Assembly (NCBI GenBank): GCA_902826795.1
Contig: CADEGD010000002.1
Location: 7,552-71,551, forward strand
Direction of reading: 5' to 3'
Source: an uncultured Acidobacteriota bacterium
GTDB taxonomy: Bacteria; Acidobacteriota; Blastocatellia; Pyrinomonadales; Pyrinomonadaceae
Length of the DNA: 64,000 nucleotides
In this document: positions 1 through 64,000 of the stretch, piece by piece
Position numbering within the stretch: position 1 is the first letter of the stretch
Layout of the letters: every line of letters starts with the position of its first letter
Made by a program: the position numbers and the translations under genes
Notes under the pieces: generated by a model
What the model saw: only the letters and a program-made list of their open reading frames with translations
The model's database searches: none
Told to the model about the DNA's origin: nothing

Positions 1-139
1 GAGTGATCGCATCCGTCGTTACAAGTTCGATCGGCTTAGCCGCCGCCACCGTTTCCGGCGGCTTATGATCTGTGTGCTGCGCGACAATTGTGGCGGTCCA
101 AAGAACTACGGCCGCGAATGACAGGGCAAGTGGTTTCAT
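1..139 (-). CDS. Secreted protein, N-terminal fragment
   Basis: Reading leftwards from an ATG at 137-139 the frame stays open to the window edge (46 codons). The N-terminus is a typical signal peptide (MKPLALSFAAVVLWTATIVA) with likely cleavage after AQ, followed by a His/Pro-rich stretch (HTDHKPPE). The rest of the protein is outside the window, so its family cannot be named. No Shine-Dalgarno sequence is visible before the ATG. Confidence 0.55.
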   Translation of the reverse strand, partial: MKPLALSFAAVVLWTATIVAQHTDHKPPETVAAAKPIELVTTDAIT

Positions 140-472
140 ACATTTTTGCTTACGAATCGGGTGAGTCTTTGTTTCGCCGACAATAATACGACAGAAACCT
201 GCCCTCGCGAAGAAGGTGCGACTATTCTTTCATCAATTACGGATGACCCCGAGTCAGGAAGACTGGGAAGTGAGCAGCTACTTAAAGCTTTAACCCAGAT
301 CCTGTCGGCGTTCTACGGCTGGTATATCGAATTCTATGCACCGTCATCAAAGACAGTCGACGAGTGGCAACAGGCCGGAGCGGTCTGGAAAACATTCCTA
401 AAAGCATCTCGACAAGGCTTCTCTCGTCGGATACTGCATCTTTCTTAGTTGGTCAATCAAATCAGCCGCCTT
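140..472. other. Gap between two minus-strand genes, no clear gene
   Basis: About 330 bases between the start of the left-edge gene and the 3' end of the prolyl oligopeptidase gene. A plus-strand frame of about 100 codons (146-448) opens with TTG, has no ribosome-binding site and encodes nothing I recognise. I see no terminator hairpin. It probably carries the promoter of the left-edge gene. Confidence 0.4.
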
Positions 473-2626
473 TCACTTTAGTTGATCGAATAAAAATGCG
501 TAAATGTCTGCGGTCTCGCGGTTGCTCTGTTCCTTGGTTGAGCCCAAACCGTGACCCGCGTCATAATCGAGCCTGAGCAGAACGGGCTTGCCGCTCGACG
601 TTGCCGCCTGCAACCGAGCCGCCATCTTTGCAGACATCCAAGCGTCCACTCTCGTGTCGTTAACGCCGTGCGTCAACATAACAGCCGGATACTTAACCCC
701 GTTTTTAACTTTGTGATACCCGTCCATTTCGAGCAGTGCGTTAAAGCCCTCTTCGGTTGTAACCGATCCTAACTCGGGCACATTTGGCGGGCCGTTAGCG
801 GTCAGCTCCAATCGCAATGGATTATTCACACCTACCCCGATGATTGCCGCGCGGAAGAGGTCGGGGCGCGTTGTGATCGAGTTGGAGATCAAAATTCCTC
901 CTGCGCTGCCACCCGCAATCGCAAGGTGTCGAGACGAAGTGTACCCCTCTTTTATCAGATATTCCGCACAAGCGATAAAGTCTTTCCATGTGTTTGGCTT
1001 CGTTTTGCCTTTGCCTGCGAGATGCCATTCTTCACCATACTCGCCGCCGCCGCGAACACCCGTAAAAACATAAATGCCACCGTGCTCGATCCAAGGTAGC
1101 CCGCTCGTGAAAAAGAAAGGTGAAACGTTCTCTACACCGTACGCACCATAGCCATCCATGAGAGTCGGGTTTTTACCATCGAGCTTTAATCCTTTTTTGT
1201 GAATAATGACGAGCGGGACTTCCACGCCGTCATGTGATTTTGCCTTGACATTTACAAACTCCACTCCCGACATGTCGACTGGATTCGGCGGAACAAGGTT
1301 TGTCGGCTCGCTGCGCTTTGATTTCGGGTCGTACTTGAAATGAGCCGAAGATTTTGTCCACGAGACGATACTGTAATAAATGCCGTCCATGCTCATCTCG
1401 GTCGCGTCGATCGATGCCGCCCCTGGATACGGTAGCGGCACAGGCTCGGCACGTCTTGTTTTATAATCGACTCGGTCGATCCTAAAAAGACCGCCGTCAA
1501 GGCTATTCACGTAAAGAGCGTCAGGTTGCGCTGTCGCATAATTGACGACCGCGTCGCCGCCCGAAAAAATCGTTTCGGCGTCCGCGAGATCGGGCTTAGA
1601 AAGTCTTGTCCGAACAACTTTGAAACGCGGCGCGTTTTTGAAAGTAGTCAGATATAGATCGTCCCCGCGAACGCTAACGCCAGAAACTTTATCTTCGAAC
1701 GAAGCGATCTTGCGCCATGGCACCGGTGTTTTCCCGAGATCGTCTGTCGCGGCAACGTAAAACGCAGATTCCGGCGTAACGCCCGAGTTGATGGACGCAA
1801 TAACAAACTTCCAGCTCGGTTCGGTTTCCGCATACGCGCCAAGCTCGGGCGCGATATCAATGTCGGGACTGACTTCGTTTCCAAAGATCGCCTTATCCTT
1901 ATCGGCGTTTTCTCCAAGAATGTGCCGATAAACTCGGCGATTTTTATTTTTATCCACCTGATCGGAATCGGGCGTAATCTTTTGCAAACGAGTGTAAACA
2001 AAGGACTTGCCATCCGGCAGCCATTCCCCGGCGTTACCTCGAACGCGATCGATCACGTCTGGCAGCATTCGGCCTGTCGCAACATCTACTATCCTTAACT
2101 CGCCATCTTCCGATCCACCGGCCGCGATCGAATACGAGAGATACTTGCCGTCGAATGATGGGTTCCAACTTCCGATTGAGTAACGCTTTCCGTCATTGAT
2201 CACCTTTGCCGGATCAACTAAAACTCGTTCGATGCCGTTCAAACCTTCACGGACATAGAGCTTGAAGGCCGGTTCATCCGGCCCTCGTCGCCGGTAGAAA
2301 AATAGATTGCCGCAACGGCGAACATTTGAAACCGCCGAGCTCGCGCTCGACACTTCAGTGAGCCGTTTGAACAATTCATCACGCATCGGCAGTTTCACGA
2401 GGTATGAGTTTGCGAAGTCGGCCTGCTCACGCATCCAGTCTTGCACTTCCTTGGACTTCATATCCTCGAGCCAGCGGTACGGATCGACGACCTTAGTGCC
2501 GAAATAATCGTCCGTGACGTTTTCGACACGGGCTTTCGTCGGCCCTTGCGAGGCGGCGGAAACGGTTGCAGTAAAGATGACTAGGAAGAAGACAAAAAGA
2601 CGTTTGATGGGATAACGGGTTTTCAT
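473..2626 (-). CDS. Secreted prolyl oligopeptidase (S9A)
   Basis: 717 residues, the usual size for the family. An N-terminal signal peptide (residues 1-25) suggests export. Next come the S9 propeller region (KVVDPYRWLED near residue 45) and the C-terminal alpha/beta-hydrolase domain. The catalytic triad is visible: Ser about 574 in GGSAGG, Asp about 657 in HGVNDTRV, His about 692 in AGHG. It should cleave short peptides after proline, probably in the periplasm. It stands alone, and no Shine-Dalgarno sequence is visible before the ATG at 2624-2626. Family assignment is firm; substrate and location are inferred. Confidence 0.93.
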   Translation of the reverse strand: MKTRYPIKRLFVFFLVIFTATVSAASQGPTKARVENVTDDYFGTKVVDPYRWLEDMKSKEVQDWMREQADFANSYLVKLPMRDELFKRLTEVSSASSAVSNVRRCGNLFFYRRRGPDEPAFKLYVREGLNGIERVLVDPAKVINDGKRYSIGSWNPSFDGKYLSYSIAAGGSEDGELRIVDVATGRMLPDVIDRVRGNAGEWLPDGKSFVYTRLQKITPDSDQVDKNKNRRVYRHILGENADKDKAIFGNEVSPDIDIAPELGAYAETEPSWKFVIASINSGVTPESAFYVAATDDLGKTPVPWRKIASFEDKVSGVSVRGDDLYLTTFKNAPRFKVVRTRLSKPDLADAETIFSGGDAVVNYATAQPDALYVNSLDGGLFRIDRVDYKTRRAEPVPLPYPGAASIDATEMSMDGIYYSIVSWTKSSAHFKYDPKSKRSEPTNLVPPNPVDMSGVEFVNVKAKSHDGVEVPLVIIHKKGLKLDGKNPTLMDGYGAYGVENVSPFFFTSGLPWIEHGGIYVFTGVRGGGEYGEEWHLAGKGKTKPNTWKDFIACAEYLIKEGYTSSRHLAIAGGSAGGILISNSITTRPDLFRAAIIGVGVNNPLRLELTANGPPNVPELGSVTTEEGFNALLEMDGYHKVKNGVKYPAVMLTHGVNDTRVDAWMSAKMAARLQAATSSGKPVLLRLDYDAGHGLGSTKEQSNRETADIYAFLFDQLK

Positions 2627-2773
2627 AGCGGTGTTGGTAACTGTTTCGGTCTCAAAATGATGAGACCGATTCGCTCGGAGTATTTCAGCTTATTTCAGAA
2701 TTTCGGCCACTTTATGCCAAGGTTCTGAAACCGGTCATACTCTTTATCCCAACAACACGTTCTTGTCAGACCG

Positions 2774-4252
2774 TTAATACAAGTTTCCCTCGCGTTTTCG
2801 TCCGGTGTAATCGACGTACACGACCTTCAGCTCGGTGTAGAAATCGAGCGAGGTCGAACCTTGTTCGCGGGCGCCGAGGCCGGTGTGTTTTACGCCGCCG
2901 AAAGGAATGTGAGCTTCGCCGCCGGTGGTCGGTGAGTTGATATGCGTCATGCCGGTTTCGATCTCATCGACGAACCGATAGACCAGATTCGTGTCGTTAG
3001 TAAAGACCGATGACGACAGCCCGAAATCGCTGTCGTTTGCGACGGCCATGGCTTCGTCGAAATCTTTCACCCGCAGGACCGAAAGCACCGGCCCGAAGAT
3101 CTCTTCGCGTGCGATGCGCATGTCCGGCGTCACCTTGTCGAAAACCGTTGGCTCTACGAAGAAACCATTTTCCAATCCGTCGCCGCTCGCACGCTTCCCG
3201 CCGCACATCAGTTCCGCACCGTCCTCACGGCCGATGTCGATGTACTTAAGCACCGTGTTGAACTGCCCTTCGTCAACAGACGGGCCGATATCAATACCGG
3301 ACTCATCTCCCGCCCCAAGTCGAAAGCTCTTCGCTCGGTCGACGATCTTTTGAACAAAATCATCCGCGACCTTGTCGATAACGATCGCCCTCGATGTCGC
3401 AGTGCACCGCTGTCCGGTCGAGCCGAATGCTCCCTGCGCCGTCGACTCGACCGCCAGCGCCATGTCGCAGTCTTCCAGCACGACGACCGGATTTTTACCG
3501 CCCATCTCCGCCTGAACCTTTACACCGCGCGGAGCGACCTGCGCATACAGTTTCAATCCGGTTTCGGTCGAACCCGTGAACGAGATCGCCTTGACCGCCG
3601 GATGACTCACGATCTCGTCGCCCGTCTCGCGGCCCGATCCAAGCACGAGATTCAGCACACCCGGCGGCAGTCCGGCGTCGTTGAATATCTCCGTCAGCAG
3701 CACGGCGGTCGCGGGTGTAAGCGTCGCTGGTTTGAAGACGACCGTATTTCCAGCAACCAACGCCGGTGCGATCTTCCACGCCGGTATAGCGACGGGAAAA
3801 TTCCACGGCGTGATACACGCGACAACACCGTGCGGCTCCTTGATGGTGTAGGCAAAATTTGCCGGAAGCTCGGAAGGGATCGTCTCGCCCACCATCCGAC
3901 GCGATTCGCCGGCACAAAATTCGACCACGTTGATCGCCCGCGTTAGCTCGCCGCGAGCCTCCGATAATGTCTTGCCTTCTTCCCGCGTGATCGCCGCAGC
4001 CAGTTCTTCCTTACGTTCTTCCATCAGCTTTGCGGCCTTTGCGACTATCTTCCCACGCGCCGGAGCGGGCGTTCGCTTCCAATCGCGAAAGGCAGCGTAT
4101 GCCGCCTCGACCGCCGATCGCGCTTCCTCTCGCGTAGCCATCTGGATAGTTCCGATCACATCACGCGTATTCGCCGGATTAATATTTTCAGCCGTCATGC
4201 CGGACGCCGAATCGATCCACTTCCCGTTTACGTAACTCTTGTAAGTCGTCAT
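2774..4252 (-). CDS. NAD(P)-dependent aldehyde dehydrogenase
   Basis: 492 residues, full length for the ALDH superfamily. The oxyanion Asn is in TPWNFPVAIP (about 151), the general base Glu in EMGGKNP (about 249) and the catalytic Cys in GQRCTATS (about 283), followed by the PIxFGGVK-like C-terminal motif. The closest subfamily by feel is 2,5-dioxovalerate / succinate-semialdehyde dehydrogenase, but substrate cannot be read from sequence alone. ATG is preceded by GGAAA. It is divergent from the acyl-CoA synthetase gene with less than 100 bp between them, so the two may share control. Confidence 0.9.
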   Translation of the reverse strand: MTTYKSYVNGKWIDSASGMTAENINPANTRDVIGTIQMATREEARSAVEAAYAAFRDWKRTPAPARGKIVAKAAKLMEERKEELAAAITREEGKTLSEARGELTRAINVVEFCAGESRRMVGETIPSELPANFAYTIKEPHGVVACITPWNFPVAIPAWKIAPALVAGNTVVFKPATLTPATAVLLTEIFNDAGLPPGVLNLVLGSGRETGDEIVSHPAVKAISFTGSTETGLKLYAQVAPRGVKVQAEMGGKNPVVVLEDCDMALAVESTAQGAFGSTGQRCTATSRAIVIDKVADDFVQKIVDRAKSFRLGAGDESGIDIGPSVDEGQFNTVLKYIDIGREDGAELMCGGKRASGDGLENGFFVEPTVFDKVTPDMRIAREEIFGPVLSVLRVKDFDEAMAVANDSDFGLSSSVFTNDTNLVYRFVDEIETGMTHINSPTTGGEAHIPFGGVKHTGLGAREQGSTSLDFYTELKVVYVDYTGRKREGNLY

Positions 4253-4344
4253 AAGTTTCCAGAATCTTATGCCTAATCAACCGCTCGCGGCAAATCTCTT
4301 CTTCTCTAGTGTTCTCAGCCATCTTTCGGATATCCTTTCACTCG

Positions 4345-6090
4345 ATGGCATTCAGCAACCTGCGACAACTTCTCGAAACGCGCGTTCGCGAAACGCCGGA
4401 TAAACCATTCCTGTTTTCGGAAGCTGACGGTCGTGAATGGACATACGCCGAGTTCGACGCCGCCGTAAATCGAAACGCGAACATGCTCGTCTCACGCGGC
4501 ATCTCGAAAGGTGACGTCGTCAGCCTCTTAATGCCAAACTCGGCCGAGTACGTCGTCGCCTATTTCGCTTGCTGGAAGATCGGCGCCATCGCAGGCCCTG
4601 TAAACTCGCTGCTCAAGCCCGAAGAGGTCGAATGGGTCGTCACCAATTCCGAATCAAAACTTTTGTTCACTGAAGCCGCAACGACTGGAGCGGCAAGCAT
4701 TCCTGCTTGCCTGAGTGCGAAGCATGAAAACGCATTGCCACCTATCATCGATTTCACCGATCTCGACACCGCCACCGCCGACTTCCCCGACACGTTCGAA
4801 GAGTCATTCGTCAACCCCGCCGACGAGGCCATCATCATCTACACCTCAGGCACGACCGGCAAACCGAAAGGCTGTTTGCTCACGCACGGCAACCTCCTTG
4901 CCAACGCCGAACAGATCACCAACTGGATGGGTTTCGGCCCCGAAGACCGGCTGCTTACGATAATGCCGCTCTTCCACATGAACGCCGTCACAGTTACCAC
5001 AATGACCGCACTCTTCTGCAGCGGCTCGACTGTAGTCTCACCAAAATTCTCCGCCTCAAGATTCTGGGACATCATCGAAAAATACGGCGTCACATCCTTC
5101 GGCTCCGTTGCAACCATGCTCTCGATGCTGCTGGCGAGTCGGGAGTCTGGCGTCGCCAGTCCAGAGCAGGAAGGGGACCGTCTTCAGACTCCAGACTCCA
5201 GACTCCAGACTCTCAAGTTCGCCATGTGCGGCTCGGCCCCCGTTCCAGCCGAGATTCTAAAGCGTTTCGAGGAAACCTTCGGCGTACTCGTTATCGAAGG
5301 CTACGGCCTCAGCGAATCGACCTGCCGCTCGACCTTCAACCCGCCGAACGAGAATCGCCGTCCCGGCTCCTGCGGCCAGCCGATCGGCAATGAAATGGCA
5401 GTATTTGATGAAGAGGACGCACCAGTGAAAGACGGCGAACTCGGCGAGATCGTTCTGCGCGGCCCGAACATCTTCAAAGCGTATTTCAAGAATCCCGACG
5501 CGACCGCCAAGGCCTTTGGAAACGGCTGGTTCCACACCGGCGACATCGGCTACCGAGACCCCGACGGCTTTTTCTACATCGCCGACCGCAAATCCGACAT
5601 GATCATTCGCGGCGGCGAAAACATTTATCCACGCGAGATCGACGACCTGCTGTATACACACCCCGCCGTCGCCCACGCCGCCGTCATCGGCGTCCCGGAC
5701 GACCTCTACGGCGAAGAAGTCGCCGCCTTCATAGTGTTGAAGGATGGCTTCTCGGGTAGAAACTCAAATCTGAACGAGCGTGCCGATCGGTTCGATGAGG
5801 CTCGCAAAAACTCCCCTCCTTACGAAGGAGGGGTGGCAGCCGCCTCGGCTGACGGGGTGGTTCTCTCGCCACGCGAGAACGTGAAGGAGCAGACCGATCA
5901 GGCAGAAACACGACCGTCAGGGAGTGTGTCAGAGGTAACAACTCAAGACATCATCGACTTCTGCAAACTCCACCTCGCAGACTTCAAATGCCCCAAGACC
6001 GTCCACTTCGTCGCCGACATTCCCAAAGGCCCGACCGGCAAACTCTTAAAGCGCGAACTCGCAAAACTCACGCGGCATCTCGACGGCTAA
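4345..6090 (+). CDS. Acyl-CoA synthetase (AMP-binding), with inserts
   Basis: Adenylate-forming ligase activating a carboxylic acid to acyl-AMP then acyl-CoA. The P-loop-like motif IIYTSGTTGKPKG, the motif GYGLSEST, the TGD of WFHTGDIGY and the C-terminal lysine motif PKGPTGKLLKREL are present. The frame opens at 4309, but ATG at 4345 (MAFSNLRQLLE) matches the usual N-terminus of the family. Three stretches do not fit the family: residues about 116-123, 264-290 and 466-531. All lie between conserved blocks, keep the frame and coincide with DNA repeats or hairpins, listed separately. The acid substrate is unknown. The conserved motifs are intact, so the enzyme is probably active. Confidence 0.88.
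   Translation: MAFSNLRQLLETRVRETPDKPFLFSEADGREWTYAEFDAAVNRNANMLVSRGISKGDVVSLLMPNSAEYVVAYFACWKIGAIAGPVNSLLKPEEVEWVVTNSESKLLFTEAATTGAASIPACLSAKHENALPPIIDFTDLDTATADFPDTFEESFVNPADEAIIIYTSGTTGKPKGCLLTHGNLLANAEQITNWMGFGPEDRLLTIMPLFHMNAVTVTTMTALFCSGSTVVSPKFSASRFWDIIEKYGVTSFGSVATMLSMLLASRESGVASPEQEGDRLQTPDSRLQTLKFAMCGSAPVPAEILKRFEETFGVLVIEGYGLSESTCRSTFNPPNENRRPGSCGQPIGNEMAVFDEEDAPVKDGELGEIVLRGPNIFKAYFKNPDATAKAFGNGWFHTGDIGYRDPDGFFYIADRKSDMIIRGGENIYPREIDDLLYTHPAVAHAAVIGVPDDLYGEEVAAFIVLKDGFSGRNSNLNERADRFDEARKNSPPYEGGVAAASADGVVLSPRENVKEQTDQAETRPSGSVSEVTTQDIIDFCKLHLADFKCPKTVHFVADIPKGPTGKLLKRELAKLTRHLDG
4692..4711. repeat. Hairpin repeat inside acyl-CoA synthetase gene
   Basis: Perfect 8-bp stem GGCAAGCA / TGCTTGCC with a TTCC tetraloop. 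The architecture, including the CATTCCTG centre, is the same as the GCGGACA-TTCC-TGTCCGC hairpin in the VWA gene at 59404. It encodes the peptide SIPACL in a poorly conserved linker of the enzyme. Confidence 0.6.
5136..5213. repeat. In-frame 7-bp tandem repeat insert
   Basis: The unit CCAGACT is repeated at 5191-5211 after a partial copy at 5184-5190. An imperfect palindrome (CTGGCGTCGCCAG) lies just upstream. It encodes a low-complexity segment (RLQTPDSRLQTL) inside the acyl-CoA synthetase where the family has no insertion. A 7-bp unit does not conserve frame by itself, so the whole insert must have a length that is a multiple of three. Confidence 0.6.
5813..5851. repeat. Double hairpin repeat inside acyl-CoA synthetase gene
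   Basis: Two adjacent hairpins: a perfect 9-bp stem CCCCTCCTT / AAGGAGGGG with loop ACG (5813-5833), then CAGCCG / CGGCTG with loop CCT (5837-5851). They encode the core of a Ser/Ala-rich, unconserved insert (about residues 466-531) between the two lobes of the synthetase. The structure and the peptide SPPYEGGVAAASADGVV are what one expects of a mobile palindromic element read in frame. Confidence 0.65.
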
Positions 6091-6135
6091 TAAAACACGA
6101 CGCAGAAAAGAAATACAGATATAATCTTCATGTAG

Positions 6136-6429
6136 ATGCGACTCATATTTGAATGGGACCGATGGAAGGCAGCATCAAACCTTCGCAAGCACAAGGTCAG
6201 CTTTGAAGAGGCTAGAACGATCTTCCGCGACGAAAGGTTGTTCACATTTCCCGATGAAGAGAACTCGGGTTACGAAAAACGCTTAATCAGCATCGGATTA
6301 TCAGATGCACTAAAGATCTTGTTGGTCATTCATACCGAGAATGAGCCCGACGGCGATCCTATGGTCATACGAATGATCAGGGCTCGAAAAGCTACTGCGT
6401 CGGAAATTGAAATATATGAAGAAGGATAA
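6136..6429 (+). CDS. brnT: BrnT-family ribonuclease toxin
   Basis: 97 residues. The BrnT signature is visible: FEWDRWKAASNLRKHKVSFEEA at the N-terminus, then the F-x-D-E-R segment, the R-x-I-S-I-G strand and the C-terminal RMIRARKATASEIEIYEE. BrnT toxins are RelE-fold ribonucleases that arrest translation. A TATAAT box lies at 6120-6125, ten bases before the ATG, so the message may be almost leaderless. The last codons overlap the antitoxin start. Family assignment is strong; activity is inferred. Confidence 0.88.
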   Translation: MRLIFEWDRWKAASNLRKHKVSFEEARTIFRDERLFTFPDEENSGYEKRLISIGLSDALKILLVIHTENEPDGDPMVIRMIRARKATASEIEIYEEG

Positions 6430-6673
6430 GATCGACATGCAGGCAGAGTACGATCTCAGCGGAAAGAAAGGTGTCCGCGGCAAATACGCGGCTGCATATA
6501 AGAAAGGGCATACAGTTCGTGTGTTGAACGACGATTCTGTCGTGAGCGAAAATTCCTTTGCAGCGATCGATGCTGACGTGCATGCCTTTTTCAAGGACTC
6601 CAAGGAAATCAACAAAGCCCTTCGTGGGATCATCTCCTCTGTACCTGATCGTCTACGATCCGTGTCAAAATAG
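6416..6673 (+). CDS. Antitoxin partner of BrnT (non-RHH type)
   Basis: 85 residues starting MKKDKIDMQAEYDLSGKKG, overlapping brnT by 14 bases, as is typical of toxin-antitoxin operons. The N-terminus (EYDLSGKKGVRGKYAA) and the tail (DVHAFFKDSKEINKALR) match a widespread small antitoxin group that often accompanies BrnT or RelE-like toxins. It lacks the obvious ribbon-helix-helix pattern of classical BrnA. ATG at 6416 was preferred to 6407 because the conserved part starts there. Role inferred from family resemblance and overlap. Confidence 0.7.
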   Translation: MKKDKIDMQAEYDLSGKKGVRGKYAAAYKKGHTVRVLNDDSVVSENSFAAIDADVHAFFKDSKEINKALRGIISSVPDRLRSVSK

Positions 6674-7061
6674 TCCGCCAAGCTCTTTGCCGAAGCCCGC
6701 ACGAAATAAGATTATCCCGCGCTGATAAAAATACATTGACACGGTGTTCCATCTATGGGAACATGTCAGACTCCGTCTTTACGGGCGTGCGGATCTTTGA
6801 CAATTTTTACCGTGTCGAGTGCCCGTAAGTTGTTGAAAGTTCGTGTAAGTCTATGACCGCGTTCCAAATGGAACAAAATCGGGGTGTCGCGAAATGGAAC
6901 GGAACAAAAGTTCAGGTTCTAGATAAGGTCAGTGGCCGTAAGTTCCAGACCTTGAGTAAAATGGTTCAATAACACCTCCGCGAAATGTTTCGACTCAAAC
7001 AACTTACAGCTTGTCATGCGATTGAGAGCGTCGGTTCAAAGATGTAAACTTACGGTTCTTT
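6674..7061. promoter_or_regulatory. Repeat-rich regulatory gap before ino1
   Basis: 388 bases without a gene. It holds a dyad TGTTCC-N7-GGAACA (6745-6763) flanked by TGACA/TGTCA, with a TTGACA hexamer at 6736-6741, and a second dyad GTTCCA-AA-TGGAAC (6861-6874). Single TGGAAC half-sites follow near 6894. The word CCGTAAGTT occurs near 6823 and 6936 and, inverted, near 7044 just before the ino1 start. A TACGGGC / GCCCGTA pair spans 6780-6827. This looks like a multi-site operator region or a structured RNA; I do not recognise a known riboswitch. Confidence 0.45.
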
Positions 7062-8231
7062 ATGGCTAAGAGAGTTCTTGGAATTGCCGTCGTTGGCATC
7101 GGCGGCGCGGTTGGAACGACGATGGCTGCCGGTGTCGAACTGCTCAAGCAGGGCGTGATCGACATGACTGGTTTGCCGTTGGCTGACCTCTCGGCCGACG
7201 GCTTGGCGGATTACACCGATATCGTCTTCGCCGGCTGGGATCTCTTCCCCGATCACCTAGCCAAGGCCGCCGAGAATCATGATGTGCTGACTTACAAGCA
7301 GTTCGTTGCGGCACAAAAAGCTCTTGGAGATATCAAGCCGTGGCCGGCGCTCGGCGATTCGCGATTTCTTTCGTTGATCGATGGCGAGAACAAGATCGGC
7401 GATAAAGGTCTCCGAGCGGTGATCGAGAAGCTGAGAAACGATCTTCGGAGCTTCAAAGCGAGGTGCGATTCGGTTGTTGTGATCAACCTCGCCTCGACCG
7501 AAAAGCTTGCAAGCGAAGGAAATGAGATCTTCAATTCCATCGCAAGCTTTGAAACAGCTCTCGACCAGAATTCGCCCGACATCTCGCCCGCAATGCTTTA
7601 TGCCTACGCCGCGATCGCCGAGGGCATTCCTTACGGGAACTTCACGCCATCCGTAGCGGCTGAAATTCCCTCGTTGATCGAGTTCGCCGGGAAGCAAGCC
7701 GTGCCGATTGCAGGCAAGGACGGCAAGACCGGCCAGACGTTCATCAAGTCGGTGATCGCTCCGGCTCTTCGCTCGCGGGCGTTGAAAGTGGACGGATGGT
7801 TCTCGACGAATATTCTCGGCAATCGCGACGGCCTCGCACTATCGAATGCGGAATCGCTCGCGTCAAAGGTAAAAACGAAGAGCAGCCTGCTCGACGACAT
7901 TCTCGGCTACGAAGTTGAAGACCACATCGTCGATATCCGCTACTATCGGCCCCGCGGCGACAACAAGGAGGCTTGGGATAACATCGACATCCGCGGTTTC
8001 CTCGGTCAGCCGATGCAGCTAAAGGTCAACTTCCTCTGCAAAGACTCGATCCTAGCCGCACCACTCGCGATCGAGATCGCCCGATGCCTGGACCTGGCTC
8101 AGCAGCGTGGCGAAGGCGGGATTCAGGAGCAGCTATCGGTGTTCTTCAAGATGCCGATGGCGAAGTCTGAAACTCTCGATCAGCGGTTTCATGCGCAAGA
8201 TGCTAAGTTACTTCGATGGCTGGCGAGCTAG
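7062..8231 (+). CDS. ino1: Inositol-3-phosphate synthase
   Basis: 389 residues. It converts glucose-6-phosphate to myo-inositol-3-phosphate using NAD. The N-terminal Rossmann motif is GIGGAVGTT (about residues 13-21); the conserved NxxGNxDG...LS segment (NILGNRDGLALS) and FLGQPMQLKVNFLCKDSILAAPLAIEIAR match the family core. The product is the precursor of phosphatidylinositol-type lipids or inositol-containing thiols and solutes; nothing nearby says which. The start has no strong Shine-Dalgarno sequence. The 3' end overlaps the convergent TPR gene by 24 bases. Confidence 0.9.
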   Translation: MAKRVLGIAVVGIGGAVGTTMAAGVELLKQGVIDMTGLPLADLSADGLADYTDIVFAGWDLFPDHLAKAAENHDVLTYKQFVAAQKALGDIKPWPALGDSRFLSLIDGENKIGDKGLRAVIEKLRNDLRSFKARCDSVVVINLASTEKLASEGNEIFNSIASFETALDQNSPDISPAMLYAYAAIAEGIPYGNFTPSVAAEIPSLIEFAGKQAVPIAGKDGKTGQTFIKSVIAPALRSRALKVDGWFSTNILGNRDGLALSNAESLASKVKTKSSLLDDILGYEVEDHIVDIRYYRPRGDNKEAWDNIDIRGFLGQPMQLKVNFLCKDSILAAPLAIEIARCLDLAQQRGEGGIQEQLSVFFKMPMAKSETLDQRFHAQDAKLLRWLAS

Positions 8232-9119
8232 CTCGACTTCGGCGGCAATGAATCCGAAACTCGCCCATTGATCGCCATCGATAATCTTGCGGAAAATCGC
8301 GAACGCTTTCTCGCGATCGCCGTTGTAGAGAAAGTAGTTGCCGATACCGTAGCCGAGCGAGGCGGATCCGAGCGTGTTTGCGTCACCCTGGATCTTTGAC
8401 AATAAATTCTCCGGCCGCTCATCGCCGCGGTAAAGTTTGATGAGTTTGAGGTAGTCGTCGTTCTCGATCACCTCTAGATCTTTCGGAAGCGAATCGAGCA
8501 ACTGCTTTGCTTCCTTCGCCTTGCCAATCCGCCTGAGCGTCATGTAACGCCAATAAACGGTGGCAACCAGCATGTCGTTGTTCTTTGAAACCTGCTGACA
8601 CTCGGCATAGGCCTTTTCGGCTTTCTTGAAATCGCCTTCGAGGTAGTAGGCGAGCCCGAGATGATACCAGATGTTCGACTGCAGCGTGCTTGTCGGAATG
8701 TTGCGAGCGTTCGGCATGCCGTCCGGCTCGACCGCGTCCGGCTTGCCTTTGATCAACTTCGCGGCGGTCTCGAAGTCACGGATCGCATCGTCAAAACATC
8801 GAAGCGTGATGTAGCGATGGCCGCGGTGGCGATACATCCTCGCGTCATTCGGAAACTTGCTGACGCCTTCAGAAAAGATCCGTATGACTTCCTTATATTC
8901 GCCCGTGTATGCCGTCCGCCGGCCGTACCAGATCAACTCTTCGGCGACGTTCGGATTCTTGCTATATGCTTCACGAGCGATCGCAAGATTCGCCTCGAAA
9001 GTCTTCGAAGCCTCGGCAGAGATAACGGGCTTTATTACCTTCGCCGCATCAAAGCACGGCTGAGCCCACACTGTCGCCGCAAAAATAGCTGCCAATGAGA
9101 ATGACCAGATCAGCTTCAT
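8208..9119 (-). CDS. Secreted TPR-repeat protein
   Basis: 303 residues with a clear signal peptide ending VWAQ. It is followed by several TPR-like helix pairs: EELIWYGRRTAYTGEYKEVIRIFSEG, ARMYRHRGHRYITLRCFDDAIRDFETA and NIWYHLGLAYYLEGDFKKAEKAYAEC. TPR arrays are scaffolds for protein contacts, so this is probably a periplasmic adaptor. The last 24 bases overlap the ino1 3' end. No partner is evident. Confidence 0.8.
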   Translation of the reverse strand: MKLIWSFSLAAIFAATVWAQPCFDAAKVIKPVISAEASKTFEANLAIAREAYSKNPNVAEELIWYGRRTAYTGEYKEVIRIFSEGVSKFPNDARMYRHRGHRYITLRCFDDAIRDFETAAKLIKGKPDAVEPDGMPNARNIPTSTLQSNIWYHLGLAYYLEGDFKKAEKAYAECQQVSKNNDMLVATVYWRYMTLRRIGKAKEAKQLLDSLPKDLEVIENDDYLKLIKLYRGDERPENLLSKIQGDANTLGSASLGYGIGNYFLYNGDREKAFAIFRKIIDGDQWASFGFIAAEVELARQPSK

Positions 9120-9169
9120 CTATCGAATGTTACCAGACAAGCTCTAAAAGCTTCGTATTTTCACGTCGA

Positions 9170-9198
9170 TTTTCATTCTCGTCGCGGTTGCGTAAAAT
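9170..9198 (+). promoter_or_regulatory. Promoter of pgi
   Basis: TTTTCA at 9170-9175 and TAAAAT at 9193-9198 with a 17-bp spacer. A Shine-Dalgarno-like GAAGGAAAT follows before the ATG, so this is an ordinary leadered promoter, in contrast to the leaderless starts elsewhere in the window. Confidence 0.55.
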
Positions 9199-9219
9199 CG
9201 AAGAACCGAAGGAAATAAG

Positions 9220-10914
9220 ATGTCCATGAATTCAATCTCTTACTCTCTCCCGTCACAGGTCGAAGATGAGGTACGGAAATACATCTCTGAATGGGATACC
9301 GACAGTAAGATCGGACGGATCTGGGAAAAGGACGCATCAATTTGGACCGGCGACGATGAGGCGAAGTGGCTCGGGTGGCTGACGATCGCCGAAGAAGAAG
9401 CCGCCGACACGGCTAAGTATCGCGATCTGCAAAAGGATATCGACGACGCCGGCTTTACTGACGTCCTGCTAATGGGCATGGGCGGATCGTCGCTTTGCCC
9501 GGAGGTCCTTGCAATAACGTTCGGCCAGACGAATTTTCATATCCTCGATTCAACTGTGCCTTCGCAGGTGAAAGCCGTCGAAGAAAAACTCGATCTCGCC
9601 AAGACACTATTCATCGTCGCGAGCAAATCAGGCTCGACTCTGGAGCCGAACTGCTTCAAACAGTATTTCTTCGACCGCGTTTCGCAAGTTTCAGACGAAC
9701 CGGGCAAACAGTTTATCGCCATCACCGATCCGGGCTCGAAGATGGAGCAGATCGCGAAGGACGACGGCTTCCGTCATATCTTCTATGGACGGCCGCAGGT
9801 CGGCGGACGTTTCTCCGCCCTATCGGCGTTTGGGCTTACCGCGGCTGCGGCGATGGGTTTGGATGTCGACATCCTTCTCGACCGTGCAAACTCGATGGCC
9901 GAGCTTTGCAAACGTCACAACCCCGAAGAGAATCCTGGTGCTCTGCTCGGACTCGTTCTCGGCGCGTGCCATAAGCTGGGCCGCGACAAGCTAACGATCT
10001 TTACGTCACCCGAAGTCCACGATCTCGGAGCCTGGCTCGAACAGCTCATCGCCGAATCGACCGGCAAGAATGGCGTCGCGATAATTCCAGTCGACCGCGA
10101 GCCGATGCTTGATGCCGACGGCTACTACAACGACCGCGTATTCGTTCACGTCGGTGTAAAAGGTTCGCCGACCGATGAGGCAGTTTATAACCGCCTCGAA
10201 GAGATCGAGCGGGCTGGACACCCGATGATCCGCGTCGAGCTCGAATCGCTCTATCACATCTCGCAGGAATTTTTCCGCTGGGAATTTGCGACCGCAGTCG
10301 CCGGAGCCGTGATGGGTATCAATCCCTTCAACCAGCCGGACGTCGAGTCGGCAAAGATCGAGGCCCGAAAGATAACGGACGAATACGAAAAGACAGGATC
10401 GCTGCCGACCGAAACGCCCTTCTTCGAAGCGGATGGAATCAGCCTCTTCACCAACGAGGCAAACGTTAAGGAACTCAATGAATCGGCAGATGAAAGGTCT
10501 TTAGCCGGATATCTTAAGGCTCACATTTTCCGCATCGGCTCGAATGATTATTTCGCCCTTCTCGGATACATCGAGATGAACGGTGAAAACGAAGCCGCTC
10601 TTCAATCTCTTCGAGAGAAAGTTCTAAACAAAGAACTCGCCGCTACCTGCCTCGGCTTCGGCCCGCGATTCCTTCACTCAACCGGTCAGGCTTACAAAGG
10701 AGGCGCGAACAACGGCGTGTTCCTACAGATCACTTCTGACGACACGATCGATCTTGCCGTTCCGGGTCAAAAATATACTTTCGGGGTTGTTAAGGCAGCA
10801 CAAGCAAGGGGAGATTTTCAGGTGTTGCTGGATCGGGGGAGACGAGCGTTGAGGGTTCACATCGGCGGCGATCTTTCGAGCGGCCTGAAAAAAATAAACG
10901 AGGCTCTTGGATAA
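9220..10914 (+). CDS. pgi: Glucose-6-phosphate isomerase (Tal-Pgi type)
   Basis: 564 residues with a SIS-fold sugar isomerase domain: GMGGSSLCPEV near residue 88, FIVASKSGSTLEPN near 130, and a VGGRFSALSAFGL segment. It interconverts glucose-6-phosphate and fructose-6-phosphate. The sequence resembles the isomerase half of the bifunctional transaldolase / phosphoglucose isomerase proteins of bacteria, including a long C-terminal extension. No transaldolase half is present here. A good ribosome-binding site (GAAGGAAAT) precedes the ATG. Its product pool feeds ino1 upstream, but the two are not co-transcribed. Confidence 0.88.
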   Translation: MSMNSISYSLPSQVEDEVRKYISEWDTDSKIGRIWEKDASIWTGDDEAKWLGWLTIAEEEAADTAKYRDLQKDIDDAGFTDVLLMGMGGSSLCPEVLAITFGQTNFHILDSTVPSQVKAVEEKLDLAKTLFIVASKSGSTLEPNCFKQYFFDRVSQVSDEPGKQFIAITDPGSKMEQIAKDDGFRHIFYGRPQVGGRFSALSAFGLTAAAAMGLDVDILLDRANSMAELCKRHNPEENPGALLGLVLGACHKLGRDKLTIFTSPEVHDLGAWLEQLIAESTGKNGVAIIPVDREPMLDADGYYNDRVFVHVGVKGSPTDEAVYNRLEEIERAGHPMIRVELESLYHISQEFFRWEFATAVAGAVMGINPFNQPDVESAKIEARKITDEYEKTGSLPTETPFFEADGISLFTNEANVKELNESADERSLAGYLKAHIFRIGSNDYFALLGYIEMNGENEAALQSLREKVLNKELAATCLGFGPRFLHSTGQAYKGGANNGVFLQITSDDTIDLAVPGQKYTFGVVKAAQARGDFQVLLDRGRRALRVHIGGDLSSGLKKINEALG

Positions 10915-10948
10915 CCAATAGCCTCGCATCAGATCTTTGAAAACCCAA

Positions 10949-12898
10949 CTAAACACCAACGGTTTCGTTCTCTTCGATGAGGTACGGAGTTGCGGCTGGC
11001 CTGTCGATATCCTGCTCAAGAACTTTCGCAATCACGGGCAACGATAACGAACGGGTTTTGCCGATTCCCGGAACATCCTTGCCTTTAGCGTAGACAGCGT
11101 GGCGGCCATGGTCGGTGTACCACTCGGAGAGTGATGCCGTCTTGTGCATTTCTTCGATGATCTGCCGCCAGCCGACACCGGTGTTGTAAGCGCAGAATGA
11201 TATCTCGCCTTCCTGCGTTCCGTATGGGATCACGCACATCTCCGTACGGCGGAAGTCGTATGTGAAGAGGTCTTGAAACCACATTCCCTCGACGCAGAGA
11301 ACACGCCAGATGTCGTCGTCCTTCTTCTCGACCTGCATCCGGTCGTTGCGGTCGGAGTTTGACGTTGCCGACGAAGGTTTGAAGAGATTCACGATCTGCG
11401 AGATCGGGAAGCCTTCGGGGGCACGCGATGCGTCGTAGTTACGCATGATCGCCATCCCGAGCTGAGCCATCGTCAGCTTCTTGCCGCGGGCCGTATCGGT
11501 GATCTTGGCGACGTCCTGCATGAACTGCTCGTAGTTGAAAAACTCGAAGAGCGACTTGATATCATTCGTCTTCGTGTTCACAACCATCAGCGTGAAGATG
11601 CCGCAGTTCGGGTGGCAGTTACACGACGACCAGCCCCACGGAGCGTCCGCTCCCTGGAGCATGTCCATCACCGACGTGAACGCCGAGTAGGACGATAGCG
11701 GGAACCAATCCCGCATCGGCTGGATAACACCGTCGAGCTGATTCTTAAGATCGTGCGTCATCCCAGCCAACGTGTATCGCTGCTGTTTGCGATCCGCGTC
11801 CGACACGTCTTCGTCGCGGCCCGTAAAGCTCACCGGCTGGAACGCAATAGTTTGAACCTTGTCGATGTTCTCCGCCGCGAACTTTACGATCGAGCCGATA
11901 CCGTTGTTGTTCCAAGAATTGACGATCGTCGTCACCAGTGTGACCTTGATTCCGACTTCGGCAAGGTTCTCAATCGACTTCAGCTTTACGTCAAAGAGAT
12001 TGCCGACTCCGCGATGCTTGTTGTCTTCTTCGTTCGTGCCGTCGAACTGAAGGTAAACGCCGTGCTGGCCCGCTTCTTTCGCGGCTTTTGCAAACTCGAT
12101 GTCTTCCGCGTAGCGAATGCCGTTCGTCGCGGCAAGAATTCGGTAAAAACCGATCTTCTTCGCATAGGCAACCGCGTCCAGAAAGAACGGCGAAAGCGTC
12201 GGCTCACCGCCGGAGAAAAGGATGATTATCTGGCGACGCGGTTTGAACGAAACCGCGCGATCAAGTATCGCTTTAATATCTTCGAACGTCGGCTCGTGCA
12301 CGTATCCAACCTGATTCGCGTCCATAAAGCACGGATTGCACATCATGTTGCAACGGTTGGTCAGGTCGACTGTCAGCACCGCACCGCGGCCGAACTTGAT
12401 ATCCGAAGTGCCGTGGTGATGAACGTGCGAGTCTTCGGCTGATTTGAAATCACGTCCGAAAAAGAGGCCCTCAATGCGTTCGAGAAACTTTGCGTCGGTG
12501 GCGAGTACGTCCTCGAATATCCCGTGCGTCGGACATTCCTTCCGCATGATCACTTGCCCGTCTTCTTCGACGATCTGTGCTTTGATCTCGCCCGGATGCG
12601 AGTTCATCAAGATGTCGAGCGGGATGTCGCCGGAGATCACTCCGTTGCGGACAGATTTTACACATGCCGGGCAAAGTGAGTCGGTCTCACGCGGAAACCC
12701 CAGCGGCGGAGCGGTCCGTTCGTATGATTTGAGAAGAGGCTCGGCGGCCCACTCCGGCTGGATAGACTGGCCCTCGGGCACGAGCGTATTTACCGCTTGG
12801 AACGCTTTCCAGCCGATATCCGCCATCTTCGAAACGGCCTTTGAACCGGCCATTCCTTTCGTCTTTCCTTCGCCCCGTCTGAAATTATCGCTAAACAT
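10949..12898 (-). CDS. Tes-like radical SAM protein (lipid coupling candidate)
   Basis: 649 residues. N-terminal Cys motif CPAC (76, 79) with ECPTHG (122), then the radical SAM motif CNMMCNPC (183, 187, 190). A GGEPTLSP motif follows, then a C-terminal half with further Cys groups (CNCHPNC; C near the end in EMCVIPYG and SFCAYN). The zinc-ribbon-like N-terminus ahead of a CxxxCxxC barrel is the layout of the MJ0619 / tetraether synthase (Tes) group. Acidobacteria make membrane-spanning iso-diabolic acid lipids, and Tes-type enzymes join alkyl chains by C-C bonds. The ferredoxin and reductase genes are divergent 120 bp away. ATG at 12853 is an alternative start. The family is good, the exact reaction is inferred. 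Confidence 0.78.
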   Translation of the reverse strand: MFSDNFRRGEGKTKGMAGSKAVSKMADIGWKAFQAVNTLVPEGQSIQPEWAAEPLLKSYERTAPPLGFPRETDSLCPACVKSVRNGVISGDIPLDILMNSHPGEIKAQIVEEDGQVIMRKECPTHGIFEDVLATDAKFLERIEGLFFGRDFKSAEDSHVHHHGTSDIKFGRGAVLTVDLTNRCNMMCNPCFMDANQVGYVHEPTFEDIKAILDRAVSFKPRRQIIILFSGGEPTLSPFFLDAVAYAKKIGFYRILAATNGIRYAEDIEFAKAAKEAGQHGVYLQFDGTNEEDNKHRGVGNLFDVKLKSIENLAEVGIKVTLVTTIVNSWNNNGIGSIVKFAAENIDKVQTIAFQPVSFTGRDEDVSDADRKQQRYTLAGMTHDLKNQLDGVIQPMRDWFPLSSYSAFTSVMDMLQGADAPWGWSSCNCHPNCGIFTLMVVNTKTNDIKSLFEFFNYEQFMQDVAKITDTARGKKLTMAQLGMAIMRNYDASRAPEGFPISQIVNLFKPSSATSNSDRNDRMQVEKKDDDIWRVLCVEGMWFQDLFTYDFRRTEMCVIPYGTQEGEISFCAYNTGVGWRQIIEEMHKTASLSEWYTDHGRHAVYAKGKDVPGIGKTRSLSLPVIAKVLEQDIDRPAATPYLIEENETVGV

Positions 12899-13019
12899 AA
12901 CTATGCGTAAATAGCGGCAGGCACGCTAATGTAGCTAAATCGTAGCAAATTCAATAATGAATCGCTAAATTGAACCCGAAATGCGAAAACGGCCGAAGTT
13001 ATATCCGCGAGGAAAATAT

Positions 13020-13277
13020 ATGCCCCAAATCACAGTAAAGGTTGATCATGCCGCATGCAGCGGAGTTGGATCGTGCGAGCAAACGGCTCCCGCATTCTTT
13101 AAGTTGGACTCCGCGAATCGAGCGATGGTGTTGTCGAAAGATGGCGTCGAGTCGGCGGCGGAGCAGACGCTGAGCGTTTCGGACGATGAGGCAAAGCTGA
13201 TCGTCGAGGCTGCGGAATCGTGCCCCATGATCGCGATCAGCGTATTTGACGACGCCGGCGGGAAGATTTACGGCTGA
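13020..13277 (+). CDS. Single-cluster 3Fe-4S type ferredoxin
   Basis: 85 residues. Cluster ligands C-x5-C (CSGVGSC) and a distant C-P (AAESCPM) give three cysteines, as in the small [3Fe-4S] ferredoxins of the P450-partner type. ATG at 13020 was chosen because GAGGAAAA precedes it and the conserved sequence starts there. Its stop overlaps the next start (TGATG). Placed divergently from the radical SAM gene and overlapping a flavin reductase, it probably delivers electrons to the radical SAM cluster. Confidence 0.83.
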   Translation: MPQITVKVDHAACSGVGSCEQTAPAFFKLDSANRAMVLSKDGVESAAEQTLSVSDDEAKLIVEAAESCPMIAISVFDDAGGKIYG

Positions 13278-14458
13278 TGCGTTACGTAATCATCGGCGGA
13301 GGCATCGCGGGAACCAGCGCGGCAGAGGAGCTAAGGAAAATCGATCCGGATGCTGAGGTGACGATCGTTTCGATGGAAGAACATCGACTCTACTCCCGCG
13401 TTCTTCTGCCGCGATACGTGAAAGGAAGTTTGCCGCGGGAGAGGTGCTTTTTGAAAACGGAAGCTTGGTACGAGGATCAAAACATCGAGCGCGTTTTCGG
13501 CGTTCGAGCCGAGTCGATTGACGCCGGAAGCAAAACCGTTTCGCTCTCGGGCGGTCGTAAACTGAAATTCGACAAGTTGCTGCTCGCTACGTCCGGCGAC
13601 GTTCTCACCTTCGCCGACCGGATGCATGGAGTGTCTTACCTTCGCACCATCGACGACGCCGATCATCTGCTACAGCTCCTGAACGAATGCGACGCACTAG
13701 ATAACGAGCGGCGGCGTGCGGGTATTATCGGCGGCAGTTTCATCGCCGTCGAATATCTGAATTTTTTCGCTCAACGTAATATTCCGGGTGACCTTTTCAT
13801 GCTGGAGGAAACGTTTTTTGGCGGAGCTTTGGATGTTGAGTCTTTTGCCATTCTAAGGAGCAGAATCGAATCGGAAGGCGCAAAACTGCATCCAAAATCG
13901 AGCGTTTCCGGCATACGCGGAAAGGGGCGAGTCGAGGAGGTCGTGACTGATAAAGGAAATTTTTCGCTCAGCCTAATAGGTGTCGGGATCGGAATCAGGG
14001 CTGATCATCGGCTGTCGCGCGCGGCTGGTCTGAACGTGAATGTAGGAATTGTCACCAACGAATTTCTAGAAACGAACGTGCCTGACATTTATGCCGCGGG
14101 AGATGTAGCGGAGTTTTACGACACACTGGTCGGTCGCCACGTCGTTGTTGGGAATTGGCTGAACGCGCAGGCCCAAGGCAAAACCGTTGCCAAAACGGTG
14201 GCTGGCGAGCGCACGGCCTTTTCGGCAGTGCGGGCATATTCGACAAACGTCTGCGGAGTTGAGGTGATCTTTATCGGCGACACAGACCTCAGACATAGCC
14301 AACGCACACTTATCCGAGGCTCGGCCGAGGAAGGCGGCGTGACCCAAATTTTCATCCGGGATGATCGAATCGTCGGGGCCACATTAGTGAACAGGAACGC
14401 TGATCGGGCGATGATCACGGAGACGATCCGGGAAAGAGTCTTGGCCGCTGAGATTTAG
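13277..14458 (+). CDS. FAD-dependent NAD(P)H-ferredoxin reductase
   Basis: 393 residues. N-terminal FAD-binding GGGIAGTSAAEELRK, internal NAD-binding region around IIGGSFIAVEYLNFF, and the second FAD motif VPDIYAAGDVAEF. This is the rubredoxin / ferredoxin reductase pyridine nucleotide-disulfide fold. It overlaps the ferredoxin gene by one base, so the two are translationally coupled and form an NAD(P)H-to-ferredoxin pair. The 3' end overlaps the convergent thrC by four bases. Confidence 0.85.
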   Translation: MRYVIIGGGIAGTSAAEELRKIDPDAEVTIVSMEEHRLYSRVLLPRYVKGSLPRERCFLKTEAWYEDQNIERVFGVRAESIDAGSKTVSLSGGRKLKFDKLLLATSGDVLTFADRMHGVSYLRTIDDADHLLQLLNECDALDNERRRAGIIGGSFIAVEYLNFFAQRNIPGDLFMLEETFFGGALDVESFAILRSRIESEGAKLHPKSSVSGIRGKGRVEEVVTDKGNFSLSLIGVGIGIRADHRLSRAAGLNVNVGIVTNEFLETNVPDIYAAGDVAEFYDTLVGRHVVVGNWLNAQAQGKTVAKTVAGERTAFSAVRAYSTNVCGVEVIFIGDTDLRHSQRTLIRGSAEEGGVTQIFIRDDRIVGATLVNRNADRAMITETIRERVLAAEI

Positions 14459-15618
14459 AAGCACTCGAGATACTTAACTCCAGCTCCGGTATTGAAGAGA
14501 ACCACTCTCTCTCCGCCTTTTACGAATCCGCTGTCGATCAGCTTTCGCAAAGCCGGCAGACAGGCGGCTCCCTCTGGAGCGGTGAATACACCTTCTGCAG
14601 CTCCCATCTCGCCGACGGCCGCTACGAGTTCCGAGTCATCAACGGCAATTGCGGTTCCACTGGACGCTCGGATCGCATCGAGAATAAGAAAATCTCCTAT
14701 CGCCTTTGGTACACGAAGTCCGGACGCGACCGTCGAGGCGTTCTCAAACTCATCCGCGAATCGCTCGCCTTTCTTGAAAGCGCGAACGATCGGAGCACAA
14801 GTCGACGATTGCACCGAGACCATCCTGGGCCGCTTCGGACCGATCCAGCCCATCTCCTCCATCTCGTCGAACGCTTTCCACATACCGATCAGGCCGGTTC
14901 CGCCTCCCGTCGGATAGAGGATCACATCGGGCAATTCCCAGTTGAGCTGCTCGGCTAGTTCGTAACCCATCGTCTTCTTGCCCTCGACCCGATACGGTTC
15001 CTTCAGCGTCGAGACATCGAACCAGCCCTCGGCTTCTTTTCGCTCCGCGACGATTTTCCCGCAGTCGGTGATCAAGCCATCTACCAAAGTCACCTTTGCT
15101 CCAGTTTGTTCGCACTCGATGACGTTCGCACGCGGCGTGTCGGACGGCATGAAGATATAAGCCTCCATCCCGGCTCTAGCGGCGTATGCCGCCATCGCCC
15201 CGGCCGCGTTCCCCGCCGACGGCACGGCGACCTTCTTCACTCCAAACTCCTTAGCCATCGAGATCGCCGCAGTCATGCCGCGAGCTTTGAAGCTCTGCGT
15301 CGGATTCTGGCCCTCGTCCTTGATGTAGAGGTCGAGATTTACCCGCAACTTTCCGGCAAGTCGTTGAGCGCTCAACAGCGGCGTCCAGCCTTCTCCGAAT
15401 GAAACGGTGTTCGTCCAATCTTCGACCGGCAGCACCTCCCGGTAACGCCAAAGGCTCGACTCACGATCGACAAGGGTCGAAGGTTTCAGCGTTCTCGCCG
15501 CCGATGCGAGATCGTAACGGACGAGCAGCGGTTTTCCGCATTCACGGCAGAGGTTTTGCAGCGTTCGTGCTTCGTGGTGCTTTCTGCAAAGAGCACATTC
15601 GAAATGTGTTACGTTCAT
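14455..15618 (-). CDS. thrC: Threonine synthase
   Basis: 387 residues. It converts O-phosphohomoserine to threonine with PLP. N-terminal zinc-ribbon cysteines 8, 11, 24 and 27, PLP lysine 111 in QSFKARG, the [13 protein letters not shown] phosphate loop and a glycine-rich GGGTGLIG. The zinc-ribbon N-terminus is typical of the short, plant-like or archaeal-like group. It is separate from the ilv operon, although its product feeds isoleucine synthesis through the threonine dehydratase at 50454. Confidence 0.9.
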
Positions 15619-15647
15619 CGATTTTTCGTCTTAAGTCCGGTCATGCG

Positions 15648-15653
15648 TATAAT
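15648..15653 (+). promoter_or_regulatory. -10 box of leaderless start
   Basis: TATAAT ends seven bases before the ATG at 15661, which places the expected transcription start at or within a base or two of the start codon. The -35 region is weak (TTCGTC at the 17-bp spacing). No Shine-Dalgarno sequence is possible in so short a leader. Confidence 0.55.
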
Positions 15654-15660
15654 CTCACGC

Positions 15661-16554
15661 ATGGCATTCGATTCCAACGGGATCAAGTTTCTTCTTTACG
15701 CTAAGCGGTCGGGAGTTAATTTTAGCTTGACGGCTACGATCGGTCGGCAGTTCAATTTTGCGACGCCGCTAGAGATAAAAGACTTATTCAGCCGCATGGG
15801 AGAGGGAAACTTAGCCGTCGAGAACATCGAAAAGCTTCTTCAAAAAAACGACAATTATAGCGAGGGAATTTTCGAAATGCTCGGCGCGAAGGAAATTGAC
15901 TCGTTCGACGCCTCAGATTTTGAAGCGGCCACTCGCATTCACGACTTCAACAATGAAATTCCAGAGGATTTCAAGAAGCGCTATTCGGCGGTTTTGGACG
16001 GCGGCACTCTCGAACACATCTTCAATTATCCGATTGCGTTGAAAAATTGCATGGAGATGGTATGCGAAGGCGGCCATTTTTTAAGCCTAACTCCAACCAA
16101 CAATTTTCCCGGTCACGGATTTTACCAGTTTAGCCCCGAATTGTTTTTTCGGGCATTATCGCCAGAAAACGGATACGAATTGGTCGACGCGGTGTTTATG
16201 GAAGACTATCCGGAAGCCCCTTGGTATCGGATCACGGACCCCGCCTTGCTTGGGCAACGCGTTACTTTCGAAAGCATGCGCCCGGCGTATGTTCTTCTGA
16301 TCGCACGCCGGAAACTGATCAAGCCTATCTTCGAAGTATTCCCTCAGCAGAGCGATTATTCGGCCGCCTGGGAATCCGGCGAGGGAGGACCGGCCGCCGT
16401 CGCAAAAAGACCAAACCTCGCGCTTCGAATTCCAGGAGCCGTGGCAAGACGACTTCGAAGATTTATCGCTCCAAGAGCCTTACGTTTCGATCCTCGAAAT
16501 CTTTCTCGATTTGATCCTGCCGACTCGTCTACTTCTTCCAGACAAATTCCTTGA
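15661..16554 (+). CDS. Methyltransferase-like protein
   Basis: 297 residues from ATG 15661. A longer frame from 15556 would overlap thrC and bypass the promoter. The middle (DGGTLEHIFNYPIALKNCMEMV then EGGHFLSLTPTNNFPGHGFYQFSPELFFRAL) resembles the second half of a class I SAM methyltransferase, with the strand-4 and post-4 pattern and a motif like those of sugar or polysaccharide methyltransferases. The glycine-rich motif I is not obvious. The Arg/Pro-rich tail is unconserved and overlaps the convergent neighbour by 26 bases. Confidence 0.55.
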   Translation: MAFDSNGIKFLLYAKRSGVNFSLTATIGRQFNFATPLEIKDLFSRMGEGNLAVENIEKLLQKNDNYSEGIFEMLGAKEIDSFDASDFEAATRIHDFNNEIPEDFKKRYSAVLDGGTLEHIFNYPIALKNCMEMVCEGGHFLSLTPTNNFPGHGFYQFSPELFFRALSPENGYELVDAVFMEDYPEAPWYRITDPALLGQRVTFESMRPAYVLLIARRKLIKPIFEVFPQQSDYSAAWESGEGGPAAVAKRPNLALRIPGAVARRLRRFIAPRALRFDPRNLSRFDPADSSTSSRQIP

Positions 16555-17134
16555 ACAGATTGAATGCAGCGTTGATCCCGAGCGAGATCGAGCCGCTCCG
16601 AACACCGTCTTTCCAGTCATAGCGGTTGGGATACCAGGTCTCGGCAGCAACAATGTTCGAAGTGTACGTTCCCACTAGACGAGGAACTCCTATTATACGC
16701 TTCCCTCGCGAGTTCCGCGCGGTGACGGGCGAGAGAAGGGCATTTTTTATCTTAGCTCCGGGATTCTTTTTATTGCTGCGGTAATAGTGGCTGTCGAGTT
16801 TCAAGGCTTCATCCAGTCCGTAGATGGTGGTTTGCTTGATCACATTTTCACCCAACCCTGAAGCAAGCCGTTTCCCGAAACCTTCCCATTGACCGCCCCA
16901 CTCTTCGGGCGAATTTCGCCACGTTCCGATACCGGCTCCAACAACCTGCCGAGCGAGCGAAACTGGTCCGACCGTCCCGTTGACATACCGCTTAAATCGC
17001 GTGTTCGCATCAGGCCGTACATAAGCCGGTGCTGTCTGCGGGGCCGGCTCGGGGCTCGGCATTGGGGTCTGAGCAATGATGTGAGAGAAAGCGGCGGATA
17101 AAAACAATGCCGCCAGCAAAGTGATTGATCTCAT
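16529..17134 (-). CDS. Conserved secreted protein, unknown function
   Basis: 201 residues with a signal peptide (MRSITLLAALFLSAAFSHIIAQ), then a Pro-rich linker and a mostly basic and aromatic mature part (YVNGTVGPVSLARQVVGAGI; DSHYYRSN; TYTSNIVAAETWYP). I recognise the style of an acidobacterial secreted family but no function. It starts two bases after the stop of the upstream tesA-like gene on the same strand, so the two are co-transcribed. Confidence 0.65.
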   Translation of the reverse strand: MRSITLLAALFLSAAFSHIIAQTPMPSPEPAPQTAPAYVRPDANTRFKRYVNGTVGPVSLARQVVGAGIGTWRNSPEEWGGQWEGFGKRLASGLGENVIKQTTIYGLDEALKLDSHYYRSNKKNPGAKIKNALLSPVTARNSRGKRIIGVPRLVGTYTSNIVAAETWYPNRYDWKDGVRSGSISLGINAAFNLFKEFVWKK

Positions 17135-17136
17135 AA

Positions 17137-17823
17137 TTATTTTGACAAAAGCGGCTTGAGCGCCGAATAGATGTTGTCTGTCATGATTCGCGTGCCCTCA
17201 GCATTTGGATGTATGCCGTCAGCCTGATTTAACTCGCGCTTTGTTGCTACTCCTTCAAGGAGAAAAGGTAAAAACTCTACGTTGTGTTCGTCGGCAAGAT
17301 CGGGAAAGGCGTTGACATAATCTCTCGAATAGTCGCTCCCCGCCGTCGGTGGAGCCAACATTCCACACAACAAGATCTTGACGTTTTTTGCCTTCGCCTT
17401 ACGAATTATCTGATCGAGGTTGGATTTCATGCGATTCACGGGCATTCCGCGCAAAAGGTCGTTCGCACCAAGCTCCAAGATCAATATCGCAACGTTCTCC
17501 TGACCGAGAACCCAATCCACGCGTTCAAGACCGCCCAAGCTCGTATCACCCGAAACGCCTGCGTTCACCACCTCATAGTCATAACCGTCCGCCTTCAGTT
17601 TCTGCTGAAGGAGATAAGGATAGGATTCCGGCTCGGCCAACCCAAAGCCTGCGGTCAGGCTGTCGCCGAAAGCCACGATCTTGCGAGAAGTCGACGTTAC
17701 AGCCGGTGTGACGAGCGGCCGAGCAGTATTGCCTTGCGACAAAGCCGCTCCCCTGTCGGTGCAACCTGACATGGCGGTGGCCGCAAGGATCGTTAAAAGC
17801 GCAAATGTCTTAAATCCGTGCAT
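17137..17823 (-). CDS. tesA: SGNH/GDSL esterase lipoprotein, TesA-like
   Basis: 228 residues from ATG 17821-17823. The upstream in-frame ATG is rejected because this start gives a lipoprotein signal peptide (LTILAATAMSGC). SGNH blocks: catalytic Ser in AFGDSLTAGFG, Gly in block II, Asn in GANDLL and the DGIHPN block with catalytic Asp and His. TesA enzymes hydrolyse acyl thioesters and lysophospholipids in the periplasm. It is divergent from ybbA-ybbP, as in Escherichia coli. Confidence 0.87.
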   Translation of the reverse strand: MHGFKTFALLTILAATAMSGCTDRGAALSQGNTARPLVTPAVTSTSRKIVAFGDSLTAGFGLAEPESYPYLLQQKLKADGYDYEVVNAGVSGDTSLGGLERVDWVLGQENVAILILELGANDLLRGMPVNRMKSNLDQIIRKAKAKNVKILLCGMLAPPTAGSDYSRDYVNAFPDLADEHNVEFLPFLLEGVATKRELNQADGIHPNAEGTRIMTDNIYSALKPLLSK

Positions 17824-17929
17824 CAGTCGCAGAACGAACGTAGAACGATTATCGTATAGATGAAGTCCGCCGCCGCTGGGCTGCAACTAAATGCACCCCG
17901 AAAGATCCGATACCATTATTCTGCGAAAT

Positions 17930-18604
17930 ATGATCAAGCTTTCCAATCTCACAAAAACGGTTACCTCGGGGACTGAGGCATTGACGATCTTAAAGGATGT
18001 GTCGCTGACGATTCCGGAGGGCCAGTTCGTGGCGCTTACCGGCGCATCAGGCAGCGGAAAATCAACGCTGCTAGGCCTGATCGCCGGTCTGGATTCGCCC
18101 AGCTCTGGGTTGATCACGATCGATTACGATGAAGTCACCGCAATGAGCGAGGACGGCCTCGCACGTCTCAGAAGCGAGAAGATCGGCTTTGTGTTTCAGT
18201 CGTTTCACCTGATTCCAAGCCTTACGGCTTTCGAGAATGTGCTTATACCGATGGAGATACTCGGAGCGAACAACGCCAAAACACGAGCCGCGGCTTTGCT
18301 TTCCGAGGTTGGACTTTCGGAGCGCGGACATCACTATCCCAACGAACTGTCCGGCGGCGAACAGCAACGAGTAGCGATCGCCCGGGCCTTCGCCAATCAG
18401 CCAAAGATCCTGCTCGCTGATGAGCCGACCGGGAACCTTGATTCAAAAAACGGCCAGCACATATTTGAGCTAATGGAAAATTTGCACCGCCAGCGGAGCG
18501 TCACTCTCGTCCTGGTTACACACGATCCGTCCCTCGCTGCCAAAGCTCAGCGGCAAGTGGTATTGAAAGACGGGATGGTTGTCAGCGACGAGGTTAAGCA
18601 ATGA
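17930..18604 (+). CDS. ybbA: ABC transporter ATPase, YbbA/LolD type
   Basis: 224 residues. Walker A GASGSGKST, Q-loop FVFQSFHLIPSLT, signature LSGGEQQRVAIARA, Walker B ILLADEPTGNLD and the switch His in VTHD. ATG 17930 begins the conserved MIKLSNLTKTV. The stop overlaps the permease start (ATGA). With the FtsX-type permease it forms a MacB/LolCDE-class mechanotransmission pump rather than a classical transporter. Confidence 0.9.
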   Translation: MIKLSNLTKTVTSGTEALTILKDVSLTIPEGQFVALTGASGSGKSTLLGLIAGLDSPSSGLITIDYDEVTAMSEDGLARLRSEKIGFVFQSFHLIPSLTAFENVLIPMEILGANNAKTRAAALLSEVGLSERGHHYPNELSGGEQQRVAIARAFANQPKILLADEPTGNLDSKNGQHIFELMENLHRQRSVTLVLVTHDPSLAAKAQRQVVLKDGMVVSDEVKQ

Positions 18605-21123
18605 GATTTATCTTTAATCTCACAGCCCGAGAGATCCGCTCGTCATGGAAGCGGCTTTTGTTTTTCTTTTTGTGCATTGCTCTCGGCGTCGGATCTGTAG
18701 TCGCATTGCGTTCGCTGATCCAAAATCTGACGCGCGCCGTGGGAACGGACGCTCGAGCGTTGATGACGGCGGACGTCGAGGTCAGCTCGACCAGCGATTT
18801 CACGCCAGGTGATATCGCAAAGATCGAAGAGGTAGTAAATACATCGGGAATCATCGACGGCCGGAATGAAGCGATCACAACCGCTTCGATGGCACGGCCG
18901 GTCGATCCGGGAAATCCGAACACGCGATTTGTCGAACTTAAGGGCGTCGAACCGCCGTTCCCTCTCGTCGGTAACTTCGAACTCGACGGCGGACTGTCCT
19001 TTGGTCATAAACTGCTTGAGAACGGCGGAGCGGTCGTCGCGCGAATATTGCTCGAAGATCTCGCGGTTAAAGTCGGCGACCGGATAAAAATCGGCGAAGG
19101 CGAGTTCACCATTCGCGGATCGTTCGATCAGGAACCCGGCGGATCAAGCGGATTTCGGCTAGGAGCTCGCGTCTTTGTTGAGCGAAAAGCGTTCGACGAA
19201 GCAGGTATTACCCGCAACTCAGGCCGCGTGCGTCGTCGTATACTCTATCGCACGACGGACAACCCGACGCAGCTTGTCTCCGATCTGAGGAATGCTCTTA
19301 AAGGCACCACGATACAGGTTCAATCCTATCGGGAGACGCAAGAGAACATCGGCGAGCAATTCGCACGCACAGAAAATTATCTTGCGCTCACCGGATTGCT
19401 GATCCTCGTTCTAGGAGGCGTCGGCGTTTGGAATGTCGCCCGAGCTTTCGTCGAGCAAAAGCGAAAAACAGTTGCGGTGCTCAAGTGTCTGGGAGCGGGC
19501 GGCACGAAGATCATCTCCGTTTACCTTTTGCAGATACTTACGCTCGGTTTAGTCGGAAGCGTTTTCGGCATCGTACTCGCGCAGCTCGGACTGCTGTTTG
19601 TCCGCTCCCGCTTTGCCGCCGACTTACCTGAGAACATGTCATATGCGGTTGGTCTGTCGACTGCGATCCAGGGCGTGATCTTGGGCGTTCTGATCTCGAT
19701 GATCTTCTCGGCCTTGCCATTGCTTCAGGTCCGCAACATCAAGCCGCGGCTTCTGCTTCGTGACGAGAATAATGTCAGTCTTCGGCGTCTCGACCCGGTC
19801 AAGTGGATCATGGGCGGAGTTTCGATATCAGGCTTGCTCGCCCTAGCCGTTTGGCAAGCGGGGTCGATTCAGGTCGGCATGCTCTTTCTCGGTGGGTTAG
19901 CGGCCACGTCTGCGGTTCTCTACGTCGCAGCGATCTTGCTTACGCTCGTTCTTAAAAGATTGCGCTCATTTGGTCCTTTCGCGGTGTCGCAGGCCATTAA
20001 TTCTCTACATCGTCCTGGAAATCAAACCCGCATCATACTACTAGCCGTCGGACTCGGAGCTTTCGTCGTGCTCACGGTTCAGTCGTTGCAAGCCAACCTG
20101 CTGCGCGAGTTCGATTTCTCACGCAATCAGCGCCTTCCGAGCTTGTTTTTTGTTGATATTCAAAAGAGTCAGATCGAACCGCTAGCTGCCTTGGTCGCGA
20201 CTCGCGTGGATGAAGAGCCGGAAAAAACTCCGACCGTCCGAGCCCGCATTGCGTTCATCAATGGCCAACCGATCGACTTTCAGCAGCGAGAGGTTCGCCA
20301 GCAGCAAGGTCAGATCGGTAGAGAGTTTGCCGTAACGTACCGTGAAAACCTCGACGACAACGAATCAGTAGTGGCAGGCGATTGGTGGACGTCGACGGAT
20401 GGCGTTGCCGAGGTTTCTGTTGAAAAGGAAATGGCGGAAAGGTTAAAACTAGTACCCGGCGATTCGATCACATTCGACATTTCGGGACGAAAGATCACGT
20501 CCCGAGTCGCAAACATCCGCAAGCTCGACCTTCGTAACACGCGGACTGCGTTCGTCTTTGTTTTCCGTCCCGGAACGCTCGACTCTGCCCCACAGAGTTT
20601 CGCGGCAACCGTGCTTAACCGCATATCCGCGACTGACCGTCAGCGGCTGCAGCGAGATGTGCTTGCCGAGTATCCTAACGTTCAGATCTTCGATGTCGCT
20701 GACATCGTCGCAACTGTTCAGCGACTAGTTAACAACTTCGTTATTGCGATCTCGTTCGTCGGCAGCTTCGTAATTCTTAGCGGGATTTTGATCCTGATAG
20801 GCTCAGTTGCCTTAACAAAGTCCCAGCGCATCTATGAGAATGCCGTTCTCAAAACGCTGGGGGCAAAGCGTCTGACCCTCGCTGCTATCTTGTTTGCGGA
20901 GTATGGAATTCTCGGGTTGCTTTCAGGAGTGATCGGCTCGGGTTTTGCCGTTTTGCTATCGTGGGCGGTCAGTCGTTTCGTGATGGATATTTCGTGGGAA
21001 TTCGACCCGATCTTAACGCTAGTTGGAGTCGCGGCAACATTAGCGATCGTCATGACAGTCGGTGCGGCGGCAAGCTTCGACGTCCTCTTCCGAAGGCCTC
21101 TGCAAACGCTTCGATCGCAATAG
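18601..21123 (+). CDS. ybbP: FtsX-type ABC permease, YbbP-like
   Basis: 840 residues. One N-terminal membrane helix, a large periplasmic domain, a central block of three helices (around residues 255-365), more helices near 400-460, a second periplasmic domain, and C-terminal helices. This is the duplicated FtsX layout of YbbP. Likely works with YbbA on a lipid or lipoprotein substrate in the envelope. The neighbouring TesA-like esterase points to acyl-lipid handling, but substrate is unknown for the family. Overlaps ybbA by four bases. Confidence 0.87.
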   Translation: MRFIFNLTAREIRSSWKRLLFFFLCIALGVGSVVALRSLIQNLTRAVGTDARALMTADVEVSSTSDFTPGDIAKIEEVVNTSGIIDGRNEAITTASMARPVDPGNPNTRFVELKGVEPPFPLVGNFELDGGLSFGHKLLENGGAVVARILLEDLAVKVGDRIKIGEGEFTIRGSFDQEPGGSSGFRLGARVFVERKAFDEAGITRNSGRVRRRILYRTTDNPTQLVSDLRNALKGTTIQVQSYRETQENIGEQFARTENYLALTGLLILVLGGVGVWNVARAFVEQKRKTVAVLKCLGAGGTKIISVYLLQILTLGLVGSVFGIVLAQLGLLFVRSRFAADLPENMSYAVGLSTAIQGVILGVLISMIFSALPLLQVRNIKPRLLLRDENNVSLRRLDPVKWIMGGVSISGLLALAVWQAGSIQVGMLFLGGLAATSAVLYVAAILLTLVLKRLRSFGPFAVSQAINSLHRPGNQTRIILLAVGLGAFVVLTVQSLQANLLREFDFSRNQRLPSLFFVDIQKSQIEPLAALVATRVDEEPEKTPTVRARIAFINGQPIDFQQREVRQQQGQIGREFAVTYRENLDDNESVVAGDWWTSTDGVAEVSVEKEMAERLKLVPGDSITFDISGRKITSRVANIRKLDLRNTRTAFVFVFRPGTLDSAPQSFAATVLNRISATDRQRLQRDVLAEYPNVQIFDVADIVATVQRLVNNFVIAISFVGSFVILSGILILIGSVALTKSQRIYENAVLKTLGAKRLTLAAILFAEYGILGLLSGVIGSGFAVLLSWAVSRFVMDISWEFDPILTLVGVAATLAIVMTVGAAASFDVLFRRPLQTLRSQ

Positions 21124-21124
21124 A

Positions 21125-22495
21125 TCAGTTTCCGTTTTGAAACGGATGCTCGGCTAGGACGGCTCTCATGCACACTTGGCCGAACAGTGTTTCCAAATAT
21201 GCCCCGAACCGGTGTAAAACAGGCACGAGGTCTTTTTTATCGACTGCGGCGTGCACTTCTTCGTTGAATCTCTCAAAGGTTTCTTCGTCTTTGTAGTGAA
21301 GGAAGCGAATCGTAATGGTGACAAAATCCGCAAGCTCCTGCTTGAGGCCCGCTACCTTTTCCTTAACCGGCGATTCTTCAGCCGTCTTCACGGCTTTCAA
21401 TATTTGCCAAAGGTGTTCGCGAAGTATCAGCGATTGATCAAGCTTGACCTGAAAACGCGGAAAGAAGTCGAACAGAGTCGCCTTTGGATCGATAGTTTGC
21501 GCAAGGTCCAAAAGAATCTGCTGCAAGCTGTCAAGCAGCAGCGAGTAAGCTGTTTCGGTACGAGCGAATACCGAGGTCGGCGGCAAAACCCCAGTGATGC
21601 CGCGGAGTTCCTGCTGAAACACCTTCTTCAATTCAAGCGATGCGCCGTAAGACGCGCTGTCCAACGAATTGAATAATGCGGCTTCTTCATTCGGATTTTT
21701 TTCGAGGCGTAAGTTGATCTGGTCGATCATGCTGCGGGCCTGATCGTGTACGGCCGAAAGGATTAGCAATGCGGGCTTGATCGGCTCGTCATCGCGCATC
21801 ATTCGCCCGACGATCTCAAGATATCGGAGGGCGGCCGCGACCTTTGGAACGACCTCGAAGTAGTCGACGCGATCCGAAAGGTCGATGTCATCACGCTCGA
21901 ACAATGAGCGTAGGCCCCAAGGCAGGTAAGCGTAAGAGCCATCGATCGAGTAGCGTCTAAATCTGCTATCAACCGGATCTTCATCGAGCCGGTTCGTTAA
22001 AGCTGAGATGAAAGCCTGCCACTCGCCCGTGGAGATCGCTGCTGTCCGCGCATGCGAATCCGCCAACATCAGGGCATCCCGGACGATGCGTGAAAATGTA
22101 TTGATCTGATCTTGTCGGACACCCATTTCGCCGAGCAGCGGATCGGACACGGACCGCTGCAGCCGCAGAGTCAGCTTTGATATGTGAAGTAACGAAAGCG
22201 TCAGTATCCGAAACTCGCGGCTTAGATCTAGCGCCTGTGATCGATTCTCGCCGGCGAATGTCGGCTGGCAGGTTGCTGCGAACGATCGAATCCCAGCGAG
22301 CCATGCTCCGATCTCGAAGACAGTCTCGTGGACGTCTATAGGCGGAAGAACACGAGGCGTCTCCGAAGTGATCGATTCGGGCGAAACGACAATAGGCGAA
22401 GATGGAGAAGATGTTGTAGTCAGTGTGTCCAAGTTTGAGGCCTCTAGTGGAAAAATCTCGCGGCGGGGGCTTTTGATGAGGAAAGCCAATATCAT
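21125..22495 (-). CDS. Unknown helical cytoplasmic protein
   Basis: 456 residues, no signal peptide or membrane helix. After a Ser/Thr/Pro-rich start it is almost all predicted helix with heptad-like Leu spacing (for example LSREFRILTLSLLHISKLTLRLQRSV and LLDSLQQILLDLAQTI). I do not recognise the family. It converges on ybbP with one base between them and is divergent from rdgB. The best guess is a scaffold or regulatory protein; no catalytic motif is visible. Confidence 0.6.
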   Translation of the reverse strand: MILAFLIKSPRREIFPLEASNLDTLTTTSSPSSPIVVSPESITSETPRVLPPIDVHETVFEIGAWLAGIRSFAATCQPTFAGENRSQALDLSREFRILTLSLLHISKLTLRLQRSVSDPLLGEMGVRQDQINTFSRIVRDALMLADSHARTAAISTGEWQAFISALTNRLDEDPVDSRFRRYSIDGSYAYLPWGLRSLFERDDIDLSDRVDYFEVVPKVAAALRYLEIVGRMMRDDEPIKPALLILSAVHDQARSMIDQINLRLEKNPNEEAALFNSLDSASYGASLELKKVFQQELRGITGVLPPTSVFARTETAYSLLLDSLQQILLDLAQTIDPKATLFDFFPRFQVKLDQSLILREHLWQILKAVKTAEESPVKEKVAGLKQELADFVTITIRFLHYKDEETFERFNEEVHAAVDKKDLVPVLHRFGAYLETLFGQVCMRAVLAEHPFQNGN

Positions 22496-22549
22496 TTATA
22501 TCGTTACTACGCGATAATGGCAATGTTTTTCTATCGGATCGGGCATTTT

Positions 22550-23170
22550 ATGACCTCAAGTAATATCCCAAAATCCATTCTTATCGCGACAGGTAACAAA
22601 GGCAAGATTCGCGAATTCGAGCAGCTTTTGCTGCCGTTGAATATTCTTCTTGTAAAGCTTGATGAGCTGCCCTTTATTGCAGAACCTGAGGAGACGGGCA
22701 CGACTTTTCACGATAACGCAAAGCTCAAGGCGGAGTATTACGCGACTCGATCAGGCCTGTGGTCGATGGCCGATGATTCTGGCCTTGAGATCGATCATCT
22801 AAAAGGCGCGCCCGGCGTGCTTTCGGCTCGATATGGGGGAGCCGATGCATCCTATAGTGAGAAGATGCGGCTTGTTCTAGATAAGCTTGCCAGCACGACA
22901 GAGTCTGAGCGAAGCGCCCAGTTTGTGTCCGTTATTGCTCTCGCCGATCCGTCCGGAACCGTACGCTTGATCGCGGAAGGAGTCTGTCGCGGCTCGATAG
23001 CAGATGCACCCCGCGGCACGCATGGTTTCGGATACGACCCGATCTTTTTGCCGGCCGGATTCGACCGCACATTCGGTGAGATGAACGATGAAGAAAAACA
23101 AAGCTTGAGCCATCGCGGAAAAGCGTCGATTCAATTTATTCGCAAAATGTCCGATTTTACGGGCGTCTGA
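22550..23170 (+). CDS. rdgB: dITP/XTP pyrophosphatase (RdgB/HAM1)
   Basis: 206 residues. It hydrolyses non-canonical purine NTPs and so keeps inosine and xanthine out of DNA. Substrate-binding [11 protein letters not shown], catalytic [26 protein letters not shown] and the late SHRGKA are all present. The start at 22550 (MTSSNIPKS) was chosen over two upstream in-frame ATGs because a GATAAT box at 22513-22518 lies across the first of them. Confidence 0.9.
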
Positions 23171-23171
23171 C

Positions 23172-23200
23172 TTGACCAATCTATTTTTCGCCTGTAAATT
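23172..23200 (+). promoter_or_regulatory. Promoter of tRNA-Pro
   Basis: TTGACC at 23172-23177 and TAAATT at 23195-23200 with a 17-bp spacer. Expected transcription start is about 23207, six bases before the tRNA. It begins right at the stop codon of rdgB. Confidence 0.65.
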
Positions 23201-23212
23201 CCTATATGAAAA

Positions 23213-23289
23213 CGGGGCGTAGCACAGCCTGGTAGTGCGCACGGTTTGGGACCGTGAGGCCGCAAGTTCGAATCTTGCCGCCCCGACCA
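23213..23289 (+). tRNA. tRNA-Pro (UGG)
   Basis: 77 bases including an encoded CCA. The 7-bp acceptor stem is CGGGGCG (23213-23219) with CGCCCCG (23279-23285). The D-arm contains AGCCTGGTAG; the anticodon stem CACGG / CCGTG encloses TTTGGGA with anticodon TGG at 23247-23249. The T-arm GTTCGAATC is canonical. Discriminator A at 23286. Confidence 0.97.
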
Positions 23290-23397
23290 ACAGGCTGGCT
23301 TAAAACCCTTTGCCCGCAAAGCCGATTTTCAGATCTTTCTGGCAAAACCGTTCGACCGAATTTTTACTTATCTAAAACCTTGGAGGTTACCTAAATT

Positions 23398-23685
23398 ATG
23401 GCTCGTTTGACTCAGACTCAGATCATCGCCGCTCTTTCCGAGACTTCAGGACTTAAGAAGACCGAAGTTAAAGGCCTTATGGACTCGCTCGCAGAAATGG
23501 CGATCAAAGAAGTTAAGAAGAATGGAGAATTCACCGTTCCCGGCTTCGGCAAACTCAAAAAGACCAATCGCAAGGCCCGCGAAGGCCGCAATCCGGCAAC
23601 CGGTGCTGTGATCAAGATCCCAGCCAAAACCACTGTTAAATTCAGCTTGGGCAAAGCGATGAAAGATTCGATCAGCACCAAATAA
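23398..23685 (+). CDS. hup: HU-family DNA-binding protein
   Basis: 95 residues, full HU length. Helical N-terminus (TQTQIIAALSETSGLKKTEV), the PGFGKL turn, the GRNPATGAVIKIPA arm tip and the KFSLGKAMKD C-terminal helix. It bends and compacts DNA as a dimer. Strong ribosome-binding site TTGGAGG. A clear terminator follows. Confidence 0.95.
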   Translation: MARLTQTQIIAALSETSGLKKTEVKGLMDSLAEMAIKEVKKNGEFTVPGFGKLKKTNRKAREGRNPATGAVIKIPAKTTVKFSLGKAMKDSISTK

Positions 23686-23710
23686 ATCTCACGACAGTTT
23701 TACTTTACGA

Positions 23711-23742
23711 AGCCGCCGAATTAGTTCTCGGCGGCTTTTTTT
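23711..23742 (+). terminator. Intrinsic terminator after HU gene
   Basis: Perfect 9-bp stem AGCCGCCGA / TCGGCGGCT followed by a run of seven T. Confidence 0.93.
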
Positions 23743-23905
23743 CATTTTTTGGGCGAAAAGACCGAATTGCGGTCAAAAAAAGTGATGACTTTCCGATTTG
23801 GATTTGTTACGATTTCTATACAGATTAGGCAAGCGTTTCGGGAACACAATATTCACAGCAACATCCACGTGAAGCCCAACATCTAATAGATGTAGTGGAA
23901 AAGTG

Positions 23906-23934
23906 TTTACAAAACCACAATATATTGTTATGAT
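23906..23934 (+). promoter_or_regulatory. Strong sigma-70-type promoter
   Basis: TTTACA (23906-23911), 17-bp spacer, TATGAT (23929-23934). This places transcription start near 23941, downstream of the in-frame ATGs at 23903, 23930 and 23933, and so argues for the GTG start at 23990. Confidence 0.75.
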
Positions 23935-23989
23935 GCAGAATCTGGAATTATTAGACAAGGGGCAACTTTACCGAAAAGGAGAGAACAGA

Positions 23990-24238
23990 GTGGCAGCAGC
24001 TAAACCAATGACTTTGCAGGAACGCATTCTGCAAATCGATCATATCCAGGCTCGCCGTTACGCTAAGCTAACGGGCGATACGATGGAGATCGCTACTGAA
24101 GGGATCATTAGACATCTACGGGCTTGTGTCCGTATGGACGTGAATCCGGACGCCTCGGCGGTCCGCGAGATCATAGATGATGCAATAAACGGTCGACGCG
24201 TTTTCGCGGAGACTTCAAACGACCTTCTAGCCGCTTAG
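23990..24238 (+). CDS. Small unknown protein
   Basis: 82 residues from GTG 23990, with AAAAGGAGAG six bases upstream. Content: QERILQIDHIQARRYAKLTGDTMEIATEGIIRHLRACVRMDVNPDASAVREIIDDAINGRR. It is compact and helical with alternating charge, and I do not recognise it. Its own strong promoter and terminator show a free-standing, probably well-expressed gene, a pattern often seen for small DNA- or RNA-associated proteins. Confidence 0.65.
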   Translation: MAAAKPMTLQERILQIDHIQARRYAKLTGDTMEIATEGIIRHLRACVRMDVNPDASAVREIIDDAINGRRVFAETSNDLLAA

Positions 24239-24265
24239 GATTTACTCGCAACAGCAATACTTTGA

Positions 24266-24291
24266 AGCCGCCTCTTTCGGGCGGCTTTTTT
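24266..24291 (+). terminator. Intrinsic terminator
   Basis: Stem AGCCGCC / GGCGGCT with a short pyrimidine-rich loop, then six T. It ends three bases before the stop of the convergent membrane-protein gene. Confidence 0.9.
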
Positions 24292-24293
24292 CT

Positions 24294-26078
24294 TTACTTT
24301 AGCCGGGCTTTGTAAAGAGTATGTCCGCCGACTATTTCGCCATCATCAAGTTCGTAAAACTCTTCCAAATTAGATAGATCGAACCGATCCCAGTTCGGCA
24401 CAACGACGTATCTTATCAGCGGATTCGAGGCTCGCTCTTTATTGAACTTCATCCTGTATAAGCGATATCGCTCGACCTCGTCAGCGATCTCACCGTAGGT
24501 TAGCGGCTTTGATTCCGTTGTCAGTCTGTCAGTATGTCTCCCCCAGCCAAATAACGCGATCTGAGAGACGAAATCGTTCTTTAGAAGATGGTCTAGTCCG
24601 CGATCGTCAATCCCTTGATAATGGAGCTGCTGATAATAACGCTCTTTGCTTTCTTCCCAACTCAAACCGGCGAAAACGTGCTGATGCCGCGCCCACAAAA
24701 TATTCTGCGGTGCGACCGTCGGCATATCGTCCGCGAACAGCCAGTCATATGACAGAACCGTCGAGCGATGCGGATCGGGCTCTGACGCAGCGAGTTCCTC
24801 TAAACGCTTCGCTACTGGCAGGGCCTTGTCGCGATCGACGTTTGCTTCATCAAGCACGCGAACGGTGTAGTGACACTCGACGAATCCCCACGCAGTAACG
24901 ATCACCATCGCTGACGCACAAATTATCCGTATGCTCGTCCTTCCCTGTCCAAGTTTGTTCTTCCACAACAATCCGATCGCCACTATTAGCCCGAGCATCG
25001 CGACGTAGTTTCCGATGAAGACCTGATAATGGATCGGCTGAAGCGAGCGGCCCGTGATCACTTGTTGGTTAAAGACGGCAAACGGGACCAGGGCAAGAGC
25101 GATCGCGAAGAGAGTTGAGATATCACGAATAGATATGACCTTCCTGACGAGCCCGATCACAATAAGAAACAATGTTGCCAGGGCTATCCATTCAGGCATT
25201 CGGTTAAGGTCGGGCATTCGCGTGTGGACGAGAAGCTGAACGTGGTCCAACGTGTCCGCCCGCTGAGAGAGCAAATATCCATATGGAAGCAGCACCGCGG
25301 CCCACGCCGCACTTAAGATTCCAAGTGCCTTGATATCACTACGAAAAGTCTCCGGACGCTCCATGATCCAGGCAATGAAAAGACACGCCAGAAAAGCAAA
25401 TGCCGTGGTCCATGTGTAGAAATATGAATAGACACAGTATGCAAAACAGACCGTGGCGAGAGATCCGTAAAGAAGCCTTCGAGCACCATTCGACAGATAC
25501 ATCCAGAGAAACCCGACCATGGCGAAGAACGCCGGCATCGTGAGCGCAGGAATGTATCTGCGAAATCCCGGAAAGTATGGATACGAGAAACCGTCGAAAA
25601 GTATCTCGGGCAACGCACCTTCACCTGCGGCCAATGCCCCGAGCGCAAAAGTCGCCAGCGCTCCGACCATCGCGAACCAATGATCGCCCGTAAATCTTCC
25701 TATGAACCAAAAAGCCGCAAGTGCCGCGAGAAAGCCTGCAAGTCCGCCCGCGACGGTCATCGCCCATGGCGTACCGATACCAAAGAGGCGTGCGGGAATT
25801 GCGATGGTGTATGGAGCCGCGAACTGAATCGAAAAAAGCGATTCGGGCTGAGGTGTTTCCGGCGTATCATCGCGGCCTGAGTAAGGATCGTTCTTACGCG
25901 GCCGTCCATCGACAAGCGCTCGAACGTAAGACGCGTAAGCCACCTCGTCTATATCGTTATACGCGTAGTGCCCGTTCCACTCGCCGCCGCGCATGTAGAA
26001 CATCTTGAACTGCGGGTACAAACAAAACACCGCGAGGAACACCGCCGCGACCACTCCAAATCGCCACTTCAGCTTCAT
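24294..26078 (-). CDS. Polytopic membrane protein, GT-C-like
   Basis: 594 residues. One N-terminal helix, then an external loop with an acidic pair (NDIDEVAYASYVRALVDGRP), about nine further hydrophobic helices (to about residue 400) and a soluble C-terminal domain of about 190 residues. This order resembles GT-C lipid-sugar-dependent glycosyltransferases, whose catalytic Asp lies in the first loop. No family is recognised with certainty and no substrate can be given. It is monocistronic. Confidence 0.6.
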   Translation of the reverse strand: MKLKWRFGVVAAVFLAVFCLYPQFKMFYMRGGEWNGHYAYNDIDEVAYASYVRALVDGRPRKNDPYSGRDDTPETPQPESLFSIQFAAPYTIAIPARLFGIGTPWAMTVAGGLAGFLAALAAFWFIGRFTGDHWFAMVGALATFALGALAAGEGALPEILFDGFSYPYFPGFRRYIPALTMPAFFAMVGFLWMYLSNGARRLLYGSLATVCFAYCVYSYFYTWTTAFAFLACLFIAWIMERPETFRSDIKALGILSAAWAAVLLPYGYLLSQRADTLDHVQLLVHTRMPDLNRMPEWIALATLFLIVIGLVRKVISIRDISTLFAIALALVPFAVFNQQVITGRSLQPIHYQVFIGNYVAMLGLIVAIGLLWKNKLGQGRTSIRIICASAMVIVTAWGFVECHYTVRVLDEANVDRDKALPVAKRLEELAASEPDPHRSTVLSYDWLFADDMPTVAPQNILWARHQHVFAGLSWEESKERYYQQLHYQGIDDRGLDHLLKNDFVSQIALFGWGRHTDRLTTESKPLTYGEIADEVERYRLYRMKFNKERASNPLIRYVVVPNWDRFDLSNLEEFYELDDGEIVGGHTLYKARLK

Positions 26079-26285
26079 AAGGCAAAAGAAAAAGGTAGCA
26101 CACGCTTGGCGGGTTGTCCTTTTTCTATCCCTTGTGCATTTCGTGGAGATCTCCCCAGTCGATGAATCTGCCGGTGATGGGGCTTGACGATTTGTATCGG
26201 AGCGCGATGGTGGTAATCTTCACGTATAAGCTCGGAACTCGTTCCGCCTCAACCCTTAAGATATCTAGATCACGGAGTTTAAGTA

Positions 26286-27008
26286 ATGCGTGCAAAGTTC
26301 GTTTTTGTTCCGCTTGTGATCATCGGCCTTCTCTCCGGCATAACGGCGCAATCCGAAGACCCCGAACTGATTGAAGGAAAAGTTATAATCGTGCCCGACG
26401 GCGACGAGATCCGCGTGAAAAGCTCTGATGGAAGGGCTTACACCGTTCGCCTTCACGGCATCGACGCACCGGAGACCAAGCAGGATTTTGGAGCGGCCGC
26501 AAGAAAAGATCTTGAGGCTCGTGTGCTGGGAAAAGAGGTTAAGGTGATCGTCCACCGTAAGGACTCACAAGGACGATATATGGGCACTGTTTTCTTTGAA
26601 GGACAAGATATTGGGGTTCGAATGCTTGAAAACGGAAGCGCTTGGCATTATAAAAGAGTTAGCGGCGAACAGTCGTCAGAGGCTCGTGTTCGTTATGCCA
26701 AAGCGGAATTGAAAGCACGCGATGCCAAGCTAGGTTTGTGGGCCTCCGCAATGCCGATGCCGCCATGGGAGTTTCGCGAAGAATTTCCGGACGGTATTGA
26801 TAGCTCCGAACCAAACGCTTCGGCGATGCCCTTACCGGTAGCATCAGGTCCGATGCCCGAGAAGGCCGGATCGGCGGAGATGACGCCTCCTGAGGCGAAA
26901 CAAGACGGGAGAATCTACACGCTCGGACCTCGCGGTGGATGCTACTACTTAAACGGCTCCGGATCGAAAGTTTACGTGAAGGACAAAAGCCTCTGCAATA
27001 AACCTTAA
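26286..27008 (+). CDS. Secreted thermonuclease-fold nuclease
   Basis: 240 residues with signal peptide. The staphylococcal-nuclease OB fold spans about residues 28-155: the Ca-binding and catalytic region PDGDEIRVK and VRLHGIDAPETKQDFG, then RKDSQGRYMGTVFFEGQDIGVRMLENGSAWHYKR. A linker rich in Pro, Ala and Met leads to a C-terminal module TLGPRGGCYYLNGSGSKVYV ending in Cys. The next gene carries the same module. Likely a secreted or periplasmic DNase/RNase. Confidence 0.87.
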   Translation: MRAKFVFVPLVIIGLLSGITAQSEDPELIEGKVIIVPDGDEIRVKSSDGRAYTVRLHGIDAPETKQDFGAAARKDLEARVLGKEVKVIVHRKDSQGRYMGTVFFEGQDIGVRMLENGSAWHYKRVSGEQSSEARVRYAKAELKARDAKLGLWASAMPMPPWEFREEFPDGIDSSEPNASAMPLPVASGPMPEKAGSAEMTPPEAKQDGRIYTLGPRGGCYYLNGSGSKVYVKDKSLCNKP

Positions 27009-27038
27009 AGTATTTCGAACAAAGGAGGAGCAAGATAA

Positions 27039-27926
27039 ATGAAATACGATACAACTCCTCTTTCCATCGATACGGCTGGCGTCGATTTAACCGCACGAGA
27101 GAAGGAGATTCGTTTCGTGCCGGCTGATAGCCCGCCAAATGAATATCGCCATATCGAGTCCGGCGAGATATCGCATCCGACCTTGGTTGGCAGATCGGTT
27201 GGGTTCGAAACATTTATCGAAAGCCGGCCCGATACCAGCAGGCTTGAAGGTATAAAAGAGAAACTCAGCGCTCCGAAATACAGAACTTGGGCTTTGACGG
27301 CGCTGCTTGCGTCGGCCTCCGCATTCGGCGGCGGATTTGCAGTCTATTGGATCGGTTCGCAACGATCGGCGGTCACAACTTCTGAGACCAGGACCGCCGT
27401 TATCGAACCAGAGACGGATATTAATGCGGCCCATACATTTGTCTCTAAAGCTGCTGCTGACTCTGCCGCCGGACAATCGATCGATCAGAGGCCGCTCGTC
27501 GCCCCTGCGGCCAAAGTCCCTCACCCAAACGGACCCGCGACTGAGATAGCCGCCGTCACTCCAGCGTCTGACGATACGAATCGAGTCACTCAAGATCCGC
27601 CATCCAATACAATGGCGGCCAACGCGACCGGCAACGAGTCTCAACAATTGGAGCGTGAAGCGAAAGTCGGAGCTTATGTGGTTGAAAAGCCGAACGGCCG
27701 AAAGCCGTTGGCCCGCTGCGCCGACGGAACCTACAGCTATAGCGCGTCCAAGGCGGCTGCATGTGCCGGGCGTGGCGGAGTGGGCGAGTGGATAGGTGAA
27801 GGCAAAATCGCTCCCACGACTCCGGCGAAACAGGCCGCCTATGTTCTCGGGCCTCGCGGCGGCTGTTACTATTTGGATGGTTCAAGCAAGAAGATCTACG
27901 TCGAAAAGAAGTATTGCGAACAATGA
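27039..27926 (+). CDS. Membrane-anchored DUF3761 protein
   Basis: 295 residues. Cytoplasmic N-terminus of about 80 residues, one membrane helix (ALTALLASASAFGGGFAVYW), a long Ala/Thr-rich linker, then a DUF3761-like segment (ARCADGTYSYSASKAAACAGRGGVGEW). The C-terminal module (VLGPRGGCYYLDGSSKKIYV) is shared with the nuclease upstream. Excellent ribosome-binding site (AAAGGAGGAGC). Thirty bases separate it from the nuclease, so the two form an operon. The shared Cys-containing module may bind a common envelope target; function unknown. Confidence 0.75.
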   Translation: MKYDTTPLSIDTAGVDLTAREKEIRFVPADSPPNEYRHIESGEISHPTLVGRSVGFETFIESRPDTSRLEGIKEKLSAPKYRTWALTALLASASAFGGGFAVYWIGSQRSAVTTSETRTAVIEPETDINAAHTFVSKAAADSAAGQSIDQRPLVAPAAKVPHPNGPATEIAAVTPASDDTNRVTQDPPSNTMAANATGNESQQLEREAKVGAYVVEKPNGRKPLARCADGTYSYSASKAAACAGRGGVGEWIGEGKIAPTTPAKQAAYVLGPRGGCYYLDGSSKKIYVEKKYCEQ

Positions 27927-28372
27927 GTTTAGAAGCACAGATAAAAAACGACCTAACCGACGCGATGAAAACAAAAGACGCGGATCGTCTTTCTACCCTG
28001 CGGATGGTCAAAGCCAATCTAATGAATCGTCGTATCGAGAAAGGCTCGGACCTGACCGATGATGAAATTACGAAGGCCTTGCAGTCGCTTGTTAAGCAGC
28101 GACGTGACTCGATCGAACAGTACGAAAAGGCCGGCCGCACCGAACTTGCCCAGAAAGAGGCTCTAGAGATCTCTCATATCGAGGCATATTTACCGCAAGC
28201 CGCAACCGCCGAAGAGATCGAACAAGCCGTGGCTGCGGCCGTGAGCGAGACCGGAGCGTCGTCAGTGAAAGACATGGGCTCCGTAATGAAGGCCGCCCTC
28301 GCAAAACTTCAGGGTAAAACAGCAGACGGAAAGATGGTCAGCGAAGCCGTAAAGGCAAAGCTTCACTCCTAA
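27923..28372 (+). CDS. yqeY: GatB/YqeY-domain protein
   Basis: 149 residues. N-terminal MSLEAQIKNDLTDAMKTKDADRLSTLRMVKAN and the C-terminal helical domain with GSVMKAALAKLQGKTADGKMVSEAV are diagnostic of YqeY. The family is related to the tail domain of the GatB amidotransferase subunit and is thought to touch tRNA metabolism, but is not characterised. ATG overlaps the preceding stop (ATGA). Confidence 0.92.
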   Translation: MSLEAQIKNDLTDAMKTKDADRLSTLRMVKANLMNRRIEKGSDLTDDEITKALQSLVKQRRDSIEQYEKAGRTELAQKEALEISHIEAYLPQAATAEEIEQAVAAAVSETGASSVKDMGSVMKAALAKLQGKTADGKMVSEAVKAKLHS

Positions 28373-28383
28373 ATCTATAGCTT

Positions 28384-29262
28384 CTAGACGGCCACCGGGG
28401 CGGCGATCTTTCCGTAGGATTGATAGTTATCTAATTTCAGATTCTCGAATTTGAAATTGAGCAGGCCGTCAAGGCCGGTCAGCGAATCAGCTTTAGCGAA
28501 GTGGAGTTTCGGCAAATCGAGCGGTTCGCGTGAGAGGAGTTCGTTGACCTGATCGAGGTGGTTGGAATAGATGTGAAGGTCGCCGAAAGTGTGGATGAAA
28601 TCGCCGACTTCGAGTCCGCAAACGTGCGCGACGAGATGAGTCAGAAGCGCGTAACTTGAGATATTGAACGGCACGCCGAGAAAGGCGTCGGCCGAGCGCT
28701 GGTAGAGTTGGCAGTGGAGCGTCTTAGCGGAACGCGGACGCCCTCGTCCGCTGCGGTCGCTTTCCTGAACCTTGAACTGAAAGAGCGTGTGGCACGGCGG
28801 CAACGCGACTTCGTCGCAGGTCTCGGGGTTCCAGCCGGTTACGATCAGGCGGCGGGAGTTGGGGTTCGTCTCGATCTCTTTTATCAATCTTGCGATCTGA
28901 TCGATGCCGTTCGTCTTTGGATAATCCCCGCCGAACGAACGCCACAAATAACCGTAAACTGGCCCGAGATCGCCCTCGCTCCGATCGAATCTCGAGGTCT
29001 CCTCCTCGGTCGCCCATTCCTGCCAGATGTCGACGCCGCGAGCCCGCAGGTCGGCCTCGTCGGTCGAGCCGCTCAGGAACCAGAACAACTCCTCAGCCAC
29101 CCATCGAAACGGCACACGCTTCGTCGTGACGATCGGGAAACCTTCTCGAAGATCGAACCGGGTCTGATAGCCGAACGCTGAGATCGTGCCCACCCCGGTC
29201 CGGTCCTCGTGCCGCGTGCCTTTTTCGAGAATGTGTTTGAGAAGATCGTGGTATTGACGCAT
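28384..29262 (-). CDS. thyA: Thymidylate synthase with in-frame repeat insert
   Basis: 292 residues. It methylates dUMP to dTMP using methylene-tetrahydrofolate. Catalytic Cys about 157 in ALPPCHTLFQF, then the QLYQRSADAFLGVPFNISSYALL core and the FGDLHIYSNH dUMP-binding segment. Compared with the usual ThyA, residues about 167-180 (ESDRSGRGRPRSAK) are extra, and they are encoded by the hairpin repeat at 28729-28751. The gene is otherwise intact and essential in most bacteria, so the insert must be tolerated. It converges on yqeY. Confidence 0.93.
   Translation of the reverse strand: MRQYHDLLKHILEKGTRHEDRTGVGTISAFGYQTRFDLREGFPIVTTKRVPFRWVAEELFWFLSGSTDEADLRARGVDIWQEWATEEETSRFDRSEGDLGPVYGYLWRSFGGDYPKTNGIDQIARLIKEIETNPNSRRLIVTGWNPETCDEVALPPCHTLFQFKVQESDRSGRGRPRSAKTLHCQLYQRSADAFLGVPFNISSYALLTHLVAHVCGLEVGDFIHTFGDLHIYSNHLDQVNELLSREPLDLPKLHFAKADSLTGLDGLLNFKFENLKLDNYQSYGKIAAPVAV
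28729..28751. repeat. REP-like hairpin inside thyA
   Basis: GGAAC followed by GCGGACG-CCCT-CGTCCGC, a 7-bp stem with tetraloop. All 23 bases are identical to the left end of the inverted-pair element at 39356. It is read on the minus strand as part of the extra peptide of ThyA. Confidence 0.85.
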
Positions 29263-29268
29263 TGAGGA

Positions 29269-29382
29269 AATTGTAAATGGTTGACCGGAAATTGTTAATC
29301 GATGGCTCGAAACTGTAGATAGAAAGACACTTTCGAGTTACCAATTTCGAGTTTCCAGTTCGGTTCGCAACCATTTACAATT
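29269..29382. repeat. Palindromic element between thyA and next gene
   Basis: 15-bp perfect inverted ends (AATTGTAAATGGTTG at 29269-29283 and its complement at 29368-29382) with inner complementary words (CTCGAAA / TTTCGAG). The 114-bp, AT-rich, gene-free segment fits a small non-autonomous palindromic element. It lies in the divergent promoter region of thyA. Confidence 0.6.
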
Positions 29383-29394
29383 ACGCTGGTTATT

Positions 29395-29868
29395 ATGACG
29401 CGGAAATTAGAGGTCAGTTTCAATAGTCCGCAGTGCGGATGGATGTCGATAGGGTTTGAGGACGGCGTGAACGAGTTTCATACGACGACGGCTCACGCTC
29501 CGCACGCGACGGCATTGCCCGACCTGATGAGGATATTGTCCGAGTTGGCTGATCCGTCGTCATCAGATAATGAGCATTTGCTTAGATGGAATCGCGATCC
29601 CGAAGAGTTTGATTTTCGGTTTGTAAGAAACAGTGACGAACTCACTATCGAGATCTATCAGTATCCGACCGAAGATCGTGATTCTGCCGAACGCGAGTTA
29701 GTTTACTCGCACTCAGGTTCTGTCGCCGAGACGCTCACTGCATTTGCCGTGACTTTTAACCAGCTCTACGAAGACCGCGATACGGACGAGTTCGAGTTCA
29801 ATTGGCGCCAGCCGTTTCCGTATAAAGAGTTTGAGGAATTTAAAGGAAAGGTTAATCGGGATATTTGA
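29395..29868 (+). CDS. Unknown soluble acidic protein
   Basis: 157 residues, acidic, no signal peptide. Beta-rich N-terminus (TRKLEVSFNSPQCGWMSIGFEDG), an Asp/Glu-rich centre and an aromatic tail (EFNWRQPFPYKEFEEFKGK). I do not recognise the family. TACGCT at 29382-29387 lies seven bases before the ATG, so the message may be leaderless. It sits 22 bases before a toxin-antitoxin pair, but no link is evident; such small acidic proteins can be immunity or inhibitor proteins, which is only a guess. Confidence 0.55.
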   Translation: MTRKLEVSFNSPQCGWMSIGFEDGVNEFHTTTAHAPHATALPDLMRILSELADPSSSDNEHLLRWNRDPEEFDFRFVRNSDELTIEIYQYPTEDRDSAERELVYSHSGSVAETLTAFAVTFNQLYEDRDTDEFEFNWRQPFPYKEFEEFKGKVNRDI

Positions 29869-29890
29869 GATAGAATAAGAGTTGGGAGTT

Positions 29891-30115
29891 ATGAACACGT
29901 CAACGATCTCAAATATTGAAAAGAGCATTTTTGCTCTGCCGTTGAATGAGCAGAAGCGACTAATATCTCGCATCTCGAAAACGCTGAGAAAGCGGGAGGA
30001 TGCAGAGAAGGACGCTCAACTGCTTGCAATGGCTAACGATCCGGCAATTCAGCGGGAAATAAGAGAGATCGAGCGAGAATTCATGCATACCGAACTGGAT
30101 GGGCTTCCTGAGTGA
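29891..30115 (+). CDS. Antitoxin of MazF-like pair
   Basis: 74 residues from ATG 29891. N-terminus TISNIEKSIFALPLNEQKRLISRISKTLR reads as a helical dimerisation segment like that of addiction-module antidotes; the acidic C-terminus (REIEREFMHTELDGLPE) is the usual toxin-binding tail. Overlaps the mazF start by four bases. Named by position and shape; no MazE-type DNA-binding motif is certain. Confidence 0.75.
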   Translation: MNTSTISNIEKSIFALPLNEQKRLISRISKTLRKREDAEKDAQLLAMANDPAIQREIREIEREFMHTELDGLPE

Positions 30116-30456
30116 TCAAACGCGGCGAGATATATTTCGTTGATCTCGATCCAGTCAGCGGAAGAGAACAAAGTGGCCGTCGTCCCGTTCTCGTTGTTTC
30201 ATCGAACACGATTAATCGTTTACCGCTGGTCGTCGCTGTGGTGGCCGGAACGAAGGGTTCAAACGTTCCTAACGACTACCCAACAAGTGTGAGGGTTCCC
30301 GCTCCCGAAAGTGGATTGCAAATCGAGACGGTATTCATGTGTTTTCAGCTACGGTCTATAGGTCACCGTCGATTTCCAGACAAACCTTCCGGAAAAGTTT
30401 CTGACGAAATAATGGAGAAGATCGAGGATACCATTCGGTATTGTCTTGAGTTGTGA
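30112..30456 (+). CDS. mazF: MazF/PemK-type endoribonuclease toxin
   Basis: 114 residues, full length. IKRGEIYFVDLDPVSGREQSGRRPVLVVSSN is the family hallmark, with the catalytic Arg in GRRP, and the later Thr/Ser and Cys strands follow (IETVFMCFQLRSI). It cuts single-stranded RNA at short motifs. The start codon is GTG overlapping the antitoxin stop. Its own stop overlaps the next gene's GTG. Confidence 0.92.
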   Translation: MIKRGEIYFVDLDPVSGREQSGRRPVLVVSSNTINRLPLVVAVVAGTKGSNVPNDYPTSVRVPAPESGLQIETVFMCFQLRSIGHRRFPDKPSGKVSDEIMEKIEDTIRYCLEL

Positions 30457-31445
30457 AAGAGAAACTACTAGACCTGCTGGCCTGCCCGACGTGTGGTGGG
30501 GACATTTTGTTGGCGTACGCTAGTAAATACGACGACAAAGAGATAATCGAGGGCGTGCTGACGTGTAAGAAGTGCGAGCGCGAATATAAGGTCGTGCGCG
30601 GAGTGCCGCGGTTTGCGGATCTGGGCAAGATCGAGGCGGACAAGGCCGAGACGGCTGAGAATTTCGGCTGGCAGTGGACGCATTTCACGCAGGAAGATCC
30701 GAAGTATCTCGATCAGTTTCTGGGCTGGCTGCAACCGGTGAAGCCGGAGTTTTTCGAAGGCAAGACCGTGATCGAGGGTGGATGCGGCAAAGGACGCCAC
30801 ACTAAGCTCGCGGCCGAATGGGGAGCGAAGGACGTCGTGGGCATTGACCTTGGCGACGGCGTCGAGTCGGCATTTACGTTGACGCGGAATCTGCCGAACG
30901 CGCACATCGTTCAGTGCGACATCTTCAAGCTGCCGCTCAAGAAAGCGTTCGATTACGCATTCAGCGTCGGCGTGCTTCACCACACGCCCGATCCGAAAAA
31001 AGCGTTCCTTTCGCTCGCTTCGAAGGTGCAAAAGAGCGGACACATATCCGCGTGGGTTTACGGCGCCGAGAACAACGAGTGGATCACGAAATACGTGAAC
31101 CCGATCCGCGAAGGATTCACGTCAAAGATCAGTCAGCCGATGCTCTATCAGCTGTCGAAGCTGCCGACGCTGTCGCTTTTCTTGACGACGAAGCTCGTCT
31201 ATCGGCCCGCAAACATCGCCGCAAAACCGGTAGCGAAGAAACTTTTCTACAACGACTATCTAAACCACCTCGGCACTTTCGGCTGGCGCGAACAGCATAA
31301 CATCGTCTTCGATCACCTCGTTGCACCGACGGCTTTCTATATATCAAAGGAAGAGTTTGAAGATTGGTGGAAAGATGCGAAGGCGAGCGAGGTCGAGATC
31401 GTCTGGCACAACAGCAATAGCTGGTGCGGCTACGGCAGACTGTGA
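30453..31445 (+). CDS. Trm112-domain SAM methyltransferase
   Basis: 330 residues. The N-terminal Trm112-like zinc ribbon (LACPTCGG ... CKKCEREYKVVRGVPRF) is fused to a class I methyltransferase: motif I VIEGGCGKGRHT, acidic loop VVGIDLGDG and post-motif LHHTPDP. Such fusions often modify small molecules, quinones or glycans rather than tRNA. The GTG start overlaps the mazF stop by four bases, an unusual translational coupling of a toxin to a housekeeping-like enzyme. Confidence 0.83.
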   Translation: MKEKLLDLLACPTCGGDILLAYASKYDDKEIIEGVLTCKKCEREYKVVRGVPRFADLGKIEADKAETAENFGWQWTHFTQEDPKYLDQFLGWLQPVKPEFFEGKTVIEGGCGKGRHTKLAAEWGAKDVVGIDLGDGVESAFTLTRNLPNAHIVQCDIFKLPLKKAFDYAFSVGVLHHTPDPKKAFLSLASKVQKSGHISAWVYGAENNEWITKYVNPIREGFTSKISQPMLYQLSKLPTLSLFLTTKLVYRPANIAAKPVAKKLFYNDYLNHLGTFGWREQHNIVFDHLVAPTAFYISKEEFEDWWKDAKASEVEIVWHNSNSWCGYGRL

Positions 31446-31528
31446 TTTTGCCCGCAAAATACGCGAAAGATCGCGAAAAGTAGATCTTCGGATTTTAGCG
31501 AGTTTTCGAGTATTTCGCGGGAATTCAT

Positions 31529-32176
31529 ATGAAGTTTGATACGGGAATCGACAAGAAGTACCGCAAGTCGGTCGAGGATGCGTTCGGCGCGATCATGGAG
31601 CATGGGAACGACATGCACCGAACGATCGCAAATCACATCCTGAAGTCGGACATGCTCGTGCGGGTGCGGCCGGTGAGTGAAGTTAACGCTTCGGGCGTAA
31701 CCGGCGTGATCGACCCTGCGGCGACGAATGAGAAGATTGCGGAAGAACGGCTCGGGCTAAGAGAAGCACTCGGCGAGGTGTATATCGCCATTGCCGAAGA
31801 GACGATCGACACCGGCGGGCAACGCGGATGCGAGGGGACTTTCGTACACGAAGGCCGGCATGCGTATGACTTTGCTCGAATGATAGAAAGTTATTCGAAC
31901 GCGGATGTGAACCCGCTGAGCGTGTTTGACCCAACGCTCTACGAACTCGAACTCGAAGCCCACAAGATCTCCGGCGACTACATGCTTTGTATCGATAAGC
32001 CTGAGTACATCGACGAAGGTCTCGGCCTCATGATCCTCGCCCGCAAGACCGACATCGAACCTTGCTACGTCGACGACACCGGCATCCACAAACGCCTCTG
32101 CGACAGCTACGGCCTGACCCCCGACGGCAATCAAGGTCCAAGAGCGAGTGAATTGTTGGGCTTGAAGCAAAAATGA
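31529..32176 (+). CDS. Unknown protein with HEGRHAYD motif
   Basis: 215 residues, soluble, no signal peptide. The TFVHEGRHAYDFARMIES stretch resembles a zinc-peptidase HExxH helix but with G-R between the usual residues (H-E-G-R-H fits HExxH), followed about 32 residues later by an acidic YELELEAHKISGDY that could supply the third ligand. I do not recognise the family. A small metallopeptidase of toxin-like or gluzincin type is plausible, not proven. Confidence 0.6.
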   Translation: MKFDTGIDKKYRKSVEDAFGAIMEHGNDMHRTIANHILKSDMLVRVRPVSEVNASGVTGVIDPAATNEKIAEERLGLREALGEVYIAIAEETIDTGGQRGCEGTFVHEGRHAYDFARMIESYSNADVNPLSVFDPTLYELELEAHKISGDYMLCIDKPEYIDEGLGLMILARKTDIEPCYVDDTGIHKRLCDSYGLTPDGNQGPRASELLGLKQK

Positions 32177-32198
32177 TCTCCGGGTCTTTCACCTATAC

Positions 32199-32204
32199 TA
32201 TAAT
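32199..32204 (+). promoter_or_regulatory. -10 box of leaderless start
   Basis: TATAAT ends exactly seven bases before ATG 32212. It fixes the start codon of the TPR gene and excludes the earlier in-frame ATG at 32173, which lies upstream of the promoter. Confidence 0.6.
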
Positions 32205-32211
32205 CGTCCGT

Positions 32212-33996
32212 ATGGCTCTCCTCACGACTATGCGAAACCCTTCAAAGATCGTCCTGTCGATACTGATAATGTCAGTGACCGCTGCCACTCTGTTTGCTCA
32301 GGAAACTCCGCCGCGAACGGCCCAGGACTTCTTCGATGAAGGAGTCAGGCTGATCAAAGAGTCAGACCATAACGGCGCTTTAACAGCGTTTCGAGAAAGT
32401 CTGCGCCTTCAACCACAACAGCCGGAGGCCTATGCAAATATCGGTTCGGTGCTCATATTTCTAAAACGCCCGGAAGAAGCAGTAACCGCATATCGAGAAG
32501 CCATTCGACTCAAGCCCAATGAAGGGTCGTTTCATACCGGACTATGTGTCGCGTTGAGCGAGGGGCGAAAACACACGGAAGCGATTTCGGCCTGTCAGGA
32601 GGGGATCAGAAAATCTCCTGCATCGGGTGAAGCACAATTAACCCTTCTGTCCGCGCTGGACCGTTCCGGTCGCCCCGACAGTGAATTGATGACCGCCATC
32701 AATTCGGCACTTTCCCGATTCGCGAACGACTCTCGTTTAAAAGGATTTGCCGCATTTTATGCGATGCGGAGCGGTCGCCCCGAGGCCTCCGTACCCTTTT
32801 GGGAAGATCTCGTAAGAGCCGAGCCAACCTCATCTTACTACGCAGCACAGCTTGCGATTGCCTTGCTTCTGGTTGAACGAGAAGCCGAGGCTCTGGGCTA
32901 TGCCAAGAGGTCATTGGAGATCAATCCGCAGGATCTGCACGCCCAGTATTTTATGGGTAGACTTTTCCTTGAACTTGGACAGCATAACGACGCGGTAGCG
33001 GCTTTTCGCAGAGCCATGAATGCGCAACCTAGCATTCGAGATGCGAACTATCAACTAGCAGTAGCTCTCGACAGACTTGGTCGACAGGATCTCGCCGTTG
33101 AAGAGTTTCAGAAAGCCATCGCACTCGACCCTGACGGATTTACGGTCAATTACGAATTTGGGCGACTGCTCGGCGGAATGGGACGGTTCGAAGAAGCGAT
33201 TGGGCCGCATCGAAAAGCGCTCGCGTTGCAGCCGAACAACTTTGCCGCGAAAGTGGGCCTCGGGCTTGTTCTTTTTGAGTCGACAAACTTTGAAGAAGCA
33301 CTCAAGCATTTAGAAGATGCCGACCGCCAGAAACCCGGCGATAGCGTCGTCATGATGTTTCTTGGCGTCACTCGTCAACGGCAGCAGAGCATTCCTCGCA
33401 TCAACGAGATGAAGCAATTTGCCAAGACAAATCCCCAGAATACAAAGATTCGCGTACAACTGATACAACTTCTTTCCTACGCGAGACGGATCGACGAAGC
33501 TGAGCCTTACGTCCAGGAATTTTTTGAACTGAAACCGGTGGATCCGCGCCTTTACCAAAGTGTTGCCGTAGCTTATTCGACTTCTGGATTTAAGGATAAG
33601 GCGTTGGACGTGTATCTGAGATCGTTGGAGATCGGTGAAGATGCCGGAACGCACTTTGGAATTGCGAACCTGTATGGCGGATTTGGCAAATATGAAGAAG
33701 CAAGTGCGGCCTGGATCAAAGGTTTTGCTCTCCGCTCCGACGTGCCGGGATTTTTAACCCTTTATGGTCATCATCTTCGAGACGCAGGAAAGCGACGGGA
33801 GGCGTTGGAAGCCTTCAAACGGGCTCTCGCCCTCCAACCAATGAACGAGGCGGCCTTGGCGAATGCAGCGGTCCTGTCCGGGCGGCTCGGAGAAATGGAT
33901 GCGGCAAGGGTCTACGTGAATACGCTAGGTGCGATCGACCCGGCGAGAGCGCGTCGCATCGAGCGCTGTTTGCCGTATCTGCGCGTTTGGCTCTAA
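32212..33996 (+). CDS. Secreted TPR-array protein
   Basis: 594 residues. A signal peptide (VLSILIMSVTAATLFAQ) precedes about twelve or more TPR units, for example AQDFFDEGVRLIKESDHNGALTAFRESLRLQPQ and EAYANIGSVLIFLKRPEEAVTAYREAIRLKPN, running to the C-terminus. It is a periplasmic or outer-membrane scaffold of the kind abundant in acidobacteria. Start set by the leaderless promoter. The downstream methyltransferase begins ten bases after its stop. Confidence 0.85.
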   Translation: MALLTTMRNPSKIVLSILIMSVTAATLFAQETPPRTAQDFFDEGVRLIKESDHNGALTAFRESLRLQPQQPEAYANIGSVLIFLKRPEEAVTAYREAIRLKPNEGSFHTGLCVALSEGRKHTEAISACQEGIRKSPASGEAQLTLLSALDRSGRPDSELMTAINSALSRFANDSRLKGFAAFYAMRSGRPEASVPFWEDLVRAEPTSSYYAAQLAIALLLVEREAEALGYAKRSLEINPQDLHAQYFMGRLFLELGQHNDAVAAFRRAMNAQPSIRDANYQLAVALDRLGRQDLAVEEFQKAIALDPDGFTVNYEFGRLLGGMGRFEEAIGPHRKALALQPNNFAAKVGLGLVLFESTNFEEALKHLEDADRQKPGDSVVMMFLGVTRQRQQSIPRINEMKQFAKTNPQNTKIRVQLIQLLSYARRIDEAEPYVQEFFELKPVDPRLYQSVAVAYSTSGFKDKALDVYLRSLEIGEDAGTHFGIANLYGGFGKYEEASAAWIKGFALRSDVPGFLTLYGHHLRDAGKRREALEAFKRALALQPMNEAALANAAVLSGRLGEMDAARVYVNTLGAIDPARARRIERCLPYLRVWL

Positions 33997-34006
33997 ACTT
34001 TTACTG

Positions 34007-34777
34007 ATGAGCACGGCTTTACCGCAAGAAATGCAGCAGCACACCTACGCGATCATGGACCGCGTGGAGGATTCGCATTGGTGGTTCGTTGGGCGGCGGG
34101 CGATTCTCGAATCGTTTTTGAAAGGGATCGTCGCGAAGCTAAATACGGAACGAGCTAAAGCTCGCACTCTCAACTTGCTGGACGTCGGCTGCGGGACGGG
34201 GGCGAATCTGGAGATGTTATCGGCATTTGGGAATGCTGAGGGTGTTGATGTATCGGATGATGCATTGGAGTTTTGCCGACGCAAGGGTTTGACAGTACAG
34301 AAAGGCCTTGCGGAGAAGCTGCCATACGAACACGGAGCGTTCGACGTAACGACCGCACTCGACGTAGTCGAGCACCTAGACGACGATATCGCTGGCCTCA
34401 GAGAAATGTATCGCGTTACCAAGCACGGCGGGTATTCGCTGATCTTCGTGCCGGCGTTTATGTGGCTGTGGGGCGTTCAAGACGACATTTCTCATCACCG
34501 AATTCGGTACACAAAAAAAGAGATTGTCGAACGGCTCAAGCAGGCCGGCTATTCGGTCGAACGTGCGACCTACGCGAACTTTACCTTCTTCGCTCCGATC
34601 CTTGGCGGGCGGACGTTGATGCGCGTCTCGGGCATCAAGCCGGAATCAGAAAATAACATCACCATCTCCGCGCTCAACGGCGTCTTCGGCAAACTCTTCT
34701 CCGCCGAACGCCATATCCTGAAAAACTTCGATTTCCCTTTTGGCGTCTCGATCGTCGTAGTCGCTCGGAAGAACTAA
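34007..34777 (+). CDS. Class I SAM methyltransferase
   Basis: 256 residues. Motif I LLDVGCGTGANLEM, acidic AEGVDVSDDALEFC, and FDVTTALDVVEHLDDD are textbook. The YAIMDRVEDSHWWFVGRR N-terminus is that of the group often found in glycan or lipid loci. A hydrophobic patch (YANFTFFAPILGG) suggests a membrane-near acceptor. ATG 34007 follows TAAACT by seven bases. Substrate unknown. Confidence 0.85.
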   Translation: MSTALPQEMQQHTYAIMDRVEDSHWWFVGRRAILESFLKGIVAKLNTERAKARTLNLLDVGCGTGANLEMLSAFGNAEGVDVSDDALEFCRRKGLTVQKGLAEKLPYEHGAFDVTTALDVVEHLDDDIAGLREMYRVTKHGGYSLIFVPAFMWLWGVQDDISHHRIRYTKKEIVERLKQAGYSVERATYANFTFFAPILGGRTLMRVSGIKPESENNITISALNGVFGKLFSAERHILKNFDFPFGVSIVVVARKN

Positions 34778-35044
34778 CTGTTCGACGATTTAGTTCGCCG
34801 CAGTAACGCTTTAGTACGGCGTTAGACCTGCAAGGATATCGATGAATTGCCGTCTGGAGAGTCGCAAAGACGCCTGTATCTGCCTATCTTTCAAGTGTTT
34901 ACGACGAACAGCTCCGCACTGTAATCGTCCGCAACCCCGCTTTGGCATCTTTCTTGCCATTCATTCAATTGCACGCCAGTTTGTCTCTCTTCCGTGTAAC
35001 GCCAAGCTGGCGAGAACTAGAACAATTAGGGAGTAAAATTTGTC
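34778..35044. other. Intergenic gap
   Basis: 267 bases with no convincing gene. It contains the promoter and ribosome-binding region (AGGGAG) of the small Arg/Tyr-rich gene. I see no terminator or repeat. Confidence 0.4.
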
Positions 35045-35389
35045 ATGAAAAACATTCTGAAGTTTGGAATTCTTTCGACGGCAATGTCATTCGGCATTAT
35101 CTTGGCTTCTGCGGACACGGCAAACGCGCAGAATCGCCGATACGCAAATCGGGAATACCGCGACGACGTTCGTGAGGCACGTCAGGACTATAATAGGCGT
35201 GTCCGCAACGGCGACCGCAGGAAGGCAGTACGTGAATATCGCGAAGATATCAGGGACGCCAGACGCGAATATCGCAGCAACGTCAGGCGTGATCGCTATG
35301 GCTGGTTTTGGTACCAGAACGGACGACGTTATCACCGACCGTTCTCAGCGTGGAACTATCGCAACGGATATTTCTATCGTAGATATTAA
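35045..35389 (+). CDS. Small secreted Arg/Tyr-rich protein
   Basis: 114 residues. Signal peptide (MKNILKFGILSTAMSFGIILASADTANA) then an extremely basic mature region built of repeating REYR / RRDV-like units (REYRDDVREARQDYNRRVRNG, KAVREYREDIRDARREYR) and an aromatic tail (WFWYQNGRRYHRPFSAWNY). The helix-forming repeats suggest binding to polyanions or membranes in the periplasm. Ribosome-binding site AGGGAG, terminator immediately after. No known family. Confidence 0.75.
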   Translation: MKNILKFGILSTAMSFGIILASADTANAQNRRYANREYRDDVREARQDYNRRVRNGDRRKAVREYREDIRDARREYRSNVRRDRYGWFWYQNGRRYHRPFSAWNYRNGYFYRRY

Positions 35390-35415
35390 TTAGCCAGCCA
35401 GCAGTTCGCAGGTTT

Positions 35416-35445
35416 AGCCGGGCTCATCGCGAGTCCGGCTTTTTT
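35416..35445 (+). terminator. Intrinsic terminator
   Basis: Stem AGCCGGGCTC / GAGTCCGGCT (one G-U pair), loop ATCGC, then five or six T. Confidence 0.88.
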
Positions 35446-35464
35446 GATTTTGGCGCTTCGAATA

Positions 35465-35470
35465 TAGAAT
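35465..35470 (+). promoter_or_regulatory. -10 box of leaderless cutC
   Basis: TAGAAT ends seven bases before the ATG of cutC. A TTGATT hexamer lies at 35444-35449, partly inside the T-run of the preceding terminator. Confidence 0.5.
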
Positions 35471-35477
35471 CTCTGCG

Positions 35478-36227
35478 ATGAGTATATTCGAAATCTGTGT
35501 GGATTCACCCGAGGGCGTCATCGCCGCTAGAGACGGACAAGCAGACCGAGACGAACTCTGCGAAAACCTGTTTGAAGGCGGAACGACGCCGAGCATCGGC
35601 GCGATCAAGATGGCTCGTCGGGTCGGCGGAATAAAACTTCACGTGATGGTACGGCCGCGAGGCGGCGATTTTCTGTACTCTGATGTCGAATTCGAAACGA
35701 TGAAGTTCGATATAGAAGCCGCTCGCTCATCTCGCGTTGATGGCGTCGTCATCGGGATCCTAACCGCTGACGGCAACATCGATAAAGAGCGTACGACCGA
35801 ATTAGTAACCCTTGCACGGCCGATGTCAGTAACGTTTCATCGTGCCTTCGATCTTTGCCGCGATCCTTTTGCTGCCCTTGAGGATCTGATCGAGATCGGC
35901 ATCGACCGCGTTCTAACCTCCGGACAGCAGCCCGATGCTCTCGCCGGTGCGGAAACGACCAAGAAACTGGTTGAAGCGGCGGGCGAACGCATCGTCGTGA
36001 TGGCATGCGGCGCGATCGACGAAACTAACGCCGCCGAGGTTGTCGCCGCGACCGCGACAACCGAATTTCATTTCACGGCGTTCGAAGAACTTACTAGCGA
36101 GATGGAATACAAGAATGACAGCGTTGCGATGGGTTCGAACGATGCTCCGTCTGAGTATCTTCGCCGAGTCACGAGTGCCGAAAAGGTTAACGCGGTTATC
36201 GAGGCGATCAAAAACTCTGGGAACTAA
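35478..36227 (+). CDS. cutC: CutC family protein
   Basis: 249 residues, full-length TIM barrel. FEICVDSPEGVIAARDGQADRDELCENL, GGTTPSIG, VMVRPRGGDFLYSD, TFHRAFD and VLTSGQQPDA are family signatures. CutC was linked to copper homeostasis, although the biochemical role is unsettled. No copper genes are adjacent. Probably leaderless. Confidence 0.93.
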   Translation: MSIFEICVDSPEGVIAARDGQADRDELCENLFEGGTTPSIGAIKMARRVGGIKLHVMVRPRGGDFLYSDVEFETMKFDIEAARSSRVDGVVIGILTADGNIDKERTTELVTLARPMSVTFHRAFDLCRDPFAALEDLIEIGIDRVLTSGQQPDALAGAETTKKLVEAAGERIVVMACGAIDETNAAEVVAATATTEFHFTAFEELTSEMEYKNDSVAMGSNDAPSEYLRRVTSAEKVNAVIEAIKNSGN

Positions 36228-36281
36228 TTACTAATTCCTAATTACAAATTGTTAATTGAATTTCGGAAAATATCTCCACAC

Positions 36282-36602
36282 ATGAGCGACTTTTACTGCG
36301 ACGAAGTTTTCAGCGGGAAGACGCCGGTTGAGACGGTGATCGAAACCGAGAGTGTACTTGCCTTTCACCACACGCGGCCGTTTTGGCCGGTGCATATCGT
36401 CGTCGTGCCGAAGCAGCACGTCGATTCGCTGTTGACCGTAGAGAGCGATCTACTGCTCCAATTGATGGATGTCGCAAAGAAAGTTGCGCGGATGGTTCTC
36501 GAGGAACACGGAGCCGCGCGAATATTAACGAATCTCGGTGACTATCAAGATTCGAAGCATCTGCATTTTCACGTAACTTCGGGACAGCAGACGCGGACTT
36601 AG
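36282..36602 (+). CDS. HIT-family nucleotide-binding protein
   Basis: 106 residues. Fold features: FCCDE-like start FYCDEVFSGK, FHHTRPFWPVHIVVVPKQHVDSL, and the catalytic triad motif HLHFHV. It is a histidine-triad hydrolase or transferase of nucleotide-linked substrates. ATG 36282 gives the conserved N-terminus; the longer frame from 36249 is unlikely. The last four bases overlap the convergent gene. Confidence 0.88.
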   Translation: MSDFYCDEVFSGKTPVETVIETESVLAFHHTRPFWPVHIVVVPKQHVDSLLTVESDLLLQLMDVAKKVARMVLEEHGAARILTNLGDYQDSKHLHFHVTSGQQTRT

Positions 36603-37117
36603 CACGTCGTCATTTTTAGCTCGATCCTTACTAGCTTGCCGTTTTCGAAAAGGAAATCAACGCCGCCCGGACCATATTTTTCCAGCACTTCAAACGTTAG
36701 TTCGTTCGGATCATCTGTCGGAGCGTTGCTGCCCGAATAAATGCTCTCGATCTTCTTCCGTGTCTGGCCGATCTTGACGCCTGAATTCAACACCCATTTT
36801 GGCGAGCTTACGACGAGACTTGTTATCGTTGCGTTCTTTTTATCTTTGTCGGCGTGGATCTCGATCTCGAGGCCGTCATATTCGAGAACCGTAACATTGC
36901 TGTCGGTACACTGATCGATCTCGTCAACATTCACCACGCGCCCGGGTTTACCGAGCTTGGCGAGAATGTCTTCATAATCAGAGCTGAGATTTACACCCTT
37001 AATGGCAGGGTCGATCTGATTAAAGGTTTTTCCGAACCGGCTTGTCTCCTGCACAAACTGTCCGAATGCGGCAGCCGAAGCTAAGGTAATAAAGCAAAAA
37101 ATGAGGATGTAACGCAT
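36599..37117 (-). CDS. Secreted protein, unknown
   Basis: 172 residues from ATG 37115-37117, which has GGAG nine bases upstream and starts a signal peptide (RYILIFCFITLASAAAFGQ). The mature part shows a beta-rich repeat-like organisation with EDILAKLGKPGRVVNVDEIDQ and TRKKIESIYSG, similar to small periplasmic SmpA/OmlA- or PASTA-like modules, but I cannot assign a family. It follows the asparaginase on the same strand. Confidence 0.65.
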   Translation of the reverse strand: MRYILIFCFITLASAAAFGQFVQETSRFGKTFNQIDPAIKGVNLSSDYEDILAKLGKPGRVVNVDEIDQCTDSNVTVLEYDGLEIEIHADKDKKNATITSLVVSSPKWVLNSGVKIGQTRKKIESIYSGSNAPTDDPNELTFEVLEKYGPGGVDFLFENGKLVRIELKMTTC

Positions 37118-37185
37118 GAATAATTTCTCCGGTATCAAGATAGCATTTCGCAGGGAAAACTGATTCACAGGATAGAATCCCCTCG

Positions 37186-38232
37186 TCAAAAATGACTTTT
37201 CGCCTCGAATATTTTTCCTTTCGGAAACTGTTCGTTAGTAATTGTGTATGTGAACCCGGGCTGAACCGCGAAAGCGCCGATCGCACCGGTTCGGGACAAA
37301 GCTACGAACCCGACCTGAAACTCCTTAGCCTTGACCGGATCGCGTTTGACTATGCGGCGGACGGCTTCGCGGCAGGCTTGCTCGGGAGTGCGGCCGAGAC
37401 GCATTTGTTCGACAATAGTGTGCGTGCCGCAGATGCGGATCACTTCTTCTCCAAGGCCGGAAGACGTTGCTGCGCCGACTTCGTTATCTACAAAAAGTCC
37501 GGCACCGATGATCGGCGAATCGCCGACGCGGCCACGCATCTTGAACGCCATTCCGCTAGTCGTTACCATTCCGGCGAGCATACCTTTCGAATCCAGAGCA
37601 ACGGTTCCCATCGTGTCGTGGTTCGGCTTCCCATTCTCGAAATAGTTCGGAGCGAATTGAAGGATAATGTTCGGGCGTCGTTCAACGTTTATTCCGGGTT
37701 TATATTGCGAATTCTTCAGCCACTCGGCCCATTCTTTTTTAGCATCCTCAGAAAGCTCGCCGCTCTCAAGTTTGAATCCGTTTGCCAAAGCAAACTCCTG
37801 CGCACCTTCGCCCGACAGCAGCACGTGCGGCGTCTTTTCCATCACCGCCCGTGCAACTGATACAGGATGCTTGATGCGTTCGAGGAACGAGACCGCTCCG
37901 ATATCGCCGTTGCCGTTCATTACGCAGGCATCGAGCGTGACCTTGCCGTCGCGGTCCGGCCAAGCATCGAGTCCAACGCAGCAGCTTGGCTCAAGTTCGG
38001 ATGCCCGCCCGCCAGCCTCGACCGCGTCGATAGCGTTTCCGCGTTTTCTTAGCAACGGCCACGCCGCGTTATTTGCCGTCACGCCGCTATCCCATGTCGA
38101 AACCACTACGGGTCCTCTAACTCGCATCGCCGAACTCAACGGAAACTTTGAACGCTCCTGTCCAAAGACTCGCGACGCGAGAAACGCCGGAACCGCAGCA
38201 ATCGGAATTTGCAAAAATTTACGTCTATCCAT
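37186..38232 (-). CDS. N4-(GlcNAc)-asparaginase (Ntn hydrolase), Tat exported
   Basis: 348 residues. Twin-arginine-like signal MDRRKFLQIPIAAVPAFLASRVFG. The Ntn-hydrolase core has the cleavage and nucleophile site HDTMGTVALD (Thr), GRVGDSPIIGAGLFVDNEVGAATSSGLGE as substrate loop, and GNAIDAVEAG near the start. The enzyme self-cleaves before the Thr and releases N-linked sugar from Asn. TatA is encoded 5 kb away. Family firm; export by Tat inferred. Confidence 0.9.
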   Translation of the reverse strand: MDRRKFLQIPIAAVPAFLASRVFGQERSKFPLSSAMRVRGPVVVSTWDSGVTANNAAWPLLRKRGNAIDAVEAGGRASELEPSCCVGLDAWPDRDGKVTLDACVMNGNGDIGAVSFLERIKHPVSVARAVMEKTPHVLLSGEGAQEFALANGFKLESGELSEDAKKEWAEWLKNSQYKPGINVERRPNIILQFAPNYFENGKPNHDTMGTVALDSKGMLAGMVTTSGMAFKMRGRVGDSPIIGAGLFVDNEVGAATSSGLGEEVIRICGTHTIVEQMRLGRTPEQACREAVRRIVKRDPVKAKEFQVGFVALSRTGAIGAFAVQPGFTYTITNEQFPKGKIFEAKSHF

Positions 38233-38367
38233 CTGAATGTTGTTGTTTCGAGCTTACAATTGCCGTGAAAACGAATATTGCATCTTTTACCCGGGTATTG
38301 GCAATGTACCTTCTGTATTTCTCGCCCGCGACCATCTACACTATGCTATTTGCTGGACGGACATTCG

Positions 38368-39354
<987 letters not shown>

Positions 39355-39355
39355 T

Positions 39356-39484
39356 GGAACGCGGACGCCCTCGTCCGCAATGAGGGCCGTTTCGGCCCGA
39401 ACATCCCTTGCTTGCTGTCAGTAATCGAGACAAGCATCGCCAGCCGGAAGAACCGGCGTTTGCGGACGAGGGCGTCCGCGTTCC
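39356..39484. repeat. REPIN-like inverted pair
   Basis: 129 bp with perfect 25-bp inverted ends (39356-39380 and 39460-39484). Each end is itself a hairpin GCGGACG-CCCT-CGTCCGC flanked by GGAAC. The centre holds two smaller hairpins (GGGCCG/CGGCCC and GCCGG/CCGGC). It fills the whole gap between the glycosyltransferase stop and asnB, ending three bases before the asnB ATG. The 23-base left end is identical to the copy in thyA. Confidence 0.9.
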
Positions 39485-39487
39485 TTT

Positions 39488-41443
39488 ATGTGCGGAATAG
39501 CAGGTTGGATAAACCTGAAACAATCTGAATCGAATCACGACGCCGAGGCGGTGCTGCACTCGATGTGCGAGACCATCGTTCATCGTGGACCGAACTCGGA
39601 GGGGTTGTGGCTGGATGATACGGTCGCGCTCGGGATGCGGCGGCTGTCGATCATCGATCTCGTGACCGGCGACCAGCCGGTTTTCAATTGCGACAGGTCG
39701 GTCATCGTGATGATGAACGGCGAGTTGTATAACTATCGCGAGGTCCGAGCGGAACTTGAAAAAAAGGGGCACAAGTTTACCACCAAGTCCGACACCGAGA
39801 TCCTGCCGCACCTCTACGAAGAGTACGGCGACGGCCTGCTTGAGCACGTGAACGGGATGTACGCGTTCTCGCTGTGGGATGCGACGCGGAAGAAACTCAT
39901 CATTGCCCGCGACCGCTTTGGTGAGAAGCCGCTGTATTACGGCGTATTCGACGGTAAACTCATCTGGGCTTCAGAATTGAAAGCGATCTTGGCTCATCCT
40001 GCCGTCAAGCCCGAACTCGACCTCAACGCACTTCGCCATTACGTTTCATTCGATTACGTCCCGGCTCCGATGTCGATCTTCAAGGGGATCAAGAAACTCC
40101 CGGCGGCGCACGTTCTGACGGTCGAGAACGGTGAAGTAAGGACTCGGCGATATTGGGATATTTCTTGGTCGGGCCAAGCGTGGTCCGCGAATGGATACCT
40201 AGCGAACGAACGCCCAATGTCGGCGGACACTCTAGAGGTCAAAGCCGAGGAACTAAGGGACCTTCTCTCAGACGCGGTTGGAATGCGGCTCGTATCGGAC
40301 GTTCCGCTCGGTATTCTCCTTTCAGGCGGGATCGATTCTTCAACCGTTGCGGCGTTCGCCGTTCAGCACGCAACTGAGCGCGTGAAGACGTTCTCGATCG
40401 GGTTCGAGGAGGACAGCTTCGACGAATCGAAGTACGCAAGAAAAGTCGCAAAGCATCTCAACACCGAGCATTACGAAGACGAGCTCTCCGCGACGACCGC
40501 GGGCGACCTGATCAGCGAGATCGGCCAATGGCTCGACGAGCCAATGTCTGACGGATCGCTGATACCGACCTATCTACTTTCACAGTTCGTCCGAAAGCAC
40601 GTCACGGTCGCTCTCGGCGGCGACGGCGGCGACGAGCTATTCGCGGGTTACCCGATGTATTACGCCCACACGGTCGCGGCTAAATATAAGGCGATCCCCG
40701 GCTTTTTGCGATCTGGATTGATCGAGCCGGTCATAAATGCCCTGCCCGTTTCGACGAACAATATGTCGTTCGATTACAAGGCGAAACGGTTCGTGCGGGC
40801 GGCGAAGTTTGACGACGTCGAGCGGCATCATTCGTGGTTCGGATCGTTCTCGATCGATCAGCACGAAAAGCTTTTCTCGAAAGATGTTCTCGCTCAAACC
40901 GACGCCGACATCTACCGCGAAGTGCGCGAACTCGTAGGCAAGTCCGACGCGAAGAACGTCATCGAGCGGATGCAGTACGCCGATATCAATTACTACCTCG
41001 CCGAAGACATCCTGACGAAGGTTGATCGGGCTGCGATGTCGGTGTCGCTCGAAACACGTGCACCGTTCCTCGACCCGCGTGTCGGCCAGTTCGCCGCCTC
41101 AATCCCGGTCGAATTTAAGCTGAAAGGCAAGAGCGGCAAGGTGATCCTGAAAGAAGCGATGAAAGACCTACTTCCGCACGACATTCTCCATCGCCCCAAA
41201 AAAGGCTTCGGCATCCCCATCGCCGAATGGCTCAAAGGCCGCCTCAATCCGCTGATGCACGAGATGCTTGATGAGAAAAGGGTGAAGGAACAAGGATTGT
41301 TCGATGCTCCTTATGTCGAGCGCCTTATTAGCGAGCACGAATCCGGCAAGGCGTCTCACCACAAGGAACTGTGGACACTACTGGTCTTTCAGCTTTGGTA
41401 TGGCAGGTTCTTGAATGCGAGCGAATCCCAGACGAGCGGATAA
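39488..41443 (+). CDS. asnB: Asparagine synthase (glutamine-hydrolysing)
   Basis: 651 residues. N-terminal glutaminase with nucleophile Cys2 (MCGIAGWIN) and GPNSEG, RLSIIDL, MNGELYNYRE; C-terminal synthetase with the ATP loop LSGGIDSSTVAAF and GGDGGDELFAGYPMY. It makes Asn, or amidates a glycan precursor as AsnB paralogs in polysaccharide loci do; the glycosyltransferase neighbour leaves that open. Its leader consists of the REPIN, which carries no good Shine-Dalgarno sequence. Confidence 0.92.
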   Translation: MCGIAGWINLKQSESNHDAEAVLHSMCETIVHRGPNSEGLWLDDTVALGMRRLSIIDLVTGDQPVFNCDRSVIVMMNGELYNYREVRAELEKKGHKFTTKSDTEILPHLYEEYGDGLLEHVNGMYAFSLWDATRKKLIIARDRFGEKPLYYGVFDGKLIWASELKAILAHPAVKPELDLNALRHYVSFDYVPAPMSIFKGIKKLPAAHVLTVENGEVRTRRYWDISWSGQAWSANGYLANERPMSADTLEVKAEELRDLLSDAVGMRLVSDVPLGILLSGGIDSSTVAAFAVQHATERVKTFSIGFEEDSFDESKYARKVAKHLNTEHYEDELSATTAGDLISEIGQWLDEPMSDGSLIPTYLLSQFVRKHVTVALGGDGGDELFAGYPMYYAHTVAAKYKAIPGFLRSGLIEPVINALPVSTNNMSFDYKAKRFVRAAKFDDVERHHSWFGSFSIDQHEKLFSKDVLAQTDADIYREVRELVGKSDAKNVIERMQYADINYYLAEDILTKVDRAAMSVSLETRAPFLDPRVGQFAASIPVEFKLKGKSGKVILKEAMKDLLPHDILHRPKKGFGIPIAEWLKGRLNPLMHEMLDEKRVKEQGLFDAPYVERLISEHESGKASHHKELWTLLVFQLWYGRFLNASESQTSG

Positions 41444-41843
41444 AGAACTAGAGATACCCGACGACATGCTCGCAAATTTGCGTGCAATCTGCGGCAAACT
41501 CCCTGAAGCCTACGAAGAAAAGGCTTGGGTTGGACATCGCTGGGTTATCGGGAAGAAGACTTTTGCCCACGTTCTCTCGATCAATGATGGCTGGCCTCCC
41601 GCATATGCCCGTGCCGCTTGTGAGAGGGGGCCCTTGTATGTGCTCACGTTTAGGTCACGCGGCAGAAGCCACGAACCCCCTGAGTTTGACGAGTATCCTT
41701 TTTTTCGTCCGATTTGGTTTCCCAATATCGTCGGTTTGATAATTGATGACGGTATCGAATGGGCCGAGGTCCAGGAAATATTAGTTACCAGCTATCTCGT
41801 TCTCGCACCGAAGAGATTGGTCGATCAACTCGGAGATCGTTGA
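41415..41843 (+). CDS. MmcQ/YjbR family protein
   Basis: 142 residues. The core LRAICGKLPEAYEEKAWVGHRWVIGKKTFAHVL, the FRPIWFPNIVGLII strand and the AEVQEILVTSYLVLAPKRL tail match YjbR (CyaY-like DNA-binding fold). The start at 41415 overlaps asnB by 29 bases and is preferred over 41466 because the conserved EIPDDML segment lies before the later ATG. Confidence 0.82.
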   Translation: MRANPRRADKELEIPDDMLANLRAICGKLPEAYEEKAWVGHRWVIGKKTFAHVLSINDGWPPAYARAACERGPLYVLTFRSRGRSHEPPEFDEYPFFRPIWFPNIVGLIIDDGIEWAEVQEILVTSYLVLAPKRLVDQLGDR

Positions 41844-41865
41844 GCCCACGTTCAGCAGATCAAGC

Positions 41866-42348
41866 ATGTTAATCAGAAACGCAGAAAACCGCGAAGTCGG
41901 ACAACTTGCGAAACTTTGGTATGACGGTTGGCAAGACGCTCACGCCGCGATCCTTCCGGCTGAACTTGCTCGTCTGAGGACACTCGAAAGTTTCGGCGAG
42001 CGACTTGAACAGCATCTTGACCATGTGCGGACAGCCGGCGAGATCGGCGATCCTTTAGGATTCTGCCTTTGTAAGGATGATGAGCTTTACCAACTTTATG
42101 TCTCCGCCGACGCTCGTGGAACTGGCTTGGCTGCCAAGCTCTTAGAGGATGCGGAAGATCAGTTTCGGAGGAACGGTGTAACGACGGCGTGGCTGGCCTG
42201 CGCTATTGGCAATGAAAGAGCCGAGCGTTTCTATGAGAAATCGGGATGGCGGCGGGCTGGCGAAATGACTAATCACCTTGAAACGCCCGCGGGAGAGTTC
42301 CTATTACAAACGTGGCGTTACGAAAAAGATTTCTTGATTCTCGCGTAG
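41866..42348 (+). CDS. GNAT acetyltransferase
   Basis: 160 residues. GNAT acetyl-CoA loop around LYVSADARGTGLAAKLLEDAE (Q/R-x-x-G-x-G/A), preceded by the beta-4 strand, and followed by TAWLACAIGNERAERFYEKSGW, the usual late motif. Acceptor unknown. It begins 22 bases after the YjbR gene. Confidence 0.85.
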   Translation: MLIRNAENREVGQLAKLWYDGWQDAHAAILPAELARLRTLESFGERLEQHLDHVRTAGEIGDPLGFCLCKDDELYQLYVSADARGTGLAAKLLEDAEDQFRRNGVTTAWLACAIGNERAERFYEKSGWRRAGEMTNHLETPAGEFLLQTWRYEKDFLILA

Positions 42349-42377
42349 GTTCGGTTCTTGCTTTACATTAGTTCAAG

Positions 42378-42383
42378 TATTAT
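42378..42383 (+). promoter_or_regulatory. -10 box of leaderless start
   Basis: TATTAT ends six bases before the ATG at 42390. No ribosome-binding site fits between them. Confidence 0.5.
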
Positions 42384-42389
42384 CAGCAT

Positions 42390-43355
42390 ATGGCAAATCT
42401 TTACCCTGAGATCGAGCCCTTTGATTCGGGCATGCTGAAGGTTTCGGACGTTCACGAGATCTATTACGAGCGAGTGGGAAATCCGGATGGCATACCGGTC
42501 GTGTTTCTCCACGGCGGGCCAGGCGGCGGGCTGATCCCGATGTACCGGCAGTTCTTCGACCCGAAGGCTTATCACGTCGTGTTGTTCGATCAGCGTGGCT
42601 CGGGCCGATCGACGCCGCACGCCGAGCTTGAAGAGAATACTACTTGGGACCTGATCAACGATATCGAAACGCTCCGCGAGAAATTCGAGATCGATAAATG
42701 GTACGTGTTTGGCGGGTCGTGGGGCTCGACGCTGAGCCTTGCTTACGGGATCAATCATCCGAATAGGTGTTTGGGATTGGTGCTTCGCGGGATATTCCTG
42801 ACACGCAAGAAAGAGCTCGATTGGTTCTATCAGTACGGCGCATCCGAGATCTTCCCGGACTTCTGGGAGCGGTTTCGCGACGCAATCCCGGAGGACGAAC
42901 GCGGCGATTTTATGACCGCTTATCACAAACGTCTTACAAGCGATGACGAGCAGACGCGGCTTGACGCCGCTCGAGCGTGGAGCACGTGGGAAGGTGCGAC
43001 CTCGAAGCTATACCCGAGCCAGGATCTGATGGACCATTGGGAAGGTGCTCACGAAGCATTGAGCCTCGCGCGCATTGAGTGTCATTACTTTATGAACAAC
43101 TCGTTTTTCCCGACAGAGAATTATCTGCTCGAAAATGTAGATAAGGTCCGCCATCTGCCGACGTTTATCGTCCAGGGTCGATACGACGTCGTCTGCCCGA
43201 TGACCTCGGCGTGGGAACTGCATCGGGCGCTGCCGGAAGCGGAGTTTGTCATCGTGCCGGATTCGGGGCATTCGGTGTCGGAAAAAGGAATTACGTCGGC
43301 ATTAATAGGGGTGATGGACAAGTTTCGAGATAAAGATAAGGCTGCGGCCGGTTAA
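42390..43355 (+). CDS. pip: Proline iminopeptidase
   Basis: 321 residues, alpha/beta-hydrolase of family S33. Oxyanion HGGPGGG, FDQRGSGRST, nucleophile elbow GGSWGSTLSL, late Asp region VQGRYDVVCP and His in DSGHSVSE. It removes N-terminal proline from peptides and probably completes the pathway begun by the exported prolyl oligopeptidase at the left of the window. No signal peptide, hence cytoplasmic. Confidence 0.92.
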   Translation: MANLYPEIEPFDSGMLKVSDVHEIYYERVGNPDGIPVVFLHGGPGGGLIPMYRQFFDPKAYHVVLFDQRGSGRSTPHAELEENTTWDLINDIETLREKFEIDKWYVFGGSWGSTLSLAYGINHPNRCLGLVLRGIFLTRKKELDWFYQYGASEIFPDFWERFRDAIPEDERGDFMTAYHKRLTSDDEQTRLDAARAWSTWEGATSKLYPSQDLMDHWEGAHEALSLARIECHYFMNNSFFPTENYLLENVDKVRHLPTFIVQGRYDVVCPMTSAWELHRALPEAEFVIVPDSGHSVSEKGITSALIGVMDKFRDKDKAAAG

Positions 43356-43421
43356 ACTTAGAGTGCAAAACTAAGCTGAATTCTTGGGCGTATTGATATA
43401 ATATTGACTTGGTAAAAGATT

Positions 43422-43673
43422 ATGCCTCTTGGAACTACAGAGATCATACTGATCGTCGCCGTGCTTTTCCTGCTCTTCGGAGCGTCACGCCTGCCGCAGC
43501 TTGCGAAATCGCTCGGCCAGTCGCGTAAAGCGTTCAAGGAAGGAATGCGTGACGCCGAGGAAGAGGAAAAGACCGAGAAACAGCTTAGCTCGCCAGCCGC
43601 TCCGCAGATCAACGAGATGAGCGACGAGGCTCTTGCCGAAGAAATGCGTCGCCGAGCGGAAGCTCGAGGCTGA
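43422..43673 (+). CDS. tatA: Twin-arginine translocase TatA/TatB-type
   Basis: 83 residues. N-terminal membrane helix TEIILIVAVLFLLFGASRLP, the FG-x-x-x-LP hinge and an amphipathic helix (QLAKSLGQSRKAFKEGMRDAEEEE) are diagnostic of TatA/E. A TATAAT box lies about 20 bp before the ATG. Likely serves exported enzymes such as the Tat-type asparaginase upstream. Confidence 0.93.
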   Translation: MPLGTTEIILIVAVLFLLFGASRLPQLAKSLGQSRKAFKEGMRDAEEEEKTEKQLSSPAAPQINEMSDEALAEEMRRRAEARG

Positions 43674-43686
43674 TCGGCTCGACCAA

Positions 43687-46191
43687 TCAGGCCGAATTTC
43701 GTCCTGCGTTGATGATGCCGAACGAGCAGCGTATCACCAGTTTCTCGTAAAGCTCCCGCTTCTTATCCCCCTCTTCTCTCAGCTTAGTTAACGCAAACTG
43801 CTGGATCGTCACGAGCGGAAGAACGATTCGCTCACGCGTCCGCACCGACCGCTGTTCCACCGGCAGGTCAGACATCAGTTCCGCATTTCCCGTTATCCGC
43901 GAAACAAACTTTAGAGTCCGGTCGAATTCGTCGCGGATCTTTCGCCACATCCGGCCGTAGTCGGGATCGTGTTCGAGATACGCGGTCAGGCTGAAATGAG
44001 TCTTTTGCATCGCCATCTCGCAATTGTCGATCAGCGTCTTAAAGAACGCGTTCTCGCGATACATCTTCGCGACCTTGTCGAGCTCGGGTTCGAGGGCGTG
44101 TAACGCGGAGCCGACACCATAAAATCCGGGCACGTTCTGCTTTATCTGGCTCCATGCACCGACGAACGGAATCGCCCGCAGATCGTTCAATGTCAGTTCG
44201 CCTTGTCCGCGTTTTGCCGGGCGGCTGCCGATGTTCGCTTGTGCGTAAAATCGCATCGGGCTGACTCCGGAGAGGTATTTCAGAAATTCCGGGTCGTCCT
44301 TCAGCTCGCGATATGCATCGAAGCTCGCCTTTGCGAGGCGGTCGGCAAGGTCGAATTCTTCGGCCGTAAAAGTCTCATCTCGCGGCGATAGGATCGGGCT
44401 GTGAAGCCCGGCATTGACGAGTTGCTCGATGTTGTATCTGGCCGCGTCCGTCGTGCCGAAATTTGAACTAACCGTCTGCCCTTGAATCGTCACCTCGATA
44501 GCGTCGTTCGCGATGTTGCCGCCCATTGACGCATAGAAGCGATGCGTCCGACCGCCGCCGCGAGCGGGCGGACCGCCGCGGCCGTCAAAGAAGACGACAC
44601 TTATGCCGAACTCATTCGCGAGCTTCGTTAGGCGGTCTTTGGCAGTGTAGATGCTCCAGTTCGCCATCAGATATCCGCCGTCTTTCGTCCCGTCGCTAAA
44701 GCCAAGCATGATCGTTTGACGGTCGCCACGGCGGCTAAGATGGGCACGATATTCAGGCATTGAATAGAGCTGTCGCATCGTGTTTTCGGCATGTTCGAGA
44801 TCGTCGATAGTCTCGAATAGCGGCACGATGTCGACGTCGATCCGTTCCCTTTCCCAGCCGGCGAGTGCGAATAGGCCGAGCACCTCGATCACGTTTACGG
44901 CTCCACGACATTGGCTGATGATGTACCGCTCGCAGCCGCGCGGGCCGTTCTCCGACTGAATAGAAGCGACGGATCTCACCGTCGCGATCGTGTCGGCCGC
45001 GATGTCGTCCGGCAGGGGAATGGTTAGCTTCGCGGCCCGAAGCAGCGAATCGATCTTTTGCTCGTCGGACATCGACTCATATCCGTCGATCAGTTCCGAG
45101 AGGATAGCCGTGTGAACGGCCGCTTCCTGGCGGATGTCGAGCGAGGCGAAATGAAGGCCGAAACATCTCACGCGGCCGAGCAGCGAATCGACCATCTCGA
45201 CAAAAAGTCCTTCATGTTCGTCGAGAATGAGTTTGCGTATCGCGAGCAGACGCTGCTCTATATCGAGAGCTGATAATTGCGCACCTTCGCCGACGAACGC
45301 CTCCCGATAAAGAATCGTTTCAAGCTCTGCGACCGCATTCTCGACGCCGGTAAATGTCAGTCTTCGCTTCAGTCTGCGGAGGTCGCGGTGATAGCAACGA
45401 AGTATCGCCTTTCGAAGTAATCGGCCAACCTGAAGTGTCGTCTCGTTCGTGACGAACGGATTGCCGTCGCGGTCTCCACCGGACCAGAAACCGATCCGTA
45501 TAAGATCGCTAAGGTCGAGTTCGAGATCTTTAGCGAGCGGCCGAAGCTGATCTTGGATGGCTCCGACGGCGGGGTAGAAAACGTTTTCGAGATACCATAT
45601 CTGGCTCGCGGCCTCGTCAACGGGAGTCGGTTTTGTTTTCTTGAAGAATGGTGTCCGGCCTAATTGCTGCAGCAGAAGATTGATCGCGGCGATATCGCCT
45701 GCGTTGATCGCAGGTTCGAGATCGTTGATGATACCGAGCACCGTGCCGGGATAAAATTGCGTCGGGTGTGCGGTCAGTACGAGGCGTATTGAGAATTTTG
45801 CAAGCCGCTCTTTTAGCTGATCGAACGCGTCGGCCTGTTCGACGGAAGCGAGCAGATGGCTGATCGTCCCCTTGCCGTCCATGTCGTGAAGGTCGCGAAA
45901 AGCAGCGTCTTCTAGAGCGTCGAAAAGCACGACCTGCCGCTCAGCATATTGCACGAATCGAAATAGAAGGTCGGTCTCGCCGTATTGAGCAAGGAATTCT
46001 TCGACGATCTCGATCGGGCTTTTGCCTTTCAATAAACCTTCATCGCAGGCCTCGCCAAAGAGCGACAGGAGGATGCCCGTTCGATCGACGCCGTAGAATG
46101 GCAGCGAGAGAAAAAGGCTGTTGTAAAGCTGAAACTTAATGCCTACGAGCTCTTGAAATTTATCTCCCGAGATAGTCCGGTTGCCGGTCAT
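43687..46191 (-). CDS. ppc: Phosphoenolpyruvate carboxylase
   Basis: 834 residues. It fixes bicarbonate on PEP to give oxaloacetate, the source of aspartate-family carbon used by asnB, thrC and ilvA. Catalytic His in LTAHPTQ, GWSGGDRDGNPFVT-like motif GFWSGGDRDGNPF, GFSDGTKDGGYL, and FFDGRGGPPARGGG, the hallmark loops. It is somewhat short of the E. coli enzyme (about 880). Convergent with tatA. Confidence 0.93.
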   Translation of the reverse strand: MTGNRTISGDKFQELVGIKFQLYNSLFLSLPFYGVDRTGILLSLFGEACDEGLLKGKSPIEIVEEFLAQYGETDLLFRFVQYAERQVVLFDALEDAAFRDLHDMDGKGTISHLLASVEQADAFDQLKERLAKFSIRLVLTAHPTQFYPGTVLGIINDLEPAINAGDIAAINLLLQQLGRTPFFKKTKPTPVDEAASQIWYLENVFYPAVGAIQDQLRPLAKDLELDLSDLIRIGFWSGGDRDGNPFVTNETTLQVGRLLRKAILRCYHRDLRRLKRRLTFTGVENAVAELETILYREAFVGEGAQLSALDIEQRLLAIRKLILDEHEGLFVEMVDSLLGRVRCFGLHFASLDIRQEAAVHTAILSELIDGYESMSDEQKIDSLLRAAKLTIPLPDDIAADTIATVRSVASIQSENGPRGCERYIISQCRGAVNVIEVLGLFALAGWERERIDVDIVPLFETIDDLEHAENTMRQLYSMPEYRAHLSRRGDRQTIMLGFSDGTKDGGYLMANWSIYTAKDRLTKLANEFGISVVFFDGRGGPPARGGGRTHRFYASMGGNIANDAIEVTIQGQTVSSNFGTTDAARYNIEQLVNAGLHSPILSPRDETFTAEEFDLADRLAKASFDAYRELKDDPEFLKYLSGVSPMRFYAQANIGSRPAKRGQGELTLNDLRAIPFVGAWSQIKQNVPGFYGVGSALHALEPELDKVAKMYRENAFFKTLIDNCEMAMQKTHFSLTAYLEHDPDYGRMWRKIRDEFDRTLKFVSRITGNAELMSDLPVEQRSVRTRERIVLPLVTIQQFALTKLREEGDKKRELYEKLVIRCSFGIINAGRNSA

Positions 46192-46240
46192 TTATTCGAT
46201 TGTATTACAGCGTCGAATGATGCAGTTTGAAAAATAGTGA

Positions 46241-46268
46241 TTGACAAGGCTTCGGATGCCGTACTAAT
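46241..46268 (+). promoter_or_regulatory. Promoter of the ilv operon
   Basis: TTGACA at 46241-46246 and a TACTAAT -10 region at 46262-46268 (about 16-bp spacer). Expected start about 46275, 25 bases before the leader ATG. A second TTGACA (46492-46497), after the attenuator, might give terminator-independent expression with a poorer -10 (CATAGT). Confidence 0.7.
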
Positions 46269-46299
46269 CTGACACTCGGCTCAACACGAGCTACCCCGA

Positions 46300-46410
46300 A
46301 TGCTGAACCGAAACGAAAACTTGACCGTTAATTCCAACACCCGTCCGACGGCGAGCGTGGATATTCGTGTCGGCATTAGCATTATCGTCATTATTCCGCC
46401 GAGCGGATAG
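46300..46410 (+). CDS. ilvL: ilv operon leader peptide
   Basis: 36-codon frame from ATG 46300 to TAG 46410. Its last third is VDIRVGISIIVIIPPSG, with seven Ile and four Val codons in the last 17 codons, the classic control block of a branched-chain amino acid leader. Ribosome stalling at these codons when Ile/Val-tRNA is scarce would free the antiterminator. The stop codon lies inside the antiterminator arm. Too short for the usual gene callers. Confidence 0.85.
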   Translation: MLNRNENLTVNSNTRPTASVDIRVGISIIVIIPPSG

Positions 46411-46476
46411 GGCTTTTAGAGATCAGACGCAATGCGTCAGAAGCCGCTATCCGATAAGCAGGATAGTGGCTTTTTT
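46404..46476 (+). terminator. Attenuator: antiterminator and terminator
   Basis: Terminator: AGCCGCTATCC (46442-46452), loop of eight, GGATAGTGGCT (46461-46471) with one G-U pair, then six T. Antiterminator: CGGATAGGGCTT (46404-46415) can pair with AAGCCGCTATCCG (46441-46453) leaving one bulged base, which sequesters the 5' arm of the terminator. A short hairpin GACGC-AAT-GCGTC (46426-46438) lies between. The two structures are mutually exclusive, the defining feature of attenuation. Confidence 0.88.
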
Positions 46477-46576
46477 GTTTTCGGGAAAAGGTTGACAGGT
46501 ATAAATAGTTGTCATAGTCTTGAGAAGATCAAAACGTTTGTTAATATAGACTTTCGACGTTCCTCGATCAGAACGA

Positions 46577-48328
46577 ATGGAAACAGCCACCCAAAAAAAT
46601 CCGACGGTCGTCACGATTCCCGTATCGGTTCACGAAACAGAGAAGGTTCGCGGGGCCGAGGTTCTTATTAAAGGGCTGATCGCAAACGGAGTCGACACGA
46701 TATTCGGACTTCCGGGCGGAGCGGTGCTGCACATCTACGACGAGCTTTGGCGATATCGCGAACAGGTGACGCACTACCTCGTCCGGCACGAACAGGGGGC
46801 GGTTCACGCGGCGGAGGGATATGCGAGAGCGACGGGAAAGGTCGGTGTCGCATTGGTGACATCGGGCCCGGGTGCGACGAATGCGGTCACAGGAATTGCG
46901 ACGGCGTACATGGACTCGATCCCGCTGGTCGTCATCACCGGACAAGTTCCGAGCGGGATGATCGGGACGGACGCCTTTCAGGAAGTCGATACGTTCGGCA
47001 TCACGCTACCGGTAGTAAAACACAGCTATCTTGTTCGAAATGTTCACGAACTTGAGGACATCGTTAACGAAGCATTTTATCTGGCAAAGGAAGGTAAGCC
47101 CGGCCCAGTCGTCATAGACATTCCGAAAGACGTAACGGCGCAGTTGACCGAATATCGCGGACCGCAGAACGCAACGCTGGTGTTCGAAGCCGAGCGTCCG
47201 AAGCCTTCTGTAAAGTCGGTAGAGTTGGCGGTTGAAAAGATCCTAGCTGCGCGGAGGCCCGTTTTCTATGTCGGCGGCGGCGTGGTCTCGGCAGACGCGG
47301 CGGACGAACTTGCAAGGGTCGTTGAGATCCTCGACGTACCAGTTACGCCGACGCTGATGGGCCTCGGCGGATTTCCTACTGCTCATCCGCAGTGCCTCGG
47401 AATGCTCGGGATGCACGGGACGTATGCGGCAAATCTAGCGGTTGCGGAGAGCGATCTGCTCGTCGCTGTCGGCGTAAGATTTGACGACCGTGTGACCGGC
47501 AAACTTAACACATTCGCGCCAAACGCCGAGGTCATTCACATCGACATCGACGCGTCAAACATCGGCAAGCTTCGTAAACCGCAGATACCAGTCGTTGCAG
47601 ATGCAAAGGAAGCGTTGGCTGCGTTGGCTGATCGGTTTGCGCAGGAATCGCTCGGCAAAGATCGACTTGCTGATTGGTGGGAACAGATCAACGAATGGCG
47701 GTCGGAAGTGCCGCTGTCGTGCGAATATTCGGAAACCGAGATCAAGCCGCAACAGTTGATCGAAACGCTGCACAAGGTGACGGACGGCGATGCCGTTGTG
47801 GTCACCGATGTCGGCCAACATCAGATGTGGGCTGCGCAGTTTTATCCGTGTAAAAGAAGCCGTCAGTTTCTGACGAGCGGCGGGCTCGGAACGATGGGAT
47901 TCGGACTTCCCGCCGCCATGGGTGCTCAGCTTGCATGCCCGGACACGACAGTCGTGGCTGTAGTCGGCGATGGCGGATTTCAGATGACGAATCAGGAGAT
48001 CATCACCGCGGTCCAGTACAACATTCCGCTCAAGGTCGTGATCATGAACAACGGCTATCTCGGGATGGTGAGGCAGTGGCAGGAGATGTTTTACGACCGT
48101 GCTTATTCAGAAGTCGATCTTTCGGTCTCGCCGGATTTCGTGAAGCTTGCGGAGGCGTACGGAGCAAAAGGGTTAAGGGCGACGACGCCGGAAGAACTGG
48201 AAGATGTGCTTCGCCAGGGGCTGGAATACGACGGCGTTGCGATTATTGACGTCGTCGTTTCGAAAGAGGAAAACGTTTTCCCGATCGTGCCGGCGGGCGG
48301 CGAATCGCGGAACATGATCTTGAAATAA
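46577..48328 (+). CDS. ilvB: Acetolactate synthase large subunit
   Basis: 583 residues, full-length ThDP enzyme. N-terminal GLPGGAVLHIYDEL, catalytic Glu in VRHEQGAVHAAEGYARATG, SGPGATNAVTGIATAYMDSIP, the FAD-binding middle and the C-terminal ThDP motif VVGDGGFQMTNQEI ... NNGYLGMVRQWQEMFYDRAYSE. It condenses pyruvate (or pyruvate plus 2-ketobutyrate), the first common step of Val and Ile synthesis. First structural gene after the attenuator. Confidence 0.96.
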   Translation: METATQKNPTVVTIPVSVHETEKVRGAEVLIKGLIANGVDTIFGLPGGAVLHIYDELWRYREQVTHYLVRHEQGAVHAAEGYARATGKVGVALVTSGPGATNAVTGIATAYMDSIPLVVITGQVPSGMIGTDAFQEVDTFGITLPVVKHSYLVRNVHELEDIVNEAFYLAKEGKPGPVVIDIPKDVTAQLTEYRGPQNATLVFEAERPKPSVKSVELAVEKILAARRPVFYVGGGVVSADAADELARVVEILDVPVTPTLMGLGGFPTAHPQCLGMLGMHGTYAANLAVAESDLLVAVGVRFDDRVTGKLNTFAPNAEVIHIDIDASNIGKLRKPQIPVVADAKEALAALADRFAQESLGKDRLADWWEQINEWRSEVPLSCEYSETEIKPQQLIETLHKVTDGDAVVVTDVGQHQMWAAQFYPCKRSRQFLTSGGLGTMGFGLPAAMGAQLACPDTTVVAVVGDGGFQMTNQEIITAVQYNIPLKVVIMNNGYLGMVRQWQEMFYDRAYSEVDLSVSPDFVKLAEAYGAKGLRATTPEELEDVLRQGLEYDGVAIIDVVVSKEENVFPIVPAGGESRNMILK

Positions 48329-48362
48329 CTGAACGCCTAAAGGCGTCACTCTTACTTTTTTG

Positions 48363-48881
48363 ATGCGTCACACGATCTCAATAATTGTCGCGAACGAAGC
48401 CGGCGAACTCTCGCGGATAGTCGGGCTGTTTTCAGCACGCGGCTATAACATCGAGACGATCTCGGTCGGCAAGACGCTCGACCCGCGATGGTCGAAAGCG
48501 ACCATTGTAACCAGCGGCGACGACACGACGATCGAGCAGATCGTGAAGCAATGCTCGCGGCTCGCACGCGTGAAAGAGGTAAAAGCCGTAACGACGCTGC
48601 CGCATATCGAACGCGAGATGGCTTTGATAGATGTTTCGGTCACGCGCGGAGACGAGCGGCAGGAAGTGATGAGCCTGGTGAATATTTTCCGGGCTAAGGT
48701 CGTGGACATTTCGCATGACAAGATGATCCTGGAAATGTCCGGGACTCAAGACAAGGTCGAGACGTTCATCGATATGCTGAAACCGCTAGCGATCAATGAA
48801 GTGACACGAAGCGGAACCGTCGCCATAACGCGGCTGTCGGCTCTTGAAGGTTCAGAGTACGCGCTTCAGCGTGCTGCTTAG
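48363..48881 (+). CDS. ilvN: Acetolactate synthase small subunit
   Basis: 172 residues. ACT domain HTISIIVANEAGELSRIVGLFSARGYNIETISV, the valine-sensing regulatory fold, then the C-terminal domain. ATG 48363 is preferred to the TTG at 48360. The 34-bp gap after ilvB holds a small hairpin (ACGCC-TAAA-GGCGT) and a T-rich run that could act as a partial terminator or be another short repeat. Confidence 0.94.
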   Translation: MRHTISIIVANEAGELSRIVGLFSARGYNIETISVGKTLDPRWSKATIVTSGDDTTIEQIVKQCSRLARVKEVKAVTTLPHIEREMALIDVSVTRGDERQEVMSLVNIFRAKVVDISHDKMILEMSGTQDKVETFIDMLKPLAINEVTRSGTVAITRLSALEGSEYALQRAA

Positions 48882-48905
48882 GAACGAGTCAAAGTTGAAC
48901 TCTAA

Positions 48906-49940
<1,035 letters not shown>

Positions 49941-49945
49941 GAGGT

Positions 49946-49968
49946 GCGGACAGCAATGTCCGCGTTCC
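49946..49968. repeat. Single REP-like hairpin before cupin gene
   Basis: GCGGACA-GCAA-TGTCCGC followed by GTTCC, then three bases (ATT) and the ATG at 49972. The geometry GTCCGCGTTCC-N3-ATG is the same as at the asnB start (39488). It begins five bases after the ilvC stop. Confidence 0.8.
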
Positions 49969-49971
49969 ATT

Positions 49972-50346
49972 ATGAAAGTCTACGATCTGAACGAACTGAA
50001 CGGCGACGCCGTAAACGATTCGTATAACCGCCAAGCGGTCTATGGCGAATCGGTCAGCGTCGCACGGCTCGATGTGAAAAAGGGCGAGGTAACGCAAGCT
50101 CACTCGCACGACACGGAAGAGGTCATCTACCTGTTGCAAGGCAGATGGCTTTTTCATTTGCCGGACGGCGACGTGATGCTTACCGACAACCAGATGCTGT
50201 GCATCCCCGCCGGCGACGTTCACTCCTCCGAAGTAATCGAAGACAGCATTGCTGTCGATATTTGCTCCAACATTAGACCCGACTGGCGGTCCGGACAGGA
50301 TCGAATTCTCCACACAAATCCCGAACAGTTTCTCTGGGCTGTTTAG
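49972..50346 (+). CDS. Cupin-domain protein in ilv operon
   Basis: 124 residues, one cupin barrel. Metal-binding motif 1 QAHSHDTEEVIYLLQGRWLFHL (G-x5-H-x-H-x4-E) and motif 2 IPAGDVHSSEV (P-x-G-x2-H). Small cupins bind a divalent metal and act as sensors, isomerases or dioxygenases. Position inside ilvC-ilvA suggests co-transcription, but no established ilv role exists. It might have been brought under this promoter together with the repeat at its start. Confidence 0.8.
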   Translation: MKVYDLNELNGDAVNDSYNRQAVYGESVSVARLDVKKGEVTQAHSHDTEEVIYLLQGRWLFHLPDGDVMLTDNQMLCIPAGDVHSSEVIEDSIAVDICSNIRPDWRSGQDRILHTNPEQFLWAV

Positions 50347-50374
50347 CCCGAGTCGGATGTTTGGAACGAGACGC

Positions 50375-50393
50375 GGGCGCCGCAGCGGCGTCC
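50375..50393. repeat. GC-rich palindrome
   Basis: GCGCCGC-A-GCGGCGT core (one G-U pair) between the cupin stop and the ilvA start. It resembles another short palindromic repeat type. A run of six T follows at a distance of about 13 bases, too far for an efficient terminator. Confidence 0.45.
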
Positions 50394-50453
50394 TTGGATT
50401 TCTTTTTTCTGCGACCGCTTCCTCAGCGGCAAAAATAACGAGGCACGACGAAG

Positions 50454-51488
50454 ATGTTATCGGTAAGTCGTTACGAAGGAGTGAGTTTCGCACCGGGCGA
50501 AGCTCTGGGTTATCAACCTGCTTTCCATCCGACTTCCAAAATTATTAGCATCAGTGAAATTCGGAGGGCCGCTACGCGGATCGCCCCTTACATTAAACGA
50601 ACGCCGACGCTGATCGACACTTATTTGAGCGAGCGGCTCGGGGCGAACGTTTACCTCAAGCACGAGCTGCTGCAGCGAACGGGAGCGTTCAAAGTTCGCG
50701 GCGCATTCAACAAGATGCTACAGATTTCGGATGAGGAGCGACGACGGGGAGTTGTCGCCGCTAGTGCCGGAAATCATGCCCAGGCGGTGGCGTACGCGGC
50801 ACGGATCCTGGGTTTGAAAGCCGTGATCCTGATGCCCGAAGACACGCCGGACAACTATGTTCAAAAGACGTTGAAGCATGGGGCGGAAGTGCGATTCTTT
50901 CCCTCTCTCGCGTACGCGTTCGATGCGGCTTCTTCATTCGAGAGTGACGGCTATACTTATATTCATCCGTTCGACGACCGCGACGTGATAGCCGGACAAG
51001 GAACGATCGGCCTCGAAATACTCGCAGACGTTCCGGAAGTGACCGACGTTATCGTCAGCATCGGCGGCGGCGGATTGTCGGGCGGCGTTGCGTGTGCGTT
51101 AAGGTCGCTTAAGCCGTCAGTGAATGTATGGGGAGTAGAGACTCGCGGTGCCCACAGTATGGCGGCCGCTCTCGATGCGGGCAGGCCTGTCGAGCTTTCA
51201 GGGGTCACCTCGATAGCAAGCACGCTCGGTGCCGCACGCGTCGGCGAATTGAATTTCGAACTCGCAAAAGAGTATCTTTCGAGTGTTACCGTGGTCGATG
51301 ACAGCGAGGCCGTGAGCGAGATGTTCTGCCTGCTCGACAAGGCGAAGGTTTTAACCGAACCGGCCACGTCTTGTACGCTCGCGGCGGCCGAACGACTGCG
51401 TGAAAAATTCGGGCCGGATAGCCACGTTGTGCTCATCCTTTGCGGCGGCAACATCGGGCTCGACGACCTTTTTTCGTTGAGGACCTAG
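50454..51488 (+). CDS. ilvA: Threonine dehydratase without ACT domain
   Basis: 344 residues. PLP lysine 80 in TGAFKVRGAF, AASAGNHAQAVAYAA, glycine-rich IGGGGLSGG and the late CGGNIG. It deaminates threonine to 2-ketobutyrate for isoleucine. The C-terminal ACT-like regulatory domain of biosynthetic IlvA (about 500 residues) is absent, so isoleucine feedback by that route is not expected. Control probably falls on the attenuator. The first 25 residues are not typical of the family and may derive from the repeat-rich DNA upstream. Confidence 0.9.
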   Translation: MLSVSRYEGVSFAPGEALGYQPAFHPTSKIISISEIRRAATRIAPYIKRTPTLIDTYLSERLGANVYLKHELLQRTGAFKVRGAFNKMLQISDEERRRGVVAASAGNHAQAVAYAARILGLKAVILMPEDTPDNYVQKTLKHGAEVRFFPSLAYAFDAASSFESDGYTYIHPFDDRDVIAGQGTIGLEILADVPEVTDVIVSIGGGGLSGGVACALRSLKPSVNVWGVETRGAHSMAAALDAGRPVELSGVTSIASTLGAARVGELNFELAKEYLSSVTVVDDSEAVSEMFCLLDKAKVLTEPATSCTLAAAERLREKFGPDSHVVLILCGGNIGLDDLFSLRT

Positions 51489-51540
51489 AGGATCGTTTCT
51501 TTTCAGCAGTCGATCAGAAAGATTTTTTCGTTTCATCTTC

Positions 51541-51612
51541 AGTGGGTTAGTGGATAGTGACAAGTGGATAGTCAGATTTACACTATCCACTTGTCACTAT
51601 CCACTACCCACT
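51541..51612. repeat. Long hairpin between ilvA and ilvD
   Basis: A 31-bp stem with one bulged T: 51541-51572 pairs with 51582-51612 around a 9-base loop. The arm itself repeats AGTGGATAGT. It lies 25 bp before ilvD. No T-run follows, so it is not a typical terminator; an RNase III site or a small inverted-repeat element are alternatives. Confidence 0.85.
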
Positions 51613-51637
51613 GAAGATATAGATAATTCCGAGAAGC

Positions 51638-53314
51638 ATGCAGGTTAACAGAATAAGCAAAGTCACCACCGAAGGCGTTGAACGCTCGCCAAACCGGGCG
51701 ATGCTGCGTGCGGTCGGGTTCGGGGATGAAGATTTTCAGAAACCAATCATCGGTATAGCTAACGGATATAGCACGATCACGCCGTGTAATCTCAGCCTTG
51801 GCGATCTGGCCAACGCCGCGGTCAAGGAAGGCAAGCGGATCGGGATGATGCCGCAGATTTTCGGCACGATAACGATCAGTGACGGCATCTCGATGGGTAC
51901 GCCGGGAATGAAGTATTCGCTCATCTCGCGTGAGGTGATAGCGGATTCGATCGAAACGGTCTGTCGCGGGCAAGCAATGGACGGCGTCGTGGTGATCGGC
52001 GGCTGCGACAAGAACATGCCGGGTGGAATGATCGCCATCGCACGACTGAACATTCCTGCCATCTACATTTACGGCGGCACGATCAAGGCAGGACATCTCG
52101 ATGGCAAAGACTTAACAGTCGTGAGCGCGTTCGAAGCGGTTGGCGAATATCTTGCCGGCAAGATCGACGATGAACAGTTAAATGCGGTCGAGAAACACGC
52201 GTGTCCCGGAGCGGGATCGTGCGGCGGAATGTACACCGCGAACACGATGTCTTCGGCTATCGAAGCGATGGGAATGGCACTTCCTTATTCGTCGACAATG
52301 GCAGCGGAAGATGCCGAGAAACGCCAGAATGCGATCGAGTCAGTCACCGCGCTCGAAGCCGCCATTCGCAACCAGCTTCTCCCGAGCGAAATCATGACGC
52401 GCGAAGCATTTGAGAATGCGATCGCGGTGATAATGGCAACGGGCGGTTCCACAAACGCCGTGCTGCATCTGATCGCCATCGCGCATTCGATGGGCGTCCC
52501 GCTGACGATAGACGATTTTGAAACGATCCGCCGACGCGTTCCGGTTCTGTGCGACCTCAAGCCGTCCGGCAAGTACGTCGCAACAGACCTGCACAAGGCC
52601 GGCGGAATTCCTTTGGTGATGAAAATGCTGCTGAAGGCGGGCCTGCTTCACGGCGATTGCATGACGATCACCGGCAAGACGGTGGCCGAGAACCTGGCTG
52701 ACGTTCCAAATTCGCCGTCTGCCGATCAGGACGTCGTTCGCCCTTTTGATCGACCATTATATGCCGAGGGCCATCTCGCGATCCTTCGCGGCAATCTTGC
52801 GGAAGAGGGTGCGGTTGCGAAAGTCACAGGCATCAAGAGCCGAAAGATCACCGGGCCAGCAAAGGTGTTCGATTCTGAAGAAGACTGCATGGCGGCGATC
52901 ATGAAAAGGCAGATCAAGGCCGGCGATGTAGTCGTGATCCGATACGAGGGGCCGAAGGGCGGGCCTGGAATGCGCGAGATGCTTGCCCCAACTTCGGCTA
53001 TCATCGGCCTCGGCCTCGGCGATTCCGTCGGCCTGATCACAGACGGTCGATTCTCTGGCGGGACTTATGGAATGGTCGTCGGCCATGTTTCGCCCGAGGC
53101 AGCGGTCGGCGGAAATCTCGCCCTCTTGGAAAACGGCGATATCGTCACGATCGACGCCGATTCGCAAATCTTATGCGTCGATCTTACCGACGAAGAACTT
53201 GCTGCTCGCCGAAATCTCTGGAAGCTTCCCGAGCGGCTAGCTAACGTCAAAGGCGTTGCCGCAAAGTACGCAAAACTTGTCGGCTCAAGCTCGCTTGGAG
53301 CTGTGACAGATTAG
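51638..53314 (+). CDS. ilvD: Dihydroxy-acid dehydratase
   Basis: 558 residues. Iron-sulfur ligands in [13 protein letters not shown] and [16 protein letters not shown], later [14 protein letters not shown] with the catalytic Ser region. It dehydrates the dihydroxy acids of Val and Ile synthesis. All enzymes from threonine to the 2-keto acids are in this operon except the aminotransferase; no leu genes are present. Confidence 0.96.
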
Positions 53315-53405
53315 GCCATTCCCGCAAAATTCAAAGCCATGTTGCGTCTCGTCTAAAGTTTCAATACGCTAACCAATGCACGAACAACCGGAGGTTTTTA
53401 GCAGG

Positions 53406-54020
53406 ATGTATAAATCTGATCGCGCGAGTTCAAATCTCGCGCTTGTTGCCCTCGCATGTTTGATGATTGTCGGGCTCGGCTGCAACCTTGCGGATCGCTT
53501 GGGCTCGGGCGGCAACAGCACATCCTCTGATAGGCCGACGCTTGGCACGACTAAAAGCGGCACGAAGCTGTATTCGGATGAAGCCGCGCTTGCGGATTTC
53601 GTGGCCGACTTGAAAAGCACGCTGGGCACCGAAGATCCGAAAGTGTTAGACCTGCTCGTTTATGAGTCTTACATAATGGTCAAAGTTCAGGACCCGAAAA
53701 AGCCCGAGAATGTCGACGGCTACACCTACAAAGACGGATCGCTGGGTTCGCCCGCTCCAGTCAAGATAATGGGCAACGGCAAGATCGAAGACAATGTTTT
53801 CTCGTTGAGCGAAGTAAATCTTGCGGCGTTGCCGAAATTGACCGAAGAGATCATGGCAAAGCTCAAAGACGTGGAAGGCGGATCGTTTACGGGTTATTCC
53901 ATCGATAAAGGAATGTTTGGCAAAGAGCTTACGATCGATCCGCTGGTTAGCGGTACCAGAAAGACGATCATGGCTGATGCGGATAAGAACGGGAAACTTA
54001 CGAAGTGGGAAGTGAAATAG
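53406..54020 (+). CDS. Lipoprotein, unknown
   Basis: 204 residues from ATG 53406 with GGAGG eleven bases upstream. An in-frame ATG at 53376 is possible but adds nothing recognisable. Signal sequence LALVALACLMIVGLGC ends in a lipobox-like Cys. The mature protein is Lys/Asp/Gly-rich with a C-terminal TIDPLVSGTRKTIMADADKNGKLTKWEVK. I do not recognise the family. It has its own terminator. Confidence 0.7.
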   Translation: MYKSDRASSNLALVALACLMIVGLGCNLADRLGSGGNSTSSDRPTLGTTKSGTKLYSDEAALADFVADLKSTLGTEDPKVLDLLVYESYIMVKVQDPKKPENVDGYTYKDGSLGSPAPVKIMGNGKIEDNVFSLSEVNLAALPKLTEEIMAKLKDVEGGSFTGYSIDKGMFGKELTIDPLVSGTRKTIMADADKNGKLTKWEVK

Positions 54021-54042
54021 CCTTTAATTCTTTTTGTCTTTG

Positions 54043-54069
54043 AAGCCCGAGACACCTCGGGCTTTTTTC
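54043..54069 (+). terminator. Intrinsic terminator
   Basis: Perfect 9-bp stem AAGCCCGAG / CTCGGGCTT, loop ACAC, six T. Confidence 0.95.
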
Positions 54070-54164
54070 GTTTTATCAGTTGCCTCGTTCGCTAAGCAGT
54101 CCCTGATTTCCGCTTTCGGTTGAAAAGTCAGAGAATAAGAACATACGCTATCCGTCAAAAAAGT

Positions 54165-55637
54165 ATGTCAGAAATACGAACCTTGGGAGAATTGAGAGCA
54201 ACCGGATACACGCGACGTTCCGTTAAGGACGAGCTGCGTGAAAACCTTATCCGCAAACTCAAAAACGGCGAGCGATTGTTTCCCGGTATTCTGGGCTACG
54301 ACGAAAGCGTCGTTCCGCAGATCGTTAACGCAATACTCGCTAAGCACAACTTCATCCTGCTCGGACTTCGCGGGCAGGCGAAGAGCCGCATCATTCGACA
54401 GTTGACCGAGCTTCTTGATGACGAATTGCCGATCATCGCCGGCTCCGAGATCAACGACGATCCGCTCTCTCCGCTGAGCGCTTACGGACGACAGCAGATC
54501 GAGCTTCACGGCGATGAAACAAAGATCGCTTGGGTAAGCCGCGATAACCGCTTCGTTGAGAAGCTCGCTACGCCTGACGTGACGATCGCTGACATCATCG
54601 GCGACGTCGATCCGATAAAGGCCGCGAAGGGCGGACATCTGTTGAGCGACGAACTCACGATCCACTACGGCCTGCTTCCGCGTGCGAACCGCGGCATTTT
54701 CGCGATGAACGAACTGCCCGATCTTTCAGGCAAGATCCAGGTCGGGTTGTTCAACATCATGCAGGAAGGCGACGTTCAGATCAAAGGTTATCCGGTGCGT
54801 CTGCCGCTCGACGTGATGCTGGTCTTCTCGGCAAATCCCGAAGATTACACAGCCCGCGGAAAGATCATCACGCCGCTCAAAGACCGCCTCGGAGCCGAGA
54901 TCTTGACCCACTATCCGGCGGATGTTCAACTCAGTTCCGCAATAACAAAACAAGAAGCGTGGACACAGCGGAACGGTGCCGGCCCTGACGACGTTCACAT
55001 CCCCGATTTCGTTTCGGAGCTTGTCGAGCAGATCGCATTCGAAGCGCGTGACGATCAACGAGTAGACAAACGCAGCGGCGTGTCGCAGCGGTTCTCGATC
55101 TCTGTGTTGGAGCTTGCCGTTTCAAATGCCGAGCGGCGTGCGTTGCTGACGGGCGAATCTGGCGTGGTGCCGCGGATATCTGACATATATGCCGCGTTAC
55201 CGGCGATGACCGGCAAGATGGAGCTTGAGTATGAGGGCGAGCAGCTGGGCTCCGCAAGGCTTGCACGTGAGTTGATCAAGAAAGCCGCTGGCGTGATATT
55301 CGAAGGTTTTTTTCTAGGGATCGATTTTTCCCCCACCGTTGCGTGGTTTGAAGAAGGCAACAAACTTTTGCTGTCTGACATCGCATCGGCCGAAGAATGC
55401 GTCGGGTTGCTCGAAGCGGTTCCCGAACTCATTGAATCGACGCTAGTTCCGCTGGACTTCAGCCGTAATGACAAAGCGAGATTGGTATCTGCTTGCGAGT
55501 TTGTGCTCGAGGGTCTGTATGCTCACAACAAGATCTCGCGAAACGAGTCGGGCGGATTTGAAGCCGTAACGAAAACAAAACGCGACCGCCGCGGAATGAT
55601 CTACGAAGATTTTACGGATATCGAAGGCTACAACTAG
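54165..55637 (+). CDS. AAA+ ATPase, Mg-chelatase/MoxR class
   Basis: 490 residues from ATG 54165 (MSEIRTLGEL). Walker A LLGLRGQAKS, a Walker B segment RGIFAMNELPDLSGKIQ in which the usual Asp is Asn while the Glu is kept, sensor-1 VFSANPEDY, arginine region KDRLGAEI, and a C-terminal helical domain. This large MoxR/ChlI-like group normally works with a VWA protein to remodel or insert cofactors into targets. The likely partner is the VWA protein at 58389, 2.7 kb downstream on the same strand. Confidence 0.85.
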   Translation: MSEIRTLGELRATGYTRRSVKDELRENLIRKLKNGERLFPGILGYDESVVPQIVNAILAKHNFILLGLRGQAKSRIIRQLTELLDDELPIIAGSEINDDPLSPLSAYGRQQIELHGDETKIAWVSRDNRFVEKLATPDVTIADIIGDVDPIKAAKGGHLLSDELTIHYGLLPRANRGIFAMNELPDLSGKIQVGLFNIMQEGDVQIKGYPVRLPLDVMLVFSANPEDYTARGKIITPLKDRLGAEILTHYPADVQLSSAITKQEAWTQRNGAGPDDVHIPDFVSELVEQIAFEARDDQRVDKRSGVSQRFSISVLELAVSNAERRALLTGESGVVPRISDIYAALPAMTGKMELEYEGEQLGSARLARELIKKAAGVIFEGFFLGIDFSPTVAWFEEGNKLLLSDIASAEECVGLLEAVPELIESTLVPLDFSRNDKARLVSACEFVLEGLYAHNKISRNESGGFEAVTKTKRDRRGMIYEDFTDIEGYN

Positions 55638-55658
55638 AAGCTGCGAGGTTTGAATAAC

Positions 55659-56111
55659 ATGGCTGATGAAGAAAAAATGGTCGAGTCCGCACCGCGATCG
55701 AACGCGATGAAGAAATGGCTGATCGGAGCCAGCGTGATCTTGCTCGCCTTTCTGCTCGGATTCGTGCCGATGCTGATATCGAACCGTCAGCTTTCCGCCG
55801 ACCTTGCAACTCGCGATAAGGAACTCCGCCGAAGCCGAATTCAGAATACTCTGACCGCCGCGACCATCTATGCCCGGCGAGGAGAGTATGAAACCGCACG
55901 GCTGAGTACCAGCACTTTCTTTACTGACATTCGTGCGGAAATGGATAAAGGCAACGAAGGCGTTCTTAACGAGCAAGAGCGTATCGGCCTCAATCGCGTG
56001 ATGGCCGAACGCGACGAAATAATTACGCTTCTCTCGCGAAACGACCCTGCCTCCGCAGAGCGACTTTCGAATGTTTTCGTAGAATACGTCGGCGTGATTA
56101 CTAACAAATAA
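55659..56111 (+). CDS. Single-pass membrane protein with coiled coil
   Basis: 150 residues from ATG 55659. A cytoplasmic N-terminus of about 20 residues, one helix (KKWLIGASVILLAFLLGFVPMLI), then a charged, helical external part (QLSADLATRDKELRRSRIQNTLTAATIYARRGEYETAR) that looks like a coiled coil leading into a TPR-like hairpin. Starts 21 bases after the AAA+ gene, so both are in one transcript. It may anchor the ATPase at the membrane; function unknown. Confidence 0.75.
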   Translation: MADEEKMVESAPRSNAMKKWLIGASVILLAFLLGFVPMLISNRQLSADLATRDKELRRSRIQNTLTAATIYARRGEYETARLSTSTFFTDIRAEMDKGNEGVLNEQERIGLNRVMAERDEIITLLSRNDPASAERLSNVFVEYVGVITNK

Positions 56112-56138
56112 AAAGCCGCGACCTTTCGGCCACGGCTC
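56108..56138 (-). terminator. Intrinsic terminator of minus-strand gene
   Basis: On the minus strand a stem starting AGCCGTGGC with GAAA-containing loop and GTCGCGGCT (two wobble pairs), followed by five T and ATTT. It lies 26 bases after the stop of the glycine-zipper gene at 56164 and overlaps the end of the convergent gene. Confidence 0.65.
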
Positions 56139-56163
56139 ATCTTCCCCTGCTCGTCCTCTTCAC

Positions 56164-56505
56164 TTAGTACCGGCGATAGTTCCGGCTGTAAACCCTTTCA
56201 TACCTTTTCGTTTTCGGGTTCAGCTTGTAAGTGTATAAGGCCGCGCCACCCGCGCCTGCCGCGGTACCTATCAACGCACCTTTCTTTCCGCCGATCAGGC
56301 CGCCGAGGATCGCACCGGCCGCAGTACCGATACCGATGTTGATCAGGTTGCGGTGCTTGTCGTAAATATTACGGTCGTCTTCACACACAAGTCGGCCGTT
56401 ACGGTCTCGATAGCAATCGCGTTGCGCAGCTGCCTCGGTCGAAAGCATCGGGATGGCCACCGCCATCATTGCGAACATCATGAATGTGGTTATGATCTTT
56501 TTCAT
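56164..56505 (-). CDS. Glycine-zipper secreted protein (paralog 1)
   Basis: 113 residues from ATG 56503-56505, preceded by AAAGGGGGAAA. The longer frame upstream is not supported. Signal peptide, then RDCYRDRNGRLVCEDD, a basic NLINIG stretch, a glycine zipper (GTAAGAILGGLIGGKKGALIGTAAGAGGAALYTYK) and a basic-aromatic tail (NPKTKRYERVY). Glycine zippers insert in membranes. It shares its zipper and tail with the gene at 57918. Probable outer-membrane or periplasmic protein. Confidence 0.8.
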   Translation of the reverse strand: MKKIITTFMMFAMMAVAIPMLSTEAAAQRDCYRDRNGRLVCEDDRNIYDKHRNLINIGIGTAAGAILGGLIGGKKGALIGTAAGAGGAALYTYKLNPKTKRYERVYSRNYRRY

Positions 56506-56776
56506 TGCGTTTCCCCCTTTGGTAACTAAATCTTTTGGAGGAACTTCCTTCCTCGCCGATTGATATATCAACGGTCGTGCCACAGAGGTTAACCATTGTA
56601 CCTACAACATTTACATAGAGATAGACCTTTTTGAACGACAACTTGTAAACACGATATGGTTACCCCTGCAACGCAATGGTGTGAATTCGTGGGCGAATCT
56701 GGAAATAAGTACTAACTGGAAATTTCTTAGATATGGAGTCTCTCCAAAAAGCCGCCTCGCCTCTAACTTTTCTTCA
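56506..56776. other. Divergent promoter region
   Basis: About 270 bases between the glycine-zipper gene and the membrane gene. Contains the ribosome-binding site and presumably the promoter of the first, and a TAACTT box (56764-56769) seven bases before the ATG of the second. No repeat or other gene seen. Confidence 0.4.
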
Positions 56777-57859
56777 ATGCCCTACTTCTTATTTTCCGCA
56801 ACTGATCCTCATGGTAAGCCGATTACCGAAAACGTCGAGGCCGGAAATCTTTCGCAAGCCCGATACAAGCTTGAACTTCGCGGCCATAGCGAGATCGAGT
56901 TTCTGAGCGGCGAACTCGCTGCGGATGTCACGAACATGTTCGAGGATTCCGTCGCCGAGAAACTCGCCGAGAATCCCGAGCTTCAGGCTGCCTTCCTGTA
57001 CGACACGACGACGATCGGTTACTTGAAGGTGATGCTTAAGCTAACTGCGATCATCTGGGTCCCGTTCACCATCTGGGTGTTGTGGTCGGGATCGACGTGG
57101 AGCTACGTCGCATTCGGATTATTCTGGGCAGCATTCGTTTACCTCAGCCTTCCATCGATTCTCTATAACAAGATAACGGAGTCAGTGTTCATGGCCCGAA
57201 TAACGGCTGCTCGATTCTGGATCGGGGCCGCTCGTCTCTTCAACGTGATCTCGATAGTTAAGCTGCCCACCTCGGAACTTGACCATAAGAGCGCATGTAT
57301 CGACGCGATGAGCGGCAACCTACCAGCGGCAATGACCCGCTTGGCAAAGTATCGAAACGATCCGAAAGTCTCCAGGCGTCTTCACCTTTCCCATCTATAC
57401 ACCGTGAACGAATACGGCAGGGACTTTGACGAAGCCTTGAAGTATCAGGCGATGACTCTCAAGGAAGGAAACGAATTTCCCGAGGAGCTGGTAGATCACG
57501 CGATGATGCTCGCAAGAAGGAAAGGCGAGGTCACGAAGGCACGTGAACTGATCTCGACGGCGCTTGAAAAGGAAGCGAGCGTTCTGACGGCCGCTCTAGT
57601 GCCGCTCGCTCAAGGCATCGTAGAAGTGGAAGGTGGAAACTTTGAGCTCGCGGAGTTTTACCTTACGAACGCGGAAAGAAAACTTGAGCCCTTCCGCAAC
57701 GTAGGCCTCGTCGGCCCTATCAGCGAGTTGAAGGCGTTTCTTGCGATCGTGCAGCGATCAAAGGGGAAAACCGACGAGGCAGACAGGTTGGCTGCCGAGG
57801 CTCGGCCCTTCCTCGTTGCCCATCGCGAAGCCGAACTTCTCGCCCGGGCTACCGGATGA
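56777..57859 (+). CDS. Membrane protein with TPR-like C-terminus
   Basis: 360 residues from ATG 56777. The N-terminal 50 residues (FSATDPHGKPITENVEAGNLSQARYKLELRGH) resemble the N-terminal part of type II secretion GspF-type proteins. Two or three membrane helices follow (VMLKLTAIIWVPFTIWVLW; SYVAFGLFWAAFVYLSL), then a helical repeat half (MSGNLPAAMTRLAKYRNDPK; YTVNEYGRDFDEALKYQAM). Not a complete GspF. Likely leaderless. It sits between two glycine-zipper paralogs, which may be partners. Confidence 0.7.
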   Translation: MPYFLFSATDPHGKPITENVEAGNLSQARYKLELRGHSEIEFLSGELAADVTNMFEDSVAEKLAENPELQAAFLYDTTTIGYLKVMLKLTAIIWVPFTIWVLWSGSTWSYVAFGLFWAAFVYLSLPSILYNKITESVFMARITAARFWIGAARLFNVISIVKLPTSELDHKSACIDAMSGNLPAAMTRLAKYRNDPKVSRRLHLSHLYTVNEYGRDFDEALKYQAMTLKEGNEFPEELVDHAMMLARRKGEVTKARELISTALEKEASVLTAALVPLAQGIVEVEGGNFELAEFYLTNAERKLEPFRNVGLVGPISELKAFLAIVQRSKGKTDEADRLAAEARPFLVAHREAELLARATG

Positions 57860-57917
57860 TAACCACAAAAACCGCGAACACCGTAGCGTCCGCGGCATCC
57901 ATAGATTATCAACTCAA

Positions 57918-58262
57918 CTAGTATCGCCGGCGTTTCGGATTGACCTTATAGGTGTAGAGCGCGCCTGCTCCGGCACCGCCGAGCAAGCCCCATCCGGCTC
58001 CGCGACGGCCGCCGACGAGACCGCCTAAAAGAGCGCCTGCGCCGGTCGCGATGCCGATGTTAATAAGGTTGCGATGACGGCGGTAGAAGCTCGGGCGTCG
58101 TTGAGCCGTGTAACCGTTGACAGCGTAACGAGGCGTCGAGCGGTACGTGCGACTCGCGTAAGATTTGCGATATTTTCTGCGGCAGCTTTGAGCTTCGGCG
58201 GTCAGCGGCAGCGTGACAGCGAAGACGAACAAAGCGAGTATTACAACCAAAAACTTCTTCAT
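57918..58262 (-). CDS. Glycine-zipper secreted protein (paralog 2)
   Basis: 114 residues from ATG 58260-58262, with CGGAGGAAGGAA upstream. Signal peptide, a basic Tyr/Arg/Ser-rich region (RRKYRKSYASRTYRSTPRY), a basic NLINIG stretch and a glycine zipper (GAGALLGGLVGGRRGAGWGLLGGAGAGALYTYK) ending NPKRRRY. It is a close relative of the gene at 56164 and lies on the same strand, with one opposite-strand gene between. Duplication is the simplest explanation. Confidence 0.8.
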   Translation of the reverse strand: MKKFLVVILALFVFAVTLPLTAEAQSCRRKYRKSYASRTYRSTPRYAVNGYTAQRRPSFYRRHRNLINIGIATGAGALLGGLVGGRRGAGWGLLGGAGAGALYTYKVNPKRRRY

Positions 58263-58388
58263 ACTTGATTCCTTCCTCCGGAAATATATTCGTTGCGGAG
58301 AGAGATGTGCTAAGTTTTTGGAGAGAGATAAATTCGCTTGGTTAGAGTGTGGCATCCCTAATATAGTTGGGCTGGCGGCGCATTGCAA

Positions 58389-59720
58389 ATGAAATTCATC
58401 CGGTATTCGAGATTCAAGGGATTCGACGTATCGAGCATCGACCTCGGCGGGTTGATGGAATCACTGTCGAATCAGATACTCGATTCCGGATACAACGAAG
58501 ATTACTGGTGGACCCGCGAGCGAAACCAGCCGGACGATTCGCTCGACGCGCTTCGAAGGGCTTTGCTTCAATCGCTGCTCGAGCAGGAGATCTTGACCGA
58601 GCAGGATGTTGCCGAGATGCTGGCTGAGAACGACGGCAAGTTCAAAGGATCATTGCTGGAAGAGCTGATCAATCAGCTGATCGAACGCCTCGTCGCAGAA
58701 GGTTATTTAACTCTCAAAGAACTGCCGCCTGAACCGATGACGCAGTCGAACGGCGAAGGGCAAGGCGAGATCGGCGAGCCGACGCCGCGAAACATCAAGT
58801 TTGAAGTGACCGAGAAGGGGCTCGACTTTCTCGGCTACAAGACGCTGCAGAAGCTGCTTGGAAGTCTCGGCAAATCTTCGATCGGCCGCCACGAAACTCC
58901 GCAACTCGACACCGGCGTCGAAGCCGCACTTGCGTCGAAGCAATACGAGTTTGGCGACGTCATCAACCTCGACGTAAACGCGACGCTGATGTCTGCCATC
59001 ACTCGCGAAGGCATCGGTGTTCCGCTAAATCTCGAGTACAAAGACCTTTACGTTCATCAGCAGGATTACCGCTCGTCGTGTGCGACTGTAGTGATGCTCG
59101 ATTGTTCGCATTCGATGATCCTATACGGCGAGGATAGATTCACGCCGGCGAAGAAGGTCGCTCTCGCACTCGCACATCTTATTCGCACGCAATATCCCGG
59201 CGACTCGCTCAAGGTCGTGTTGTTTCACGATAGTGCCGAGGAAGTGCCGATCGGCAAGCTAGGATCGATGCAAGTTGGGCCGTATCACACGAACACCGCC
59301 GAAGGATTAAAGCTCGCCCGCCGCGTCCTGACCGCTCAGCGAAAGGATATGAAGCAGATCGTGATGGTGACGGACGGCAAGCCGACCGCTGCTTTCGTCG
59401 AAGGGACCGCGGACATTCCTGTCCGCACGTCCCGAGGTGTTGTTGCGGACAAGAATGTCCGCGGTCCACGTCTGCTTTACAAAAACTCGATGGGCAACGA
59501 TCCGTTCGTCATGGCCGAGACGTTCAAGGAGGTTCAGGCGTGCCGTAAGTCAGGCGTGATGATCAATACTTTCATGCTCGCGTCCGACCCGTCGCTGGTC
59601 GAATTCGTCAAGAAGATGACCGCCATGACCCGCGGCAAGGCTTACTTCGCCAACCCAAACAACCTAACAGAATTCGTTCTGATGGACTTTCTCAAACGCC
59701 GCACCGAACGAGTCAGATAG
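58389..59720 (+). CDS. VWA-domain protein with in-frame repeat
   Basis: 443 residues from ATG 58389. Helical N-terminal half, then a von Willebrand A domain with MIDAS motif DCSHS ([12 protein letters not shown]), Thr in [12 protein letters not shown] and Asp in MVTDGKPTA. About 26 residues after that Asp ([26 protein letters not shown]) are encoded by the REP pair at 59404 and break the domain between strand and helix. It pairs by family with the AAA+ ATPase at 54165. Activity of the domain is likely kept since the MIDAS residues are intact. Confidence 0.85.
59404..59467. repeat. REPIN-like pair inside VWA gene
   Basis: 64 bp. Left GGACC GCGGACA-TTCC-TGTCCGC (59404-59426), right the inverted copy (59445-59467) with one loop change (TTCT on its own strand), 18-bp centre. 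Stem identical to the other GCGGAC hairpins, loop different. In frame and without a stop. Confidence 0.88.
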
Positions 59721-59805
59721 CAGTACAGAGCAGATCGATCCATTCTCAGTAGGCGGGCTTTCGTAGATAGTGCCGGCCGGGATCAGGCTTGGCGGTCTTC
59801 CTGGA

Positions 59806-60327
59806 TCATTTCCAGCCAGAGTTTAAGGGTGAGGTCTTCGCGCGTTCGGGATTTCCGAGATATACGCGAAGTTCGTCGTGGTAGCGTTGTGAGAGAACTT
59901 CAAGATCGAACGGCACGACGCGGGCGAGGTGGCGGACATCTTCGCGGTCACGGCCGGAGTTCCTTTCTATCTTCGCAAGAGCAACGTCGTATGGATCGAG
60001 AGCGAAGATTTGAAGTTGAGTGAACACTCCTCCAAATACCTCTGCGATCCTGTCCTCATAGTCCTCAGGCAGAGTAACAATACCGACGCGATCACGATAA
60101 AGATGATGTTGCCTATGTAGGTCGGAGCCTACGCCCGCGACTTCCCATAGCGTTATATCTCCTTTTACGAGGGAGAGAGCGTCGAGATCGACCGTTGGGC
60201 GATCGGCTCCGTAGATCACAGTCACGACAAACCCACCGAGACAGTGGATCTGTGTTTCCTGCCTGAGGCGTTCGTCTATCTCTCGGAAGAACGAAAGCCA
60301 CGGTTCTGGGGGTGGAAGTTCACGCAT
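59806..60327 (-). CDS. Nucleotidyltransferase-like protein (DUF6036 type)
   Basis: 173 residues from ATG 60325-60327. CLGGFVVTVIYGADRPTVDLDAL carries the GG...R-x-T-x-D-x-D pattern of minimal nucleotidyltransferases, followed by LDPYDVALAKIERNSGRDREDVRHLAR. Such proteins are paired with an HTH gene in a widespread toxin-antitoxin-like module. It overlaps the upstream XRE gene by eight bases. Role as toxin or modifier inferred from pairing. Confidence 0.75.
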   Translation of the reverse strand: MRELPPPEPWLSFFREIDERLRQETQIHCLGGFVVTVIYGADRPTVDLDALSLVKGDITLWEVAGVGSDLHRQHHLYRDRVGIVTLPEDYEDRIAEVFGGVFTQLQIFALDPYDVALAKIERNSGRDREDVRHLARVVPFDLEVLSQRYHDELRVYLGNPERAKTSPLNSGWK

Positions 60328-61015
60328 AATGGTTAAGATCCTTCGGTGAAAGATCCGCCAAAAGCTTCCAACGCCTGGCACTGTCCGGACGATTAAGGGC
60401 AAGCCACCGGCGTTCGGCGTTGGTCATGTTTTCGTTGCAGAGAGTGTCTTCGCGGGCGAGCATTGAGCGTTCAAGTTGCACCTCGCGCGCGTGAAGAAGC
60501 TCCGCGAGAGAGCCATCGTCCTTCCTCTCAGCTATTTCTCCGGCCACATTTAACAGAAAGCCGAGACGGTTCTGAAGGTCGTTCATTTTTGCGAAGCGGG
60601 TAACCTCATTCCAGTTCATTTCAGGGTAGGCGAGCAGTAGCCACGGAAGAGCCTCGACGGCTCGGGCTTCCCGCTGCGGTGCATTTAGAGCGCTTAACAA
60701 TACGTCAGCTGGATTCTTGCGGCGTGGACGTTTGCGACGCAGATAGGCAAAGCCCGCGTAACCGAGATCGGCGAGGTCGGCGGCGAGGTCAGCATCCGTT
60801 ACGGATGGGAGATTGCCGGAAGATAATCTGCTCGGAAGCTCAGTCGGAGGCAGCTCGAAGAACATTGCCGCTCTTTTCTTGAGGCTTTCCGTCAATGGAC
60901 GCTTTCCCGATTCGAGAAGGGACAGGTAGGTTTGGGACACGCCAAGAGCCCGGGCAGTTCGTACCTGCGTCCGCCTTTTTTCCCTTCGATGTCGAGCAAG
61001 CTGATCTCCGGTCAT
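60320..61015 (-). CDS. XRE-family regulator, partner of nucleotidyltransferase
   Basis: 231 residues from ATG 61013-61015 (TAGGGAAATT upstream). N-terminal XRE helix-turn-helix: QLARHRREKRRTQVRTARALGVSQTYLSLLESGKRPL. The larger C-terminal part is helical and charged with no known domain. It precedes and overlaps the nucleotidyltransferase gene, and a palindrome covers its promoter, so it probably represses its own operon. Confidence 0.82.
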   Translation of the reverse strand: MTGDQLARHRREKRRTQVRTARALGVSQTYLSLLESGKRPLTESLKKRAAMFFELPPTELPSRLSSGNLPSVTDADLAADLADLGYAGFAYLRRKRPRRKNPADVLLSALNAPQREARAVEALPWLLLAYPEMNWNEVTRFAKMNDLQNRLGFLLNVAGEIAERKDDGSLAELLHAREVQLERSMLAREDTLCNENMTNAERRWLALNRPDSARRWKLLADLSPKDLNHYA

Positions 61016-61043
61016 AATTTCCCTACTAATCGAATGGTACAAC

Positions 61044-61074
61044 ATTTTATCCAAATATTACAGTTTTGTAATAT
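61044..61074 (-). promoter_or_regulatory. Autoregulatory operator and promoter
   Basis: On the minus strand ATTACA (61067-61072) and TAAAAT (61044-61049) form a promoter with 17-bp spacing. A perfect dyad ATATTAC-N6-GTAATAT (61055-61074) overlaps the -35 box and the spacer, an ideal position for an XRE repressor. Confidence 0.7.
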
Positions 61075-61270
61075 ATTATTTGAGCATGCTTTAGTTAGAA
61101 ATCCGATCTTTAAATCTGGTGAAACAGTAAGTGAATGTCGGCAACTGCAGGTACATAACGGCCATCTAACGGTTTGCCCAACAATTGAATTCCCACATAA
61201 AGCCATCGCACGCGGCTTGCCCACCGTTTCCCCCATGTATTTTATTTTGCGTTTGATTGGAGGATCACGT

Positions 61271-62065
61271 ATGAAACGAGGAATCGTTATTAGCCTTTTG
61301 GGGCTTGTTTTTTCAGCGGCTGCGATCGGACAGACGGCGACGACGAGCGGACAGGGATCTGCTAAATCGTCGACGACCGTATCGAAACAGAACGGCACCT
61401 TAAATATCGCAAGCGGAACTGAGATCGCGGGCGAGTTGCAGAATTCGCTCAATGTAGAGAGGGCGAAGGTCGGCGATCAGGTCGTTCTAAAGACCAAAAA
61501 GGCCATCAAGCAGAACGGCGAAGTCGTAGTGGACAAGGGTGCAAAACTCATCGGCCGCGTGACGGAAGTGAAAGAGCGTGCGAATGGCGAGGCGGCCTCG
61601 CGCATCGGTGTGTTATTTGACACGCTGAAGAATGGCGATATGACGATGCCGGTTCAGGCGTCGATCGTTTCGGTTGTTAATGTAGCGGCTCGTGCGACGG
61701 CGGGCGGAACCGACTTGTGGGCCGACGGCGGTACTACCGCTTCTGGATCGACCCGGAATTCGTCTTCAGGTTCATCGGGCGGATTATTGGGCGGAGCTAC
61801 TTCAACGGCTGGCGGCGTTGTCAACACGGCGACGAATACGGTAGGCGGCGTGGCTAACACCGCGACGAACACGGTTGGCGGAGTAGCAAATACAGCCGGT
61901 TCGACGGTTGCGTCTACGGTGAATTCGGTCGGGCGGATTCAGGTCGCCCAGTCTACAGACGCGTCGGCAAGCGGCAGTTCGACGTTATCGTTAACGGGCG
62001 GAAACCTGAAGCTTGAAAAGGGAACGACGTTCAACGTTGCTCTTAGTTCGAGCGCTGGAAATTAG
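61271..62065 (+). CDS. Secreted repeat-containing protein
   Basis: 264 residues from ATG 61271, with TTGGAGGATC upstream; the frame extends to 60932 but runs through the operator region. Signal peptide, then a beta-rich domain (LNIASGTEIAGELQNSLNVERAKVGDQVVLKTKKAIKQNGEVVVDKGAKLIGRVTEV) resembling a barrel in TrbI-like proteins, then a Gly/Ser linker and an 11-residue tandem repeat (GGVANTATNTV). A conserved acidobacterial type, no assigned function. Confidence 0.75.
   Translation: MKRGIVISLLGLVFSAAAIGQTATTSGQGSAKSSTTVSKQNGTLNIASGTEIAGELQNSLNVERAKVGDQVVLKTKKAIKQNGEVVVDKGAKLIGRVTEVKERANGEAASRIGVLFDTLKNGDMTMPVQASIVSVVNVAARATAGGTDLWADGGTTASGSTRNSSSGSSGGLLGGATSTAGGVVNTATNTVGGVANTATNTVGGVANTAGSTVASTVNSVGRIQVAQSTDASASGSSTLSLTGGNLKLEKGTTFNVALSSSAGN
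61811..61909. repeat. 33-bp tandem repeat, three units
   Basis: Units start at 61811, 61844 and 61877 and encode GGVVNTATNTV, GGVANTATNTV and GGVANTAGSTV. The period is a multiple of three, so copy-number change keeps the frame. Confidence 0.85.
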
Positions 62066-62192
62066 TTGGTTGTTGATTGGATAAGGTCCGCCGGCATCCG
62101 ATAAGGGGGCGGCGGTTTTCGTTTGTTTGTTTGCGTTGTGTATGGCGCGCCGAGGTTGCTTTCAGCGCGCCATTTGTGAAAAATAGGGTGTG

Positions 62193-62453
62193 ATGACCGC
62201 TTCGGATGAATTATCGCTATTCGAAGAAAAGAAGCCGTTTGCGAGTTCGGCGGTATGGGCGTGTGTGGTTTATTCACTCGTGCCGTTCGTCGGAGTTGTG
62301 TTTGTTCCTTTCATTTTCGCTTTTGGAATTGTCGGGTTGGTTCGAGGGGAGGGCGGAGTCCGGGCGATGGGAGCTGGCGTGCTGATCTCAGTAGTTCAAC
62401 TGATACTTTGGTGGCTTCTTTATCTGATGCCGAAGCTGAGCGTTAGTGTTTGA
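62193..62453 (+). CDS. Small two-helix membrane protein
   Basis: 86 residues from ATG 62193. Two hydrophobic helices (AVWACVVYSLVPFVGVVFVPFIFAFGIVGLV and AMGAGVLISVVQLILWWLLYLM) joined by a short RGEGGVR loop. Resembles DUF4190-type small membrane proteins, which have no set function. It follows the secreted repeat gene by about 130 bp. Confidence 0.7.
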   Translation: MTASDELSLFEEKKPFASSAVWACVVYSLVPFVGVVFVPFIFAFGIVGLVRGEGGVRAMGAGVLISVVQLILWWLLYLMPKLSVSV

Positions 62454-62567
62454 TCCGCCAAGTCTCAGCGAGGGGCTCTCTTAGTTACTGTGGACTGCTG
62501 ACCGCCTTATGCTTGCGACAGTTCGGCCACCAACGTTGGACACTCCCTCACGGTCGTGTTTCTGCCT

Positions 62568-63155
62568 ATGAAGATTGCGAAGATCGTCAGTTCGAATTCA
62601 CACATCGCTTATGTTGCACGCGTGTTGGATAGACGTGACGGCGGCGATGAGCCGGCGGCGGATGAATACGCATTCGGACGGTTCGTTTCGATCGACGGCG
62701 GCGGCGAGCAAATAGTCGGCGTGATCTCAGATTCGCGGCTTGTAAACCCGGAATATCTGAGCCCATCGACGCGGCTGGGCCAAGCGTCGGCGCTCGGCGA
62801 GTTGCGGCGTGACCTGGTTGAAGACAAGCGAACGCTGATCGCGATCCTGCTGTTGGGATCAGTGGTGGGTGGGGTGCCCCAACACTCTATCCCTCTAAAG
62901 GTGCTGGAATCGGGTGCAGATGTTGAGTCGATGTCGGGCGAGGACGCGGCGGCGTTTCACCGCAATAACGATGGGGGAGTGCGTATGGGATATTTCCCGA
63001 GCCTGATGTCTCATTCGGGTCCGCTATCGGCCACTTTGGCCAGGACGATCATCGACAGTTTGAAAGCTCATTTTTCCGAAGCCGAACGGCAGAAGCTTGC
63101 CGTGATGGCTGATTCGATCTCGTGGAAGCAGGCCTTTGGAGATTCGCGATTCTAA
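62568..63155 (+). CDS. HAS-barrel-like protein
   Basis: 195 residues from ATG 62568. N-terminal 100 residues (KIAKIVSSNSHIAYVARVLDR, EYAFGRFVSID, IVGVISDSRLVNPEY, LGELRRDLVEDKRTLIAILLLG) match the beta-barrel segment that precedes HerA-type ATPases, here free-standing. The rest (VPQHSIPLKVLESGADVESMSGEDAAAFHRNN) is the family's helical continuation. HerA-type pumps act in DNA end processing and defence. The ATPase itself is not in the window; it may lie beyond the right edge. Confidence 0.65.
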   Translation: MKIAKIVSSNSHIAYVARVLDRRDGGDEPAADEYAFGRFVSIDGGGEQIVGVISDSRLVNPEYLSPSTRLGQASALGELRRDLVEDKRTLIAILLLGSVVGGVPQHSIPLKVLESGADVESMSGEDAAAFHRNNDGGVRMGYFPSLMSHSGPLSATLARTIIDSLKAHFSEAERQKLAVMADSISWKQAFGDSRF

Positions 63156-63234
63156 AGCTGAAATTTATCCACGAAACAAGAAAAAAAGAAACAAAAGAAA
63201 GAAGAGAACGGAGACCAACCTGAAGCCTATCTAT

Positions 63235-64000
63235 ATGGTCAAGTTTGAAACGATCTACACGGAAAATTGTCTCGATACTTTTCGTCGTTTGCCGGATGAT
63301 TTTATCGACATGACGATAACGAGTCCGCCGTATGATGACCTGCGCGAGTATAACGGATATCACTTTCCGGTCAAGGCGATCGCGGAAGGGCTGTTTGCGA
63401 AGACGAAGCCCGGCGGCGTCGTGCTGTGGGTAGTCGGCGACCGAACCGTGAACGGGGACGAGACACTGTCGAGTTTCAAGCACGCGTTCGCATTCAAGGA
63501 AGCAGGATTTCGCGTACACGACACAATGATCTACGCGAAGAATAATCCGATCCCGAGCGACTGCGGCAAGCGTTACCGTCAGTGCTTCGAGTACATGTTC
63601 TGCTTTGCGAAAGGCGCGCCGAAGACGTTTAACCCGATCACGCAGGCGATCAAACAAGAGAAAGCGTTCAAGTCTTTTCGCATCACAAAAGTCGGCCGCA
63701 ACGACCTCGCTCACGATCATATCGCCCCGAAAGAACGTAAGGTCAACAACATCTTTTTCTACAACGTCGGCACCTCGTCATCTCGGGACAAGATAGCGTT
63801 TCAGCACCCGGCGATCTTTCCGGAACAACTAGTCGAAGACCAGATACGCACATGGACGAACGAGGGCGACGTCGTCTACGACTGCTTTATGGGCAGCGGC
63901 ACGACGGCGAAGATCGCTTCGTTGCTCGATCGTCAATGGTTCGGTTCGGAGATCTCCGCGGAGTATGTGAAGCTCGCCCGTCAGCGGCTTTCGGCGTATT
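63235..64000 (+). CDS. DNA methyltransferase, beta class, partial
   Basis: 255 codons, open to the right edge, so not complete. Catalytic motif IV TSPPYDD comes first and the SAM motif I DCFMGSGTTA last: order IV...I defines the beta class; SPPY rather than DPPY favours N4-cytosine. ATG 63235 has no strong Shine-Dalgarno sequence. No restriction endonuclease is seen on the left side. Its partner, if any, is outside. The last visible residues (EISAEYVKLARQRLSAY) are near the usual C-terminus. Confidence 0.88.
   Translation, partial: MVKFETIYTENCLDTFRRLPDDFIDMTITSPPYDDLREYNGYHFPVKAIAEGLFAKTKPGGVVLWVVGDRTVNGDETLSSFKHAFAFKEAGFRVHDTMIYAKNNPIPSDCGKRYRQCFEYMFCFAKGAPKTFNPITQAIKQEKAFKSFRITKVGRNDLAHDHIAPKERKVNNIFFYNVGTSSSRDKIAFQHPAIFPEQLVEDQIRTWTNEGDVVYDCFMGSGTTAKIASLLDRQWFGSEISAEYVKLARQRLSAY

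Follow-up and report, generated by a model that had tools for sequence, protein, structure and literature searches.

A conserved, covarying leader-peptide attenuator predicted upstream of the ilvB operon in Acidobacteriota

In an uncultured member of the Acidobacteriota (genome of 4.15 Mb, 99.6% complete), an intrinsic terminator sits between a short open reading frame (ORF) rich in Ile and Val codons and ilvB, the first gene of an operon. The locus lies in a stretch of 64,000 nucleotides, hereafter the window. The class of this genome also contains two-contig genomes of 3.7 Mb that encode the FMO protein (PF02327, E about 1e-86), a pairing characteristic of Chloracidobacterium, which makes Blastocatellia, within Acidobacteriota, the probable class. 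Downstream of the terminator, the gene order is ilvB-ilvN-ilvC-(small ORF)-ilvA-ilvD, and ilvB-ilvN-ilvC-ilvA-ilvD is a complete operon for Ile and Val synthesis (Table 1). The reading that we favor, with a probability of roughly 0.9, is that a ribosome-dependent transcription attenuator governs this operon. The small ORF in the interval between ilvC and ilvA (49972–50346) looks cupin-like by eye and had no NCBIfam match; small ORFs resembling it come after Leu-rich leaders at three of the loci discussed below (L246, L247, and L279). In the genus (41 genomes), searches located IlvB in 12 genomes and IlvD likewise in 12, and they are missing from many genomes that are more than 95% complete, suggesting that branched-chain amino acid synthesis is patchy in this genus through repeated loss or auxotrophy.

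Table 1. Features of the ilvB leader and of the downstream operon, in window coordinates.
Feature	Position	Strand	Basis
P1 promoter: −35 TTGACA (46241–46246), 18-nt spacer, −10 TAATCT (46265–46270)	46241–46270	+	Sequence reading; TTGACA-17-TAATCT 5' of the leader in relatives
Leader ORF, 36 codons and TAG, MLNRNENLTVNSNTRPTASVDIRVGISIIVIIPPSG then stop	46300–46410	+	Translation; comparable ORFs at 34 curated loci across the class; start codon putative
Control codons VDIRVGISIIVII, codons 20–32	46357–46395	+	9 Ile/Val in 13 residues
Antiterminator 5' arm (segment 2) CGGATAGGGCTTTT, includes TAG stop (46408–46410)	46404–46417	+	Fold; covariation
Small hairpin GACGC-AAT-GCGTC between the antiterminator arms	46426–46438	+	Fold only
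Shared arm (segment 3), partner segment 2 or 4	46439–46453	+	Fold; covariation with both partners
Terminator 3' arm (segment 4, 46461–46473) and T tract (46471–46476)	46461–46476	+	Terminator scan, folds, covariation
P2 promoter-like site TTGACA-17-TAGTCT, 3' of the terminator	46492–46520	+	Alignment to leader promoters in relatives
TTG TTA ATA TAG, opposite the leader start ATG CTA ATA of relatives	46538–46549	+	Alignment with L082, L090, L108, L114
ilvB, acetolactate synthase large subunit	46577–48328	+	TIGR00118, 800 bits
ilvN, acetolactate synthase small subunit	48360–48881	+	NF008864
ilvC, ketol-acid reductoisomerase	48924–49940	+	NF004017, TIGR00465
ilvA-type threonine ammonia-lyase	50454–51488	+	TIGR01127, 295 bits, under the equivalog cut-off of 379
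ilvD, dihydroxy-acid dehydratase	51638–53314	+	TIGR00110

The layout of an attenuator in front of ilvB is real. An earlier note, made from this sequence, had described a promoter, a 36-codon leader peptide, a control block and six T, all of which are found by direct reading, and had proposed that antiterminator and terminator share one arm and that the leader stop codon lies within the antiterminator. Folding agrees on both points, since the shared arm can pair either way, with G46446 bulged when it pairs as antiterminator, and the TAG falls inside the 5' antiterminator arm. The terminator stem (46440–46452/46461–46473) comprises 13 pairs with a ΔG of −21 to −22 kcal/mol and six T, and the 213-nt leader as a whole folds 3.9 standard deviations below shuffled sequences. 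The small hairpin between the antiterminator arms and the second promoter-like site, P2, are absent from the earlier note. P1 was not flagged in a consensus promoter scan, and no good or strong Shine-Dalgarno sequence was found 5' of 46300; therefore, P1 and the start codon are assigned from their placement and by comparison with relatives, several of which carry TTGACA-17-TAATCT where the leader promoter is expected.

A control block this dense is rare by chance: of the 87,594 stop-free 13-residue stretches in the six frames of the window, a single one has 9 Ile/Val. Likewise, of the 62 terminator-like hairpins on both strands, one, that of ilvB, has an Ile/Val-rich ORF (at least 6 Ile/Val in 12 residues) ending no more than 60 nt upstream. 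That number of hairpins also means that equally strong terminators are common here, as would be expected if the ilvB hairpin were a mere operon-boundary terminator whose pairing with the leader is coincidental. However, the upstream neighbor, ppc, runs divergently, so that no upstream transcript needs a terminator, and the antiterminator covaries, as described below. We therefore give this explanation next to no probability, and it is refuted as far as the comparison allows.

The earlier note had proposed a search for conserved Ile/Val-rich leaders and covarying stems upstream of ilvB in Acidobacteriota, and held that the reading would fail if both the codons and the alternative pairing were lacking in related genomes. 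Both are kept. IlvB was found in 50 of 162 genomes of the class at E ≤ 1e-170, and the ilvB upstream regions were examined by eye and with a detector. Within the genus, an Ile/Val leader and a terminator precede ilvB in 10 of 11 upstream regions, the window counted, and in these 10 an arm at the leader stop is an alternative pairing partner for the 5' arm of the terminator; at L090, also of the genus, a promoter is present and no terminator is recognizable. The curated set comprises 34 attenuator loci across seven families of the class, namely the family of the window, including its other genera (L112–L115, L127–L129), and six further families. Six members with imperfect T tracts (L083, L084, L087, L089, L094, L136), missed by the detector, were added by eye. 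For example, the leader at L115 is SPVAIIVGISAGVIILFGG and its three arms are GGATGACGGC / GTCGTCATCC / GGATGACGGC, while L082 has the leader IIHTVIIPEG, likewise followed by a stop, with the arms GGATAATG / CATTATCC / GGGTAATGG. In the main type, the antiterminator arm holds a stop codon; in family f6 (L095, L096, L102, L133, L136), the arm (GCTCGCCG) lies in the leader coding region about 20 nt before the stop. These observations support the reading of the ilvB leader as a leader-peptide attenuator.

Comparable layouts occur beyond the class in f69 (L143, L144), f29 (L180, L206) and f43 (L189, L190), and most other sampled acidobacterial ilvB genes have no attenuator within 500 nt, several of them sitting behind other genes. 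The absence first recorded at some f1 loci was revised: in G131, G140 and G100, ilvB lies about 5 kb behind a gltB gene that is itself preceded by a match to the covariance model introduced below. In some genera of the same family, gltB (glutamate synthase) is ahead of ilvB (L116, L117, L119 and L248–L250), with a weak match to this model 5' of gltB. Very short ORFs (MITVILNR, and in L125 a terminal LTVIINR, each with its stop) followed by a long hairpin and terminator were seen at L124 and L125, where pairing of the usual kind was not found. Finally, an AT-rich element like AAAAANAATNAATTTTACAA occurs at the −35 upstream of ilvB at L098, L100, L101, L103, L104, L121, L122 and L126, spanning several families, even where no attenuator was seen; it is possibly a regulator site.

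Both helices covary. In a swap test on the 34 loci, which is independent of column alignment and uses hand-picked arms, antiterminator arms paired with their own partners at a mean of −16.6 kcal/mol, vs. −10.6 kcal/mol when swapped (Wilcoxon p ~1e-10), and with the test confined to the main type (27 loci), not one of 20,000 permutations attained the observed value. In the window, the antiterminator has −17.7 kcal/mol with its own partner, and each of 33 foreign arms gave a weaker pairing. In an arm alignment (A3) of 28 rows and 11 pairs per helix, hand-cut and hand-registered with the pairing in view and containing related, non-independent rows, 85.7% of antiterminator cells and 94.2% of terminator cells are paired, and both-sided changes occur in 7 of the 11 pairs of either helix. 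Cells with both-sided changes number 32 in the antiterminator and 41 in the terminator, vs. shuffled means of 11.4 and 14.0, and none of 500 shuffles was as high in either case. When the partner was shifted by one to three columns, pairing fell to 20–60%. The parts, their conservation and the covariation of both helices are matters of observation.

Similar cores also precede other operons. A covariance model (R1) was built from 26 ilvB attenuators; with ilv copies as its training set, it detects similar cores only. In the genome of the window it recovers the ilvB copy only (E 1.2e-11). At E ≤ 0.01 per genome, 39 of the 158 genomes searched in the class have an R1 match (by rough E-values), as have 44 of 297 in the phylum, where about three would be expected by chance, E-values again being rough. 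Genes 3' of these matches, some identified by eye, include ilvB, ilvN-ilvB, ilvD, ilvA, cimA, gltB, pheA, thrA, and hom. Among the matches in other acidobacterial genomes (L240–L279), the leaders before thrA are Thr-rich (TTIVITTTTCGVPRG at L255, METMTTTTTTIGVDGRCG at L271, MFTTLRAAFVIIICTAITTTCGGHKRMR at L268), a pheA leader is rich in Phe and Tyr (FFRTFGFYYFYLLDG at L244), and a cimA leader fits its pathway (MAQRTITHIGIAIIIITGVSPGG at L261), each sequence ending at a stop codon; the leaders at L245, L259, and L275 fit their pathways poorly. It is an even bet that these loci form one attenuator family spread through Acidobacteriota, in which a single core is conserved, with the arms GGAUGAUGGCC / GGCCAUCAUCC / GGAUGAUGGCC and a stop codon that mostly falls within the antiterminator arm, and only the control codons are exchanged: Ile/Val before ilvB, ilvD, ilvA, and cimA, Thr/Ile before thrA and hom, and Phe/Tyr before pheA. 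If so, the loci would show how a switch spread within a genome and would offer a ready series for tests of codon specificity.

Two rival readings concern what the leader senses. A riboswitch, a T-box or a protein-bound attenuator, with the ORF incidental, would present the same appearance of terminator and antiterminator, and a ppGpp riboswitch precedes ilvB in some bacteria (PMC10272879). However, Rfam models gave no match in 46150–46650 at gathering score, nor any beyond chance at relaxed E-values up to 10, and T-box and riboswitch candidates were rejected on this ground; further, an Ile/Val-rich ORF is present at every curated locus, its stop usually inside the arm, and the leader codons become Thr before thrA and Phe before one pheA. 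Such an explanation appears extremely improbable. Alternatively, the leader might act as an arrest peptide, the nascent chain sensing a free amino acid and stalling the ribosome, rather than hungry codons doing so, and a stretch 'ISxI(I/V)' does recur in many leaders of the family. The leaders nevertheless diverge widely, with a mean column identity of 29% and one invariant residue, and their composition tracks the pathway, as codon sensing predicts, which makes an arrest peptide highly unlikely.

For the ribosome-dependent attenuator, we infer that the leader is translated and that folding kinetics, termination and the response to Ile and Val would proceed as follows. RNA polymerase starting at P1 would make the leader RNA, and a ribosome would translate the 36-codon ORF behind it. 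When charged Ile- and Val-tRNA are ample, the ribosome would reach the TAG, and its leading edge, taken to lie 12 nt past the first base of the A-site codon and thus near 46420, would mask the 5' antiterminator arm; the shared arm would then pair with segment 4, ending the transcript near 46476. When these tRNAs are scarce, the ribosome would stall at codons 26–31 with its edge at 46387–46402, leaving the antiterminator arm free, so that the antiterminator could form first and the polymerase read on into ilvB. RNA folding under the assumed edge agrees with this as far as geometry goes: for stalls at I26–I31 the whole antiterminator arm is exposed and the antiterminator forms, for stalls at I32 and P33 it is shortened, and a ribosome that has reached the stop covers the arm, leaving the terminator as the sole possible fold. 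Folding of the ribosome-free leader counts against the model, since the antiterminator beats the terminator at equilibrium. A 1:2 stem, in which the control codons pair with segment 2 as in the anti-antiterminator of four-segment, trp-like attenuators, would prevent this and is possible at −8.8 kcal/mol; covariation gave no support to the proposal that it is conserved (own vs. swapped p = 0.16; window z +0.3). Of the two ways to restore the terminator, masking by a ribosome positioned at the stop therefore has the better support.

The second promoter-like site complicates the locus. Together with the AAAACGTTTGTTAATATAG that comes after it, P2 can be aligned to the leader promoter and leader start of relatives, with scores of 35 for L082 (shuffle maximum 19), 31 for L090, 30 for L128, and 26 for L114, and over 46492–46549 the promoter-like site and the leader-start-like TTGTTAATATAG have counterparts in the leader promoter region in relatives. 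The segment at 46538–46549 is probably the remnant of a leader start, and the simplest reading of the alignments would make P2 a leader promoter, displaced or duplicated, which has lost its leader and provides basal transcription. P2 probably supplies a basal transcript outside the control of the switch; it would bypass the attenuator and weaken its effect. Carried further, the locus could be a decayed relic in which P2 drives ilvB while the P1 leader and its terminator are silent, in keeping with the position of P2 directly 5' of ilvB, its resemblance to the leader promoter of relatives, and the lack of a consensus match at P1. A relic is nonetheless very unlikely, since all pairings are intact, including an antiterminator stronger than with any foreign arm, and L086 shares the order of the window, with a P2-like site 3' of the terminator and an intact attenuator.

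Taken together, the attenuator is, as the earlier note said, an instance of the classical leader-peptide attenuation of ilv. By sequence comparison, its breadth exceeds that earlier claim, being class-wide, with similar cores at other operons of the phylum. Our literature search, to which subscription journals were mostly closed so that an earlier mention is possible, found no paper describing such leaders in Acidobacteria; within these limits, the ilvB attenuator is classical in kind and new in Acidobacteriota. It provides a covariation-supported leader-peptide attenuator in this phylum, with many natural variants, and so predicts the amino acid that each set of genes answers to in bacteria that are difficult to culture.

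The attenuators of enterobacteria (ilvGMEDA, ilvBN, thr, pheA, trp, and his) combine a leader ORF of cognate codons with an antiterminator and a terminator that share one arm. The model for them has been described (PMC1183508), and the acidobacterial element resembles them in its cognate-codon leader ORF, its shared arm and its position before an amino acid biosynthesis operon. It differs in phylum and sequence, with no Rfam match, in having the stop codon of the main type within the antiterminator arm, and in a 1:2 stem that covariation does not support. BCAA-rich upstream ORFs also precede ilvB in the ilvB-OMG and ilvB (Leptospira) motifs of other lineages, for which attenuation was proposed (PMC10272879); the window has no Rfam match to compare with these, although ilvB-OMG may not be in the library. 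In the Corynebacterium ilvBNC attenuator, or ilvB-II motif, a 15-codon leader is combined with a three-hairpin model that includes an anti-antiterminator, and its dependence on translation is experimental (PMC10272879, PMC11857589). Our element shares with it a BCAA-rich leader ORF and a terminator and antiterminator before ilvB, whereas its leader has 36 codons, and no sequence match to the actinobacterial motif was found. For actinobacterial ilvB leaders more generally, in which ORFs overlap terminators, no decision was reached on how regulation works, and codon changes in S. coelicolor were without effect (PMC1262725). Those leaders resemble the one described here in their short ORFs with runs of Ile, Val, or Leu and in their terminators before ilvB (PMC1262725); the leader described here has an antiterminator that covaries.
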